A stretch of 43,612 nt of DNA, taken from positions 1-43,612 of the IMG/VR virus record IMGVR_UViG_3300020034_000035, one strand, 5' to 3'. The stretch comes from a virus. The notes beneath the pieces were generated by a model. That model did not search any database. It saw nothing but the letters and a program-made list of their open reading frames with translations, and was not told the DNA's origin. The stretch's first letter is position 1. Every line of letters begins with the position of its first letter. Of this stretch, positions 1-43,612 are shown piece after piece. The position numbers and the translations under genes were made by a program.

Positions 1-315
1 GAATGCACCTGTGGCGGCCCCGCGCTGTCTTGTCAGTGCAATTCGCCGCTTATCGTCTGCAACGGCGCCGGAACCCGCTGCGCGAAGTGCGGCTTGCCGG
101 AGGCTCCCTCGCTTCCTTCGCAGAATGCGAAACACCCCATGAGCGACGACGAAACACATTCCAAGATGTGTCCCGTAACCGGCACGTATTGCAACAGCGA
201 AGATGCTGACATTTGTGTCGATTACGACTGCATCCGCAAACCGTCGCCGCCGCGCAATCTGGGCCGAATCGTCTACGGGCCTCCCGGCTCTGGTTGGTGG
301 GAGTACGAACAATGA
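1..315 (+). CDS. Cys-rich zinc-ribbon-like protein, 5' end outside the window
   Basis: Frame 1 is open from the first base to the TGA at 313-315. The first 35 residues hold C-x-C, C-x-C and CAKC pairs, typical of a small metal-binding ribbon. A second Cys cluster (CPVTGTYC, CVDYDC) follows an internal ATG at 139. Two readings are possible: one partial protein that enters from outside the window, or a 58-aa gene starting at 139. The stop overlaps the next start in an ATGA. The same phase continues from the last codon of the window if the ends are joined. No function is recognised. Confidence 0.55.
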   Translation, partial: ECTCGGPALSCQCNSPLIVCNGAGTRCAKCGLPEAPSLPSQNAKHPMSDDETHSKMCPVTGTYCNSEDADICVDYDCIRKPSPPRNLGRIVYGPPGSGWWEYEQ

Positions 316-485
316 CCTACGATGACTGGAAAACCTACAATCCGGATGATGACCGCTGCGAGTTTTGCGGCGCCGCTCTGTGGGAAAGCCGCGGCGGTTG
401 GCAGCCAAACGGTTGCAATGGCGAGTGCCACATTAGCTGGCGCGACCCGGACTACGAATACGAGAAAATGAGGGACGACGCATGA
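312..485 (+). CDS. Small Cys-rich hypothetical protein (57 aa)
   Basis: Starts in an ATGA overlap with the preceding stop, which suggests translational coupling. A CEFC pair near residue 17 and two later Cys could form a zinc site. The rest is Trp/Asp/Tyr-rich. It resembles many short early phage proteins but I recognise no family. It ends in an ATGA overlap with the following gene. Confidence 0.6.
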   Translation: MTYDDWKTYNPDDDRCEFCGAALWESRGGWQPNGCNGECHISWRDPDYEYEKMRDDA

Positions 486-685
486 GATTTCCAAGGTTCA
501 ATTTCATCCGCGGATACACCGGACATAATGCGGGGTTCTTCTGCTACGGGCCAAACTGGTTTCAGTTCACCTTCCCGCCGCGTCGGCGCGAGGGGCGAAC
601 CTCATTTTCGCTAATAATTGTGTGGCGTGAGGGCTCGCTGGAACGGAGCCTCAGAGAGCAGAGGGAACGCCATGACTATCGGTAA
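482..685 (+). CDS. Small basic hypothetical protein (67 aa)
   Basis: ATGA overlap with the previous gene. The protein is aromatic and basic (N-terminal MRFPRFNFIRGY, C-terminal Arg/Glu-rich tail). No domain is recognised. Its chain of short overlaps argues that it is a real member of this early operon. Confidence 0.5.
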   Translation: MRFPRFNFIRGYTGHNAGFFCYGPNWFQFTFPPRRREGRTSFSLIIVWREGSLERSLREQRERHDYR

Positions 686-797
686 CCCACCGCCGAACGG
701 CTACTGGATCGTGAACTGGACGTTTGGAATAATCGTTGGCTTTGGCTTCATCGCGTTGCTGGAAATAGGCTACCGCCTGATTTGGGGTGCGCAATGA
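672..797 (+). CDS. Small membrane protein (41 aa)
   Basis: ATG at 672 is preceded by GAGGGAACGCC, an acceptable Shine-Dalgarno. One hydrophobic stretch (about residues 13-34, rich in Ile/Gly/Phe/Leu) predicts a single transmembrane helix after a Pro-rich N terminus. It overlaps its neighbours at both ends. It is one of several micro-membrane proteins in the early genes. Function unknown. Confidence 0.5.
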   Translation: MTIGNPPPNGYWIVNWTFGIIVGFGFIALLEIGYRLIWGAQ

Positions 798-1105
798 TGA
801 GACCCGACGAGCTTCAAAAGAAGATGGACGCCGTAGAGGACCTCAGGCGGACGGTTCAAAACCTGCGGAGAGTTTCAACGATCTGTGGCGGCCGCCTGAA
901 CTTTAACGGGCACCCGGCAGTAGACCTAAACGAGAGAGAGGCGGAAGTGGTCCGCCAGGCATTGATGGCGCACCACCAAGACAAGGTCACGATCAAGGCC
1001 AATCTCCTGCGAGATTCGGGCATCGACCCATCATCTTTAATGGCTCCCGCCACCCCCTCGGTCTCGCGCCCTAATCTCTCAACCCCGGAGAAATCCAATG
1101 GCTAA
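794..1105 (+). CDS. Hypothetical early protein (103 aa)
   Basis: ATG at 794 (a second ATG follows at 797) overlaps the stop of the previous gene. The N-terminal half is a charged helical segment (DELQKKMDAVEDLRRTVQNLR) that could form a coiled coil. The C-terminal 25 residues are Ser/Pro-rich. No known domain is recognised. It overlaps the HTH gene downstream by 8 bp. Confidence 0.5.
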   Translation: MMRPDELQKKMDAVEDLRRTVQNLRRVSTICGGRLNFNGHPAVDLNEREAEVVRQALMAHHQDKVTIKANLLRDSGIDPSSLMAPATPSVSRPNLSTPEKSNG

Positions 1106-1328
1106 GCCGATAGAGGCTTGTCACATCAGCGTCGGCGTCCGCATTCGGATGATCCGAGAGACGCTGGGCCTCACCCAGGACGACCTTGCGAAGCGCGTCG
1201 GGCTCAAGCGGGTTTCCGTCACTAACACCGAGATCGGCCGCCAGCGCCTCTTGCTGGACGGCATCGAGCGCTACGCGACCGCGCTAGGGACAACTCCGAA
1301 ACATCTTTTGAAGGGGATTTGGTGGTGA
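1098..1328 (+). CDS. XRE-family helix-turn-helix regulator (76 aa)
   Basis: A compact lambda-repressor-type HTH fills residues 12-65: RIRMIRETLGLTQDDLAKRV is the first two helices, followed by a recognition helix around VSVTNTEIGR. There is no second domain, so it probably binds DNA as a dimer and acts as a local regulator of the int/xis cluster. It lies two genes upstream of the excisionase-like gene. The stop (TGA 1326-1328) overlaps the next ATG at 1328. Confidence 0.75.
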   Translation: MAKPIEACHISVGVRIRMIRETLGLTQDDLAKRVGLKRVSVTNTEIGRQRLLLDGIERYATALGTTPKHLLKGIWW

Positions 1329-1549
1329 TGCCTGAGCGCCTGTCATTCATGGAGGCCATGTCACTGGCCGAACGCGGCTTGGAGATTTGGAAAGCCAAAG
1401 AGCATAACGCAAAATGGTGGCGTCGGATCGACGGCACTCCGATCCCCAATGATCTGCTCGTCAACATAGCGGAGGAATTCGCCAAGTGCGGCCTCGTCTA
1501 TGCATCGGAAGTCACTGGCGATGCTGTGGGAGGATCGCAAGAGCCATGA
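1328..1549 (+). CDS. Hypothetical protein (73 aa)
   Basis: I chose ATG 1328 because it overlaps the upstream stop (TGATG). GTG codons at 1319 and 1322 are alternatives. The protein is mixed helical with a Trp-rich centre (KWWRRIDGTPIP). It overlaps the excisionase-like gene by an ATGA. No function is recognised. Confidence 0.5.
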   Translation: MPERLSFMEAMSLAERGLEIWKAKEHNAKWWRRIDGTPIPNDLLVNIAEEFAKCGLVYASEVTGDAVGGSQEP

Positions 1550-1893
1550 CCCTAGATGACGACACGATCACGCTAAAGGATGCCGCCGAGCACTTCAAGT
1601 TCTCGGTGTACACCCTCCGAACGGAGGCTGATCGCGGTCGTCTGGCGATTTACAAGATAGGCAAGCGGTACTACACGACGCCCGCCGATGTGAAGGAAAT
1701 GGTTCGCTTATGCCGCGTCGATCAAAAGGCCCCCGACTTTACCTTGATCCGAAACGCAAGGTCTACGTCATCAGAGACGGAACGCGCTTCGTCCGCACTG
1801 GCTGCGGCGAGGGAGACCGCGTTAAGGCTGAAAAATTCCTCGAAAAATACCTTGGGCAAAAGCATCGACCTACCCCGTCGAGTTCGCCAATGA
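1546..1893 (+). CDS. Excisionase-like winged-helix protein (115 aa)
   Basis: Residues 8-55 (ITLKDAAEHFKFSVYTLRTE, then GRLAIYKIGKRYYTT) fit the MerR/HTH_17 fold used by phage excisionases and other recombination directionality factors. Its place directly before the integrase supports a role in controlling Int direction. The last 60 residues are Ser/Ala/Arg-rich and lie over the first 60 codons of integrase in another frame, a long overlap. Start chosen at ATG 1546, which forms ATGA with the preceding stop. Confidence 0.7.
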   Translation: MTLDDDTITLKDAAEHFKFSVYTLRTEADRGRLAIYKIGKRYYTTPADVKEMVRLCRVDQKAPDFTLIRNARSTSSETERASSALAAARETALRLKNSSKNTLGKSIDLPRRVRQ

Positions 1894-2717
1894 TAGCAGA
1901 GATGCTGGCAGCCTATGGAAGTGAGGTCGCGCCGAACAAGGCGAGCGCCCGCAACATGGGCTACAACATCAGCAACCTGTTGAAGTGGTGGGGCGATAAG
2001 ACAGCGCGGGATATCTCGGTCAAGAGTTGCCGGGCTTACATCGCCAGCAAAGCCGCGCAAGGTGCCGGCGCGGACCTGAAGGTGCTGAAGCAGTCTGTCG
2101 TCTACTGGCACAAGGAATATGGGCCGCTGGATTCGGTGCCGGAATTTGAGATGGTGGCGCCGAACGATCCGAAAGACCGATGGTTGACGCGAGAGGAAGC
2201 CGCGCGGCTGCTGTGGGCAGCACGGCGCTACCAGCACATGCGGCGGTTGATTATTCTGGGCCTTTACACCGGGTCGCGGCCGGGGATCATCCTCGCGCTG
2301 CGCTGGGATCAGATCGACCTGAATGCCGAAGTCCTGACCCGCAAGCGTCATGGCAAACCGTCGAGCAAAAAGAAACGTACCCCGAAGGTCAAAATCGGCC
2401 GCCGGCTATTGTCGCATTTGAAGCGGTGGAAGCGTCTCGACAAAGGAGAGGCACTCGTTTGTCACTTCACTGACCAATGGCACCCAGGCTCGCGCGAGGT
2501 CACCGACCCGCACGGCGCATGGAGAAAGATCATCAAGGCGTCTGGGCTGAAGGGGGTCACCCGCCACACGTTGCGCCACACGCGCGCAACATGGATGGCG
2601 CAGAAGCGCGTACCGCTATGGGAGGCCGCAGGCTTCCTCGGGATGACCGTTAGGACGCTTGAGAGAGTGTACGCTCATCATGATCCCAGCAATCAAGACG
2701 GAGCGGCAAACATATGA
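1710..2717 (+). CDS. int: Tyrosine-family site-specific integrase (335 aa)
   Basis: Catalyses integration of phage DNA by conservative site-specific recombination. An N-terminal arm/core-binding region (about 1-150) precedes the catalytic domain. Visible active-site elements are Arg190 (TGSRPG), the HTLRH box with His286 and Arg289, and the nucleophile candidate Tyr321 (RVYAHHDP). The usual LGH box is LGM here, so one His of the classical set appears replaced. The start lies inside the excisionase-like gene (184-bp overlap) and the stop overlaps the HNH gene by ATGA. Length is normal for the family. Confidence 0.92.
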   Translation: MPRRSKGPRLYLDPKRKVYVIRDGTRFVRTGCGEGDRVKAEKFLEKYLGQKHRPTPSSSPMIAEMLAAYGSEVAPNKASARNMGYNISNLLKWWGDKTARDISVKSCRAYIASKAAQGAGADLKVLKQSVVYWHKEYGPLDSVPEFEMVAPNDPKDRWLTREEAARLLWAARRYQHMRRLIILGLYTGSRPGIILALRWDQIDLNAEVLTRKRHGKPSSKKKRTPKVKIGRRLLSHLKRWKRLDKGEALVCHFTDQWHPGSREVTDPHGAWRKIIKASGLKGVTRHTLRHTRATWMAQKRVPLWEAAGFLGMTVRTLERVYAHHDPSNQDGAANI

Positions 2718-3190
2718 GCAAGCTTTGCGCGATAGAAGATTGCGGACGGCCCATGCAGGCGCGAGGGTACTGTTCGACCCACTACAAGAGACTTAGAAAG
2801 CTCGGCAGTACCTACGCGGAACTTCCCGTCCAACCAAAATCAAAGGGAGGGATTCGTGAGCATCGAATGTATCGCGCTTGGGCCGCCATGAACAACCGCT
2901 GCTACAATCCAAATAACAGCAGCTATGAGCGGTACGGAGCGCGAGGTGTGACGGTCTGCGACCGTTGGAGAGCTGACTTTTCAGCTTTCCTCACCGACAT
3001 GGGCGAGCGGCCTGACAGCATGACGCTTGACCGTATAGACCCGGCTGGTGCCTACGCTCCGGGGAATTGCCGCTGGGCCACACCCAAACAGCAGCGGGCC
3101 AATCTTACCCCGGAGGGCCGAGAGCGGCAACGCGAGGGCGCAAGAAATGGAGCTCGCAAAAGGCACCAAGAACGCGTCAGGGAAAGTTAG
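2714..3190 (+). CDS. HNH/AP2-associated phage protein with N-terminal zinc ribbon (158 aa)
   Basis: The N terminus carries Cys5, Cys10, Cys19 and His23 (a small ribbon). The centre has the pattern RCYNPNNSSYERYGARGV, and the C-terminal part DRIDPAGAYAPGNCRWAT, seen in phage proteins of the AP2/HNH homing-endonuclease group. It may be a nicking or homing enzyme or a DNA-binding protein. The true HNH residues are not obvious. It is coupled to int by an ATGA overlap. The tail is highly basic. Confidence 0.6.
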   Translation: MSKLCAIEDCGRPMQARGYCSTHYKRLRKLGSTYAELPVQPKSKGGIREHRMYRAWAAMNNRCYNPNNSSYERYGARGVTVCDRWRADFSAFLTDMGERPDSMTLDRIDPAGAYAPGNCRWATPKQQRANLTPEGRERQREGARNGARKRHQERVRES

Positions 3191-3198
3191 CCGTGCCA

Positions 3199-3371
3199 TG
3201 GCACAGTTTCGAGAAAATAGACAATAACCATTTCAAGAAGTTAGAAAGCCTGCTTGCTTCCACGCCAGAATGATGAGACAACTAAGTTGTTGATTTTTAT
3301 AGTCCGATAGGGAGGTTTGCACCATGAACGAAACGGGAAATGATCTGTCAATCTGTGCCGAAACTGTGCCA
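3199..3371 (+). repeat. 13-bp inverted repeat pair flanking the start of the second early operon
   Basis: TGGCACAGTTTCG at 3199-3211 is repeated exactly in reverse complement, CGAAACTGTGCCA, at 3359-3371. The left copy overlaps a perfect 12-bp palindrome GTGCCATGGCAC (3194-3205). The right copy contains two CTGTGCC units 11 bp apart. The block follows int and the HNH gene, where attP arm sites would be expected, but no core can be named. The non-coding interval 3191-3323 holds nothing else except the promoter described separately. Confidence 0.5.
3275..3303 (+). promoter_or_regulatory. Putative promoter of the 3324-6388 gene block with overlapping dyad
   Basis: GAGACA (3275-3280), a 17-bp spacer and TATAGT (3298-3303) make a sigma-70-like promoter. 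The perfect dyad ACAAC-TAA-GTTGT (3278-3290) covers its -35 side and looks like an operator. It lies 20 bp upstream of a GGGAGG Shine-Dalgarno and the ATG at 3324. Confidence 0.45.
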
Positions 3372-3635
3372 CTGCACGACATTGATCTGAGCTACGAGAA
3401 CGACCGCCGCGACCTGCACCGCGCGCGCAACCGGACCGACGCCCACAGCCCGGACGGTCACACCTATTCCAACATCCTAGAGCTTCGCGAGAACTGGGAA
3501 AAATCCCAGCCCGGCGACTTCCGCCAACAGCACATCCCGCGCCTCATGAAGGTGCAGGAACAGCGCTTGGTGGTGACCCACCCGGCCCTGCCGGCGCCGC
3601 CGAAGATGCTCACCTACCAGCCGGAGGGCGAGTGA
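3324..3635 (+). CDS. Hypothetical early protein (103 aa)
   Basis: First gene of the second plus-strand block. A strong ribosome site (GGGAGG, 3310-3315) sits 8 bp before ATG 3324. The protein is hydrophilic, rich in Asp/Arg/His, with Pro-rich ends. No family recognised. Its stop overlaps the next start. Confidence 0.55.
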   Translation: MNETGNDLSICAETVPLHDIDLSYENDRRDLHRARNRTDAHSPDGHTYSNILELRENWEKSQPGDFRQQHIPRLMKVQEQRLVVTHPALPAPPKMLTYQPEGE

Positions 3636-3907
3636 TGGCGAAACTGACCGGGCGAGAGATCGCCTGTCTCAAATACCTGAACGACAAAATGGAGGCGCCC
3701 GGCGTCTCTATCGGGAAGGCAGTCGCCTCTTGGAGAGGACGCACCCCGAGAGGGTACGCCATGATTGGGAACGGCGTTGCGCGCGGACTCTATCTTTCGC
3801 ACGAGCCGCGCTTAACGACATGGGTTTCGGACTTGAGGGCATGGCGCATTACGGCAGACGGCCGCGCCGCGCTCCTCGAAGCCCGCAACAAAGCACAGGG
3901 GGAATAG
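3635..3907 (+). CDS. Hypothetical protein, possible winged-helix (90 aa)
   Basis: ATG 3635 overlaps the upstream TGA. The pattern LTGREIACLKYLNDK at the N terminus and DLRAWRITADGRAALLEA at the C terminus resembles small phage proteins with a winged-helix-like layout, but this is a weak guess. It ends directly before the next gene. Confidence 0.5.
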   Translation: MAKLTGREIACLKYLNDKMEAPGVSIGKAVASWRGRTPRGYAMIGNGVARGLYLSHEPRLTTWVSDLRAWRITADGRAALLEARNKAQGE

Positions 3908-4177
3908 ATGGCAGTGATAAAGCTACCCGAAGGCGTCGAGTACGATCTGAAGGTCTATCTGATGGGGGTGATTGAGGGGGTGGAAACGGAGATCGTTGTC
4001 ACCCTCGGCGGCCTCCCGGCATTTTCGGACGACGTGCTTGAACAAGTCGATCTGTTGCGCCTCGTCAAAAGCCAAAATCTTGATGACCTGGGGACCGACT
4101 GGCGGATCATGACCCGCGACGAAATCACAGAATTTAAGGTTCGCGAGCGCGAAGCCGACGAGTTCGCGGCACCGTGA
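3908..4177 (+). CDS. Hypothetical protein (89 aa)
   Basis: GGGGGAATAG lies before ATG 3908, a good ribosome site. The acidic protein begins with beta-like segments (EYDLKVYLMGVIEG, ETEIVVTLGG) and ends with a charged helix. Function unknown. Confidence 0.55.
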   Translation: MAVIKLPEGVEYDLKVYLMGVIEGVETEIVVTLGGLPAFSDDVLEQVDLLRLVKSQNLDDLGTDWRIMTRDEITEFKVREREADEFAAP

Positions 4178-4206
4178 TCTGGCAAGGGGATGGAGGGACT
4201 GAGGCA

Positions 4207-4437
4207 ATGAAGAAGGTTTTAGCGGCCGAGATTGAAACTGCCGAACTTACCTTGCGGATCGCGGAATCCTGCCTTGGGATGAAGCGACCGCCGGGCATGT
4301 CGGCGGAGGATGCGCTGGCCCAACTTCGTGCGGCAGAGCCTGAACATATCGCCGGATTCGACCGCGCAGCCTTTCGTGCTGCGGAATACTTCATCGAATG
4401 CATCAACAAATCGGGCCACTTCGCCGAGATGAATTAG
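4207..4437 (+). CDS. Hypothetical helical protein (76 aa)
   Basis: I chose ATG 4207, preceded by GAGG, over an in-frame GTG at 4174. Mostly alpha-helical, Ala/Glu-rich (EIETAELTLRIAESCLGM). No domain recognised. Confidence 0.5.
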   Translation: MKKVLAAEIETAELTLRIAESCLGMKRPPGMSAEDALAQLRAAEPEHIAGFDRAAFRAAEYFIECINKSGHFAEMN

Positions 4438-4450
4438 TGGGACGGGTGAC

Positions 4451-4621
4451 ATGAGGACGCTTGAGCAGATGTTAGCGGAGTTGACGCCGGAAAAGCGGGC
4501 CGAGGCTCTAAAGCGATATCATGATGCGATACGAAATCCGCCAGAGCCAAGCGACGCTCTGAAGGAAATGGTTCGAAAGTACGGGCGCTTTGCTGGCGTT
4601 AGTCGGCGCGATGATCAGTAG
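4451..4621 (+). CDS. Small hypothetical protein (56 aa)
   Basis: Short gene with GACGGGTGAC before ATG 4451. Charged, helical sequence (TPEKRAEALKRYHDAIR). It fits between its neighbours without overlap. Function unknown. Confidence 0.45.
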   Translation: MRTLEQMLAELTPEKRAEALKRYHDAIRNPPEPSDALKEMVRKYGRFAGVSRRDDQ

Positions 4622-4642
4622 ACATCAACCAGGAGCGACGAA

Positions 4643-4864
4643 ATGACTGAATTTACCCCGTACCGCCGTAAGCAGATCGCCTATCTGCGCCCCTATGTTG
4701 AGGGTGAGGATGATCTTAAATGGCTGGAAGTGTCCGTTTCAGCGGAAGATGCAAAGGCCGGATCACCCAAGGTTGGCGACATGATCGCGCGTAACCCCAA
4801 AAACCACGCGGACCAATGGCTCGTTGCCGCGGCATACTTCGCCGACAACTTCGAGCCGGTCTGA
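4643..4864 (+). CDS. Hypothetical protein (73 aa)
   Basis: Clear ribosome site (AGGAG, 4631-4635) 7 bp before ATG 4643. N terminus is basic and aromatic. The segment DMIARNPKNHADQWLVAAAYFADNFEPV at the C terminus is the pattern of widespread short phage proteins of unknown role. The stop overlaps the next ATG. Confidence 0.6.
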   Translation: MTEFTPYRRKQIAYLRPYVEGEDDLKWLEVSVSAEDAKAGSPKVGDMIARNPKNHADQWLVAAAYFADNFEPV

Positions 4865-4995
4865 TGCGACCTTGGCATGAACGATACCCGGCAATCGCAG
4901 GGGCCGTAACTACTGCGGCCGCGTTCCTGGGGGTGGCGCTGCTCGTGCCGCCCTTGATTTGGCTTTACCAGAAATGGTGGGCGGTATGGCTGTGA
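4864..4995 (+). CDS. Small membrane protein (43 aa)
   Basis: ATG 4864 overlaps the upstream TGA. A single hydrophobic helix spans about residues 10-33 (IAGAVTTAAAFLGVALLVPP), followed by a Trp/Lys-rich end. Likely an inner-membrane micro-protein. Function unknown. Confidence 0.5.
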   Translation: MRPWHERYPAIAGAVTTAAAFLGVALLVPPLIWLYQKWWAVWL

Positions 4996-5023
4996 CGAAT
5001 GGTCAGCATCAGAGCGAGGCGTG

Positions 5024-5302
5024 ATGCCACAGCGAATCCAACGAATGCGGTCGAAGGGCTGGAAGATGCCGCCCAATACGGTCTACGTCGGGCGGCCGAC
5101 GCGATTTGGCAATCCATTCACCCGCGAGAATAGCGGCATCGTTGATCCTGCCGTCCGCTTCGCCTGCGAGGTCGCGCCGCTCTTGGATTACGACGAACTG
5201 CGCGGCAAGAACTTGGCGTGCTGGTGCTCAATGGAGCAGACCTGTCATGCTGACGTTTTGCTTGAGCTTGCCAACCCAACAGACACCGGGAGCGTGACGT
5301 GA
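5024..5302 (+). CDS. DUF4326-domain protein (92 aa)
   Basis: The N-terminal part reads PQRIQRMRSKGWKMPPNTVY, then VGRPTRFGNPF and, near the end, LACWCSMEQTCHADVLLELA. This matches the DUF4326 family of short phage proteins. The conserved CWC and CHADVLL box suggests metal binding or catalysis, but its role is unproved. I chose ATG 5024, with GAGG just upstream. A GTG at 5021 is an alternative. Confidence 0.8.
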   Translation: MPQRIQRMRSKGWKMPPNTVYVGRPTRFGNPFTRENSGIVDPAVRFACEVAPLLDYDELRGKNLACWCSMEQTCHADVLLELANPTDTGSVT

Positions 5303-5436
5303 GCGATCTGGAAGAGGCCACTTGGCGATATGTCGATAGCACCTGCTCGCATTTGAATGCAATCGAACGGGCCAAGGTTGTCGCCAAAGTTTTGAAGATA
5401 ATGAATCGCACCCTTGCCGTAGTCTCGCGCGGCTGA
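5299..5436 (+). CDS. Small hypothetical protein with GTG start (45 aa)
   Basis: GTG 5299 overlaps the DUF4326 stop (GTGA). The protein is helical and well balanced in codon use (VDSTCSHLNAIERAKVVAKV). The coupled start is the main support. Confidence 0.4.
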   Translation: MSDLEEATWRYVDSTCSHLNAIERAKVVAKVLKIMNRTLAVVSRG

Positions 5437-5496
5437 CCGAACATCGAGGGACTAGGGCATGAATGACAAAATCGCACGACCCAAGCGGGGTCATAA

Positions 5497-5583
5497 GTGA
5501 GCGGCGTTTGTTTCGGCAGACGCTTGCAATATCGGAATGCTGGGACGCCAGCCGCGCGATTTCTTTTCAAAGGTGAGATATGA
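5497..5583 (+). CDS. Possible micro-ORF with GTG start (28 aa)
   Basis: GTG at 5497, and its stop overlaps the next ATG (ATATGA). A basic peptide (GRRLQYRNAGTPAARFLFKG). Supported only by its coupled ends. It could equally be leader sequence. Confidence 0.25.
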   Translation: MSGVCFGRRLQYRNAGTPAARFLFKGEI

Positions 5584-5747
5584 TTAAACGGTTCATTCGA
5601 TGGCTTTGGTGTTCGGGGCCGTGTTTGTGGGAAATTCACAAAGAGGGAAATGTGATAGATGGGAAGGGCCGCGCAACCGGCGGTTACTACCATCTCCGGT
5701 GCAAGACCTGCGGAACCATGAAGCACAAATCGTTTTCGGAATACTGA
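5580..5747 (+). CDS. Small zinc-finger-like protein (55 aa)
   Basis: ATG 5580 has GGTGAG 4 bp upstream. Cys at residues 11 and 15, and the CKTC pair near residue 42, suggest a metal site around an EIHKEGNVIDGKGR beta segment. Similar zinc-ribbon-like proteins are common in phage early regions. It directly precedes the HNH gene. Confidence 0.55.
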   Translation: MIKRFIRWLWCSGPCLWEIHKEGNVIDGKGRATGGYYHLRCKTCGTMKHKSFSEY

Positions 5748-5751
5748 GGAT

Positions 5752-6171
5752 ATGGACCCGAACTTCAAATGGACGACGCGAGACGAGAAGCTTCTCGTTG
5801 TCGATTATTGGTGGGAGCAGCAGAAGGGCCGTTGCTGCCTCTGTGGCGACCTCATGAAGCCTTACAGCCGCCAGCACACCACCGACCAAGACGCGGCGAC
5901 CGTTGAACACGTCATCCCGAAGCGCGACAATGGCCCCGACACGGCCGGCAACGTTCGGCTGGCGCACGCCATTTGCAACAACACGCTTGGCGCCCATTGG
6001 GAGCGCAACAGGCAGCGCGCAAAGCTAGGTCTGCACCCCATCTCCGCGAAGGAGGCCCTTCATACGGCCATGGGCAACCGCAGGGCGCGCGTTGCCCAAT
6101 CGGAGCGGGATAGGAAGGCGGCAAAGGCATCGACTGGTGGCGCGATGAGGACGAATTCTTATGAACGATAG
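5752..6171 (+). CDS. HNH endonuclease (139 aa)
   Basis: Contains the HNH fold: a CCLCGD zinc knuckle near residue 30, then VEHVIPKRDNGPDTAGNVRL around residues 57-76 with the metal-binding EH, the Asn of the motif, and the final HAICNN. Expected to cut or nick DNA, either as a free homing enzyme or as a helper in phage DNA processing. The C-terminal 40 residues are basic. It overlaps the next gene by 11 bp. Confidence 0.82.
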   Translation: MDPNFKWTTRDEKLLVVDYWWEQQKGRCCLCGDLMKPYSRQHTTDQDAATVEHVIPKRDNGPDTAGNVRLAHAICNNTLGAHWERNRQRAKLGLHPISAKEALHTAMGNRRARVAQSERDRKAAKASTGGAMRTNSYER

Positions 6172-6388
6172 ATTCCAGTTTTTGATCGATGCCGTGAAGC
6201 CCGTCGAGAGTGCCGAAACGATGGCACTTCACGGTTCACACGAGCAAGCCAAGTATATGCAGGCAGCGCTAATGATCGCGTGGCCGCAGATCAAGGCTTA
6301 CATCCAGGCTGAGCGCATCGTGCGCAAGTTCCCCCACATCGACCGAGAAACGCCCCAGCCCCACGATGCTGGCCAACCATCGTCCTAA
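6161..6388 (+). CDS. Hypothetical protein, last of the plus-strand block (75 aa)
   Basis: ATG 6161 lies inside the end of the HNH gene. Helical N-terminal part (FLIDAVKPVESAETMALHGS), Pro-rich C terminus. It meets the late operon head-on. Function unknown. Confidence 0.5.
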   Translation: MNDRFQFLIDAVKPVESAETMALHGSHEQAKYMQAALMIAWPQIKAYIQAERIVRKFPHIDRETPQPHDAGQPSS

Positions 6389-6394
6389 CCCAAA

Positions 6395-6428
6395 CAAAAA
6401 AGCCCGACCCCATTTCTGAGGCCGGGCC
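6395..6428 (-). terminator. Intrinsic terminator at the end of the late operon
   Basis: On the minus strand, GCCCGGC (from 6421-6427) pairs with GTCGGGC (6402-6408) around a 12-base loop and is followed by six T (6396-6401 as A on the plus strand). It lies just beyond the last lysis-region gene. Confidence 0.7.
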
Positions 6429-6494
6429 AAGTCAGTGGGGAGTTGAGAAACAGTGATGTTCCTCAGTTCCTGCCGTCAGGAGGGACCGGCAGTT

Positions 6495-6677
6495 CTAGAT
6501 CCCGCACTGCTTCCGAATGCGGGAAATCTCTCTGATCGTGTAGCCGTGAGCCAGCGCCTTGGCGTAAGCTACCACCTTGCCATGCTCTGCGATGTAAGCA
6601 CGGAGGCGTTCGCAATCCACTGGCTGCTCTGCCCTCGCCTGTAGGGTGAGGAGCAGGAGGATGAGGAGGGGCTTCAC
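6495..6677 (-). CDS. Small secreted protein of the lysis cassette (60 aa)
   Basis: Hydrophobic N terminus (KPLLILLLLTLQARA) with an AxA-type cleavage site predicts a signal peptide. The mature part holds two Cys (DCERLRAYIAEHGKVVAYAK ... RKQCGI) that could form a disulphide. It sits after a TM/coiled-coil protein in the position where an o-spanin would be, but it has no lipobox, so it is not a typical Rz1. It overlaps the upstream gene by ATGA. Confidence 0.55.
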   Translation of the reverse strand: MKPLLILLLLTLQARAEQPVDCERLRAYIAEHGKVVAYAKALAHGYTIREISRIRKQCGI

Positions 6678-7039
6678 TTGAACTGCGTCTCGTTGAACCG
6701 CTGCATTACCGAATTGTGGCGATCTAGCCCTTGGTGCAGTTTCCCCAAATCCTCGCGGATCAAGAGATTATCCTGCTCCATGTTGCCCTGCCGCGTTGCT
6801 AGCGCGGCTTGCCTATCTTCGACCAACGAGAGGCGCCGGTCCGTGGTTTTGAGGTCGGCAAGGATAATCTCCATTGTCTTCATACGGCTGTCGAGCACTT
6901 CGATTTTGCCCAGCACGGCGGTATTGTTTTCTTTAATCTGACCCTTCAGCGCCACCACGAAAACCGTTACGGCAACAACGTTCCCGACAAAAGCAAACGT
7001 AACGCCTACCAGTGCGATGATAGTGCCCGGTTCCCACAT
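6674..7039 (-). CDS. Membrane-anchored coiled-coil protein, possible spanin-like (121 aa)
   Basis: One N-terminal transmembrane helix (IIALVGVTFAFVGNVVAVTV, about residues 7-31) is followed by about 85 residues of charged heptad-like sequence with Asp/Leu/Arg repeats. This layout fits an inner-membrane i-spanin or a membrane-tethered accessory protein. Its position between the holin and the small secreted protein supports a lysis role. Not proven by motif. Confidence 0.5.
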   Translation of the reverse strand: MWEPGTIIALVGVTFAFVGNVVAVTVFVVALKGQIKENNTAVLGKIEVLDSRMKTMEIILADLKTTDRRLSLVEDRQAALATRQGNMEQDNLLIREDLGKLHQGLDRHNSVMQRFNETQFK

Positions 7040-7474
7040 CTACCTCTTCCAAATGCCGCTGATCTTGTCGGCGATACGCTCAGCAGTACGGCCACCAAAA
7101 TACGCGATGGTTACAGTCGTGCAGTACCACCAGATTTGATCGCTCAGCGCGTCCGTGCTGCCGCCGGTCCACTGGCCCATCGCCTTGTCCCAGACCAACA
7201 GCTTCCACACCAGGATGATGACCGGGAGAGCAAGCAGTGGCCGGATCGAGCGCGTGACCCAGTTGCCCTGCTCTGCCCTGACGGTTTCGGCGTTAACCTC
7301 GGCTTCCTTCATGTCGAGATCAAAGGATTTCTTCGCCAGATCGGCCGCTACAGCCTCATGACTTCCGACAGCATCCAGCTTCTGCTTTTGCGCCGTCAGC
7401 AGTCCGCCGATGATCGGTTGCAGGATAGCCCCGATGACCGGCGCCGCGATCAGCTTCCCGAGGAGCCATTCCAT
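7040..7474 (-). CDS. Three-TM holin of the gene-transfer-agent type (144 aa)
   Basis: N-terminal hydrophobic segment (LIAAPVIGAILQPIIGGLL), an Ala/Glu-rich linker, then RSIRPLLALPVIILVWKLLV and a Trp-rich third helix (SDQIWWYCTTVTIAYFGGRT). This is the arrangement of the 3TM holin family found in alphaproteobacterial gene-transfer agents and prophages. It would permeabilise the inner membrane to start lysis. I chose the start at 7474 (MEWLLGK); 15 extra upstream codons overlap the neighbouring gene and look spurious. Confidence 0.75.
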   Translation of the reverse strand: MEWLLGKLIAAPVIGAILQPIIGGLLTAQKQKLDAVGSHEAVAADLAKKSFDLDMKEAEVNAETVRAEQGNWVTRSIRPLLALPVIILVWKLLVWDKAMGQWTGGSTDALSDQIWWYCTTVTIAYFGGRTAERIADKISGIWKR

Positions 7475-7475
7475 C

Positions 7476-7970
7476 TCAGGCCGCTTTCGCTTCGGCAACC
7501 GCGACCGCAGTAACGGCAACCGCTTCCGTCTTCGTTGCTTCCGCCATCGCTACGGCTTCTGCAACCTTCGGGTTTTCCGCCACCACCTTGTCAGGAAGAG
7601 CGACCAGTTCGATCGGCTTGGAAACGGTATTGCGCAGCTTCTCGTCCAACAGGCCCATGGCAGAGATCGCCAGCGGGATCAGGTTGATGGCAAAATTCAC
7701 GTAGGGCTGATACTTCTCGGGCACAAACGGCATCAGCGGAGTAAGGTCGATTGAACCGATTTGCGTGAGCAGCGTCAGCACCGCGCCGACCACGACCTTG
7801 AGACGCGCGAACAGAATTGTCTCGCTTTTCTTGAACAGCAGTATCTCAATAGGCTCGACCCAGGCAAAGAAGCCCTGAGCCCAAGACTTCGACTTCAGCC
7901 AATCACGGCCTTGCAGCGCATACCAGAGCACTAGGCCGGTGATGACGGTTAGAATGATAAGGGTTTTCAT
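7476..7970 (-). CDS. Membrane protein of the lysis cassette, possible second holin (164 aa)
   Basis: Start at 7970 forms ATGA with the endolysin stop. N-terminal TM helix (LIILTVITGLVLWYAL), an internal hydrophobic region (LKVVVGAVLTLLTQIG and VNFAINLIPLAISAMGLL) and an Ala/Val/Glu low-complexity tail. Encoded between endolysin and the 3TM holin, so it may be an antiholin or co-holin. No family recognised. Confidence 0.5.
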   Translation of the reverse strand: MKTLIILTVITGLVLWYALQGRDWLKSKSWAQGFFAWVEPIEILLFKKSETILFARLKVVVGAVLTLLTQIGSIDLTPLMPFVPEKYQPYVNFAINLIPLAISAMGLLDEKLRNTVSKPIELVALPDKVVAENPKVAEAVAMAEATKTEAVAVTAVAVAEAKAA

Positions 7971-8704
7971 GAACGAGCTTTCCTGATGAGTAATACGATC
8001 GCCGTAACAATCCCCGCCACGATAAATGCCGAGAGGCCGATTTCCGCCCAAGACCAGCCCTGCTGCGCGGTGACGGCTACTGTGGTGGCCGTTCCTGCAA
8101 CGACTACAGCGGCGCCGGTCGCCTTTGCCGCGGTCGAAGCTGGTGCCCCGCCCATCTTGATTGTCGGATCGATAGCCATCATGGCGAGGATCAGGCCAGC
8201 GCAGCCGGGCTGGGTGTCTACGTGGTTAGGGTCATACTTCCCGTCCGCCACGTACTTGCCGGCCGTGTATTGATTTGTGCCCGCCCACAGATAAGGGGAT
8301 GGCCTGCCCTTCGCGGCATAGCCGAGGCCGTTATAGCCTTCGAGCAGCGCCAGCGTTCCTCCGACCGACCAGTCCTTATTGCGAGCCGCGTGAGGCGCGC
8401 AGTTGACCAGTGCATCAATCGCAGCCTCTTCCCACGATTTGAAGGGACCACGACCCGCCGGAACATGAACGGAAACCTTGTTCCACGGATCGCCTTGAGC
8501 CAGTGACCCCAGCCAGCTTTGCGACGACTCCCGCATGTGGATCACGGCGATTGCGAACCATGGGACACCGGTTTTGGCCTCTACGGCCTGATAGCGTGCT
8601 TTTGCACCCACCAGGTTCTTCGCAATTGTTGCGAAATTGCGCGTTACCTTGGCGTTCGCCCATCGTTTTGCGTTCGCTGCCTTGAGCGCGTTCAGATCGG
8701 TCAT
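7967..8704 (-). CDS. Endolysin with C-terminal transmembrane anchor (245 aa)
   Basis: Residues about 15-175 look like the lysozyme-type muramidase of alphaproteobacterial phages: VPWFAIAVIHMRESSQSW with the candidate catalytic Glu, GDPWNKVSVHVPAGRGPF, and GGTLALLEGYNGLGYAAKGR. A Thr/Ala linker leads to one strong TM segment near the end (IGLSAFIVAGIVTAIVLLIR). A C-terminal anchor is unusual for an endolysin. I chose ATG 8704 because the longer frame only adds 39 low-complexity codons. Role: cut host peptidoglycan at lysis. Confidence 0.75.
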   Translation of the reverse strand: MTDLNALKAANAKRWANAKVTRNFATIAKNLVGAKARYQAVEAKTGVPWFAIAVIHMRESSQSWLGSLAQGDPWNKVSVHVPAGRGPFKSWEEAAIDALVNCAPHAARNKDWSVGGTLALLEGYNGLGYAAKGRPSPYLWAGTNQYTAGKYVADGKYDPNHVDTQPGCAGLILAMMAIDPTIKMGGAPASTAAKATGAAVVVAGTATTVAVTAQQGWSWAEIGLSAFIVAGIVTAIVLLIRKARS

Positions 8705-8741
8705 ATTGTCTCGCTGGGGGTTGTGGTGGTAGGAAGCGGTT

Positions 8742-8861
8742 ATGATGCGCAAAATGTTCGAAGTGGCCGGCTTGGTAGCCTTCTTGGCACTGACGGTTTG
8801 GCTAGTCGCGCCGGAGCACATATGGCCGCAGTGGCTTTTGAATTTTTTGGTTCTGGGATAA
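8742..8861 (+). CDS. Reverse-oriented micro-membrane protein (39 aa)
   Basis: Lies in the gap between endolysin and tail genes but on the opposite strand. It has a very good ribosome site (AGGAAG, 5 bp before ATG 8742). The peptide is almost entirely one TM helix (VAGLVAFLALTVWLVAP) plus an aromatic tail. It could be an independently expressed moron or a chance ORF. No promoter is obvious. Confidence 0.35.
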   Translation: MMRKMFEVAGLVAFLALTVWLVAPEHIWPQWLLNFLVLG

Positions 8862-8867
8862 TTGGCG

Positions 8868-9341
8868 CTAAAGGTACGTGTACCGGAGCGGATAGCCTTG
8901 CCCGCCGCTGTCTTCGCCCGTAGTGGTCTGGCCGTTGCCGGTAATGTTTGCGGTAACGTAGGCGCGATCCATTGATGTTTTGACGTTGTTGGACACGCCG
9001 AGCGCTTGATAGGCTCCCAAATAATAGGTTCCTGTACCGGGGACCGGAAAGCCTGCTGATAAAATCAGATCTTCGAATCCCGTGCCGCCGTGGCTGATTG
9101 TTTGCGAAACAACAATATCGTAGTTGTTTGCCGAGTTGCGTTTGCAGAGCTTGAGAACAATGCTACCTGCAAATAGGGAATACATCCCGATAGAATTAAC
9201 CGTGACCCCATTCAGAACGGCCGCATCGCGAGATATCATCGTGTATCCGTTCAAGCCCGCGGACCCGTCAGGGGCATCAATCGTGATCTGCGTCGGCGCA
9301 GGGAACGCGCCGTGACCGTTTAGCTGAGAGACCATGAACAT
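8868..9341 (-). CDS. Tail-associated hypothetical protein (157 aa)
   Basis: Gly/Thr/Ser-rich beta-type sequence (VLNGVTVNSIGMYSLFAGSI, GTGTYYLGAYQALG) of the kind found in receptor-binding tips or small fibre subunits. Last gene of the tail module before lysis. Overlaps the upstream gene by one base. Confidence 0.5.
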   Translation of the reverse strand: MFMVSQLNGHGAFPAPTQITIDAPDGSAGLNGYTMISRDAAVLNGVTVNSIGMYSLFAGSIVLKLCKRNSANNYDIVVSQTISHGGTGFEDLILSAGFPVPGTGTYYLGAYQALGVSNNVKTSMDRAYVTANITGNGQTTTGEDSGGQGYPLRYTYL

Positions 9342-9712
9342 CAGAGCAGCGCCTTCAACGCGGCTTTGTACTGAGCCTGTGTCACCGCGGCCTTACCTTC
9401 TAGCACCCTCACCCGGTTCTCCATGTTGAATGAAACGGCCAGCTGCATCGTGTCCACCGCGGACACCTTTGCATCCTTGGCGTCGCTCAATTCCTGTGCG
9501 GTCAAAGTTCGTTTTCCCCATGCTTCCGTAATTAAATTCGTTGCAAATGTGTAAATCGGCCCCGTGATAATTTCAGAGGCCGGATCGAACGATGGCGGGG
9601 CCACCGGCGGGCACGAAACCCACTTGTAGCCAGCCTTGGTTTGGACGGCCGGGTCTACGCTCGTTGAAAACCTGTCGATGCTGCTGCCTGACAAAACCAG
9701 AGCGTAGCGCAT
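9341..9712 (-). CDS. Fibre-associated hypothetical protein (123 aa)
   Basis: N-terminal beta segment (RYALVLSGSSIDRFSTSVDP), a Pro-rich middle, and a C-terminal helical part with WGKRTLTAQELSDAKDAKV and TQAQYKAALKALL. The C-terminal half resembles DUF4376-type tails of phage fibre-assembly proteins. The position after a fibre gene agrees. Confidence 0.5.
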   Translation of the reverse strand: MRYALVLSGSSIDRFSTSVDPAVQTKAGYKWVSCPPVAPPSFDPASEIITGPIYTFATNLITEAWGKRTLTAQELSDAKDAKVSAVDTMQLAVSFNMENRVRVLEGKAAVTQAQYKAALKALL

Positions 9713-10866
9713 CAGGTATCCGTCGCGGCGTTGGTGGTGAAGAACAACCGAACGCCATGAAGCCGGGCATCCTGCGCCAGCGTGTCGCTGGCGTCAGCCA
9801 CCGTTCGGTTGATCTGGAAAATCACCCGGTCTCCCGCAGCAGGCGTTCCGGCAATCGTAATGGCGGCCGATTCCGGCCCCTGATATTCCTTGTTGAGCGT
9901 GCCGGCCGTCTTGGTTGAAGTCACTGCCGTGCCGAATGCGGCGTCGAGATCGTCACCATCAGACACGGCAAGCCCCGCGAGACCGAACACGACGCCGCCG
10001 GCCGCAGTCGTGAGCTGCGAAAACGTCGGCTGAAACGTCACCGTTCCGAGGTTCCAGCTTTTCGGGAACCAGACCGAAAACTGCGCAAATTCCTGGGTGG
10101 TCGTATCGAAGTCAAGCGTTCGCACCATAATTTTGTTGCTGCTCAATTCGACCGAACCGAGAGATGGGCCGTTCGTGATCCGCGGGATGATGGCTGCGGC
10201 AGGAATGAAGATCGTCTGCTTGCCAGCCATGGCGATGGGAACGCCGCCAACAGACATATTGCCGGAATCGTCGCACAGCACGGCTGAGTTTTGAACCGTA
10301 GTGCCGCCCGTGCCATCTGCCCGCAGCAGCCGGTTGTCTGTCGCTCCGGTCGAGCCAGCTATCGTACCGTCCGAACCCTTGTCGCCATTTCTGTAGAATG
10401 TAATGGCGAAGGGATCGGTATTGGTGAAAGCACCGCTTCCCGTTCCGCTCGCAAGCGTAAGCTTGCGATAGCCGGTCCCATCAACCACCGACCCGGTAAC
10501 ATTGAACTGCGCCCAAACAGCCGGGTTGGTCAGTTTCTCAAGCCGCAGGATGCCCTTGATCGTAGAGGTGCTGTCGTCCCAGAGATCGATGATGCCCGAA
10601 ACCGTTGACCCGGCAAAATCCAGATTGTCGAGATAGACAGCCGTCGCGCTGGCAGGCGTAGCGTTGTTCAAACGGAATGTGCCCGCTCCAGGATCGGCGT
10701 CAGTCGTTGTCGATGAATAAGCCTGTTTGATGCCTACCGTGAGCGTGAAGTATGAGGCAAAATTGGCAATATCGATCACCCGCGTGGTCAGACCATCGAT
10801 AATGATCCGATCGCCCGTGACGGGTACTGTGACAACGGGTAAATCTTTGGGGCGGATGTTTGTCAT
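9712..10866 (-). CDS. Tail fibre protein (384 aa)
   Basis: Starts with a conserved-looking adapter (RPKDLPVVTVPVTGDRIIID) followed by Thr/Asn/Gly-rich beta repeats and a collagen-like break (RNGDKGSDGTIAGSTGATDN). The C-terminal half (about residues 215-384) is a jelly-roll-like region that could bind a receptor. Coupled to its neighbours. Confidence 0.65.
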   Translation of the reverse strand: MTNIRPKDLPVVTVPVTGDRIIIDGLTTRVIDIANFASYFTLTVGIKQAYSSTTTDADPGAGTFRLNNATPASATAVYLDNLDFAGSTVSGIIDLWDDSTSTIKGILRLEKLTNPAVWAQFNVTGSVVDGTGYRKLTLASGTGSGAFTNTDPFAITFYRNGDKGSDGTIAGSTGATDNRLLRADGTGGTTVQNSAVLCDDSGNMSVGGVPIAMAGKQTIFIPAAAIIPRITNGPSLGSVELSSNKIMVRTLDFDTTTQEFAQFSVWFPKSWNLGTVTFQPTFSQLTTAAGGVVFGLAGLAVSDGDDLDAAFGTAVTSTKTAGTLNKEYQGPESAAITIAGTPAAGDRVIFQINRTVADASDTLAQDARLHGVRLFFTTNAATDT

Positions 10867-10869
10867 AGA

Positions 10870-11751
10870 TCAGGCCCCCGCGAACAGTGCGCAGTTGATG
10901 ATGATGGTTGGCTGGACGTTCGCGTGCGCCGTGCCGCTGCCGAGCGCAGAGGTCGTACCGGGGAAGGCCTGCGAGACCGTGCCACCACCGCCTGACAATT
11001 GGAGCAGGTCAATGGCAGACGCACTTCCAGGGCTGGTAAGCGTATTGTTAACGCGGCCAGTAACCGTCGTTGAAGTGGCCAAGATGACGTTGGGTAGATT
11101 GGCCTGGGCAATGATATTCGACTCCAGACCGCCGACGCCGCCCAACACCAGCCCGGTTGCTCCGGTCACCGCTCCGAAATACGTTGCGGTCAAACGGCCC
11201 GCGGTCGAGCCGCCCATGTTGTCTTTGGTTGCTTGGACACGCCCCCGCATATCCGGAACACCGAACGTCGTTGAGCCGTTGCCGTTATTGTAGAGCGTGC
11301 TTCCCAAGCCAATTTCGACCTGAGCGAACGTCCACAGTGCGGCGTAAGTCGTGCGGTCGAGCGTTTGCCCGTAGGGAAGGACACACAGAGGCGGGGCCGC
11401 TGAACCCGTCCATCCGAACAACTCGCCAACAAATTTCCCGCCAGTACGAAGGCCGCCGGAAATAAACTCCGCAACCATCGCACCGCCGACCGAAACGCCG
11501 ATGCCGTCTGCGGTTTTATAAAAGCCCGATGATGGGGCCGTGCTGAACGTGTACCCAGGAGCCGATACCGTTCCATCCACAGCCTTGACGGGCCCGGTCA
11601 TCGGCGCAACGCCAGACCGCATGAACCGCAGCGTCATCGACGCCGCCAAATCCTCAAGCGGAGGATTGTGCTGGCTGGCTAGGATGGTCTCCCCGGTTTC
11701 GGCAAGGTAGCCGTCCGGTAGACTGTATACGCCGTTCGCATCTGTAGGCAT
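10870..11751 (-). CDS. Tail collar domain protein (293 aa)
   Basis: Residues about 115-195 match the phage tail collar fold: FGWTGSAAPPLCVLPYGQTL, an ALWTFAQV segment and FGVPDMRGRV. The C terminus (HANVQPTIIINCALFAG) is the typical ending of collar-family fibres. The N terminus (NGVYSLPDGYLAETGETILA) is the virion-attachment part. Probably a short fibre involved in host recognition. Confidence 0.82.
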   Translation of the reverse strand: MPTDANGVYSLPDGYLAETGETILASQHNPPLEDLAASMTLRFMRSGVAPMTGPVKAVDGTVSAPGYTFSTAPSSGFYKTADGIGVSVGGAMVAEFISGGLRTGGKFVGELFGWTGSAAPPLCVLPYGQTLDRTTYAALWTFAQVEIGLGSTLYNNGNGSTTFGVPDMRGRVQATKDNMGGSTAGRLTATYFGAVTGATGLVLGGVGGLESNIIAQANLPNVILATSTTVTGRVNNTLTSPGSASAIDLLQLSGGGGTVSQAFPGTTSALGSGTAHANVQPTIIINCALFAGA

Positions 11752-11771
11752 TAAGTCATTGCCCCATAAGG

Positions 11772-11797
11772 AAAAAGGCCCGCGGAAAGCGAGCCTT
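11772..11797 (-). terminator. Terminator-like hairpin between internal virion proteins and tail genes
   Basis: On the minus strand AAGGCTCGC (11797-11789) and GCGGGCCTT (11783-11775) can pair with one mismatch, followed by T residues (11772-11776). It separates the 550-aa virion protein from the tail module, so read-through or a second promoter is needed for the fibres. Confidence 0.55.
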
Positions 11798-11830
11798 TGA
11801 GGATTGATCGGTTTCGGCTAGAGTGGCCGG

Positions 11831-12070
11831 ATGCTTTGGAGACTTTTGCAGCTAACTGTCTTTGTCGCCGTGATGTTCACGGGGGTTTATTACAAGTGGA
11901 CGCCAAACGGTTTAGTTCTCGGCCTCATTGCCGCGACGTGCGCGTTTGCCGCGACCGTATTGCTCGGCGATCTTTTCCGGTTATCTAGATGGACCCGTAA
12001 TCTGTTCCGGGCGGCCCATGGCAAGCATCGCGCGGACAACAGCCTGCCGCCCCGGCGGGAGCTGCTCTAG
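11831..12070 (+). CDS. Reverse-oriented small membrane protein, moron-like (79 aa)
   Basis: Plus-strand gene inside the minus-strand late operon. Two TM helices are clear (LQLTVFVAVMFTGVYY and GLVLGLIAATCAFAATVLLG), then a basic tail that lies antisense to the end of the neighbouring virion gene. Just upstream is a weak TTGATC at 11804. It looks like a lysogeny-expressed moron, perhaps exclusion-related, but no family is recognised. Confidence 0.5.
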   Translation: MLWRLLQLTVFVAVMFTGVYYKWTPNGLVLGLIAATCAFAATVLLGDLFRLSRWTRNLFRAAHGKHRADNSLPPRRELL

Positions 12071-13633
12071 TTGCCTCGCCAATACTTGATTGCCGAGATA
12101 TGCCTGAACTGGCCGCGAGGTGATAGCGCGTCCAGCCGTGGCACTCACGGGCAACATCAGCAAATTTGTCAGAGCGTTACGCTGCGCCGTTCCTGAGTTC
12201 GGCAAGGGAGCCATCACACCGGCGCCAGCGCGGGCCAGCTCCGAGAAATCACCCTCTCCGCGCGCATATGCACCTCGGTTGTTGGCTGAGACCGTATTGC
12301 GCAGGTTGGCTGGGACAAGTTGGCCTTCCGCCGTAGCCTCACCAGCGCGAGACGCAGTTTTCTCAATGGTTTTTTGCGCGCCCCACTCGCGGCGAGATTG
12401 ATTCCAGAGGGCGTGATCTGCGGACCCGGCCGGGATAGACCGACCCATAGCGTCGTCAAGCGCGTTGCGCATATCCCGCAAGGCATCCGAAAGTGTGGGG
12501 TCGCTGACCCGAAGTCCGTTAGACTGCCGCGAGAGCCGCGAGCGCATTTCCTGGTACTGCGCGCCGGACATCTGCCCTGCATTCACATGCCCCACGATAT
12601 CGTCAACGTATCCCTGCACAATAGCGCGCTGTTGTGAATTTGGGACGTTGCGATAGTCCCGGACAGCTGTCGTCAGATCGGTTATAAACTGGTTGTCGGG
12701 GGTCAGCACGTTGCGTGCCGACAGTTCCTCAAACTGGTTGCTAAGGCGTGTATTGTTCGCAGCTAGGGCCTCCGGAGCAGCATCCGCGCCACCGCCAGCC
12801 CTGCGCATGGCCGCTTCCGTGAATTGTTCCTGCCCGCGCTGTTGAATGCGTGACGCGCCCTGCCCGGCCAGCGGCCCGTCACCAAGAAAACTCTCGGCAA
12901 ATTGGAGCGATTTATTCCCTGTCCGCTGGCCAGCAGTCAGCGACGTGACGCCTTCATTGTTGAGAATATCAACCAGCCGTTGACGTTGCGGGGACGCTGG
13001 CAACGGGGTGACAACCCGCCCCAGTGCAGAGGGGGACATGGCGCCAGCCACACCGCCAAGAATCTCGCCATAGGGCCTCGCGTCTGGCCCAATCAGCTCT
13101 TCTGCGGCGTCGCCACCACCTTCTGCGCCGACGCCACCACCTACCGTCGCAATCGTCTTGGCAACTAGCCCGCCGGGGCCGATCGGAGCGGACGCGGCAA
13201 ACTCGCCAATCTTGCGGGCATAGCGTCCCGCCGGGGTGATCGGCTCATAAGGCTTCTCGCCGCCGTAGTAACGACTCTGGATTTCCTTTTCCATGCCTGC
13301 GCTGTTCGGGAGATTGCGCTCCAGAAACGCGGCTACTGGCCCCTTCTCTTTTGGTTGTTCGTATTTCGGCAGACCCAACTTATCGTTGATCCAGTCGCTG
13401 GCGATGCCGATGCCCTTGGCGCCAATATTTGTCAGATCACCGGGAGAACCAAGCAGAAGAGAGGTGCCCTTCGCCACCCCCGCATCAAAAGATTTGTATG
13501 CGTCTTTGGCAGTAGATGGCTGCACCACGCCCATAAGCTCTTCGTCTGACATCTTCGAATAGTCCTTTGCCGCAGCTTGCGGCTGCACCAGCGCCATCAA
13601 TTCGGCGTCAGACATTTTCGAAAAGTCGGCCAT
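11981..13633 (-). CDS. Internal virion (ejection) protein (550 aa)
   Basis: N terminus carries two copies of a short repeat: ADFSKMSDAELMALVQP and KDYSKMSDEELMGVVQP. Ala/Gly-rich segments (about 140-210) could interact with membranes (PIGPGGLVAKTIATVGGGVG). The C-terminal 300 residues are helical and Arg/Gln-rich. The layout and the position after the SleB-bearing protein fit podovirus ejection proteins that leave the head with DNA. No catalytic domain seen. Confidence 0.6.
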   Translation of the reverse strand: MADFSKMSDAELMALVQPQAAAKDYSKMSDEELMGVVQPSTAKDAYKSFDAGVAKGTSLLLGSPGDLTNIGAKGIGIASDWINDKLGLPKYEQPKEKGPVAAFLERNLPNSAGMEKEIQSRYYGGEKPYEPITPAGRYARKIGEFAASAPIGPGGLVAKTIATVGGGVGAEGGGDAAEELIGPDARPYGEILGGVAGAMSPSALGRVVTPLPASPQRQRLVDILNNEGVTSLTAGQRTGNKSLQFAESFLGDGPLAGQGASRIQQRGQEQFTEAAMRRAGGGADAAPEALAANNTRLSNQFEELSARNVLTPDNQFITDLTTAVRDYRNVPNSQQRAIVQGYVDDIVGHVNAGQMSGAQYQEMRSRLSRQSNGLRVSDPTLSDALRDMRNALDDAMGRSIPAGSADHALWNQSRREWGAQKTIEKTASRAGEATAEGQLVPANLRNTVSANNRGAYARGEGDFSELARAGAGVMAPLPNSGTAQRNALTNLLMLPVSATAGRAITSRPVQAYLGNQVLARQLEQLPPGRQAVVRAMLAMGRPEQITGPSR

Positions 13634-15378
13634 TACTTGATCAAGCCTCGGCGTTTTGCTTCTTCGAGCGCGGCGGGGTCAACCGTTGTTGCCTTCGTCT
13701 CTGCGGGCTTTCGGTTCTTCATGAACTCGCGATAGTTCGTCATCGGATCAGGCAAATTGCGGAGTTGCTTTTCAGCTTCCGGACGTGTGATCTCGCCGTT
13801 CAGGGCCTTGGAAGCAATTTCGGCTGCCAGAACCTTGTTTTCCTGAAGACCCTTCAGGGTCGCCGCGGCCATCGCGTTACCGTCCGGTGTATTGCCGAGA
13901 GACGGCAGCGACTTGACGAAGTTCTTCAGCTCGTAATCGGACTGTGCGCCAGAGCCGGGGACACGAAGCGACGGGGCCACACGGTTCACGATTGCTTCGT
14001 AAGCCTGAATGTCGCTCAGTTTATCGACCTTGATCCCGAGAGCTTCCGCATACGGGCCAATCTTTGCCTTCGCCTCTGCGGTTTTCCCGGTTTCGATATT
14101 CTTGCCCAGTTCAGTCAGGGTGTCGATATCCGACACCATCTGGCGGGCCTTCTGGCCCTCTCCGGCGAGTTCATCAAACCGCTTGGCCTGGACCTTACCG
14201 GCCTCGGTCGCAAAGCTGTTCTCGCCCTTCGTATCGACCGAAACGTTCGTTGCCCCGGCCTTCTTCAGCCCGGACTTGAAGTCAAAGAATGATCCGGCAA
14301 AGCCCTGCTTCTTGGCGAGATTGTATTCCTTGATTTCGTCGGTTGTCTCGCCCTTCAATTGGCTCTGGAATATTGCGGAGGCGATGGCCTTTGTGCCGGC
14401 ATCAGAATAGCGGCTGGTCATCGCTTGGACCACAGCCGGGTTGATGCCTGAGATCGGCGAGGCCGTGGGCGTCATCGCCTGTGCCACCTTTTCAAGGCCC
14501 GGTGCAACCGGGTCCGGTTCAGTCGGTGCGGCCACGGCCGGACCTGCAACCTGATATGGAGGGGCAGCAGGATCAACCGGCTTGCCGCCGATGAACTTGT
14601 GATCGCCGATCATGGTCCCTGGGCCTTGAGCCCATGCCGGCATGGGACGGCCCAAATCGGCCTGCAACTTCGGCTGGATAAAATTCACAGCCCCGTTGGT
14701 CGGGTCGTTACCCGCATAGGCCGCGTCCAGTGAAGTCCCGGCAGCCCGGTAAGACGGGCCGTTCGGGTCGATCGCCGCCATCTTGGATCGGCCAGCTTCC
14801 GTATTCCATGGTTCGAACTGGCTGGGCGCCGTAACCACGCCAGAAGGCGTATTGCCGCCGTAGCCACCATTGACAGCGCGGTTACGGATCACGCTGGCTA
14901 CAGCGTTCATGCCTGTGGGGCCTTGGTTGCCAGCCTCCGCAAGCACCGTGCGGATGGCTCGATCTCGATCAACGCCGGACGGCGGGTCAAGCGGGCTCGG
15001 TTCGTTCTCGGAATAGATTTTGCCGGGAGCGACGTTTCCGGCAGGCGCCGCGGCAACAGGAGAAGCGGCCACCGGGGCCGCAGCTTGCGGGCTGGCCGCG
15101 GCGACGGGCGCTACTGGTGCCACGCCAGCGGCCCCTCCAAGCAAAGCGGCGATCATCTGCTTATTCGCTTCAGCGTTCGCCTTATCTGACTCATCAGCTT
15201 GACGACTTTCAAACCCACCTAGCATGCTCTGGGCAACACGCGATGCACCTTGCGACCATGCCTGAACCGGGGAGTAATCCATCCCCTTTTCCATCATAGC
15301 CGCCGCAATTTTACGCTGAGCGGCGATCTGCTCAGGCGTCATTTGCGTACCACCGTCACCCCATACAAAAGCGGCCAT
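13633..15378 (-). CDS. Internal virion protein with SleB-type cell-wall hydrolase domain (581 aa)
   Basis: After a helical N terminus and an Ala/Pro linker, residues about 140-275 match the SleB hydrolase family: RAIRTVLAEAGNQGPTGMNA with the candidate catalytic Glu, VASVIRNRAVNGGYGG, and PSQFEPWN. A lysin carried in the virion would open peptidoglycan during DNA entry. The C-terminal 300 residues are helical. Overlaps its neighbours by ATGA at both ends. Confidence 0.75.
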   Translation of the reverse strand: MAAFVWGDGGTQMTPEQIAAQRKIAAAMMEKGMDYSPVQAWSQGASRVAQSMLGGFESRQADESDKANAEANKQMIAALLGGAAGVAPVAPVAAASPQAAAPVAASPVAAAPAGNVAPGKIYSENEPSPLDPPSGVDRDRAIRTVLAEAGNQGPTGMNAVASVIRNRAVNGGYGGNTPSGVVTAPSQFEPWNTEAGRSKMAAIDPNGPSYRAAGTSLDAAYAGNDPTNGAVNFIQPKLQADLGRPMPAWAQGPGTMIGDHKFIGGKPVDPAAPPYQVAGPAVAAPTEPDPVAPGLEKVAQAMTPTASPISGINPAVVQAMTSRYSDAGTKAIASAIFQSQLKGETTDEIKEYNLAKKQGFAGSFFDFKSGLKKAGATNVSVDTKGENSFATEAGKVQAKRFDELAGEGQKARQMVSDIDTLTELGKNIETGKTAEAKAKIGPYAEALGIKVDKLSDIQAYEAIVNRVAPSLRVPGSGAQSDYELKNFVKSLPSLGNTPDGNAMAAATLKGLQENKVLAAEIASKALNGEITRPEAEKQLRNLPDPMTNYREFMKNRKPAETKATTVDPAALEEAKRRGLIK

Positions 15379-16379
15379 CAGGCAAGCCCCAGCATTGAGT
15401 AGTTGACCATTGAGAAGCCGTTCGGCTGCATCACGACCGCCGCAGGCATGATCTTTGTAACTTCATCCGCCATGACGCCGCGCTGACGTTCGCCGAAGAT
15501 CGTATATTCATAGAAGGGCAGCCCATAGACCGTCGTGCCGATGCACCGGACATCTGACTTCAGTCTGCGATCTGAATATTTGATGCCGGCCGTGGCCGCC
15601 GTGCCAGCCAGCCCGAATAGTCCGCCCATCAGTGCGTTGTTCTGGCCAACCTGCGTTTTATACTGGTCGTTCGCCGCGTTGTAGTTGTTGGCAACCATCG
15701 TTGCATAATCAACCCCGCCGACGTTGGTCTGTGGCGTATTGGTGAAATTCGGGTTTGATACTTGAGAATTAGACAAAAGCGCCGAAATCTCGTTGATCGG
15801 CGCGTTGCGCTCTGCCATGATTTCTGTGTTGGCCTGCCCTCGACCTGACAGGAGCAACGAGTTGAAAGCGTCGTTCTTAGTCTGCCCGAAGCGCTGCATT
15901 TCAGCATTCCACGCGTCGGATCCCGCACGAATACCGCTATTGGCAAGCCTGGTGCGGATCGACTCTTCGTCGCGCGCAAACTGTGGATTTAGACGGGCTG
16001 TGCCCAGCTCCATCAGTCGGGCCTCAGTCGCTTCGTTGCCCAGCTTCAGATTGGTCCCGAGCAGGCTGCCGATCTTTGCCGACTGATCGACGCCGATCTG
16101 TCCGATGTTGGACTTGGTCTTGTCGGTCAGGTCTTTCAATGCCTGCTGCGTCGGAGAGAGAGCAGTCGTCGCCGTGAACTGCGGGACGCTGTAAGTCTTA
16201 CCGTCTGCGCCAGTGAAGGAATTGGTCCCGCTCTGGTTATAGGTCAGAGAACCGTCAGGACCGACTTGGTTCGTCATGTTCAGAAGCTGCTGCGTGGTAG
16301 CAGTGTTCTGGTTCATCTCTCCCTGTTTCGCCGCCGTAGCTGTGGCGTCAGGGATAGGCGCTGGTGACGGATCGTTCAT
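15378..16379 (-). CDS. Internal virion protein with C-terminal S74 chaperone-like domain (333 aa)
   Basis: Helical Gln/Asn/Thr-rich body (about 1-265). The last 65 residues read SDRRLKSDVRCIGTT, GLPFYEYTIFG and GVMADEVTKIMPAAVV, followed by MVNYSMLGLA. This is the signature of the peptidase S74 / intramolecular chaperone domain, whose SDRRLK-type Ser is the self-cleavage residue. In fibres this domain helps trimer folding and is released. Here it is on a protein between hub and lysin genes. Confidence 0.7.
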   Translation of the reverse strand: MNDPSPAPIPDATATAAKQGEMNQNTATTQQLLNMTNQVGPDGSLTYNQSGTNSFTGADGKTYSVPQFTATTALSPTQQALKDLTDKTKSNIGQIGVDQSAKIGSLLGTNLKLGNEATEARLMELGTARLNPQFARDEESIRTRLANSGIRAGSDAWNAEMQRFGQTKNDAFNSLLLSGRGQANTEIMAERNAPINEISALLSNSQVSNPNFTNTPQTNVGGVDYATMVANNYNAANDQYKTQVGQNNALMGGLFGLAGTAATAGIKYSDRRLKSDVRCIGTTVYGLPFYEYTIFGERQRGVMADEVTKIMPAAVVMQPNGFSMVNYSMLGLA

Positions 16380-16757
16380 TTAATAGTTCCAATCTTCGCG
16401 CAAGATGCCAAGGATCGTACCGTCCCTGCCCTTGCCAAAGCGGTTCCGTTTTAGCCCTTCGGTTTGAGCGCCGAGCCGTTGAGCAATTTCGATGACTTTC
16501 GGTTGTTCAGTCGTGATCGACATGCGAAGGCAGCCGACCTGTTCAAAGACGTATTTCCCAACAGCCGCGATAAAATCCCGGTTGAACGGGCCGCCAGCTA
16601 CCGTGACCTCGATGTCGTTCCCAGTGTAGGCGTTGAACACTACGCCCGCGCTGATCTCGCCGTTCTTCTCGATCCCCATCACAGTAAAGGGCGGGTAGAT
16701 GATCGTCCCGCAGCGCTCGCCAACGAATCTGGCTACCCGCTCATCCGTGACGATCAC
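16380..16757 (-). CDS. GNAT-like acetyltransferase of the structural operon (125 aa)
   Basis: Alternating beta and alpha segments of a short GNAT fold: MGIEKNGEISAGVVFNAYTG for beta 2-4, then RDFIAAVGKYVFEQVGC for the CoA-facing helix, and RLGAQTEGLKRNRFGKGRDG at the end. Small GNAT proteins are often found beside podovirus hub genes. The substrate is unknown; it may modify a virion or host protein. Directly abuts its neighbours. Confidence 0.65.
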   Translation of the reverse strand: MIVTDERVARFVGERCGTIIYPPFTVMGIEKNGEISAGVVFNAYTGNDIEVTVAGGPFNRDFIAAVGKYVFEQVGCLRMSITTEQPKVIEIAQRLGAQTEGLKRNRFGKGRDGTILGILREDWNY

Positions 16758-18409
16758 TAGCTTACGATATCCGCTATGTCGTAGGTCATTTCGGTTTGAA
16801 CATATTCGACATCGGGAGGCGATATCGAACCGCTGGTGACTTGAGCCGCAATTGAAAGCGCGTAGCCTTCACCATAGACCGATTGCCATTCCCGAAACGT
16901 CTGCTTTTCAACCGCCGAGCCCCAGACGCTTTCGCCCCAGACGCCAGACCCCCACGTAGAACCCGATGGGGCGCTGATGTCGTCAGGCGGCGCCGGCAGG
17001 CTGATGTCGTAATCGGATTGCAGCGAAAGCTGCACCGTCACCGTGCTAGGTGCCCGAACAGTCGCGCGAGCAAGCAATCCGGCCTTGAGCGAGGCCGGGC
17101 TTTTCAACGGATCAAAGAGGGGAACGACCGTGGAAGTATATGCCGCGTCCTGGTCGTATCCAGTGACTTCGGCCTCTATGATAAACCCATCCATCGATCC
17201 AAAGAAAAACCGATCACCGAACAAAGCGCAGCAAGTTCCGTCCCATCCCGTGAACAGCGCCCAGGCGCCTGTTCTGGCGTTAGCCACATACATTTGAGCC
17301 TGAGACCCGGCCGGCGTCGGAAGAACCACGACAGCCATTTGCTTCGTGGGCCATACCTCGCAGTGCCAATTACCCGTTCGATCCCGAACCGCATCGTTCC
17401 AAGCGGTTTCGATCGGATACGAGACAGCAGATGGCGAAAGCGCCGCCACGTCTCTTTGAACGGCGACCGACAGCGGCACGAATCCGATATCTGTTGCAAT
17501 TACCAGATCGCCGCCTGCCCTGATGTGCGCCTTTGGTCCCCGCGGCTTGCCGATCCGATAAACACCGACCTTGCTCCAGTTGGCAGCGTCTGCCGGGTTC
17601 GATCCCTGATAAACCGCTACCTCGCCTTCCGTCGAAACGAACACACACTGCTCGTTAAGCCCAGATCCCGTGTCGAGCGACCATGAAGCACCGAACAGCA
17701 GCGACCCACCGCGCGTGAATACGCCGCCCAAGGGAAATTTGGATGCCGCGCCGCCGATCGTATCCACAGCCAAGTACCAGGCGTTCAGCGTGTCCTTCTC
17801 GACAAAGAAAATCCGGTTCTTAAATACCCAGTCATAGGACAGGGCCGCGGACGAAACGCCCGTGATAGCCGGAGATGTGCCCCAGCTCGTTCCATCATAA
17901 ACCAGTGATGTGTCGATGCCGTTGACGGCTCGAAGGTAGACGCCGCCGGAGCTTTCAAATTGAACAACGGCCCAATCCCCTCCGGTCAAACTGGAGACCG
18001 TTTCGTCAGCAATACCGGACGTGACGATTAGATTGCCCAGATCATCAACCAGATTATTGCCGAGGTCGTCCACCAGATAGGTGACACCGGACGACCCGGT
18101 AATATCGAAAATAGCCGTCGCGGTCGAAGCAAACAGAGACCTGTTGTTGCCGTTCACATAAGTAAACAGCGAGAGAATATCCTTGCCGTCTTCAGTAATG
18201 GCGACGACCTGAGAGCCGCCGCGCATCCTGATCCCCGTTGCTGTCGGGAACCAGTTTTCCAGAACCGCAGCACCACTAACCTTCGACCCATCGGCGCGCC
18301 GCGCGTCAGGCGTTGCAAGGTTGACGTTCTTGATCCAGCCGCCGGTTGGCGCCGGAAATGTCTGTATTTTGGCGAGGCGCGGTTTAACGCGCGGTGCGGG
18401 TTGTCTCAC
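16757..18409 (-). CDS. Tail hub / DNA-stabilisation protein (550 aa)
   Basis: Beta-rich throughout with propeller-like blades (GGWIKNVNLATPDARR, AAVLENWFPTATGIRMRGGS). This pattern and the place after the adaptor gene match P22 gp10-like stabilisation proteins that plug the portal and carry the tail tip. An internal short duplication (VDDLGNNLVDDLGN) lies near residue 112. A Trp/Gly run (STWGSGVWGESVWGSAV) precedes the C-terminal domain. Confidence 0.68.
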   Translation of the reverse strand: MRQPAPRVKPRLAKIQTFPAPTGGWIKNVNLATPDARRADGSKVSGAAVLENWFPTATGIRMRGGSQVVAITEDGKDILSLFTYVNGNNRSLFASTATAIFDITGSSGVTYLVDDLGNNLVDDLGNLIVTSGIADETVSSLTGGDWAVVQFESSGGVYLRAVNGIDTSLVYDGTSWGTSPAITGVSSAALSYDWVFKNRIFFVEKDTLNAWYLAVDTIGGAASKFPLGGVFTRGGSLLFGASWSLDTGSGLNEQCVFVSTEGEVAVYQGSNPADAANWSKVGVYRIGKPRGPKAHIRAGGDLVIATDIGFVPLSVAVQRDVAALSPSAVSYPIETAWNDAVRDRTGNWHCEVWPTKQMAVVVLPTPAGSQAQMYVANARTGAWALFTGWDGTCCALFGDRFFFGSMDGFIIEAEVTGYDQDAAYTSTVVPLFDPLKSPASLKAGLLARATVRAPSTVTVQLSLQSDYDISLPAPPDDISAPSGSTWGSGVWGESVWGSAVEKQTFREWQSVYGEGYALSIAAQVTSGSISPPDVEYVQTEMTYDIADIVS

Positions 18410-19086
18410 CCGAGCGGCCCCGGATAGGCCGTGCGGACATTGTAGGGCACGCGCTGACGACCAACCACAAGGACGCGACTACCCTTGTCCGTCGCAGTCT
18501 CCTCACCCAGAGCAATTTCAAAGTTGCGCATGTCTTCGGCGTATTCCATGCGCTTGGAAGCGCGCCAGCGCCAGATGATCGAAAGCGTGAGCAGCCGCTC
18601 AGGCAACACAAACGTGTCGGTATCCGCGGTAAATGCCACCTTGTCGCCAGTCACCACGTTCTTTGTGATATAGTAGTAGAAATGCTCAACACCCAAGGCA
18701 GGCGCCGGGTTAACCAGCACTTCCCCGCCAAGAATCATCCAGTAGCCTGGATATGTCGAGCTGAAATGGTTTTGGAAATAGGCCCACTGATCAAGGTCGC
18801 GAACCTTCACAAGATCGATGTTGGTTGAAGCGCTCGAAAGGTTGGTTTTCAGGACCATCCGGTCATAGTCAGAAGGCAGCGCAAACGAAGTGTCCGAGCC
18901 GTCGCCTGTGACCGTGGCTTGCTTGGTCAGGGCCTGCCAATCATAGGCCTTGGCAATCGCCACCGCAGACTTGTTCGCCTGTACCCGGAGTTCCTTGGCA
19001 AACCTGTTCGTCGTGGAAAACAGCGTTGTCGGCTCGCTCTGGCTCAGTTCAATTGCTGCTTCAGCGCAAGCCGACAATACGGTCAT
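18406..19086 (-). CDS. Head-to-tail adaptor protein (226 aa)
   Basis: Helical N terminus, a conserved-looking YDWQALTKQATVTGDGSDTS segment near residue 48, then PSDYDRMV and beta strands, and a late helical RWRASKRMEYAEDM. This is the pattern of podovirus adaptor/tail-tubular-A-like proteins (phage adaptor family) that join portal to hub. Overlaps the hub gene by ATGA. Confidence 0.65.
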   Translation of the reverse strand: MTVLSACAEAAIELSQSEPTTLFSTTNRFAKELRVQANKSAVAIAKAYDWQALTKQATVTGDGSDTSFALPSDYDRMVLKTNLSSASTNIDLVKVRDLDQWAYFQNHFSSTYPGYWMILGGEVLVNPAPALGVEHFYYYITKNVVTGDKVAFTADTDTFVLPERLLTLSIIWRWRASKRMEYAEDMRNFEIALGEETATDKGSRVLVVGRQRVPYNVRTAYPGPLG

Positions 19087-19574
19087 TATGCGGCGGCCTT
19101 CTGCTTGCGCTCTACCTTCTTGGCGAGCTTGACCAGATTGTCCTTGCTGGCGTCGCTGGGCGGCGTTTCATCCGAGTTCTTCGCGATCCAGTCGTTGATT
19201 TCCGCTTTGGTCATGTGGTCGAACGGTTTGTGGTGGTCTGCCTCGCCGTAGCCGAGGTTTTCCTGCACGCGTTTATCGCCTTGAGGGCGATTGCCGAGGC
19301 CGTCGAGTTCAGCCTGCCTTTCGGCGATTTCACGTTCCAGCACTTTCACCCGATCGGTATCCGGCTCGCCGCTCTTGAACGCCTGATACTTGTTGCCGTA
19401 CATCTCACTGTACTTGCGGCCGGTCTCCGGACTGACGCTTTCGGCAGGGAATGCCGAAACCTTGCCATCGGGATACCTGATCTCAATGATGTCCATCGGC
19501 TGTTTCTTCTCGCCGGTCGCTACGTCTGTAACATCCGCATCGATCGTGCGGAACGATACTTGCGATGAGTGCAT
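19086..19574 (-). CDS. Head-region hypothetical protein, paralogue of its neighbour (162 aa)
   Basis: N-terminal beta part (DIIEIRYPDGKVSAFPAE) with a core motif about SPETGRKYSEMYGNKYQAFK, and a C-terminal helical SAP/HeH-like unit (MTKAEINDWIAKNSDETPPS ... LVKLAKKVE). The protein encoded just upstream has the same architecture, so the pair probably arose by duplication. Possibly a head completion or DNA-binding factor. Confidence 0.55.
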   Translation of the reverse strand: MHSSQVSFRTIDADVTDVATGEKKQPMDIIEIRYPDGKVSAFPAESVSPETGRKYSEMYGNKYQAFKSGEPDTDRVKVLEREIAERQAELDGLGNRPQGDKRVQENLGYGEADHHKPFDHMTKAEINDWIAKNSDETPPSDASKDNLVKLAKKVERKQKAAA

Positions 19575-19583
19575 GATAGCCTC

Positions 19584-20285
19584 CTAGGCTGCCTGTTCGT
19601 CGGCGAGACCAACGGCGATCTCGTCCGCTCGCTTAACAAGCGTCGCGTGCGAAGGGTTCCCCTTCGGGCGCTCGCTGATCTTCTCCTCGATCCAGTCCTT
19701 GATCTGGGTATTGGTCCAAGACTCGAATTGCGAGGCGCCACTCTCCGCTGCCTTCTGAGACTGAAGTTCGGCGACAAGCCGCTTCAGTTCGTCAATCTCA
19801 GACGCCATGCCGACGACATCAGCCGAGCCAGCCGCCTTGTCGAGATAAGCCTGGGCTTGGTTCTTCAAATCGCGCCCGCCCTGCCCGAGATTCTTCAGCT
19901 CCTGACCGTCAAGTGCTGCCAGTGCTTCCGCGGTGTAGATGCTGAGCGCCTTCAGTTCGGAGCGCTTCGCCGCAGGGAGGAATGACAATTCATCGATCGG
20001 CGTGCCCTCGGCAACCTGCTGCTGCTTTGCCTTGAATCGCTTGTACTGATCGGGCCAGCGCTGCGCATAGGTCATGACGTGAGTGTCACCGTCCTCGTCC
20101 TGCGTCTCGCCACACTGGGCATGAGCCGGGAAGACGCTAACCGTCTGCCGGTTGCCGGCGAAGCGGACCTCCACACATTCCATGTCCTCGAAGATCGGCC
20201 GGCCGGCCGCCTTGGACTTGGCCTTGTTCTCCGTGGTGTGGATAAAGAATTTTGGAATTACGAGCGCATCGGTAGCTGAAGCCAT
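19584..20285 (-). CDS. Head-region hypothetical protein, longer paralogue (233 aa)
   Basis: Shares layout with the downstream 162-aa protein: an N-terminal beta segment (MECVEVRFAGNRQTVSVFPA), a motif YAQRWPDQYKRFKAKQQ, a helical middle and a C-terminal SAP/HeH-like end (WTNTQIKDWIEEKISERPKG ... LVKRADEI). Lies after a terminator that follows the coat/decoration genes. Confidence 0.55.
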   Translation of the reverse strand: MASATDALVIPKFFIHTTENKAKSKAAGRPIFEDMECVEVRFAGNRQTVSVFPAHAQCGETQDEDGDTHVMTYAQRWPDQYKRFKAKQQQVAEGTPIDELSFLPAAKRSELKALSIYTAEALAALDGQELKNLGQGGRDLKNQAQAYLDKAAGSADVVGMASEIDELKRLVAELQSQKAAESGASQFESWTNTQIKDWIEEKISERPKGNPSHATLVKRADEIAVGLADEQAA

Positions 20286-20315
20286 GGTTTCGAATCCTGT
20301 CTGAGAGGGTGCAAA

Positions 20316-20343
20316 GAAAAGCGGGGGATTTTGTGTCCCCCGC
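20316..20343 (-). terminator. Strong intrinsic terminator after the decoration gene
   Basis: On the minus strand a perfect 8-bp stem (GCGGGGGA/TCCCCCGC, 20343-20336 with 20328-20321), a 7-base loop and a TTTTC tract (20320-20316). It would cut down transcription of the genes behind coat and decoration. Confidence 0.75.
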
Positions 20344-20353
20344 CCTGTTGTCG

Positions 20354-20848
20354 TTATGCCGCAGCCGCGTCGTCCACGAACGGCCGGTTGATCTCGAACT
20401 CCGCAATGCCGGCGCCGACGATGACGCTGGCGCCGATGGCGTTCTTGACGCGATCACCCGCCACCACAGCGTCATCCACCTGACCAGGCGTCGCCGTAGC
20501 GTAGACCAGCGCGTTATCGGCGTAGGAGGCGAGCGCAAGCCCCAGCGCCTTGCCGCTGATCTGATACCAGCCGTATTGGCTGGCAACGTTGGCAGACATG
20601 GCGATGCCAACGGCGCCCTTCATGTCCGCGATCAGAAGCGTGGTGCTCCAGTCGTCAGAGTTGATGAGAGCCCATGAACCGACAAGGGTTGAAGCGACGC
20701 CCTTGAGATAAATGAACTCACCCATTCCGTAAGTGGGATCGACGGCCCTCACGATCGTGCCCAGCGCCGCTACGGCCGGCCACGGCGTGAGGGAGGTGCT
20801 GGCGATCTTGGGAAGCCCAAGTGCCTGATCGACAATCGTATAAGCCAT
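20354..20848 (-). CDS. Head decoration-like protein (164 aa)
   Basis: Small beta-rich Ala/Gly/Val protein (GTIVRAVDPTYGMGEFIYLK, YADNALVYATATPGQVDDA) directly after the coat gene, with a GGAG ribosome site. Position, size and composition fit capsid decoration or stabilising proteins. It is bracketed by two hairpins, suggesting separately tuned expression together with coat. Confidence 0.55.
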   Translation of the reverse strand: MAYTIVDQALGLPKIASTSLTPWPAVAALGTIVRAVDPTYGMGEFIYLKGVASTLVGSWALINSDDWSTTLLIADMKGAVGIAMSANVASQYGWYQISGKALGLALASYADNALVYATATPGQVDDAVVAGDRVKNAIGASVIVGAGIAEFEINRPFVDDAAAA

Positions 20849-20873
20849 TTTGCATTCTCCGAATTGATTGAAA

Positions 20874-20899
20874 GGGGAAAGAAGCGGCCCGAAGGCCGC
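20874..20899 (-). terminator. UUCG-type hairpin after the major capsid gene
   Basis: On the minus strand GCGGCC-TTCG-GGCCGC (20899-20884), an extra-stable tetraloop hairpin, followed by the weak T-rich stretch TTCTTTCCC. Either a partial terminator or an mRNA-stabilising 3' end for the coat message. Confidence 0.55.
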
Positions 20900-20905
20900 C
20901 TCAGA

Positions 20906-21928
20906 TCACGCCGCCGGGTTGCTGTCGTAAGCGCGCCACATGAACAGCGGGTTGGTGACGGTCAGTTCGCCCATCCAGCCGATGAACTGCGCAAGCGCGT
21001 CCTGGTTCATGGGCTTCTGCCCATCGCCATCAAACAGCTTTTCGAAGTTCCGGTTGGGATTGTAGCGGAGGCGGAAACTGTCCGTATCCAGTCCGTAGGT
21101 CGTGTTGGCCGGCATGTTCGAGCCGATACCGCCGTCAAGGGCGATCTCAGCGTTCTTGCCGCCGCCGATGTATTCCAGCGTCGAGAAGCCGAGCTTGCCG
21201 AGAGCGCTTTTTTCGCTGGTCACGCGCTGGATCGAGAGCGTGGCAGCATCATAAGCCTCGTAATGCTCCGGCGACATCAACAGCAGGTCCGCATAGCGCT
21301 TGCCGCGCGAACGGGCCGTCATGATGCGGTTCAGGAACGGCCGAATCGTGGTCGAGGTGACCTGAGTGCCGATCGTTGAGAACGCGGAGTGGAGATCGTA
21401 AGTCGTGGTGCGCCAGATCGCGTTATCCACACGCGAGATGCCGCCATAGGTGCCGGCGTTGGTAACGATCGGAACCGCCGTTGCCAGACCCGTGAGTTGC
21501 TTGCCGCCGTTGGCCGTGCCGTCCGAGTGGATGGCCGTATCCATGGCGTCTTCGAGGGCGTTTTCCGCCGCCTTCATGTAGGACTTGAGCACCGGCTTGA
21601 GCTGGTTCTCACCCTGGTTGTTGAGGATTTCCTCCATGGTCAAGCTGATCGGGATCGCCACCATTTTGGGGGTGTAGTAGGCGTCGTTGAACAGCTCGAT
21701 CGGGGGATTGTCCAGGAAGTCATAGCCGGAATACCACTGGGCATCCTGCTTGGCGATCTGGAGGGTTTCACGAATGCGGGGGCCGGAATATGACTCCCAC
21801 AGGCCTTTGCTTCGCACCTTGGCGAGCAGGATGTTCGAGTTCGAAACAAGATCCTGCCAGGCAGGCGCACGATCTTCAAGCGCCATCGAAAGCACTTGCT
21901 GATAGTTGGCTACCGGATTGATAGACAT
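20906..21928 (-). CDS. Major capsid protein (340 aa)
   Basis: Placed between scaffold and decoration genes with a strong ribosome site (GGAG before ATG 21928). The sequence has an N-terminal arm, an E-loop-like region (WYSGYDFLDNPPIELFNDAY) and long helices around ALEDAMDTAIHSDGTANGGK, then a beta-rich C terminus ending GELTVTNPLFMWRAYDSNP. This is typical of podovirus/siphovirus HK97-fold coat proteins of about 340 residues. Confidence 0.8.
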   Translation of the reverse strand: MSINPVANYQQVLSMALEDRAPAWQDLVSNSNILLAKVRSKGLWESYSGPRIRETLQIAKQDAQWYSGYDFLDNPPIELFNDAYYTPKMVAIPISLTMEEILNNQGENQLKPVLKSYMKAAENALEDAMDTAIHSDGTANGGKQLTGLATAVPIVTNAGTYGGISRVDNAIWRTTTYDLHSAFSTIGTQVTSTTIRPFLNRIMTARSRGKRYADLLLMSPEHYEAYDAATLSIQRVTSEKSALGKLGFSTLEYIGGGKNAEIALDGGIGSNMPANTTYGLDTDSFRLRYNPNRNFEKLFDGDGQKPMNQDALAQFIGWMGELTVTNPLFMWRAYDSNPAA

Positions 21929-21938
21929 TATTTATCTC

Positions 21939-23087
21939 CTACCCGTGACCGAATGCTCGGCTCAGGGATTCATCGATTGAAAGGATGGCGCGTTTCTTTC
22001 CGCTTGGGAGTGTGCTTCCCGCGGAAGGGGCGCCGTTGATGGACTTCTGACCCTTGTCGGGATGAACCGGAGGATCGATCTGAGCAGCGGATGAGGCTGC
22101 GGGTTCAGCGGCCTTGGCGGGCGCGGGGTTGAGCCGTTCCGCCAGTTGGTAGGCCTCTGGAAGGTCTTTCGCGCGGCCCGACTGCATGAAGAAGGCGATG
22201 TCCTCGGCCAGTTCTTCAAAGCGCGCGTGTTCGGGCTTGCTTGCGAATGCGTTGATCTCGGTCAGCGTAGAGTTCTGCTGCTGCTGCTGGAAGCCGCCTT
22301 CAAGTTTGTTGAGGCGCTGCTCCAGCGTTGAATTTTGCTGCCGCAGCTCGCGGATTGTCGTGTCCTGCTGACTGGCCACCTGATCCGGCGTCTGTCCAAG
22401 AACATGCTCGGCATATTGGCGCGGCGTAAGCCCAACACGGTTCAGGATCGTTTCGATACCAGCAGCCGGGTTTTCATGAAGCTGCTTTTCCATGTTCCGA
22501 TACTCGCGGACGACGGAATGCAGCTCCTTCCCTGCCTGCTTCGCCTCTTCGTGCAGATCGGCCAGCGTGCCGTCGCGCTCGGCCGCCTGCTTGTATTTCT
22601 GGTAGCCGTCCGTCAATTCCTTCTGCATCCGCAGCGTTTCGCCACGGATTTCAGGATCGGCACTCGCCCACTTGGCCTTGGCCGTCTCGGTGAAGCGCGC
22701 TGGGGCGTCTTCAGCGGCATGGCTTGGCTTTACGGCCTCCGCTGGTTTAGCCGAATCCACGGCCACGGCTGAGTCCGCAACCGGCGCTTTAACGCCATCC
22801 TTCGGAGCAAACTTGCCATTCTCACGCGGTTGCTCGACCTTGACGGGCTCCTTGGCCACAGGTTGCGCTTTGACATCCGGCTTTGCGTCCTTTGACGCTG
22901 CACTCTTGGCAATCGCACGGTCCAAGCTGTCATCGATCGATGCGGATTTTGGCTCCGCTGGCTTGGCTACAGCGTCCGGCGGGATTTGCGAACCAAGCGG
23001 AGCCGTGAAATTCGCGCCGACATCTGCGATAGGTGCACCTTCAACGGGCGCGGGGGCGCTGTCAGCGATAACGGCTGCATCGGTCAT
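21939..23087 (-). CDS. Scaffolding-like protein (382 aa)
   Basis: Ala/Pro/Lys-rich disordered N-terminal 130 residues, then long charged helices (ETLRMQKELTDGYQKYKQAA, TTIRELRQQNSTLEQRLNKL with a poly-Gln run), and a disordered C terminus. Immediately upstream of the coat gene. Expected to guide procapsid assembly and then leave. No protease fusion is seen. Confidence 0.72.
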   Translation of the reverse strand: MTDAAVIADSAPAPVEGAPIADVGANFTAPLGSQIPPDAVAKPAEPKSASIDDSLDRAIAKSAASKDAKPDVKAQPVAKEPVKVEQPRENGKFAPKDGVKAPVADSAVAVDSAKPAEAVKPSHAAEDAPARFTETAKAKWASADPEIRGETLRMQKELTDGYQKYKQAAERDGTLADLHEEAKQAGKELHSVVREYRNMEKQLHENPAAGIETILNRVGLTPRQYAEHVLGQTPDQVASQQDTTIRELRQQNSTLEQRLNKLEGGFQQQQQNSTLTEINAFASKPEHARFEELAEDIAFFMQSGRAKDLPEAYQLAERLNPAPAKAAEPAASSAAQIDPPVHPDKGQKSINGAPSAGSTLPSGKKRAILSIDESLSRAFGHG

Positions 23088-23110
23088 GGTGTTTTCCTGT
23101 TTGAGAGGAG

Positions 23111-23428
23111 CTAGGCTTTGGCACGGGCGAATGCCCGCTCTACCGAGGAGTCAATCGCCTTGTCACGGGTAGCGCGATCTGGCTTCTTCATTGTCTTGAT
23201 GCGGCCCGGATCGTTGCCTACCTCGACCAAGCCGCGCTGCTTTGTCACTTTCCGGAAGGCCGATTTCGATTCATAAAACCTGCCGTCAACGTGTTCGGCC
23301 GCGTCCATCGTGTCACTAACCAGCATAGGACAAGGAAGATCAGAACGCTGCACAGGCAATCGAATGTCCTTCGGCCCGCCCTTGCGCACCAGTTCGCCGT
23401 TCCGAATGACAAAGGTCCCTCTGGTCAT
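23111..23428 (-). CDS. Conserved head-region hypothetical protein (105 aa)
   Basis: Begins TRGTFVIRNGELVRKGGPKD and has the typical MDAAEHVDGRFYESKSAFRK box, then a basic end. Similar short proteins are often found between portal and scaffold genes of podoviruses. Function not known. Confidence 0.6.
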   Translation of the reverse strand: MTRGTFVIRNGELVRKGGPKDIRLPVQRSDLPCPMLVSDTMDAAEHVDGRFYESKSAFRKVTKQRGLVEVGNDPGRIKTMKKPDRATRDKAIDSSVERAFARAKA

Positions 23429-25803
23429 CAGTTGGCTCCGAACACGGTCAGCAGAGTTGTGACCCTGGTCGAGAATGCAGCAGGATCGAAACCAACACCG
23501 CTGCCCGTCCAGAACGCCGCAAACTGCCGGGCGCAGAACGACGAGTTGCCGACCAAAGCGACGCCAACACCAAAGTTGCCGCTGATCGTGCCGCTCGATG
23601 CTGTGGTGAAGGTGCTGCCCAACTGCACACCGTTTCGGAAAACCTTCTTCGAAGTGGCCCCGTCCCGGATGATGATGAAACAGCCCGAGCCATCCAGATT
23701 TGCCACCGCATCGGCGGTATTGTCATTCAGGCGGAATTGAACCTGATCCGTGGTGCTGCGCGTGTTGAGCGTGATGCCCGCCGCGCCGGAATAAGTGCCA
23801 ATACCAGCGGATGCCGTCTGTCCCGCCGTCCGGGAGTAGACGCCGAGCATGACGTTGTTCTGGTTGCCCGTGACGTTAAAACCGCTATCAATGGCGGTCG
23901 ATGTGCCGTTCGTAGTGTATCCGCGATCCGCCGTGAAAGTCGGCACACCAACCAAGGCCACGACGTTGCTGCCGACCCAATCGACCTTGGCCTGCTGCGC
24001 GTCGTCCATGCCGAGCATGACGAACTCTTTGAGCAGCGTCCAATTGCTATCGGTTTTGCAGCCCGCAATGAAGGCGTCACAAGCGTTTGCCTTGGTCGCG
24101 GACAACGGATTGGTGAACTTCGCCAGCAGCGCGTTGGTTTCGGACTGGTAGTTCTGAAAACTAATCGAACGGACGACGGATTGCCCGGCGCCGTTCGTCA
24201 CCGTGATTGTTGCGACGGAACTGACTTCAGTCGGCGTGCCCGTAATGAGGCCGGTTGAGGAGCTGTAGGATAGGCCGTTGGGCAGACCCGTGACGCCGAT
24301 CGTTTTCGGCAGAATGTTCCCGCAGTCGGCGACGGCGTACAGATCATAAGAGAGCGGCGTCGCAATTACGGCCGAAATGTTGCCGACTTGCAAGAACGGC
24401 CCGCGATTGACAGTAAAGCGCAGCGGCTTGCAAACCGAGCCGTCTTTCCACGCACCAACGCAGAAATGCACCGCACCGGCATTTCCGGAGACCGTAGACC
24501 AATCGACCGTGATCGTGCGCGTTCCGCTGTTGTAGGTGACGCCCGGCGGGAAGCGGCTGAACTTCGCCAGCGCCGTGTTGCCCGGCTCGTTGGCTTCCAG
24601 CGGGAGCGCTTGCAGATAGTCCGTGGCCGCGGCATCGCCCCATAGCGCCGTGACGCTTGGCAGAACGATTGTCGTGGTCCCGTTATAAGATAGATTCACA
24701 TCAGGGACGGAGATCAGCGGCACATAGAGCGGTGCGCCCGCTGTCTGCCAAACGCGGAACCAATCCAGCTCATACTTCGCGCCGTCCGCGTCGGCATCCC
24801 AATTCGCCTTGCTATAATTGCCGTCGCCAAAGTCGCCGTTATAGACATGGCAACTGCTGACGATGAACGTCGGAAGCAAGCTCGGGTTGGAGTCGGCCAC
24901 TTGGGCAAAGATAACCGAGCCGTCCACCCGCAAATCGGTGGTGCCGCCATTCCCTAAATCCAGCATCACCGTATGGTAGTTACCGTCGCAATAATTAAGG
25001 TTGCTGATGTACGCGGGTGGATTCGATAGGCTTCCGCTGGTGTAGATGTTTTGCGTGTACTGCAAGAACTGCGAGTTGCCCTCGAAATTCCAGGCGTTGC
25101 CGTTGAACGGAACGACCGGGTTTGCCGGGGTGATCCAGAGCGGCGTTTCGTGCCACGCGATCGGGTTGCCGGTTTTGTGGGAGATGCGGACCCGCGCTTC
25201 GACTTTGATCCGGTTGGTACCAGGGCAAATCCACAGGGCGCCTGCCGTGTGGATCATGCCCGAAACTTGAGCGCGGACGCCGCCATTACTGGCAACATCA
25301 GTCGGCTCAAGCATCGCGGTTTCGCCAACGGACGCCTTACGCGCCTGCAATGTCAGGACCGATGCTGAAACGTTCCAGTTGTCGAATGGATACGCTACCC
25401 CCCTGTTAGCGTCGTTGTAACCAGTGTGCATCGGGTCAGTATCGTATTGGGAAATCAGGCTTGTTCGATTGCCGCGCGACCCAGCGGCTGCGTAAACAAC
25501 GGTTGCACCATACGGCGCGTTCGGTGACGCCGGGCCCATCAATTTAGATGCGAGATTTGACCATTTATCGAAGTCATCGCCCGCCGCCAGCGTGTACCCC
25601 ACATACGCGCCAGTACCAGCGGCACCGATCGCAACGCCGCCAATGAGGCCTCCCCCAAGGACAACGGGCAACCCACCCGCCGCTACAAACGTGACGCCAG
25701 TCCCAAAGCCGTTCGAGGCTTCCTCATAAGGTGTACCAAGCCCGTTAGTGACGATCGTGACAGGTATCCCACCGCTTGCCTTGGTAACGACCGGCCAGGC
25801 CAT
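23428..25803 (-). CDS. Large lectin-like virion protein, GH16-type fold plus Ig domain (791 aa)
   Basis: N terminus (VVTKASGGIPVTIVTNGLGT) is a typical virion-attachment segment of rhizobial phage fibres. Residues about 70-355 form a concanavalin-like sandwich of GH16/LamG type, ending YELDWFRVWQ. An Ig-like putative-sugar domain follows (PNGLSYSSSTGLITGTPTEV, about 500-550), and a C-terminal beta domain. I do not see the ExDxxE catalytic box of GH16, so binding is likelier than cleavage. Location between portal and head genes is unusual for a receptor-binding protein. Confidence 0.6.
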   Translation of the reverse strand: MAWPVVTKASGGIPVTIVTNGLGTPYEEASNGFGTGVTFVAAGGLPVVLGGGLIGGVAIGAAGTGAYVGYTLAAGDDFDKWSNLASKLMGPASPNAPYGATVVYAAAGSRGNRTSLISQYDTDPMHTGYNDANRGVAYPFDNWNVSASVLTLQARKASVGETAMLEPTDVASNGGVRAQVSGMIHTAGALWICPGTNRIKVEARVRISHKTGNPIAWHETPLWITPANPVVPFNGNAWNFEGNSQFLQYTQNIYTSGSLSNPPAYISNLNYCDGNYHTVMLDLGNGGTTDLRVDGSVIFAQVADSNPSLLPTFIVSSCHVYNGDFGDGNYSKANWDADADGAKYELDWFRVWQTAGAPLYVPLISVPDVNLSYNGTTTIVLPSVTALWGDAAATDYLQALPLEANEPGNTALAKFSRFPPGVTYNSGTRTITVDWSTVSGNAGAVHFCVGAWKDGSVCKPLRFTVNRGPFLQVGNISAVIATPLSYDLYAVADCGNILPKTIGVTGLPNGLSYSSSTGLITGTPTEVSSVATITVTNGAGQSVVRSISFQNYQSETNALLAKFTNPLSATKANACDAFIAGCKTDSNWTLLKEFVMLGMDDAQQAKVDWVGSNVVALVGVPTFTADRGYTTNGTSTAIDSGFNVTGNQNNVMLGVYSRTAGQTASAGIGTYSGAAGITLNTRSTTDQVQFRLNDNTADAVANLDGSGCFIIIRDGATSKKVFRNGVQLGSTFTTASSGTISGNFGVGVALVGNSSFCARQFAAFWTGSGVGFDPAAFSTRVTTLLTVFGAN

Positions 25804-28154
25804 TACGCCGGCTCCTTGGCTTTGGCCGCATTAGCCTTGATTGCAGTGCTGTCAGCCGTCGCCTGCACGCTGGCGTCCGTGGTCCTGATCGCGTTGTCCG
25901 TCTGCGTGTTGGTCTGGTCGATCTTGGCTTCCGTGGTCGCGACCGCGGCGGATGTATTGACTTTCACGCCCTCGATTTCGAGCCTGAGCTTTTCGATCGC
26001 GAGTGCGCCAAGATCGAGCTTTTGCATGTGCTCCTGAGCCTTGCGCTGCTCCTCGGCGCCCATGTTGGCGATCTTGATATTTGCCTCGTTGACCTTCCGC
26101 GCCTCGTCAGCGTCCTTGCATTCCATTTCCGCCTTGAGCTTGAAATCCTCCCTATCCTGGTTGGCCTTCGTCTCGGCGTCCTTGCGCTGCTGATCCTGCG
26201 CCGCGGCCTGCTGATCCTGCTGATGCCGCTGTGCCTCAACCTGCATCGACTGCTTGGCGGCCTCGGCCTCCGCGGCGCCCTTGGCGGCCATCGGGTCCTG
26301 TTTCGGCTGCTGTGCAACCATCGCCATATCGTCGGCGAACTCCTCGATCGTGCCCTCCAGTGCCCGGCCGGCGCGGAACTGACCTGCAACGTATTTCAGC
26401 GTCTCAGCCATCAGCTTTGCGGCTTGGGGAACGGCCTGTACCAGCGGCAGCGCCTGCCCCATAAACCCACCGACTGACGTGATGAACTCGGTCGCGCGCT
26501 GCTTCTGCGCGTTCTCATCCGGCGCGATGGTCGAATCCGTCTCGATGTCCAGCACGAACGGCCGCACCCGCTGATCCTTCAGCAGCTTCATGACCTTTTC
26601 GACGGTCGCGGTATCGTTCAGCTTGTCGATCTGCTTCTTGAGCCCTTCGGCCTGTTGCTGGGCCTGCTGAAGCATTTGCTGCGCTTGCTCAGGGTTGGCC
26701 TTTGCCTGCTGCTGCATCTGCGGATCAGCCTTGGCCTGTTCAACCTTGGCGATAATCTGCTTGATCTGCGCTTCCAAAGGCGCGATCTGTTTCTTGATCT
26801 CGGCGTCCGTCTGGATGTCTAGCTGTGACATGTCCAGCATGGTCTTTGACGAGAAATTCTCGGCCATGATCTCGGCCGTGATCCTCACCAAATCGCGCGC
26901 AAACCGCGCCAACTCGTTCTGCCGGTCCCGGATACGAACCGAGCCGTACTGGCTCTTGAGTTCCTGCGCGCCCAGGGTTTCATTAGCGTCGGTCGATCCG
27001 CGCATGATGTCGGATAGGCCGGTGATCTCGTACACGTCAGCAATGAGTTGCTTGCGCAGTTCCACAAGCTGGACAACCGTCGTTGCAATCTGATCAATCG
27101 GCAGCCAGACGATCATGTCCTTGACGCCGCCGGAACCAACCATGGACCAGTTCGAAATGGGCACCAGCACTTGGTTGTTGGTCGTCGCCTTGAGCGCGGC
27201 CTCGATCGCGTCGCCGATCTCTCCGGCGCCCGCAGGGTAGAAGCCCCTGACTTGCAAGCTATCCGACAGCGCGCCGATGCGGGCCGTTAGTTCGTTGATT
27301 TCTTCCAACTGGTCCTTGTAGAACAGCATGTCCGGCACGGGGACAAGCGAGCGGCGCTGCACGGTCGAATAGGCAGGACGCGGACACGGGAAGAAGCCCT
27401 CCAGATCAAGGTGCGGCTCGCCCTCATCAAGAACAACGTCAACGCCTTCCGTGACCCAGACGACCTTGTTTTCAGACTTGCACCAGATTTCCCAGACGCC
27501 GGCTTTCTTCTCGCCGTCGTCCTCGCCGCTTTCGTTCTTGCGGATTTCGTATACCGCGTCCTTGTATTTCTCGCCCGAGTTCTTCTCGAAACGCTTCTGC
27601 ATCTTCTCTTCGGTCAGCCACGACCGCTTGGCGGCCCAATCAACCTCTTTCCAGACCCGTGCAGCCTGTGTCAGGAAGTCCTTACGGTCCGCATGGTCGA
27701 TGCAGACCCGCTGTCCCTTGCCATCCTCGTTGGACTCGTAGCGCACCCAGGCAGCACCGCGAGCCAAGATGGTCAGATCATCGCGGACCAGTCTCATAAC
27801 GCCGTCGATGTCTTCAAGCTCGAAGCTGACGACCGTCGAACGCTCCAGCAGCTCCGATGCCATCCGAGGGACGGGCTTGCGGTCCTTGAACCGCGGCACG
27901 ACAACCGGGATCGGCGGCCGCGAATAGATCGACGGTCCCAAGACCTGAACATTGGCCCAAAACATCTGAAACTGACGATCACGGCCATCGCTGGCCAACA
28001 CGGTCAGGTTGGCATAGAGCTTGTCGAGATTATCCGCCTTGGACTGCCAGTCCTTGAACGTCTTCTCGGCATGGTCGATCTCAGCCAGCCAGCGACGGGA
28101 GGACTTTGGTTCTAGCTTGGCCTCCTCTTTGCTGGACAGGACATCATCAGCCAT
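25803..28154 (-). CDS. Portal protein, P22-like (783 aa)
   Basis: Forms the dodecameric DNA gate at the head vertex. Typical parts: an N-terminal helical wing (WANVQVLGPSIYSRPPIPVV), a basic/acidic middle, the clip-adjacent VPVPDMLFYKDQLEEINELT, and the ITGLSDIMRGSTDANETLGA segment common to large podovirus portals. The C-terminal 250 residues are a long Gln/Ala/Lys coiled-coil barrel-like tail. Length near that of P22 gp1. Overlaps its neighbours by one base or ATGA. Confidence 0.85.
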   Translation of the reverse strand: MADDVLSSKEEAKLEPKSSRRWLAEIDHAEKTFKDWQSKADNLDKLYANLTVLASDGRDRQFQMFWANVQVLGPSIYSRPPIPVVVPRFKDRKPVPRMASELLERSTVVSFELEDIDGVMRLVRDDLTILARGAAWVRYESNEDGKGQRVCIDHADRKDFLTQAARVWKEVDWAAKRSWLTEEKMQKRFEKNSGEKYKDAVYEIRKNESGEDDGEKKAGVWEIWCKSENKVVWVTEGVDVVLDEGEPHLDLEGFFPCPRPAYSTVQRRSLVPVPDMLFYKDQLEEINELTARIGALSDSLQVRGFYPAGAGEIGDAIEAALKATTNNQVLVPISNWSMVGSGGVKDMIVWLPIDQIATTVVQLVELRKQLIADVYEITGLSDIMRGSTDANETLGAQELKSQYGSVRIRDRQNELARFARDLVRITAEIMAENFSSKTMLDMSQLDIQTDAEIKKQIAPLEAQIKQIIAKVEQAKADPQMQQQAKANPEQAQQMLQQAQQQAEGLKKQIDKLNDTATVEKVMKLLKDQRVRPFVLDIETDSTIAPDENAQKQRATEFITSVGGFMGQALPLVQAVPQAAKLMAETLKYVAGQFRAGRALEGTIEEFADDMAMVAQQPKQDPMAAKGAAEAEAAKQSMQVEAQRHQQDQQAAAQDQQRKDAETKANQDREDFKLKAEMECKDADEARKVNEANIKIANMGAEEQRKAQEHMQKLDLGALAIEKLRLEIEGVKVNTSAAVATTEAKIDQTNTQTDNAIRTTDASVQATADSTAIKANAAKAKEPA

Positions 28155-28465
28155 CAGTCGCGGACCTTCATGGCTTCAAGCACGGCAATCATCGCGTCGC
28201 GAGCACGCCGATCATCGTTTGGGAATTGCAGGCCAGCCATAGCCGCCGTTGCTATCGTCCCCTCTAGAAACGTAGTACCGCCACACGCTTTCTGATCCTC
28301 AACAGCATCTTGAACCATCAGAAAGAGGCGCTCAAACCCAATCGGGTCCCAATTGAGTTCCGGTTCTTTGGGGACAATGCTTACAAGCCCGCCGCGTGAG
28401 CCATGCGTGGCGAAGTTGCCAGAGCGAGCGAGATAAGCGGATGAGCGAGCGGTTGATTTATACAT
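28154..28465 (-). CDS. Hypothetical protein between terminase and portal (103 aa)
   Basis: I chose ATG 28465 (MYKSTARSS) since 63 upstream codons lie over the previous gene and look spurious. The C-terminal half is helical (FERLFLMVQDAVEDQKACGG). Overlaps the HTH gene by 8 bp and the portal by one. No family recognised. Confidence 0.5.
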   Translation of the reverse strand: MYKSTARSSAYLARSGNFATHGSRGGLVSIVPKEPELNWDPIGFERLFLMVQDAVEDQKACGGTTFLEGTIATAAMAGLQFPNDDRRARDAMIAVLEAMKVRD

Positions 28466-28946
28466 ACAGCCAGTCTCGGCTCTTACCATTGGCCATCTCG
28501 CGGGCAGAAATGGCCAGCCGCCGCGCCCGGTCGCCAGTGAAGTCCGGCCTCTCGCTGGTCTCCAAGTATTTATCGGCCGGTGATCGCAGGCCGTGTTTGT
28601 TGGTACGCAACTGCCTCTCATACATTTGGCGGATTCTTTCTGGCGTAAGCCCAAATTGTTCGCCTATTGCTTTTAGCGTCATGCCAGACTTACGCATCGC
28701 AACCACGGTTGCGCGGCGCTCATAAGCTATTTGCTGGACCGCAATATCATTGGGCAACAGCGCGTCCCAATCGACACGCGACCGTCTTTGTTTTTCAAGA
28801 CAGAGAACCGGAACCTTGACGCGGCGAGTTCGCACAGCTTTAGGCACCGCGATTTTAGCCTTAGCTAATTCAGGCGCGCGCCAAGAAATCTGTGGCCCCG
28901 CGTCTTCATACTCGCCGGTTTCTTTGTTCAGCTTGAACTTGTTCAC
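28458..28946 (-). CDS. Sigma-region-4-like HTH protein (162 aa)
   Basis: Residues about 80-113 (AVQQIAYERRATVVAMRKSG, TLKAIGEQFGLTPERIRQMY) form a helix-turn-helix like sigma region 4 or the small-terminase HTH. N- and C-terminal parts are basic. It overlaps terL by ATGA. It could be a late-gene regulator or a packaging factor. The context does not decide. Confidence 0.6.
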   Translation of the reverse strand: MNKFKLNKETGEYEDAGPQISWRAPELAKAKIAVPKAVRTRRVKVPVLCLEKQRRSRVDWDALLPNDIAVQQIAYERRATVVAMRKSGMTLKAIGEQFGLTPERIRQMYERQLRTNKHGLRSPADKYLETSERPDFTGDRARRLAISAREMANGKSRDWLYV

Positions 28947-30322
28947 ACTCGAATCCTCTTGCCGCTGGTCTCTCGGATGGGCGGCGGTACGAACTGGCCT
29001 GGCTTGGGTTGGGGTGCCGCCGGTGCGGGTGTCTTCACAGGGACGATGCCGCAGTTCACAGAGAACTCACCAAAGGCATCTGCGCCGTGATCATTTCCAT
29101 CCTTCAGCGGGCCTAGATAAGTTCCCAAATGTTCGTTGAACTTGCGCGAGTAGCGGCGCATCCGAGATAGGCCGACCATCACACGCTTGGTCTGATGAAA
29201 CTCACATATCGGCAGCAGACGCCGCGTTGCGTTGATCCGCTCCTCGGGATTCTGCGCCACGCCACGATTGATCGAGCCTAAGCTGATGCCCAGTTCGTTG
29301 ACCGTCTGAACCCGCGTCTTGGCGCCAGCGCCCCACTCTCGCATCCCAATATCGTGCGGGAAGAAGTGACGTTGATAATGAAACGGGAACGGCCGGCCGA
29401 TTTCCACCAATTTGGCCGCTGCGTCGCTGATCTCTTTCGAATATTCTGGCAACGCCTCTGGCAGGATTTCATCCGGCCCCATGCCGTCGCATTCGTAGTA
29501 GTCAACAATGCGCACGCGAAGCGGTTCTTGCAGTATTTGGAAGAACCAGATCGCTGTATAATCATCGACGCCCAAATCCCAGCTAGTGTAGACGCTCTGC
29601 CCAGGTACTGGCGGGAAATTGCCAACTCGGCCCTCGCGCTCGGCAGCCGCAATGTGCTTGGCGTAGTAGGCAGCCTCAGTAATGATCTCGTAGCTGCCGC
29701 CCCAAACATGCTCTGCCATTTCTGGCGAGTTGGCGTAATCGGTGTCCTTTTCTTCAATCAAAACGCTTGGAAACCAAGGGTTATCGTACCAGTTTACCTG
29801 CACGATGATGGCATTTGCCATCTTGGCTCCACCGCGGAAGAACTTGTCCACAGCATCACTGTCGTGGCGTGGGTTCCAAGAGAACCAGATTTCCGAACCT
29901 TCCTTGCGGATTGTAGGCCGCAGCATTCGAAGCGATCGATCCGATAGCGTCTGGGCCTCTTCGACCCACGCTATGTCGAAATCCTCCAGTGATTTGATAT
30001 TCTCGGCATTGTAGTTCTGCATGCCCTTGAAGATAATCAAGGACCCGTTCGCGCCCCTGATCTCAGCTTCGCGAACATCAAAAAACTGACCTAATCCTAG
30101 CTTCTGAATCTTATCGATCAGCAATTGCCTGACCGAATCCTTCAGGGTGTCCTGGACCTCACGGATACAAACGGCGCGAGTGACCCTAGCGTAACAGCGA
30201 ACGAGCATCTGCTCGGCAAAGAAGTGCGACTTGGCCCCACCTCGCCCACCGTGAGCCGCCTTGTAGCGAGCTGGCTTCAGTAGCGGCTGAAAGGCGCGCG
30301 GAACCTCAACGTGGATCGACAA
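28943..30322 (-). CDS. terL: Terminase large subunit (459 aa)
   Basis: ATP-driven DNA packaging motor and nuclease. Walker A GGRGGAKS at 25-32, Walker B DIAWVEEA at 116-123 with catalytic Glu, coupling motif FSWNP at 147-151. The RNase-H-like nuclease starts at SWDLGVDDYTAIWF (Asp249 and Asp253/254) and continues to HGADAFGEF near 430. Length is normal. It follows a small-terminase-like gene and precedes portal, as usual. Confidence 0.95.
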   Translation of the reverse strand: MSIHVEVPRAFQPLLKPARYKAAHGGRGGAKSHFFAEQMLVRCYARVTRAVCIREVQDTLKDSVRQLLIDKIQKLGLGQFFDVREAEIRGANGSLIIFKGMQNYNAENIKSLEDFDIAWVEEAQTLSDRSLRMLRPTIRKEGSEIWFSWNPRHDSDAVDKFFRGGAKMANAIIVQVNWYDNPWFPSVLIEEKDTDYANSPEMAEHVWGGSYEIITEAAYYAKHIAAAEREGRVGNFPPVPGQSVYTSWDLGVDDYTAIWFFQILQEPLRVRIVDYYECDGMGPDEILPEALPEYSKEISDAAAKLVEIGRPFPFHYQRHFFPHDIGMREWGAGAKTRVQTVNELGISLGSINRGVAQNPEERINATRRLLPICEFHQTKRVMVGLSRMRRYSRKFNEHLGTYLGPLKDGNDHGADAFGEFSVNCGIVPVKTPAPAAPQPKPGQFVPPPIRETSGKRIRV

Positions 30323-30599
30323 TGGTAATCTGGACTTCAGCCTTCAGGGCAGAGCCATCCGCTCCAGTTACCTGCATCGGGAGCACCTTGCCCAACAGCC
30401 CCGCAAATGCCTTGGGCTCAGTTTTGGCGAGGTGCTTGCAATAGCCAACCAGTTTACCTTTGCCCTGCATATCCTCACCAACGGCCTCCGCAGCCTTGAG
30501 GATAGCGTCCTTCAGTGCGGCTGTAGTCTTATTCGGTGAGCCTTTAGGGCGCCCCTTGCTTATTGGTACGCTATTTTCCCTTTGTTTAATCGCTGTCAT
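30306..30599 (-). CDS. Terminase small-subunit-like protein (97 aa)
   Basis: Begins with the SKGRPKGSPNKTTAALKDAI block commonly found in proteins encoded next to terL, followed by HLAKTEPKAFAGLLGKVLPM. Probably recognises packaging sites, though a classical HTH is not clear. Overlaps terL by 17 bp. Confidence 0.65.
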   Translation of the reverse strand: MTAIKQRENSVPISKGRPKGSPNKTTAALKDAILKAAEAVGEDMQGKGKLVGYCKHLAKTEPKAFAGLLGKVLPMQVTGADGSALKAEVQITIVDPR

Positions 30600-30621
30600 G
30601 TCGGAGTCACAGGGTTTGAGC

Positions 30622-30942
30622 CTATGCCTTCTGGTTGATGCTATCCCTGAGCAATTGAACTTCCGGCGATACCGGCGTGTCGTCTATGATCTCGTATGGA
30701 AGAATGACGAATTGATCCGGGCCGCGCTTGGCGGGGTCGCCCTTCTGGGGCCGGCGCTCGATTACCGCCTCGATGATATCGCTGTGGACTGGCACGGGCT
30801 TGCCCGGCTTGCCCATCATGTGGGCTTCCAAGGCTTTGCGATGTGCCTCAACGGCTTTCGCGAATTGCTTTGCTGGACCTGAGAGGCTGAGCGGGATTTG
30901 GATCATGCGGGGCACAAGCCTCCCGGCTGGTGAAGCGGTCAT
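30622..30942 (-). CDS. Hypothetical protein (106 aa)
   Basis: I chose ATG 30942 because it forms ATGA with the previous stop. Contains helical KQFAKAVEAHRKALEAHMMG and the acidic/basic IEAVIERRPQKGDPAKRGPD. Located just before the packaging genes. No family recognised. Confidence 0.5.
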   Translation of the reverse strand: MTASPAGRLVPRMIQIPLSLSGPAKQFAKAVEAHRKALEAHMMGKPGKPVPVHSDIIEAVIERRPQKGDPAKRGPDQFVILPYEIIDDTPVSPEVQLLRDSINQKA

Positions 30943-31127
30943 ACCGGCCGCGCGGAGTTGGAACTGATTTGCTTCGATTTGTCTGGTACTTTCGTGGTAC
31001 CTTTTTCGATCATCCCCCGAATGACAGTCGCGGCTCGCTTCCATGCCTGTTGATATTTCTCATTGCCGGCCAACGCTTCGACCCGAGCAGCAGCGGCCTC
31101 CAGCGTGGCTTCGTCAAATCGGGTCAA
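30939..31127 (-). CDS. Small helical hypothetical protein (62 aa)
   Basis: Overlaps the NusG-like gene and the next gene by ATGA. Helical Ala/Glu/Lys sequence (LEAAAARVEALAGNEKYQQA). Function unknown. Confidence 0.5.
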   Translation of the reverse strand: MTRFDEATLEAAAARVEALAGNEKYQQAWKRAATVIRGMIEKGTTKVPDKSKQISSNSARPV

Positions 31128-31648
31128 GCTGCCCTCACATTCGCTTCATGGGTATAGGCCCACTTGCCGCGAGCCAAAAACTCCAGCTTGCCGTTCTTGC
31201 GCCCTCGAATTGTGGCCATGAGATTTGCGAACTCGCCCTCCATGATCCGGACAATGGCGCCGTTCGGTATCCGGTTCTTGCGCGTTACCACCTCGCCGTC
31301 CTCGTTGACGAACTCGCCGGTCTCGTTCGCCACGAAATCCCATTCCCCGGCCGCGTAGCGGTCATGGAAGCCCCAAACGACTTGAGCGGGGATCTTGGCA
31401 GGCTCGCCATTGAAACCTCCCACGAAGCCCTCAACACCGTTGACGTTGCGGACCCTGCCGAACTCGCCATCCGGGATTTCAACGAACACGTAGCGGCCTA
31501 GGACCGGGTATTCCTTCGCCTGTTTGGTTCGGGCGTGTGAAACCCATCTCCGGAGCTTCGGCCAGAACGCGCGGTAGCCGATCGCAGCCAGACCGGATTC
31601 GGCCCGTCGATGGCAATTCGGATTAGTTATTGCGATGTACCACGTCAT
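31124..31648 (-). CDS. NusG-like transcription factor with KOW motif (174 aa)
   Basis: N-terminal NGN-like domain: MTWYIAITNPNCHRRAESGL, then RYVFVEIPDGEFGRVRNVNG. C-terminal KOW unit: IPNGAIVRIMEGEFANLMAT followed by IRGRKNGKLEFLARG. NusG/RfaH proteins ride on RNA polymerase and change pausing and termination. Here it is encoded just upstream of the packaging and structural genes. An antitermination role for the late operon is inference. Confidence 0.82.
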   Translation of the reverse strand: MTWYIAITNPNCHRRAESGLAAIGYRAFWPKLRRWVSHARTKQAKEYPVLGRYVFVEIPDGEFGRVRNVNGVEGFVGGFNGEPAKIPAQVVWGFHDRYAAGEWDFVANETGEFVNEDGEVVTRKNRIPNGAIVRIMEGEFANLMATIRGRKNGKLEFLARGKWAYTHEANVRAA

Positions 31649-31950
31649 CCCAAACCCCCGTTTTCCTGTAGTTCTTCAATTGCGAGCGTGATTTTTCGAG
31701 ACGTTGAATATTGCTCTGGCTTGGTGCTGGAGAATGGAAGGCCGGAGGCAACTTGCAAGGATTCCTGACAGGTTGGATTATCGTTAGCTTGCGGCACGTT
31801 CGGGTTTGTCGGGTCGAACTTGTCGCGCCACGTCCCCTGTTGCATTGGGATGCCCTTGAGCCGATCCAGAATCAAATCGTTGTGCGCTTTGTTCGGGTCG
31901 GCCTTCACACTGCCGTCTGAGGGGTCGCGGATCATGGGGACTATTTCCAT
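31645..31950 (-). CDS. Hypothetical protein (101 aa)
   Basis: Polar protein: MIRDPSDGSVKADPNKAHND, then DRLKGIPMQQGTWRDKFDPT. Stop overlaps the NusG-like start in ATGA. It overlaps the end of the upstream ORF by 167 bp in another frame, which is longer than normal and may mean a frameshift or an over-extended neighbour. Confidence 0.5.
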   Translation of the reverse strand: MEIVPMIRDPSDGSVKADPNKAHNDLILDRLKGIPMQQGTWRDKFDPTNPNVPQANDNPTCQESLQVASGLPFSSTKPEQYSTSRKITLAIEELQENGGLG

Positions 31951-32233
31951 TTTCGCAAAGAGCCAAACCTGTCAGGTAAATTGGCGGTCCCGATGTCTCA
32001 CCGAAGCTGTTCGCGACCTTAAAGCCGCTGGCGCTGTTCGGGTCGATCGTGAGTGTCGATACCGGGACAGAAGGCCGCTCCAGCGCGTCGGCAATGCGCT
32101 CAACGGCGGTCGTGAAGCGGTCGAACGTGTCGAGCATCATCAACATGCTAGACCGCTCGCGCGCCTGAAGGTCCATATCCTTGAGCTTCGCGCGCTCGGC
32201 CTTGCGGGCCTCGTATTGCTGCTTCGGTGTCAT
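31784..32233 (-). CDS. Hypothetical protein, C-terminal part uncertain (149 aa)
   Basis: Starts MTPKQQYEARKAERAKLKDM with a charged helix typical of small phage proteins. The last 55 residues (from about 31950 down) are Arg/Pro/Gln-rich and lie over the next gene, and look like an out-of-frame reading of it. The start has an AGGAGAG ribosome site. Confidence 0.5.
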   Translation of the reverse strand: MTPKQQYEARKAERAKLKDMDLQARERSSMLMMLDTFDRFTTAVERIADALERPSVPVSTLTIDPNSASGFKVANSFGETSGPPIYLTGLALCENGNSPHDPRPLRRQCEGRPEQSAQRFDSGSAQGHPNATGDVARQVRPDKPERAAS

Positions 32234-32309
32234 TTTCTCTCCTCGTTGGTAGTCTCAGATCACCAGTGGCGCACTATCGTCCGCTAGGTGTTTGTGGTCC
32301 CAAATCTTC

Positions 32310-32885
32310 TCAATTCTTCCTCCCTATGGCCAAGGCCTCGGAACTCGGTTTGGTCGATTGCGGATCGTTCCAAGCCTGATGCGATACCCACAGGCCCGGC
32401 CGGCTATCCGATGACGAGCCGAATTTCCACATTGCCTGATCTGCATGCGAGGTCCATTCGACCAGACCAGCGTATCGGTTGTGGCCCTCGGGCACGAAGA
32501 TTTTGGCTAGATGCCCCGGCGACAGATCGCGCAAATCAGGGCGCGGTTGATGATTAACGACCAGCCGCGGTGCGCGCATTTTGGCCAGATATTCCTGATG
32601 ATCCTCACACGCCGTCAGCACTTCGCTGATCGTCGGCGGCCATTTTGAGCGCCGCTGAATGCCGGTCCGGGGATCGGTGATGTAGATAATCACCTCGTCC
32701 GGAAACTCCTCCAGGACAGCTCCAAGCGATGCCATGAAGGTCTCGGCATCCGCGTATTGGTCAGCCCGATATGCGGCGAACAGGATTTTCTGACAGCGCA
32801 AAATCGTGGCCTGCCTCCGAGTCGAGTTCGGCGAGCCTGCGGTCGATCGCTGCGATGAGGCTTGATCCATTTTTAGCTGTTCCAT
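32310..32885 (-). CDS. Putative replication helper protein (191 aa)
   Basis: Central part AAYRADQYADAETFMASLGA, then EEFPDEVIIYITDPRTGIQR and RSKWPPTISEVLTACEDHQE. This is the pattern of a conserved phage protein coded next to replication initiators, where helicase loaders usually sit. It overlaps the end of the initiator-like gene by 125 bp, so the true start may be later. Loader function is inference from position. Confidence 0.5.
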   Translation of the reverse strand: MEQLKMDQASSQRSTAGSPNSTRRQATILRCQKILFAAYRADQYADAETFMASLGAVLEEFPDEVIIYITDPRTGIQRRSKWPPTISEVLTACEDHQEYLAKMRAPRLVVNHQPRPDLRDLSPGHLAKIFVPEGHNRYAGLVEWTSHADQAMWKFGSSSDSRPGLWVSHQAWNDPQSTKPSSEALAIGRKN

Positions 32886-33435
32886 GAGAAACCTTTGTCG
32901 GTAAGTATTTCACAACGTCTCGCATGCGATTGCGCCAAGTGGCTTTCCAATTGAGTTTCACGCCCTTGGCGCCAGCAACGCTCGCCCAATAGTCGATAAA
33001 CTGAGGCGTCTCGGCCTCTACCTTGTCCGGTGGAATTCCGATGGACGCCGCGAATTTTCGATCATCATCGTCAATCGAAAAGTCCGGTGGAATTCTTGTC
33101 CCGCGCGCATCCCTCTTACTTTCTTTCTTTTCCTTAACTTCTACTTGGATAGCCTCTTCTTTCTTTTCCCTTATAAAGAAGGGAGTTTCCGGTGGAATTC
33201 CGGTGGAATGGTCGGGTGGAATTCCGGTGGAATTTCTGGCCGCAGCTTGTTTTCGCTTGCGTTCTCGGTCCCACGCGCGGCGCTTTTCCATCATCGAAGT
33301 GTCCGCCGGAATTCCGGTGGAAACGGCCCTCGCCGCCATCGCCTCTTCGAGTGTCGCAACCGAACGTATTATCGTTTCCACCGGAATTCCGGCGGAATGC
33401 ATTTTTGCAATCATGTCTGCAATCGGGGTGTTCAA
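32761..33435 (-). CDS. Replication initiator-like protein with GIPP repeats and internal origin (224 aa)
   Basis: The C-terminal segment FIDYWASVAGAKGVKLNWKA with TWRNRMRD is the DnaT/replisome-organiser-type end found on phage initiators. The first 140 residues are a low-complexity linker with a repeated tripeptide GIP in contexts such as STGIPPDHSTGIPPET. Every repeat uses the same codons GGA-ATT-CC. The DNA repeats and an AT-rich stretch make this gene a candidate origin, as in lambda O. Coupled by ATGA to the GapR-like gene. Confidence 0.65.
   Translation of the reverse strand: MNTPIADMIAKMHSAGIPVETIIRSVATLEEAMAARAVSTGIPADTSMMEKRRAWDRERKRKQAAARNSTGIPPDHSTGIPPETPFFIREKKEEAIQVEVKEKKESKRDARGTRIPPDFSIDDDDRKFAASIGIPPDKVEAETPQFIDYWASVAGAKGVKLNWKATWRNRMRDVVKYLPTKVSHGTAKNGSSLIAAIDRRLAELDSEAGHDFALSENPVRRISG
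33026..33400. other. Candidate replication origin: iterons with GGAATTCC core
   Basis: Six copies of a TCCGGTGGAATTCC-type iteron have cores at 33032, 33089 (last base C to T), 33194, 33218, 33308 and 33383. All contain an EcoRI site. Flanks are CCGGTGG or CCGCCGG, so each is a near-palindrome. An A+T- and pyrimidine-rich stretch (33111-33182) lies between the second and third copies, as expected of an unwinding element. Spacings are multiples of 3 because the repeats are also coding. Lambdoid origins lie inside the initiator gene in the same way. Confidence 0.55.
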
Positions 33436-33674
33436 GCCGAAATGCCCAATGCAGCTAGATAAGTTCCCAGGATAGCGTCAGCCTCGGCGCGCTTCTGCTG
33501 GTCCTGCCGACTAATCGACACGGAGCGGCGCAATTGCTTCACGTCAAATCCTGCCGACTTTGCCTCGGCGTAGATATCCTTGATCCCGTCTGCCACTTCT
33601 TTCTTGGCGTCTTCCTCGCGGTTGATGCGCTCAACTAGGGCTTTAAGCTGTCCGTTGTGTCCCGGCTCGGTCAT
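33432..33674 (-). CDS. GapR-like (DUF2312) DNA-binding protein (80 aa)
   Basis: Residues 10-80 fit the DUF2312/GapR family: LVERINREEDAKKEVADGIK, DIYAEAKSAGFDVKQLRRSV and a final AILGTYLAALG. GapR is an alphaproteobacterial protein that binds overtwisted DNA ahead of replication and transcription. A phage copy next to the initiator could support phage replication or displace the host protein. Overlaps its neighbours. Confidence 0.8.
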   Translation of the reverse strand: MTEPGHNGQLKALVERINREEDAKKEVADGIKDIYAEAKSAGFDVKQLRRSVSISRQDQQKRAEADAILGTYLAALGISA

Positions 33675-33927
33675 TCACGTTCTCGGTTGTCTGTTGATCG
33701 GAACGCGGCGGATACACTGGCATTTTATCGCTCACCCACTCGACAATTGAATGGTTTAGCGTGTCGAAATCGGGCATGATGTAAACCCAGCCCAATTCCC
33801 AATATTTCGGCGCATCATCGGTCGGAACGGACTGGCGCAGCACTTCCCTCAACCCGGCGCGCAACTTCGCGGCGTGCATCAGTTTTTGCTCGTCGCTCTT
33901 GTCTATGATGGCGTCCATGGGGTTCAT
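33643..33927 (-). CDS. Hypothetical protein (94 aa)
   Basis: Helical N terminus (DKSDEQKLMHAAKLRAGLRE), then a segment with WELGWVYIMPDFDTLNHSIV. The start overlaps the previous stop in ATGA. Often such proteins lie beside phage replication genes. No function recognised. Confidence 0.5.
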   Translation of the reverse strand: MNPMDAIIDKSDEQKLMHAAKLRAGLREVLRQSVPTDDAPKYWELGWVYIMPDFDTLNHSIVEWVSDKMPVYPPRSDQQTTENVNDRAGTQRTA

Positions 33928-34091
33928 GCGGCGTTGCGTCTTTCCGCCGCCGTCTGCTTTGCAATGGCGAGCGCAACCCTAGCCACTTTCAATTCACGCC
34001 GTTTGCGTTCCCATGTGTTCGGGCTGGCGGATCGAAGTGCCCGCTCCTTGCACTGGATCTGGATTTTGAGCTTTCGGATGTTGAAGGTCAT
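33924..34091 (-). CDS. Small basic protein (55 aa)
   Basis: ATG 34091 and TGA 33924 both overlap neighbouring genes by ATGA, strong evidence for a real small gene. Very basic and helical: TFNIRKLKIQIQCKERALRS, ending AIAKQTAAERRNAA. Possibly nucleic-acid binding. Confidence 0.55.
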   Translation of the reverse strand: MTFNIRKLKIQIQCKERALRSASPNTWERKRRELKVARVALAIAKQTAAERRNAA

Positions 34092-34621
34092 GGCGCACCC
34101 TCCGGAATGATCGCCTTGATGCGCTCAACCTGGGCCGCGAGTTCGGGCTCGACGCTTATCAATCGCTCGATCTTGCGTACCGAGTGCAGCACCGTCGTGT
34201 GATCTCGACCACCAAAGCGCCGGCCGATCTCTGGCAGGGATTGTCCGGTCAACGTTTTCGCTAGATACATTGCGACCTGACGAGCACGCACAACGACTTT
34301 GGTCCGACGCTGAGATCGGATATCAAGCAGCACAAGGCTTGGAAATTCTGATAGGGTCGATCGCTGGATTGCTTCAACCCGGCTCATGTATTTTGGGAAG
34401 GCAATCTGAGCGGCAGCCGCAATGGCGGCATTCGGTATCGGCGGGAGGGGTTTCGGCGGATCGGGTTCAGGCTCGGATACCACCTCAGGCACTACGCTGA
34501 GAAGTTCGCGCCCGTGGTTCGAAACCAGCGCTTCCAACAGTTCGCGAGAACAATACTCGTTCTGCGCCCGTGTGAAGCTCTCAAGGTCCGCAATATCTGA
34601 TCTGTACGCTGGCCTGCCCAT
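34088..34621 (-). CDS. DnaA domain-IV-like DNA-binding protein (177 aa)
   Basis: The C-terminal 80 residues hold the DnaA box-binding signature: VARQVAMYLAK-like helix, TGQSLPEIGRRFGGRDHTTV and LHSVRKIERL. The AAA+ ATPase part is missing; the N-terminal half is unique with a Pro-rich linker. It could bind DnaA boxes at the phage or host origin and recruit or block host initiation. Such stand-alone domains occur in alphaproteobacterial prophages. Confidence 0.85.
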   Translation of the reverse strand: MGRPAYRSDIADLESFTRAQNEYCSRELLEALVSNHGRELLSVVPEVVSEPEPDPPKPLPPIPNAAIAAAAQIAFPKYMSRVEAIQRSTLSEFPSLVLLDIRSQRRTKVVVRARQVAMYLAKTLTGQSLPEIGRRFGGRDHTTVLHSVRKIERLISVEPELAAQVERIKAIIPEGAP

Positions 34622-34650
34622 TACTCTCTCCCCTGTTTACTCGTTACGAT

Positions 34651-35010
34651 TCACTTTCCAGCCACGGAGCGATGCGAACCGCCCAGTTGGCGCAGCATGT
34701 CCCGAGCGTAATCAGCATCCGGGCGATAAAAGTCCGAGTCCTTCGAGACCGTAGCTTCGAGCCTTGCGAGCCTGGTCCTGAGTTCGTGAAGCTCATTCTT
34801 GACCGCTCTTTCATTTTTGATGCGCAAGGCTTCTGCGATTTGCTCGATTTCGTGTGGCTCGATCCGCCGCGCTCGCCCGTACCAGATTTCGTAAGTGCGG
34901 GAATAGGTAAGACGCGCGAGCCGTGACGTTCTGTCCAGAATGCTTTTGATCCGCTCCCCCGGTCCCCAAGGGAGCGAAAGTTCTCTCAGCATTAGCGCTG
35001 CATCAGACAT
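34651..35010 (-). CDS. Putative DNA-binding regulator (119 aa)
   Basis: Residues 15-65 (GERIKSILDRTSRLARLTYS, then RTYEIWYGRARRIEPHEIEQ) look like an HTH of the XRE type; a charged coiled-coil-like part follows. First gene of the leftward replication block, with a GAGGG ribosome site and a dyad just upstream. Confidence 0.6.
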   Translation of the reverse strand: MSDAALMLRELSLPWGPGERIKSILDRTSRLARLTYSRTYEIWYGRARRIEPHEIEQIAEALRIKNERAVKNELHELRTRLARLEATVSKDSDFYRPDADYARDMLRQLGGSHRSVAGK

Positions 35011-35019
35011 TCTCAGACC

Positions 35020-35038
35020 CTCACATCATTATTGTGAG
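35020..35038 (-). promoter_or_regulatory. Dyad upstream of the leftward replication block
   Basis: CTCACA-N7-TGTGAG, perfect 6-bp arms, 10 bp before the start of the HTH gene at 35010. Could be an operator or a CRP-like element. A clear promoter is not visible nearby. Confidence 0.35.
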
Positions 35039-35103
35039 CGCTTACAACGTTTGTCCCGCATTCTAATCCCATGACGCAAACACCTGTTTCTATTGGGGTT
35101 AAG

Positions 35104-35316
35104 ATGACTTTTCGAACGATCGGCTTTCACGCGAGCCTGATACTCAACAAGCTACGCAACGAGAAGTGCATGCGCGACAGCGAGCAGGATTCCGAGCAGC
35201 GTAAAGAGACAAGCGAGGCAGACCGCGAGGAAGCCGCGCGCGCCCATCTCAAGTTCGTCAAGAGAAGGCTTGCTGATCTCGCTGAGTTCGAGCGACGGGC
35301 CAGAGGAAAGAATTGA
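35104..35316 (+). CDS. Possible small charged protein, strand uncertain (70 aa)
   Basis: Helical and charged (REEAARAHLKFVKRRLADLA), with normal codon pattern, but on the plus strand between two minus-strand genes. In-frame ATG also at 35071. The antisense ORF 35152-35409 ends in a TM-like segment and is coupled to an upstream ORF, so it is a real rival. Only one of the two is likely coding. Confidence 0.35.
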   Translation: MTFRTIGFHASLILNKLRNEKCMRDSEQDSEQRKETSEADREEAARAHLKFVKRRLADLAEFERRARGKN

Positions 35317-35409
35317 GTTTGCCGGCAGTGCGTATTTGCTGCCGTCTGGAGAGCCGCCGGCATGGTCAAAGCCCCCGACATGCCGGCGGCTCGTTCTCCA
35401 ATAGGTCAT
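35152..35409 (-). CDS. Alternative leftward ORF with C-terminal TM segment (85 aa)
   Basis: Start at 35409 overlaps the stop of the ORF 35409-35588 (TGATG) and has GAGGG 8 bp upstream. The last 27 residues are hydrophobic (FLAVCLACLFTLLGILLAVA). It competes with the plus-strand ORF in the same DNA. Hydrophobic antisense of a charged helix is a common artefact. Confidence 0.3.
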   Translation of the reverse strand: MTYWRTSRRHVGGFDHAGGSPDGSKYALPANSILSSGPSLELSEISKPSLDELEMGARGFLAVCLACLFTLLGILLAVAHALLVA

Positions 35410-35588
35410 CAGAAAGCCCTCGAATGTCGGATCGCGTGTACATGCTTGCGATGGTGGTCCTGCTGTTGCTGACGATTTGGATTGTGTACGGATGAATTGG
35501 CCGCCGCTGACGCGGAGGGGGGCTGTTGGACAGCGACGGCCTTATTCCCCCGAGGAGTCGCGTCGTCAGGGAAATGTGGATTGGTCAT
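35409..35588 (-). CDS. Possible coupled small ORF behind the Cro-like gene (59 aa)
   Basis: ATG 35588 forms ATGA with the Cro-like stop and its own stop is coupled to the next ORF. The sequence is low-complexity (Gln/His/Ser-rich), so coding is doubtful. A 23-aa hydrophobic peptide is also readable on the plus strand at 35424-35495. Nothing else is visible between 35317 and 35584. Confidence 0.3.
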   Translation of the reverse strand: MTNPHFPDDATPRGNKAVAVQQPPSASAAANSSVHNPNRQQQQDHHRKHVHAIRHSRAF

Positions 35589-35833
35589 GCTGCCCCTGCC
35601 TGCTCTACGGCTGGCGGATTGATCGGCCACGGCAAATCAGGGCGAAGCTCGGCGGCCCCCACCTTACCTTCCGTTGCCTTGTCGATAGCCATCGCCATTT
35701 CAGCGCTGATCTGATCGGCGTCTTTTAGAAGCCAGGAAATGTACTGTTGCGAACACCCCAGTTCCTTCGCAAGTTTTGCCTGCGAACCGTGGAGCGCTAT
35801 CGCGCGTTCGACGTGGGGGCGAAATGTCAACAT
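35585..35833 (-). CDS. YdaS-like Cro-type regulator (82 aa)
   Basis: HTH at residues 10-55 (VERAIALHGSQAKLAKELGC, then SQQYISWLLKDADQISAEMA) of the YdaS/Cro type found opposite S24 repressors. Expected to act as the lytic regulator by binding the same operators as the CI-like protein. Its -10 box lies only 6 bp before the ATG, so its mRNA is probably leaderless. Confidence 0.8.
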   Translation of the reverse strand: MLTFRPHVERAIALHGSQAKLAKELGCSQQYISWLLKDADQISAEMAMAIDKATEGKVGAAELRPDLPWPINPPAVEQAGAA

Positions 35834-35849
35834 ACAAGCAATCTAGTAG
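35832..35849. promoter_or_regulatory. Operator A
   Basis: ATACAAGCAATCTAGTAG, 17 of 18 positions match the shared dyad CTACWAG-N4-CTWGTAG. It covers the -10 box and start codon of the Cro-like gene. Confidence 0.65.
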
Positions 35850-35868
35850 ATCGGCGGCTGTCCGTCAA
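35840..35868 (-). promoter_or_regulatory. Leftward promoter of the Cro-like gene
   Basis: On the minus strand TTGACG (35868-35863), a 17-bp spacer and TAGATT (35845-35840). The predicted start of transcription falls on the A of the ATG at 35833, giving a leaderless message. Operators A and B cover the -10 and -35 sides. Confidence 0.6.
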
Positions 35869-35883
35869 CTAGAATTCTTGTGT
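35866..35883. promoter_or_regulatory. Operator B
   Basis: CAACTAGAATTCTTGTGT, a less perfect copy of the shared dyad, lying over the -35 side of the Cro-like promoter and between the two divergent genes. Confidence 0.6.
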
Positions 35884-35890
35884 TTAAGGT

Positions 35891-35908
35891 CTACAAGGGA
35901 ACTGGTAG
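35891..35908. promoter_or_regulatory. Operator C
   Basis: CTACAAGGGAACTGGTAG, extended by GGT/ACC arms to a 24-bp dyad (35888-35911). It lies 10 bp before the CI-like ATG. A weak TTTAAG (35883-35888)/TAGACC (35906-35911) promoter overlaps it, so autoregulation is likely. Confidence 0.6.
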
Positions 35909-35918
35909 ACCTATCTGT

Positions 35919-36518
35919 ATGGCTTTAAAGGATAATTTGAAACGGATACGTGAGGCCCGGAAGATGTCACAATCCGGGTTGGCGAGGGCTGCAAACGTCA
36001 GTCAACAACTCATTTCCCGGCTGGAAAGCGGCCTCGATCTCACGACAAAAAAGCTGCCTGAAATAGCGCGATCCCTCAACGTAAGCGCCTATGAAATAGA
36101 CGAAAATTTCTCTCCAGAGGATACGTCGTCAATTGTGACGGCGCCACTGATATCGTGGGTAAGCGCCGGCCAGCTCGAAACGCCAGACTATTCAGGATTT
36201 GATGCGGATACCGAGCGCCGCGCAGCCGCCGGCCTCGATCCCAAAGGGAACTGGATCGCCCTCAAAGTGAATGGCGATTCGATGGATCGCATTTCCCCGC
36301 CGGACTCGATCGTTTTCGTCAACCTGAAGGACCGGCGCCTGGTGCCAAATGCTTGTTACGTCATTCAGGACACGGACGGCGGGTCAACCTACAAGAGATA
36401 TCGCCCCGGGCGCTGGGAGGCTGTCTCCACAAACAAAAAACATAAGCCCTACCTCGTCAAGGGTGACCGCGGGCCAGCGGTCATCGGCCGGGTTAAACGA
36501 ACGGTGCTGGACCTATGA
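35919..36518 (+). CDS. CI-like repressor with S24 peptidase domain (199 aa)
   Basis: HTH at residues 4-50 (DNLKRIREARKMSQSGLARA, then NVSQQLISRLESG). The S24 domain has the Ala83-Gly84 self-cleavage site (WVSAGQ), Ser121 (NGDSMDR) and Lys159 (STYKRY). This is the lysogeny repressor that is cleaved when RecA is activated by DNA damage. I chose ATG 35919; a TTG 39 bp upstream would add 13 residues across operator C. Stop overlaps the next gene by ATGA. Confidence 0.92.
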   Translation: MALKDNLKRIREARKMSQSGLARAANVSQQLISRLESGLDLTTKKLPEIARSLNVSAYEIDENFSPEDTSSIVTAPLISWVSAGQLETPDYSGFDADTERRAAAGLDPKGNWIALKVNGDSMDRISPPDSIVFVNLKDRRLVPNACYVIQDTDGGSTYKRYRPGRWEAVSTNKKHKPYLVKGDRGPAVIGRVKRTVLDL

Positions 36519-36712
36519 CCCGCTCTAATTTCCTAAAGTGGTCTTTCAACGATCAATATCGAGTGTTGGGCGAAGAGGAGAATTTCCGTCGCTTCGTTTG
36601 CGAGAACCTGGATGAAATAGAGTCCGAGGCCGGGGCGCGCTTCGGTGTCTTGGGCGTCATGTCCATAATCCAAGTGATACTTCTTGGGCTCATACTTTGG
36701 CGCGTCTGGTAA
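36515..36712 (+). CDS. Repressor-linked membrane protein (65 aa)
   Basis: Starts in ATGA with the CI-like stop, so it is made in the lysogen. Soluble charged N-terminal 43 residues and one C-terminal TM helix (GVMSIIQVILLGLILWRVW). Topology and context suggest superinfection exclusion or another lysogenic function. No family recognised. Confidence 0.6.
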   Translation: MTRSNFLKWSFNDQYRVLGEEENFRRFVCENLDEIESEAGARFGVLGVMSIIQVILLGLILWRVW

Positions 36713-36739
36713 ACCGCTGCGGTACAGGGGGATTTGATA

Positions 36740-36937
36740 TCAGTGGTCGGAAATGCCCATGCGCATCTTGATCAGATCAATGAGCGAAGCCCGCTCTTCC
36801 GGGGAATAATTCTCCGGGTCTTCAATTTGCTGGAACAGGCCATCGCGATTTTGATGCAGGGTGCTGCCTTGAAAGGAAGGCCGGCAGGGCGTTAGCCCAA
36901 GCGCCCGGATGCAGGCCCTATATTCATCCGGGGTCAC
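36740..36937 (-). CDS. Hypothetical protein, second gene of a reverse cassette (65 aa)
   Basis: N terminus MTPDEYRACIRALGLT is nearly the same as that of the HTH protein at 42171-42377, but the HTH is replaced by a segment with STLHQNRDGLFQQIEDPENY and an acidic helix, ending MRMGISDH. It follows a HicB-like gene by 4 bp. May be a toxin or partner protein; unproved. Confidence 0.55.
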   Translation of the reverse strand: MTPDEYRACIRALGLTPCRPSFQGSTLHQNRDGLFQQIEDPENYSPEERASLIDLIKMRMGISDH

Positions 36938-36941
36938 CTAT

Positions 36942-37211
36942 TCAGGCCGCAGCGGCGAAGTTTGCTTCTGCGGTAAACTGCGGCGAGCCTTCCCATTCGT
37001 CCTCTTCGGGGAGCATGTCTACCCCCTCAACGATGTTGCCTTCCGCCTCCAGTATCTCGCGGATCGCACCAGGAAGCTTGCCTTCGATCTCCTCGATTGT
37101 CCGGCCGACCACAAGAAGGCCCGTCAAATCATCACTAAAAGCGGCAATAAGGCCGTTTTTGGCGTTGAATTTGCTCTTGATCTGGATGATTCGCTGCGAA
37201 GCGGCTGACAT
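36942..37211 (-). CDS. HicB/DUF1902-like protein (89 aa)
   Basis: Residues 10-55 (IIQIKSKFNAKNGLIAAFSD, DDLTGLLVVGRTIEEIEGKL) fit the HicB/DUF1902 alpha-beta fold common in antitoxins. The C-terminal part is acidic. It has its own promoter, runs against the surrounding plus-strand genes and is probably expressed in the lysogen. Confidence 0.6.
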   Translation of the reverse strand: MSAASQRIIQIKSKFNAKNGLIAAFSDDLTGLLVVGRTIEEIEGKLPGAIREILEAEGNIVEGVDMLPEEDEWEGSPQFTAEANFAAAA

Positions 37212-37244
37212 GGCTACACCGGGTTGTCGGACTCAACTGTCAAG

Positions 37245-37291
37245 AGAATATTGACATTCATTACCGGAAATCAAGTTAAGGTTTCCTTAAC
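37245..37291 (-). promoter_or_regulatory. Promoter and dyad of the reverse HicB-like cassette
   Basis: On the minus strand TTGATT (37274-37269), an 18-bp spacer and TATTCT (37250-37245). Just upstream lies a perfect 7-bp-arm dyad GTTAAGG-TTT-CCTTAAC (37275-37291), a likely regulator site. Confidence 0.5.
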
Positions 37292-37320
37292 GAAATACCC
37301 CAAATCGGCCCCATCTGACA

Positions 37321-37356
37321 CCCTCCCCGGCTCCATGCCGGCGGGAGGACTATAAA
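37321..37356 (+). terminator. Terminator-like hairpin before the right early promoter
   Basis: GC-rich arms (CCTCCCCGGC and GCCGGCGGGAGG, with a bulge) around TCCAT, then an A/T-rich tail ending in TTTTT. It would stop CI-operon transcripts from entering the right early operon. Confidence 0.45.
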
Positions 37357-37370
37357 TTATTTTTGACGAG

Positions 37371-37388
37371 CTACAAGTTTTCTAGTTG
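37371..37388. promoter_or_regulatory. Operator D
   Basis: CTACAAGTTTTCTAGTTG, 17 of 18 match to the shared dyad. It runs into the -35 box of the right early promoter. Confidence 0.7.
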
Positions 37389-37414
37389 ACAGCCTACTAG
37401 GACGCTTGTAGGTT
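37386..37414 (+). promoter_or_regulatory. Right early promoter
   Basis: Perfect TTGACA (37386-37391), 17-bp spacer, TAGGTT (37409-37414). Operators D and E cover its -35 and its spacer/-10. It drives the early operon starting at 37448. Predicted leader about 27 bases. Confidence 0.7.
37394..37411. promoter_or_regulatory. Operator E
   Basis: CTACTAGGACGCTTGTAG, a perfect match to the dyad CTACWAG-N4-CTWGTAG, inside the right early promoter. Confidence 0.72.
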
Positions 37415-37447
37415 ACATCCATCGAAGCCGCACCGATGGAGCCGCAC

Positions 37448-37768
37448 ATGACCATCAATCTCGACAAGCAACTCTACCTCGTCATCTGCTCCGACAAGGG
37501 CGAAGTCTACGTGCCCGAGCGCAAGCTCTCTGACATGACCATCAGCGCGACCCTTCGGGACATCGCCGCCGGAGAGTGGACCAACCTCGCCTCCGTGATT
37601 GTGTTCAACCCGGTTGAGCATATCGCGAGCGACGTTACCCGCGAGTTCGCAACATCCGTGGTGGACATCTGGGCCAACTCTGGCGAACCGCTCACCGACT
37701 GGCAGCGCGATTTCGTTGAACAGCACGTCAGCATTCAGGCTGCAAACGCTTTTGCGAGGGCGGCGTGA
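37448..37768 (+). CDS. First protein of the right early operon (106 aa)
   Basis: I chose ATG 37448, with GGAG 6 bp upstream, over ATG 37436. The protein begins TINLDKQLYLVICSDKGEVY with beta segments and then helices (VVDIWANSGEPLTDWQRDFV). Being first behind the repressed promoter, it is expected to be made very early. No family recognised. Confidence 0.6.
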   Translation: MTINLDKQLYLVICSDKGEVYVPERKLSDMTISATLRDIAAGEWTNLASVIVFNPVEHIASDVTREFATSVVDIWANSGEPLTDWQRDFVEQHVSIQAANAFARAA

Positions 37769-37965
37769 TGGACATCAAGGTCGAACTCAACGAGGGCCTG
37801 CGTTACGGGCGCCTCCCCGCAAGCGAAACCTATGTCGCTATCGATTGGGACACATACGACTGCGACTGCGATCAGGACGGGTTCTTTTCAACGTCTCCGG
37901 TTGGCTACGGCAAGACCGAACAGGAAGCCATCGCTGATCTGCTCGAACAGATGGAGGAAGCGTGA
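37768..37965 (+). CDS. Small acidic hypothetical protein (65 aa)
   Basis: ATG 37768 overlaps the previous TGA. Acidic beta-type sequence (VAIDWDTYDCDCDQDGFF) with a C-terminal helix (TEQEAIADLLEQMEEA). HicB-like topology is possible but not clear. Confidence 0.55.
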   Translation: MDIKVELNEGLRYGRLPASETYVAIDWDTYDCDCDQDGFFSTSPVGYGKTEQEAIADLLEQMEEA

Positions 37966-38144
37966 TGCCGACATTCGAAGCAACCATGCGCGTTGTCCAC
38001 TCCGAAATCTGGACGGTCGAAGCGACGAATGCTGACGAGGCGCGCAAGAAGTTTAGCGAACTCACCGAGGACGTTCAAGAGGACGAGAGCGGTGGCGAGG
38101 TTGTTGATTGGGAGTGCTACGCGGTGAAGGAAGTCGAGACATGA
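37965..38144 (+). CDS. Small acidic hypothetical protein (59 aa)
   Basis: ATG 37965 overlaps the preceding stop. A beta strand (FEATMRVVHSEIWTVEATNA) and helix (ADEARKKFSELTEDVQE) form a short ferredoxin-like unit. Stop coupled to the next gene. Unknown role. Confidence 0.5.
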   Translation: MPTFEATMRVVHSEIWTVEATNADEARKKFSELTEDVQEDESGGEVVDWECYAVKEVET

Positions 38145-38236
38145 ACATCACCGAGCGCGCCCTGATGATGGAAGCCGTAGTAGCCCTCGCTTGTTTCGCG
38201 TTCGTCGCAATCGGCTATCTGATCGGAACGGCCTGA
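38141..38236 (+). CDS. Micro-membrane protein (31 aa)
   Basis: ATGA overlap at both ends of the reading chain. One TM helix (MEAVVALACFAFVAIGYLIG). One of several such peptides in the early genes. Confidence 0.45.
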   Translation: MNITERALMMEAVVALACFAFVAIGYLIGTA

Positions 38237-38295
38237 TGCGCTTCGAAGATAGCCCAGTTCTCGGAAAATATCACGAACCAGTAGGAGTAACAGCC

Positions 38296-38559
38296 ATGCA
38301 GTTCGAGGCCAAAATGACAGCCGTCCGCGAGGCAATGAACGACCCGGTTTTGACCGCAGAAGAACAGCTAGAGCGCAAGTGCGACTGGCTGATCCGCGAA
38401 CTGGATGAGATTTGCGCGCTGGCGAACAATCCCGAGACCGTTGATTTGGTCGAAGGTCAGGTCACCGCAGTCGGCCAGATGATGACGCGCGTTCGGCTGA
38501 TCGCCGCGTTCCTCGACACTCGCAAACCTCACCTGACCGTGGTGCAGAACAATGGGTAG
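38296..38559 (+). CDS. Helical hypothetical protein (87 aa)
   Basis: I prefer ATG 38296, which has GGAG 8 bp upstream. ATG 38236, coupled to the preceding stop, would add 20 residues. The helical sequence (EEQLERKCDWLIRELDEICA) ends in a basic tail. It lies directly before the recombination genes. Confidence 0.55.
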   Translation: MQFEAKMTAVREAMNDPVLTAEEQLERKCDWLIRELDEICALANNPETVDLVEGQVTAVGQMMTRVRLIAAFLDTRKPHLTVVQNNG

Positions 38560-39265
38560 ACCCTCTCAAGGCGTCATGGATTTCATGGCGAAGTACAAAA
38601 TCGACAGTGATGAAATCTGGGAAGTTCACGGCTCAACCTGGGTTGTGAAGCACAAGGCCCTCGAACGCGTCGCCGTCGAAGTTGGCGTGAAGTGGGATCG
38701 GCCGTCCGTTCAAATATGCGATTTGACGGCTAAAATAGCGGTTATTTGCGCATTCGGCAAGCTTGGCGATCATGAGGAATGGTCGTTCGGCGAGGCATCG
38801 CCTGCGAACAACAAGAACAGTTATCCGATGGCGATGGCTGAAAAGCGCGCGCGGGATCGCGTCATTCTCAAGTTGCTTGTCTCGCATGGCGCCCTGTACT
38901 CGGAATCCGAGGCTGATGAGTTTGTGCAGCCGCGCCAGAACCCGCACGTCACGCGGCCGGCCGATATCCTGCCGTCTGCCGAGTACGACGAACATGGCGA
39001 GGTGATCGACAACATTCCGCACGCACCGCCAGCGAAGAAACTGCGCGTTGCCGATCAGCGCCCGCTATTCGAGCAAATCCAGAAGGAGGCTCACGCCTTC
39101 GGGGACACCAAGAAATTTCTAGCGTGGATGAAGGATGAAAACACCATCGCCCGCGTGGCCGACTTCAAGGCCGACTGGCAGGAAATGTTTCGCGGGGTTT
39201 GCAAGGAACACTTGGCCGAACTGCGCAAGCAGGACCTTGGCGATGACATGAGGATGGCTGGCTGA
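38552..39265 (+). CDS. Putative phage recombination (annealing-type) protein (237 aa)
   Basis: N-terminal 125 residues have a Rad52/Erf-like look: VHGSTWVVKHKALERVAVEV, then SYPMAMAEKRARDRVILKLL and YSESEADEF. The C-terminal part is helical with an acidic/basic end. The next gene is NinB and then HNH, a usual recombination block. The annealing role is inference from pattern and context. Confidence 0.55.
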   Translation: MGRPSQGVMDFMAKYKIDSDEIWEVHGSTWVVKHKALERVAVEVGVKWDRPSVQICDLTAKIAVICAFGKLGDHEEWSFGEASPANNKNSYPMAMAEKRARDRVILKLLVSHGALYSESEADEFVQPRQNPHVTRPADILPSAEYDEHGEVIDNIPHAPPAKKLRVADQRPLFEQIQKEAHAFGDTKKFLAWMKDENTIARVADFKADWQEMFRGVCKEHLAELRKQDLGDDMRMAG

Positions 39266-39666
39266 TGACCCGCGCTTTGCTCGTCTTAACGTCGCCCGAC
39301 ATTCGTCAGAAAGCTGCGCACTGGACATCGCGGCTCCCGGACGGAACGCGGGTAACGTTTCAGGCGCCGAAGCGAACGCTGGACCAAAATTCAAGGCTCT
39401 GGGCGATGCTAACTGACGTTGCCACGCAGCTTCCATGGCACGGGATAAAGCTGACCCCGGATGACTACAAGCTGATCTTTCTGGATGCCTTGAAGCGAGA
39501 GCTTCGCATGGTGCCGAACATTGATGGCAGCGGCTTTGTAAACCTGGGCCGATCATCGTCGGATTTGAGCAAGGAAGAAATGAGCGACCTTTTCACGCTG
39601 ATCGAGCAATTCGGCGCAAACCACGGCGTTGTGTTCCACGATCAAGCAGTTACAGAGCCGGCATGA
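39265..39666 (+). CDS. ninB: NinB recombination protein (133 aa)
   Basis: Matches the NinB (lambda Orf) family: KRTLDQNSRLWAMLTDVATQ, then DDYKLIFLDALKRELRMVPN and SSDLSKEEMSDLFTLIEQFG. NinB binds single-stranded DNA with SSB and helps load recombinases in phage recombination. Coupled to both neighbours. Confidence 0.9.
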   Translation: MTRALLVLTSPDIRQKAAHWTSRLPDGTRVTFQAPKRTLDQNSRLWAMLTDVATQLPWHGIKLTPDDYKLIFLDALKRELRMVPNIDGSGFVNLGRSSSDLSKEEMSDLFTLIEQFGANHGVVFHDQAVTEPA

Positions 39667-39992
39667 GGCGCGAGTTCTCCAAACAGGTAAAGCGAGATGC
39701 GCTCAAGCGGGCCGCCAAGAAGTGCGAGAACCCGACGTGCGGCGCGCTGTTCGGAGTGAAGCTTCATTTTGACCACGACATTGCCGATGGACTCGGCGGG
39801 GAGCCGACCTTGGAGAATTGCAAGGTGCTTTGCCACCCATGCCATGGCGAGAAGACAGCCAAGCATGACGTGCCGCTGATCGCGAAAACGAAACGCATCC
39901 AGGACCGTCACAACGGCATCAAGAAGCGCCGCACGATCACAAGCTGGCGTCGCTTCAACGGAACGCCGGTACATGCGGAGCGCGAGCGATGA
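39663..39992 (+). CDS. HNH endonuclease next to NinB (109 aa)
   Basis: HNH motif: FDHDIADGLGGEPTLENCKV with metal-binding DH and central Asn, then LCHPCHGEKTAKHD. An N-terminal zinc pair (CENPTC) is present. Often coded behind NinB, where it may resolve recombination intermediates. ATGA overlap with NinB. Confidence 0.85.
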   Translation: MRREFSKQVKRDALKRAAKKCENPTCGALFGVKLHFDHDIADGLGGEPTLENCKVLCHPCHGEKTAKHDVPLIAKTKRIQDRHNGIKKRRTITSWRRFNGTPVHAERER

Positions 39993-40132
39993 TCTATCCA
40001 CCCGATGGACACCCATGCAGCCAACCCTGCGAGGGCTATCCGCCTCCTGCATGGGCTTACTGCGTGTTTGCGTTTGTCGTGTTCGTGGTGTGGCCGCTGA
40101 CGGTCATTTTCGACGCGCTGGCGCGCACATGA
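39989..40132 (+). CDS. Small membrane protein (47 aa)
   Basis: ATGA overlap with the HNH stop. Pro/Cys-rich N terminus followed by one TM helix (VFAFVVFVVWPLTVIFDALA). Unknown role. Confidence 0.5.
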   Translation: MIYPPDGHPCSQPCEGYPPPAWAYCVFAFVVFVVWPLTVIFDALART

Positions 40133-40145
40133 AGGGGGATCGAGA

Positions 40146-40355
40146 ATGACTAAACCACCGAGCGTAAACCTGCATCTCGCAGAGGCTCAAAGCTGCATAA
40201 CAGTAGCGCGAACGCTATTGGTAGACCAAACGCGTGAAGACGTTCGAAAGCAAATCGAGGAATTGCTGGTCCGCGCCGAAAACAAGATAGATGCGGCGAG
40301 CGCTGTGCTCAACAATCTGCGGTCCCGGCTGGACGACGTAGGCAAACAGCTATGA
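40146..40355 (+). CDS. Helical hypothetical protein (69 aa)
   Basis: Good ribosome site (GGGGGA) before ATG 40146. Helical throughout (EDVRKQIEELLVRAENKIDA). Coupled by ATGA to the next gene. Confidence 0.55.
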   Translation: MTKPPSVNLHLAEAQSCITVARTLLVDQTREDVRKQIEELLVRAENKIDAASAVLNNLRSRLDDVGKQL

Positions 40356-40720
40356 CAGGGGACTTTCGCTCACAGCCCAAGCCAGCCGAGCCGCGGCGTG
40401 ATCCGCCGGTCTGCGTGCATTGCGACAACGACCTGTCATGCGGCGCCTGCGGCATGGAGCAGCCTTACGACGACATATCGCTGCTCAAGGCTCGAATCCA
40501 GGAACTGGAAGGCGCGCTGCGGGAGATCGAGACTAAAACTAACGGCGACCGTCACACGGTGAACCCCGAAAACGCCTTCGAGCATTGGGGAAAGTTGAAC
40601 GCTGCGCTCGTAATCATCAGGGGATTTGCCCGCGCCGCCCTCAAAGCGAAGCCTGCCGGGGAGACGGGACACGACGAGCATCTGGCAAAATACCGAAAAG
40701 CGCCGAGGGCCATGCCATGA
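40352..40720 (+). CDS. Zinc-ribbon/coiled-coil hypothetical protein (122 aa)
   Basis: N-terminal Cys cluster VCVHCDNDLSCGACGME suggests a metal site. A coiled-coil helix follows (LKARIQELEGALREIETK). Such proteins are common in GC-rich phage early regions. Function unknown. Confidence 0.55.
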   Translation: MTGDFRSQPKPAEPRRDPPVCVHCDNDLSCGACGMEQPYDDISLLKARIQELEGALREIETKTNGDRHTVNPENAFEHWGKLNAALVIIRGFARAALKAKPAGETGHDEHLAKYRKAPRAMP

Positions 40721-41436
40721 CGGATTCCGCTGAAATCACGGACCCCGCCGACCTGTGGGATGCGTATCTCACCGAGACGGATAACCCGTCGCCGCAAGGC
40801 GCAATGGCATTCACGGCAGCATGGTACGAAACGAAACTCGCGGGTACTGGCGATGCTGCCCAAGGGCAGAGTGGCTGCGGCGATCCCGGCTGCAAAGATC
40901 CCCATTGCACCTACGGAAATGACGAGCCAATCGCGTGGCGCGTCACTGACGGCGAAGGCGATTATGATTACAGGACGGAAGAGCCGTCAGCAGATGTACG
41001 CGCGTGGTCTGCCCGATATGGTCGCCAGCATGAGCCCCTCTACGCCGCGCCGCAGCCCGCCAGTAACGCCGGGGACAACACGCTCAAAGACATTGCCGGA
41101 GTAGTTGAACACGTAGCCTTCAATGGCAACGACTGGGACCAGCCGTCTGCGCTTTCGATCCGCACTGCTCAAGCGATTATCGCGTCGGTTCCTGCATTGC
41201 ACGATGTCGCCTACGCACCGAGCGTAGACGCGGAGACGCTGCGCATAAAGATCGCGCGAGTGATTTGCTGCCCGGATGGTTGCATGCAAGAGCGCAATCC
41301 GGATTTTAGCGGCAAGGGCTGCTACACCCAACGCGACACTTACAAATTTTCAAATGTAGGGAAGTCAACCGAGCAGATCATGGCCGCTATCACATCCTCG
41401 ATGTCATCGACCCACCAAAACAGCGGGGCGAAATGA
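40717..41436 (+). CDS. Hypothetical phage protein (239 aa)
   Basis: I chose ATG 40717 (ATGA with the previous stop), rejecting 44 upstream codons. A Cys run (GCGDPGCKDPHC) lies near residue 52. The centre (WRVTDGEGDYDYRTEE and RYGRQHEPLYA) is a common phage pattern of unknown function. The C-terminal third has two more Cys pairs. Confidence 0.6.
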   Translation: MTDSAEITDPADLWDAYLTETDNPSPQGAMAFTAAWYETKLAGTGDAAQGQSGCGDPGCKDPHCTYGNDEPIAWRVTDGEGDYDYRTEEPSADVRAWSARYGRQHEPLYAAPQPASNAGDNTLKDIAGVVEHVAFNGNDWDQPSALSIRTAQAIIASVPALHDVAYAPSVDAETLRIKIARVICCPDGCMQERNPDFSGKGCYTQRDTYKFSNVGKSTEQIMAAITSSMSSTHQNSGAK

Positions 41437-42176
41437 CACGCCCTGTCGCATTGGATTTATTCTGTTGCCAAGGTGGAGCCGGTTACGGGCTCGACGCAGC
41501 GGGCTTTCAGGTAATCGGAGTCGATATTGCTCCGCAGCCGAACTATCCGTTCCCATTCATCCGGGCAGACGCCATCACTACCTTGCCGGCCGGCTTCGAT
41601 TTCGTATGGGCTTCCCCGCCCTGCCAAGCTCACACACGGGCGCAGCGCATCCGGAAGAATAACCACCCGGACCTGATCGAACCCACCAGGGCGATGCTCC
41701 GCGCGTCAGGAATCCCCTACTGCATCGAGAACGTCGAGGGGGCGCCGCTCGAAGACCCTATCGTGCTGTGCGGCTCAATGTTCGATCTGCGAACCTACCG
41801 GCACCGGCTGTTTGAATGCTCGTTTCCGATCGCCGCGCCGCCACATCCAGAACACACTGCTCCGAACACCAAAATGGGCCGCCCGCCGCGAGAGGGTGAG
41901 TTCATGCACATTGTCGGCAACTTTTCCGGCGTCGATCACGCGCGCTGGATCATGGGTACGCAGTGGATGAACCGCAACGGCTTGCGGGAGGCAATTCCGC
42001 CAGCCTTCGCGAAATATATAGGGGAAGCCGCGCTTTCCCAGATCAGATCAGCCCCGGTGATTCTAGCGTCTCACAAATCCGGTGAGCGTGTGCCAAGCAG
42101 CAATGCCGCACTTGCCGGGGCTGGTGCCATGTCTCCGGCATATCGCGAGACCCCTACGGGTGGTGGCGCGTCATGA
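41433..42176 (+). CDS. Orphan C5-cytosine DNA methyltransferase (247 aa)
   Basis: Motif I ALDLFCCQGGAGYGLDAAGF (6-25), the catalytic PPCQ with Cys64, and motif VI ENVEGAP with Glu99-Asn100. The C-terminal part is short and lacks a clear motif X. No restriction enzyme gene is adjacent, so it probably protects phage DNA against host enzymes or changes host methylation. Stop overlaps the end of the converging HTH gene. Confidence 0.85.
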   Translation: MTRPVALDLFCCQGGAGYGLDAAGFQVIGVDIAPQPNYPFPFIRADAITTLPAGFDFVWASPPCQAHTRAQRIRKNNHPDLIEPTRAMLRASGIPYCIENVEGAPLEDPIVLCGSMFDLRTYRHRLFECSFPIAAPPHPEHTAPNTKMGRPPREGEFMHIVGNFSGVDHARWIMGTQWMNRNGLREAIPPAFAKYIGEAALSQIRSAPVILASHKSGERVPSSNAALAGAGAMSPAYRETPTGGGAS

Positions 42177-42377
42177 CGCAAGCCGCTTCATCGCATATTC
42201 GCCAGAGCGGCCGGTCGCGATCAGGTATCGCAGGAACCGCACGGCTGGCGGCGGGATGTCACGTTCCCCGCACGCCCAACGGCGCGACGTTCGATCGTCA
42301 ACGCCAAGCAGCTTTGCTGCCCCCGCCTGCGTCAGGTCGAGGGCTTCGAGGGCTTCGCGGTATTCGTCGGGGGTCAT
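42171..42377 (-). CDS. HTH regulator of a reverse cassette (68 aa)
   Basis: Residues 5-50 (YREALEALDLTQAGAAKLLG, then VDDRTSRRWACGERDIPPPA) form an XRE-like HTH. Coupled by ATGA to the 67-aa gene upstream. Probably represses its own promoter, whose spacer holds a palindrome. Confidence 0.75.
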   Translation of the reverse strand: MTPDEYREALEALDLTQAGAAKLLGVDDRTSRRWACGERDIPPPAVRFLRYLIATGRSGEYAMKRLAS

Positions 42378-42577
42378 GCCAGATGCCGCAGGTGGGGCGG
42401 GAGGCGCTTGGCCTTCTCGGCGCGGTATTCGTCGGCCGTCAGCTCTTTGCAGGTCACGCCAACCGCGCCGTTGTATTCCAGCCGAAACATGATGTCGGCG
42501 GCGGCGGCTTCGTCCTTCATCACGAAGGAATTGGCGGGGTGGGTCTTACTTCCGGTATGCGAAACCAAAAAGGCCAT
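42374..42577 (-). CDS. First gene of a reverse HTH cassette (67 aa)
   Basis: I chose ATG 42577 (GGAGA 5 bp upstream) over ATG 42589. The alpha-beta protein (AFLVSHTGSKTHPANSFVMK, then EAAAADIMFRLEYNGAVGVT) is of unknown function. It is expressed from a strong own promoter against the direction of the operon. Confidence 0.6.
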   Translation of the reverse strand: MAFLVSHTGSKTHPANSFVMKDEAAAADIMFRLEYNGAVGVTCKELTADEYRAEKAKRLPPHLRHLA

Positions 42578-42620
42578 CTGTCTCTCCATCAGCGGGCAGA
42601 AGCGCCCTTCCGATGGACCC

Positions 42621-42650
42621 TTTATAGGGCCATTGGCCCTGCTCTGTCAA
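42621..42650 (-). promoter_or_regulatory. Strong promoter with palindromic operator in its spacer
   Basis: On the minus strand TTGACA (42650-42645), an 18-bp spacer and TATAAA (42626-42621). The 15-bp palindrome AGGGCCATTGGCCCT (42626-42640) fills the spacer. This should be shut by the HTH protein of the same cassette. Confidence 0.75.
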
Positions 42651-42669
42651 CAGCTAATTTTGCGGGAAA

Positions 42670-43612
42670 ATGAATGTCCTCGATTTATTCTCAGGAATTG
42701 GCGGCTTCAGCCTCGGGCTCGAACGGGCCGGAATGCGAACCGTTGCCTTCTGCGAGATCGACCCGTTCTGCCGTCGCGTTCTCGCCAAGCATTGGCCTGG
42801 CGTCCCGATCTTCGACGGACGTTAGAACAATCACCGGGGAAGCAGTCGGACCTGTGGACATCATATGCGGAGGCTTTCCGTGCCAGGACATCAGCTCAGC
42901 CGGAGCGCGTGTCGGCATTGACGGCGAACGCTCGGGGCTATGGGGCGAATACGCCAGAATCATTGGCGAACTTCGACCCCGGTTCGTCATCGTGGAGAAC
43001 GTCGCAGACCTGCTTGTTCGAGGGTTTGGCCGCGTTCTCGGAGACCTGGCCGCGCTCGGGTATGATGCGGAATGGCACTGCATTCCTGCTGCCGCCGTTG
43101 GTGCCGATCATTGGCGAGATCGTATCTGGATCATTGCCTACCCCAACAGCGCAGGGGGTGAGCCGCTTCACATCGGCTGGAGGCAGCAACGCCAGGAAGA
43201 AATGGGCGAAGATGCTGCCGACCGTGACAGCTCACGACTACAGGGGCGGCTGCAAGCCGGAACGATCGGAGAGGATGCGCGAGCAATCAGCGCGGGGCTT
43301 GGACTTGCCCTCTGTGCTCCGATTGCTTTTCCCGAACTCGACGGGGCTGGTTCGCCCGTCCTGGGCCGAGGCGAGGATGGGATACCAGATCGGGTGGACC
43401 GAATGCACGCCCTTGGAAACTCGGTCGTCCCGCAAATCCCGGAAATCATCGGACGTGCAATCATGAGGGCATCAGAGATGATCGCCCCACGATGCTCACG
43501 CTGCGGCGAAACGGTCGAATATGGACACGACTTCGCGCACAAAAGAGATTGCCCTAGCCCCAGCCAGCGCGCGGCTACCACGACTGCACGCAATGCAGCG
43601 ACGGCAAGCTGG
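42670..43612 (+). pseudogene. Dcm-type cytosine methyltransferase, frameshifted and cut by the window end
   Basis: ATG 42670 begins [20 protein letters not shown] (motif I) and [19 protein letters not shown], then meets TAG at 42823. Skipping one G at 42817/42818 restores the frame: [12 protein letters not shown] (motif IV, catalytic Cys), [11 protein letters not shown] (VI), DRIWIIAYP (VIII) and [17 protein letters not shown] (X). After motif X the frame stays open to the last base with Cys pairs (CSRCGETVEYGHDF). It may be a broken gene, a sequencing error or a programmed shift. If intact, it would make an orphan Dcm. Confidence 0.75.
42822..43466 (+). CDS. Alternate-frame ORF lying over the Dcm gene (about 214 codons from first codon of interest)
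   Basis: A third frame is open across the whole Dcm catalytic region to TGA 43464-43466. It reads [80 protein letters not shown] and [15 protein letters not shown]. These are patterns I associate with real phage ORFs coded near Dcm. Some can be explained as a shifted reading of conserved Dcm motifs (SSWRTSQ over VENVA; PTPTA over YPNSA). A start is unclear: the nearest is TTG 42792. Either an overprinted gene or a conserved shadow. Confidence 0.35.

Follow-up and report, generated by a model that had tools for sequence, protein, structure and literature searches.

A frame overprinted on a phage Dcm-type methyltransferase gene very probably encodes the second subunit of a split enzyme

The window, by which we mean the whole stretch of DNA analysed here (43,612 nucleotides, positions 1 to 43,612 of IMG/VR virus record IMGVR_UViG_3300020034_000035), carries near its end a Dcm-type cytosine-5 DNA methyltransferase gene overlapped by a second open frame (Table 1). 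A first reading made from the letters without database searches (the sequence-only reading) had noticed two protein-like frames over the Dcm region, and this was confirmed. In the ORF list frame 3 is open from 42408 to a TGA stop at 43464-43466, every string quoted by that reading is present in it, and frame 2 carries Dcm motifs IV, VI, VIII and X. The alternate ORF extends about 20 residues beyond the 10-residue ending noted at that time. Database profiles match both frames: frame 2 matches PF00145 (E=1.7e-26) and phrog_363 (E=6.6e-51), and residues 9-167 of the alternate frame match phrog_1008, labelled 'DNA methyltransferase' (E=2.1e-23). No Pfam or NCBIfam model matches the alternate protein in frame 3 of the window. 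Another C5-methyltransferase-like ORF lies 0.5 kb upstream on the plus strand (41433-42176), with SPPCQ and ENV motifs, a match to PHROG_363 (E=1.3e-32) and no Pfam match; as a within-window control, it possesses no +1 ORF longer than 52 aa. A small Xre/HTH-like regulator (PHROG_14076) is encoded on the opposite, minus strand between both methyltransferase genes (42171-42377).

The Dcm gene of the window is split because of one extra G at 42817/42818, where the window reads GACGGACG and its closest relative, L027, reads GACGACG. Alignment to L027, L028 and L107 gives a single gap at this point, and the gap falls at the same place against L017. Beyond the extra base the Dcm frame continues in frame 2 instead of frame 1, and the alternate ORF in frame 3 instead of frame 2, so that motif I lies in frame 1 (42670-42825) and the other motifs in frame 2. 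With it, the Dcm ORF starting at ATG 42670 ends at 42825, and the alternate ORF starting at ATG 42674 enters the Dcm frame. This shift had escaped the sequence-only reading. A mutation and an assembly error are indistinguishable here from sequence, and the catalytic gene copy of the window is either inactivated or mis-assembled; with this base in place, it is doubtful that the window's own copy functions. L027 has a GTG/TTG start candidate at a place similar to that of the GTG in the window. Downstream, the Dcm frame of the plus strand stays open past the end point of L027 to the window end (43466-43612, reading MIAPRCSRCGETVEYGHDFAHKRDC), perhaps as the start of a next gene in the same frame or through a second indel.

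Table 1. Positions of the two overlapping frames and their landmarks in the window
Feature	Position	Strand	Remarks
Catalytic subunit gene, 5' part (Dcm frame 1, motif I)	42670..42825	+	ATG 42670; homologous to L027 Dcm residues 1-50
Stop of Dcm frame-1 ORF	42823-42825	+	due to extra base
ATG four bases after Dcm start	42674..42676	+	cut off from alternate core by extra base
Remainder of catalytic subunit, frame 2	42819..43466	+	PF00145, phrog_363; stays open beyond 43466 to window end
Dcm motif IV (PCQ)	42869-42895	+	frame 2
Dcm motif VI ENV	42995-43003	+	frame 2
Dcm motif VIII	43115-43141	+	frame 2
Dcm motif X GNSVVP	43415-43432	+	frame 2
Alternate protein, proposed target-recognition/motif IX subunit	42834..43466	+	frame 3, +1 to Dcm
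GTG, possible in-frame start of alternate protein	42909..42911	+	no in-frame ATG before conserved core after indel
Conserved 19-residue block, alternate N-terminal half	43035..43091	+	only ever seen in +1 frame
LPTPTA unit 1, beginning of alternate C-terminal half	43134..43151	+	frame 3
13-residue unit 2 of alternate protein	43212..43250	+	over non-conserved part of Dcm
Motif IX-like 17-residue end	43347..43397	+	family consensus LNPxWVEWLMGFPxGWT

We investigated the coding status of the alternate frame in 80 homologous IMG/VR loci. The second frame had no part in their choice, since they were fetched with the Dcm frame alone. The longest +1 ORF spans 126-356 codons in all 80 homologues, and the longest +2 ORF 33-157. 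Synonymous codons were then shuffled within each Dcm gene, with protein and codon usage kept. Shuffled genes rarely had a +1 ORF as long as the real one (p<=0.01 in 63 of the 80 homologues), and the +2 frame reached this level in none (0/80). Stops in the +1 frame numbered 306 against 570 expected from the shuffles, and those in the +2 frame 1075 against 978. In AT-rich homologues the +1 stops lie mostly upstream of motif IV, and the alternate core is mostly open in homologues with a GC content of 47%. Frequent stops among close homologues had been named in advance as evidence against an overprinted gene; the alternate core is interrupted in just 13 of 230 homologues with a full Dcm, and the claim was not refuted. 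Several of these 13 stops lie near the core end, or in lineages in which motif IX has moved into the Dcm frame.

Third bases of fourfold-degenerate Dcm codons were compared among 62 non-redundant homologues (less than 70% identical). Conservation is near the null over Dcm residues 1-10 and 261-270, low in mean z (0.2-2.7) up to residue 50, and strong across the greater part of residues 91-250, where z rises to as much as 41; examples of frozen codons are CGA (46/46), GTG (47/47) and GGG (61/61). Some columns at residues 11-60 are also above the null, indicating that relatedness inflates z somewhat. Substitution counts from independent pairs of close homologues do not depend on z inflated in this way. 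These were expressed per codon at Dcm positions 1, 2 and 3, of which position 1 is position 3 of the alternate frame. They amounted to.137,.091 and.476 at the Dcm N-terminus, before the alternate core;.147,.067 and.248 over motifs V-VIII;.348,.139 and.122 between motifs VIII and X; and.056,.056 and.322 at motif X. Amino-acid change between motifs VIII and X was.377 in Dcm versus.179 in the alternate frame. Comparison of the window with L027 gave 20, 5 and 1 substitutions between motifs VIII and X, and 0, 0 and 4 at motif X. These spectra indicate that both frames are constrained over motifs V-VIII, that the alternate frame is dominant between motifs VIII and X, a dominance the sequence-only reading had missed, and that Dcm prevails again at motif X. 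That reading had also raised the possibility of substitution patterns explained by Dcm constraint alone; in close pairs, the changes from motif VIII to motif X obey the +1 frame and not the Dcm frame. Its proposal, a gene overprinted on Dcm, selected in its own right and linked to phage DNA methylation, receives strong support from the shuffles, the third bases and the substitution spectra, and its remark that the 13-residue unit lies over a non-conserved part of Dcm was borne out. Judged from these sequence comparisons, the alternate frame is almost certainly a real protein-coding gene.

Next, we examined what the two frames encode. In the AlphaFold model of the L027 Dcm frame, block means are 78-98 over residues 1-160, near 40-50 over residues 167-246 and about 85-94 at the motif X end. 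The confident part matches the HaeIII and HhaI methyltransferases in the PDB over approximately 160 aligned residues. By this model the Dcm frame is predicted to fold as the catalytic domain of a C5-methyltransferase, and the 80 residues between motifs VIII and X to be disordered; in the substitution counts this stretch evolves freely in the Dcm frame. In C5-methyltransferases, the target-recognition region and motif IX sit where this disordered stretch lies. The window's Dcm product carries the PF00145 motif set, namely I, IV (PCQ), VI (ENV), VIII and X, with motif I in another frame. The small domain, consisting of the target-recognition region and motif IX, is missing from the same chain, as judged from the low AlphaFold means over residues 167-246, the free evolution of this stretch and the motif IX-like sequence in the +1 frame.

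The C-terminal half of the alternate protein consists of PTPTA units followed by LNPxWVEWLMGFPxGWT. A profile of this half matches inside the Dcm frame of single-chain phage methyltransferases, including ShiLan gp70 (E=5e-15), L276, L282, L290, L298 and others, and the PF00145 alignment on the L276 chain reaches model position 314. The phrog_1008 family is common to the window's alternate frame and the C-terminus of ShiLan gp70 (E=2e-61 for the latter). The alternate N-terminal half was never matched within the Dcm frame in the profile search. Modelled alone, the alternate protein gave low confidence in AlphaFold (mean pLDDT 60, pTM 0.29), and neither a fold match nor a sequence match to it was found in the PDB; such a poor model of the lone protein might be expected of a subunit. 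The sequence-only reading was right about overprinting, and its 'unknown function' can be refined, given the homology of the C-terminal half with the target-recognition/motif IX region of single-chain phage C5-methyltransferases.

Both frames are overlapped, always in +1 and in the same register, in 266 of the 266 loci then examined, and no free-standing copy of the alternate gene was found among them. After an actinophage-like locus set had been added, loci were classed by motif position with regular expressions, which gave no call in 92 loci and found motif IV or motif VI to be lacking in 22. The main class has motif IX in +1 and motif X in the Dcm frame (131 loci, with the Dcm frame open through X in 130). 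The Dcm frame ends before motif X in 26 loci, where motifs IX and X are both in +1 (e.g. Samy, L299 and L314). Both motifs are in the Dcm frame in about 21 loci (L005 and ShiLan among them), and a few loci have them in +2. Such swapping of motifs IX and X between products would be hard to explain unless both build one enzyme. Three IMG/VR loci (L318, L323 and L332) have a FSETWP block in +1 and motifs IX and X in +2; parts of a single methyltransferase seem to be spread over three frames there, unless frameshift errors are responsible. A Dcm gene in the prophage of E. coli PCP07014 (L268, 2501-3262) is annotated as a pseudogene with an internal stop, and a motif IX-like block is readable in +1.

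Databases usually keep one of both frames. The alternate frame is annotated in Microcystis phage Mwe-JY08, Rhodococcus phage ReT1v-2 and Vibrio phage 1.291.O, and the Dcm frame in Synechococcus S-H1, Acinetobacter ABMM1, Sulfitobacter phiGT1, Salmonella S9-5 and E. coli PT62; the Samy annotation contains parts of both.

Cumulatively, the observations are the following: 1) both frames are under selection; 2) the Dcm frame is missing its small domain; 3) the alternate C-terminal half is homologous to single-chain C-termini; and 4) the two frames occur together without exception in the loci examined. Because of this C-terminal homology, we read the alternate protein as a second subunit of the same enzyme, and on sequence grounds it very probably supplies target recognition and motif IX to a split C5-methyltransferase. 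The Dcm frame would encode the catalytic subunit, in which motifs I-VIII bind AdoMet and carry out catalysis, and an unstructured linker connects them to motif X, the closing helix. The +1 frame would be translated as a separate protein, starting either inside the Dcm gene or four bases after its start. Its C-terminal half would constitute the missing small domain, in which the PTPTA region may recognize the target and is followed by motif IX. The N-terminal half, which occurs only as an overprint on motifs V-VIII, probably anchors this small domain to the catalytic one. The putative heterodimer would act on phage DNA, methylating a specific site, and thereby probably protect the phage against host restriction. 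A role in sheltering phages from restriction is attributed to orphan methyltransferases.

A different route to a complete enzyme is programmed frameshifting, by which ribosomes would pass from the Dcm frame into +1 after motif VIII and produce a single chain with the small domain. It would yield the canonical order of motifs I-VIII, target recognition and IX; the 26 loci whose Dcm frame stops after motif VIII, with IX and X in +1, are compatible with it, as is the true in-frame fusion in some lineages. However, selection on the +1 frame extends upstream over motifs V-VIII, a part that such a product would leave unused, and motif X remains in the Dcm frame in the commonest class. Start sites speak against it as well. 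Of 61 non-redundant loci, 54 have an in-frame ATG close to motif IV (shuffled mean 28.5, maximum 37), and in 20 of the 61 a Shine-Dalgarno match of at least 5 bases accompanies it (shuffled maximum 6). In the closest relatives of the window and others, the usual alternate start is an ATG four bases after the Dcm start, in an ATG/GTG/TTG-AATG arrangement; alternate-gene start codons differ among lineages. The enrichment of start codons and Shine-Dalgarno matches upstream of the core favours separate initiation, and we consider frameshifting unlikely.

Still less likely is an independent overprinted protein outside the enzyme, such as an anti-restriction or regulatory factor. The N-terminal half has no known relatives, as such a protein might; yet other phage C5-methyltransferases carry the C-terminal half in frame as their own C-terminus, the alternate frame was never seen without Dcm in the loci examined, and the Dcm frame is without its small domain. 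That the alternate frame is open and looks conserved merely through the conserved Dcm protein and its codon usage has hardly any probability left. Conserved Dcm codons do yield part of the pattern, as the sequence-only reading had cautioned, and chance stops are few in GC-rich members. Against this stand the codon shuffles, the frozen third bases, the switch of the substitution spectra to the +1 frame between motifs VIII and X, and a core mostly open even in members of lower GC content. Chance openness is refuted by these results, confirming that the +1 frame is not open as a by-product of Dcm conservation. Least probable of all is an RNA or DNA element (a packaging signal or RNA structure), which would freeze synonymous sites too and is refuted by the protein-type signature between motifs VIII and X, where changes pile up at the +1 third position (Dcm position 1) and are rare at the second.

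The proposed two-subunit enzyme resembles known split C5-methyltransferases in part. For M.EcoHK31I, Lee et al. reportedly described in 1995 a small ORF nested within the large one in a different frame; the second gene inside the first, in another frame, is likewise the arrangement in the window and the 266 loci. The large polypeptide of M.EcoHK31I (YGGCCR) carries motifs I-VIII and X, its small polypeptide carries motif IX, and its predicted target-recognition domain has been placed in the large subunit, whereas the second subunit of M.AquI (CYCGRG) contains the distal variable region and motifs IX-X (PMC3404938). The window and the class of 131 loci with motif IX in +1 and motif X in the Dcm frame are like M.EcoHK31I at the level of reading frames. 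Unlike in M.EcoHK31I, the VIII-X region of the large subunit is unconstrained and predicted to be disordered in the phage loci. No identifiable copy of M.EcoHK31I was found in the collections searched, plasmids included; the likeness described here is one of motif layout. The 26-locus class (e.g. Streptomyces phage Samy), with motifs IX and X on the second product, is like M.AquI; the window differs from M.AquI in having motif X in the catalytic frame, and its two frames overlap deeply.

PHROG_1008, which matches both the window's alternate frame and the ShiLan gp70 C-terminus, mixes alternate-frame products with in-frame C-termini and is labelled plain methyltransferase, with no subunit role stated. 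The insertion in ShiLan also places an out-of-frame gene within a phage methylase. It is mobile and encodes a homing endonuclease, whereas the window is without an insertion and its second frame overlaps conserved catalytic motifs; we therefore rejected it as the same phenomenon and regard it as a different kind of hidden gene. The prophage enzyme M.BatI is reported to be remarkably small for a C5-methyltransferase, its recognition region being very short (PMC8936443), and it might represent the catalytic subunit of an overlapping pair of this kind. The openly licensed literature searched contained no description of such an overlap in phages, and it is absent from the passages searched in a frameshift survey and in a review of frameshifting. 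Split C5-methyltransferases are known from M.EcoHK31I and M.AquI; what is new is the wide spread of the overlap and the movement of motifs IX and X between frames.

On balance, we favour a wider reading, in which a very large and mostly mis-annotated class of phage and prophage C5-methyltransferases would be split into overlapping genes. Their target-recognition module (PTPTA and motif IX, sometimes with X) would move between frames, as a +1 overlap, with a truncated partner or as an in-frame fusion, and the N-terminal half of the second subunit would have been invented by overprinting. If this is true, the annotation shows just half an enzyme for many phage and prophage 'DNA cytosine methyltransferases'. 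Expressing the annotated protein alone, or assigning a specificity to it, would fail, and codon-optimised genes would be especially affected, as their second frame is destroyed. The locus presents a long same-strand overlap in double-stranded DNA phages and prophages, with both frames measurably selected and the dominant frame switching along the gene, and this overlap makes the origin of overlapping genes directly testable.
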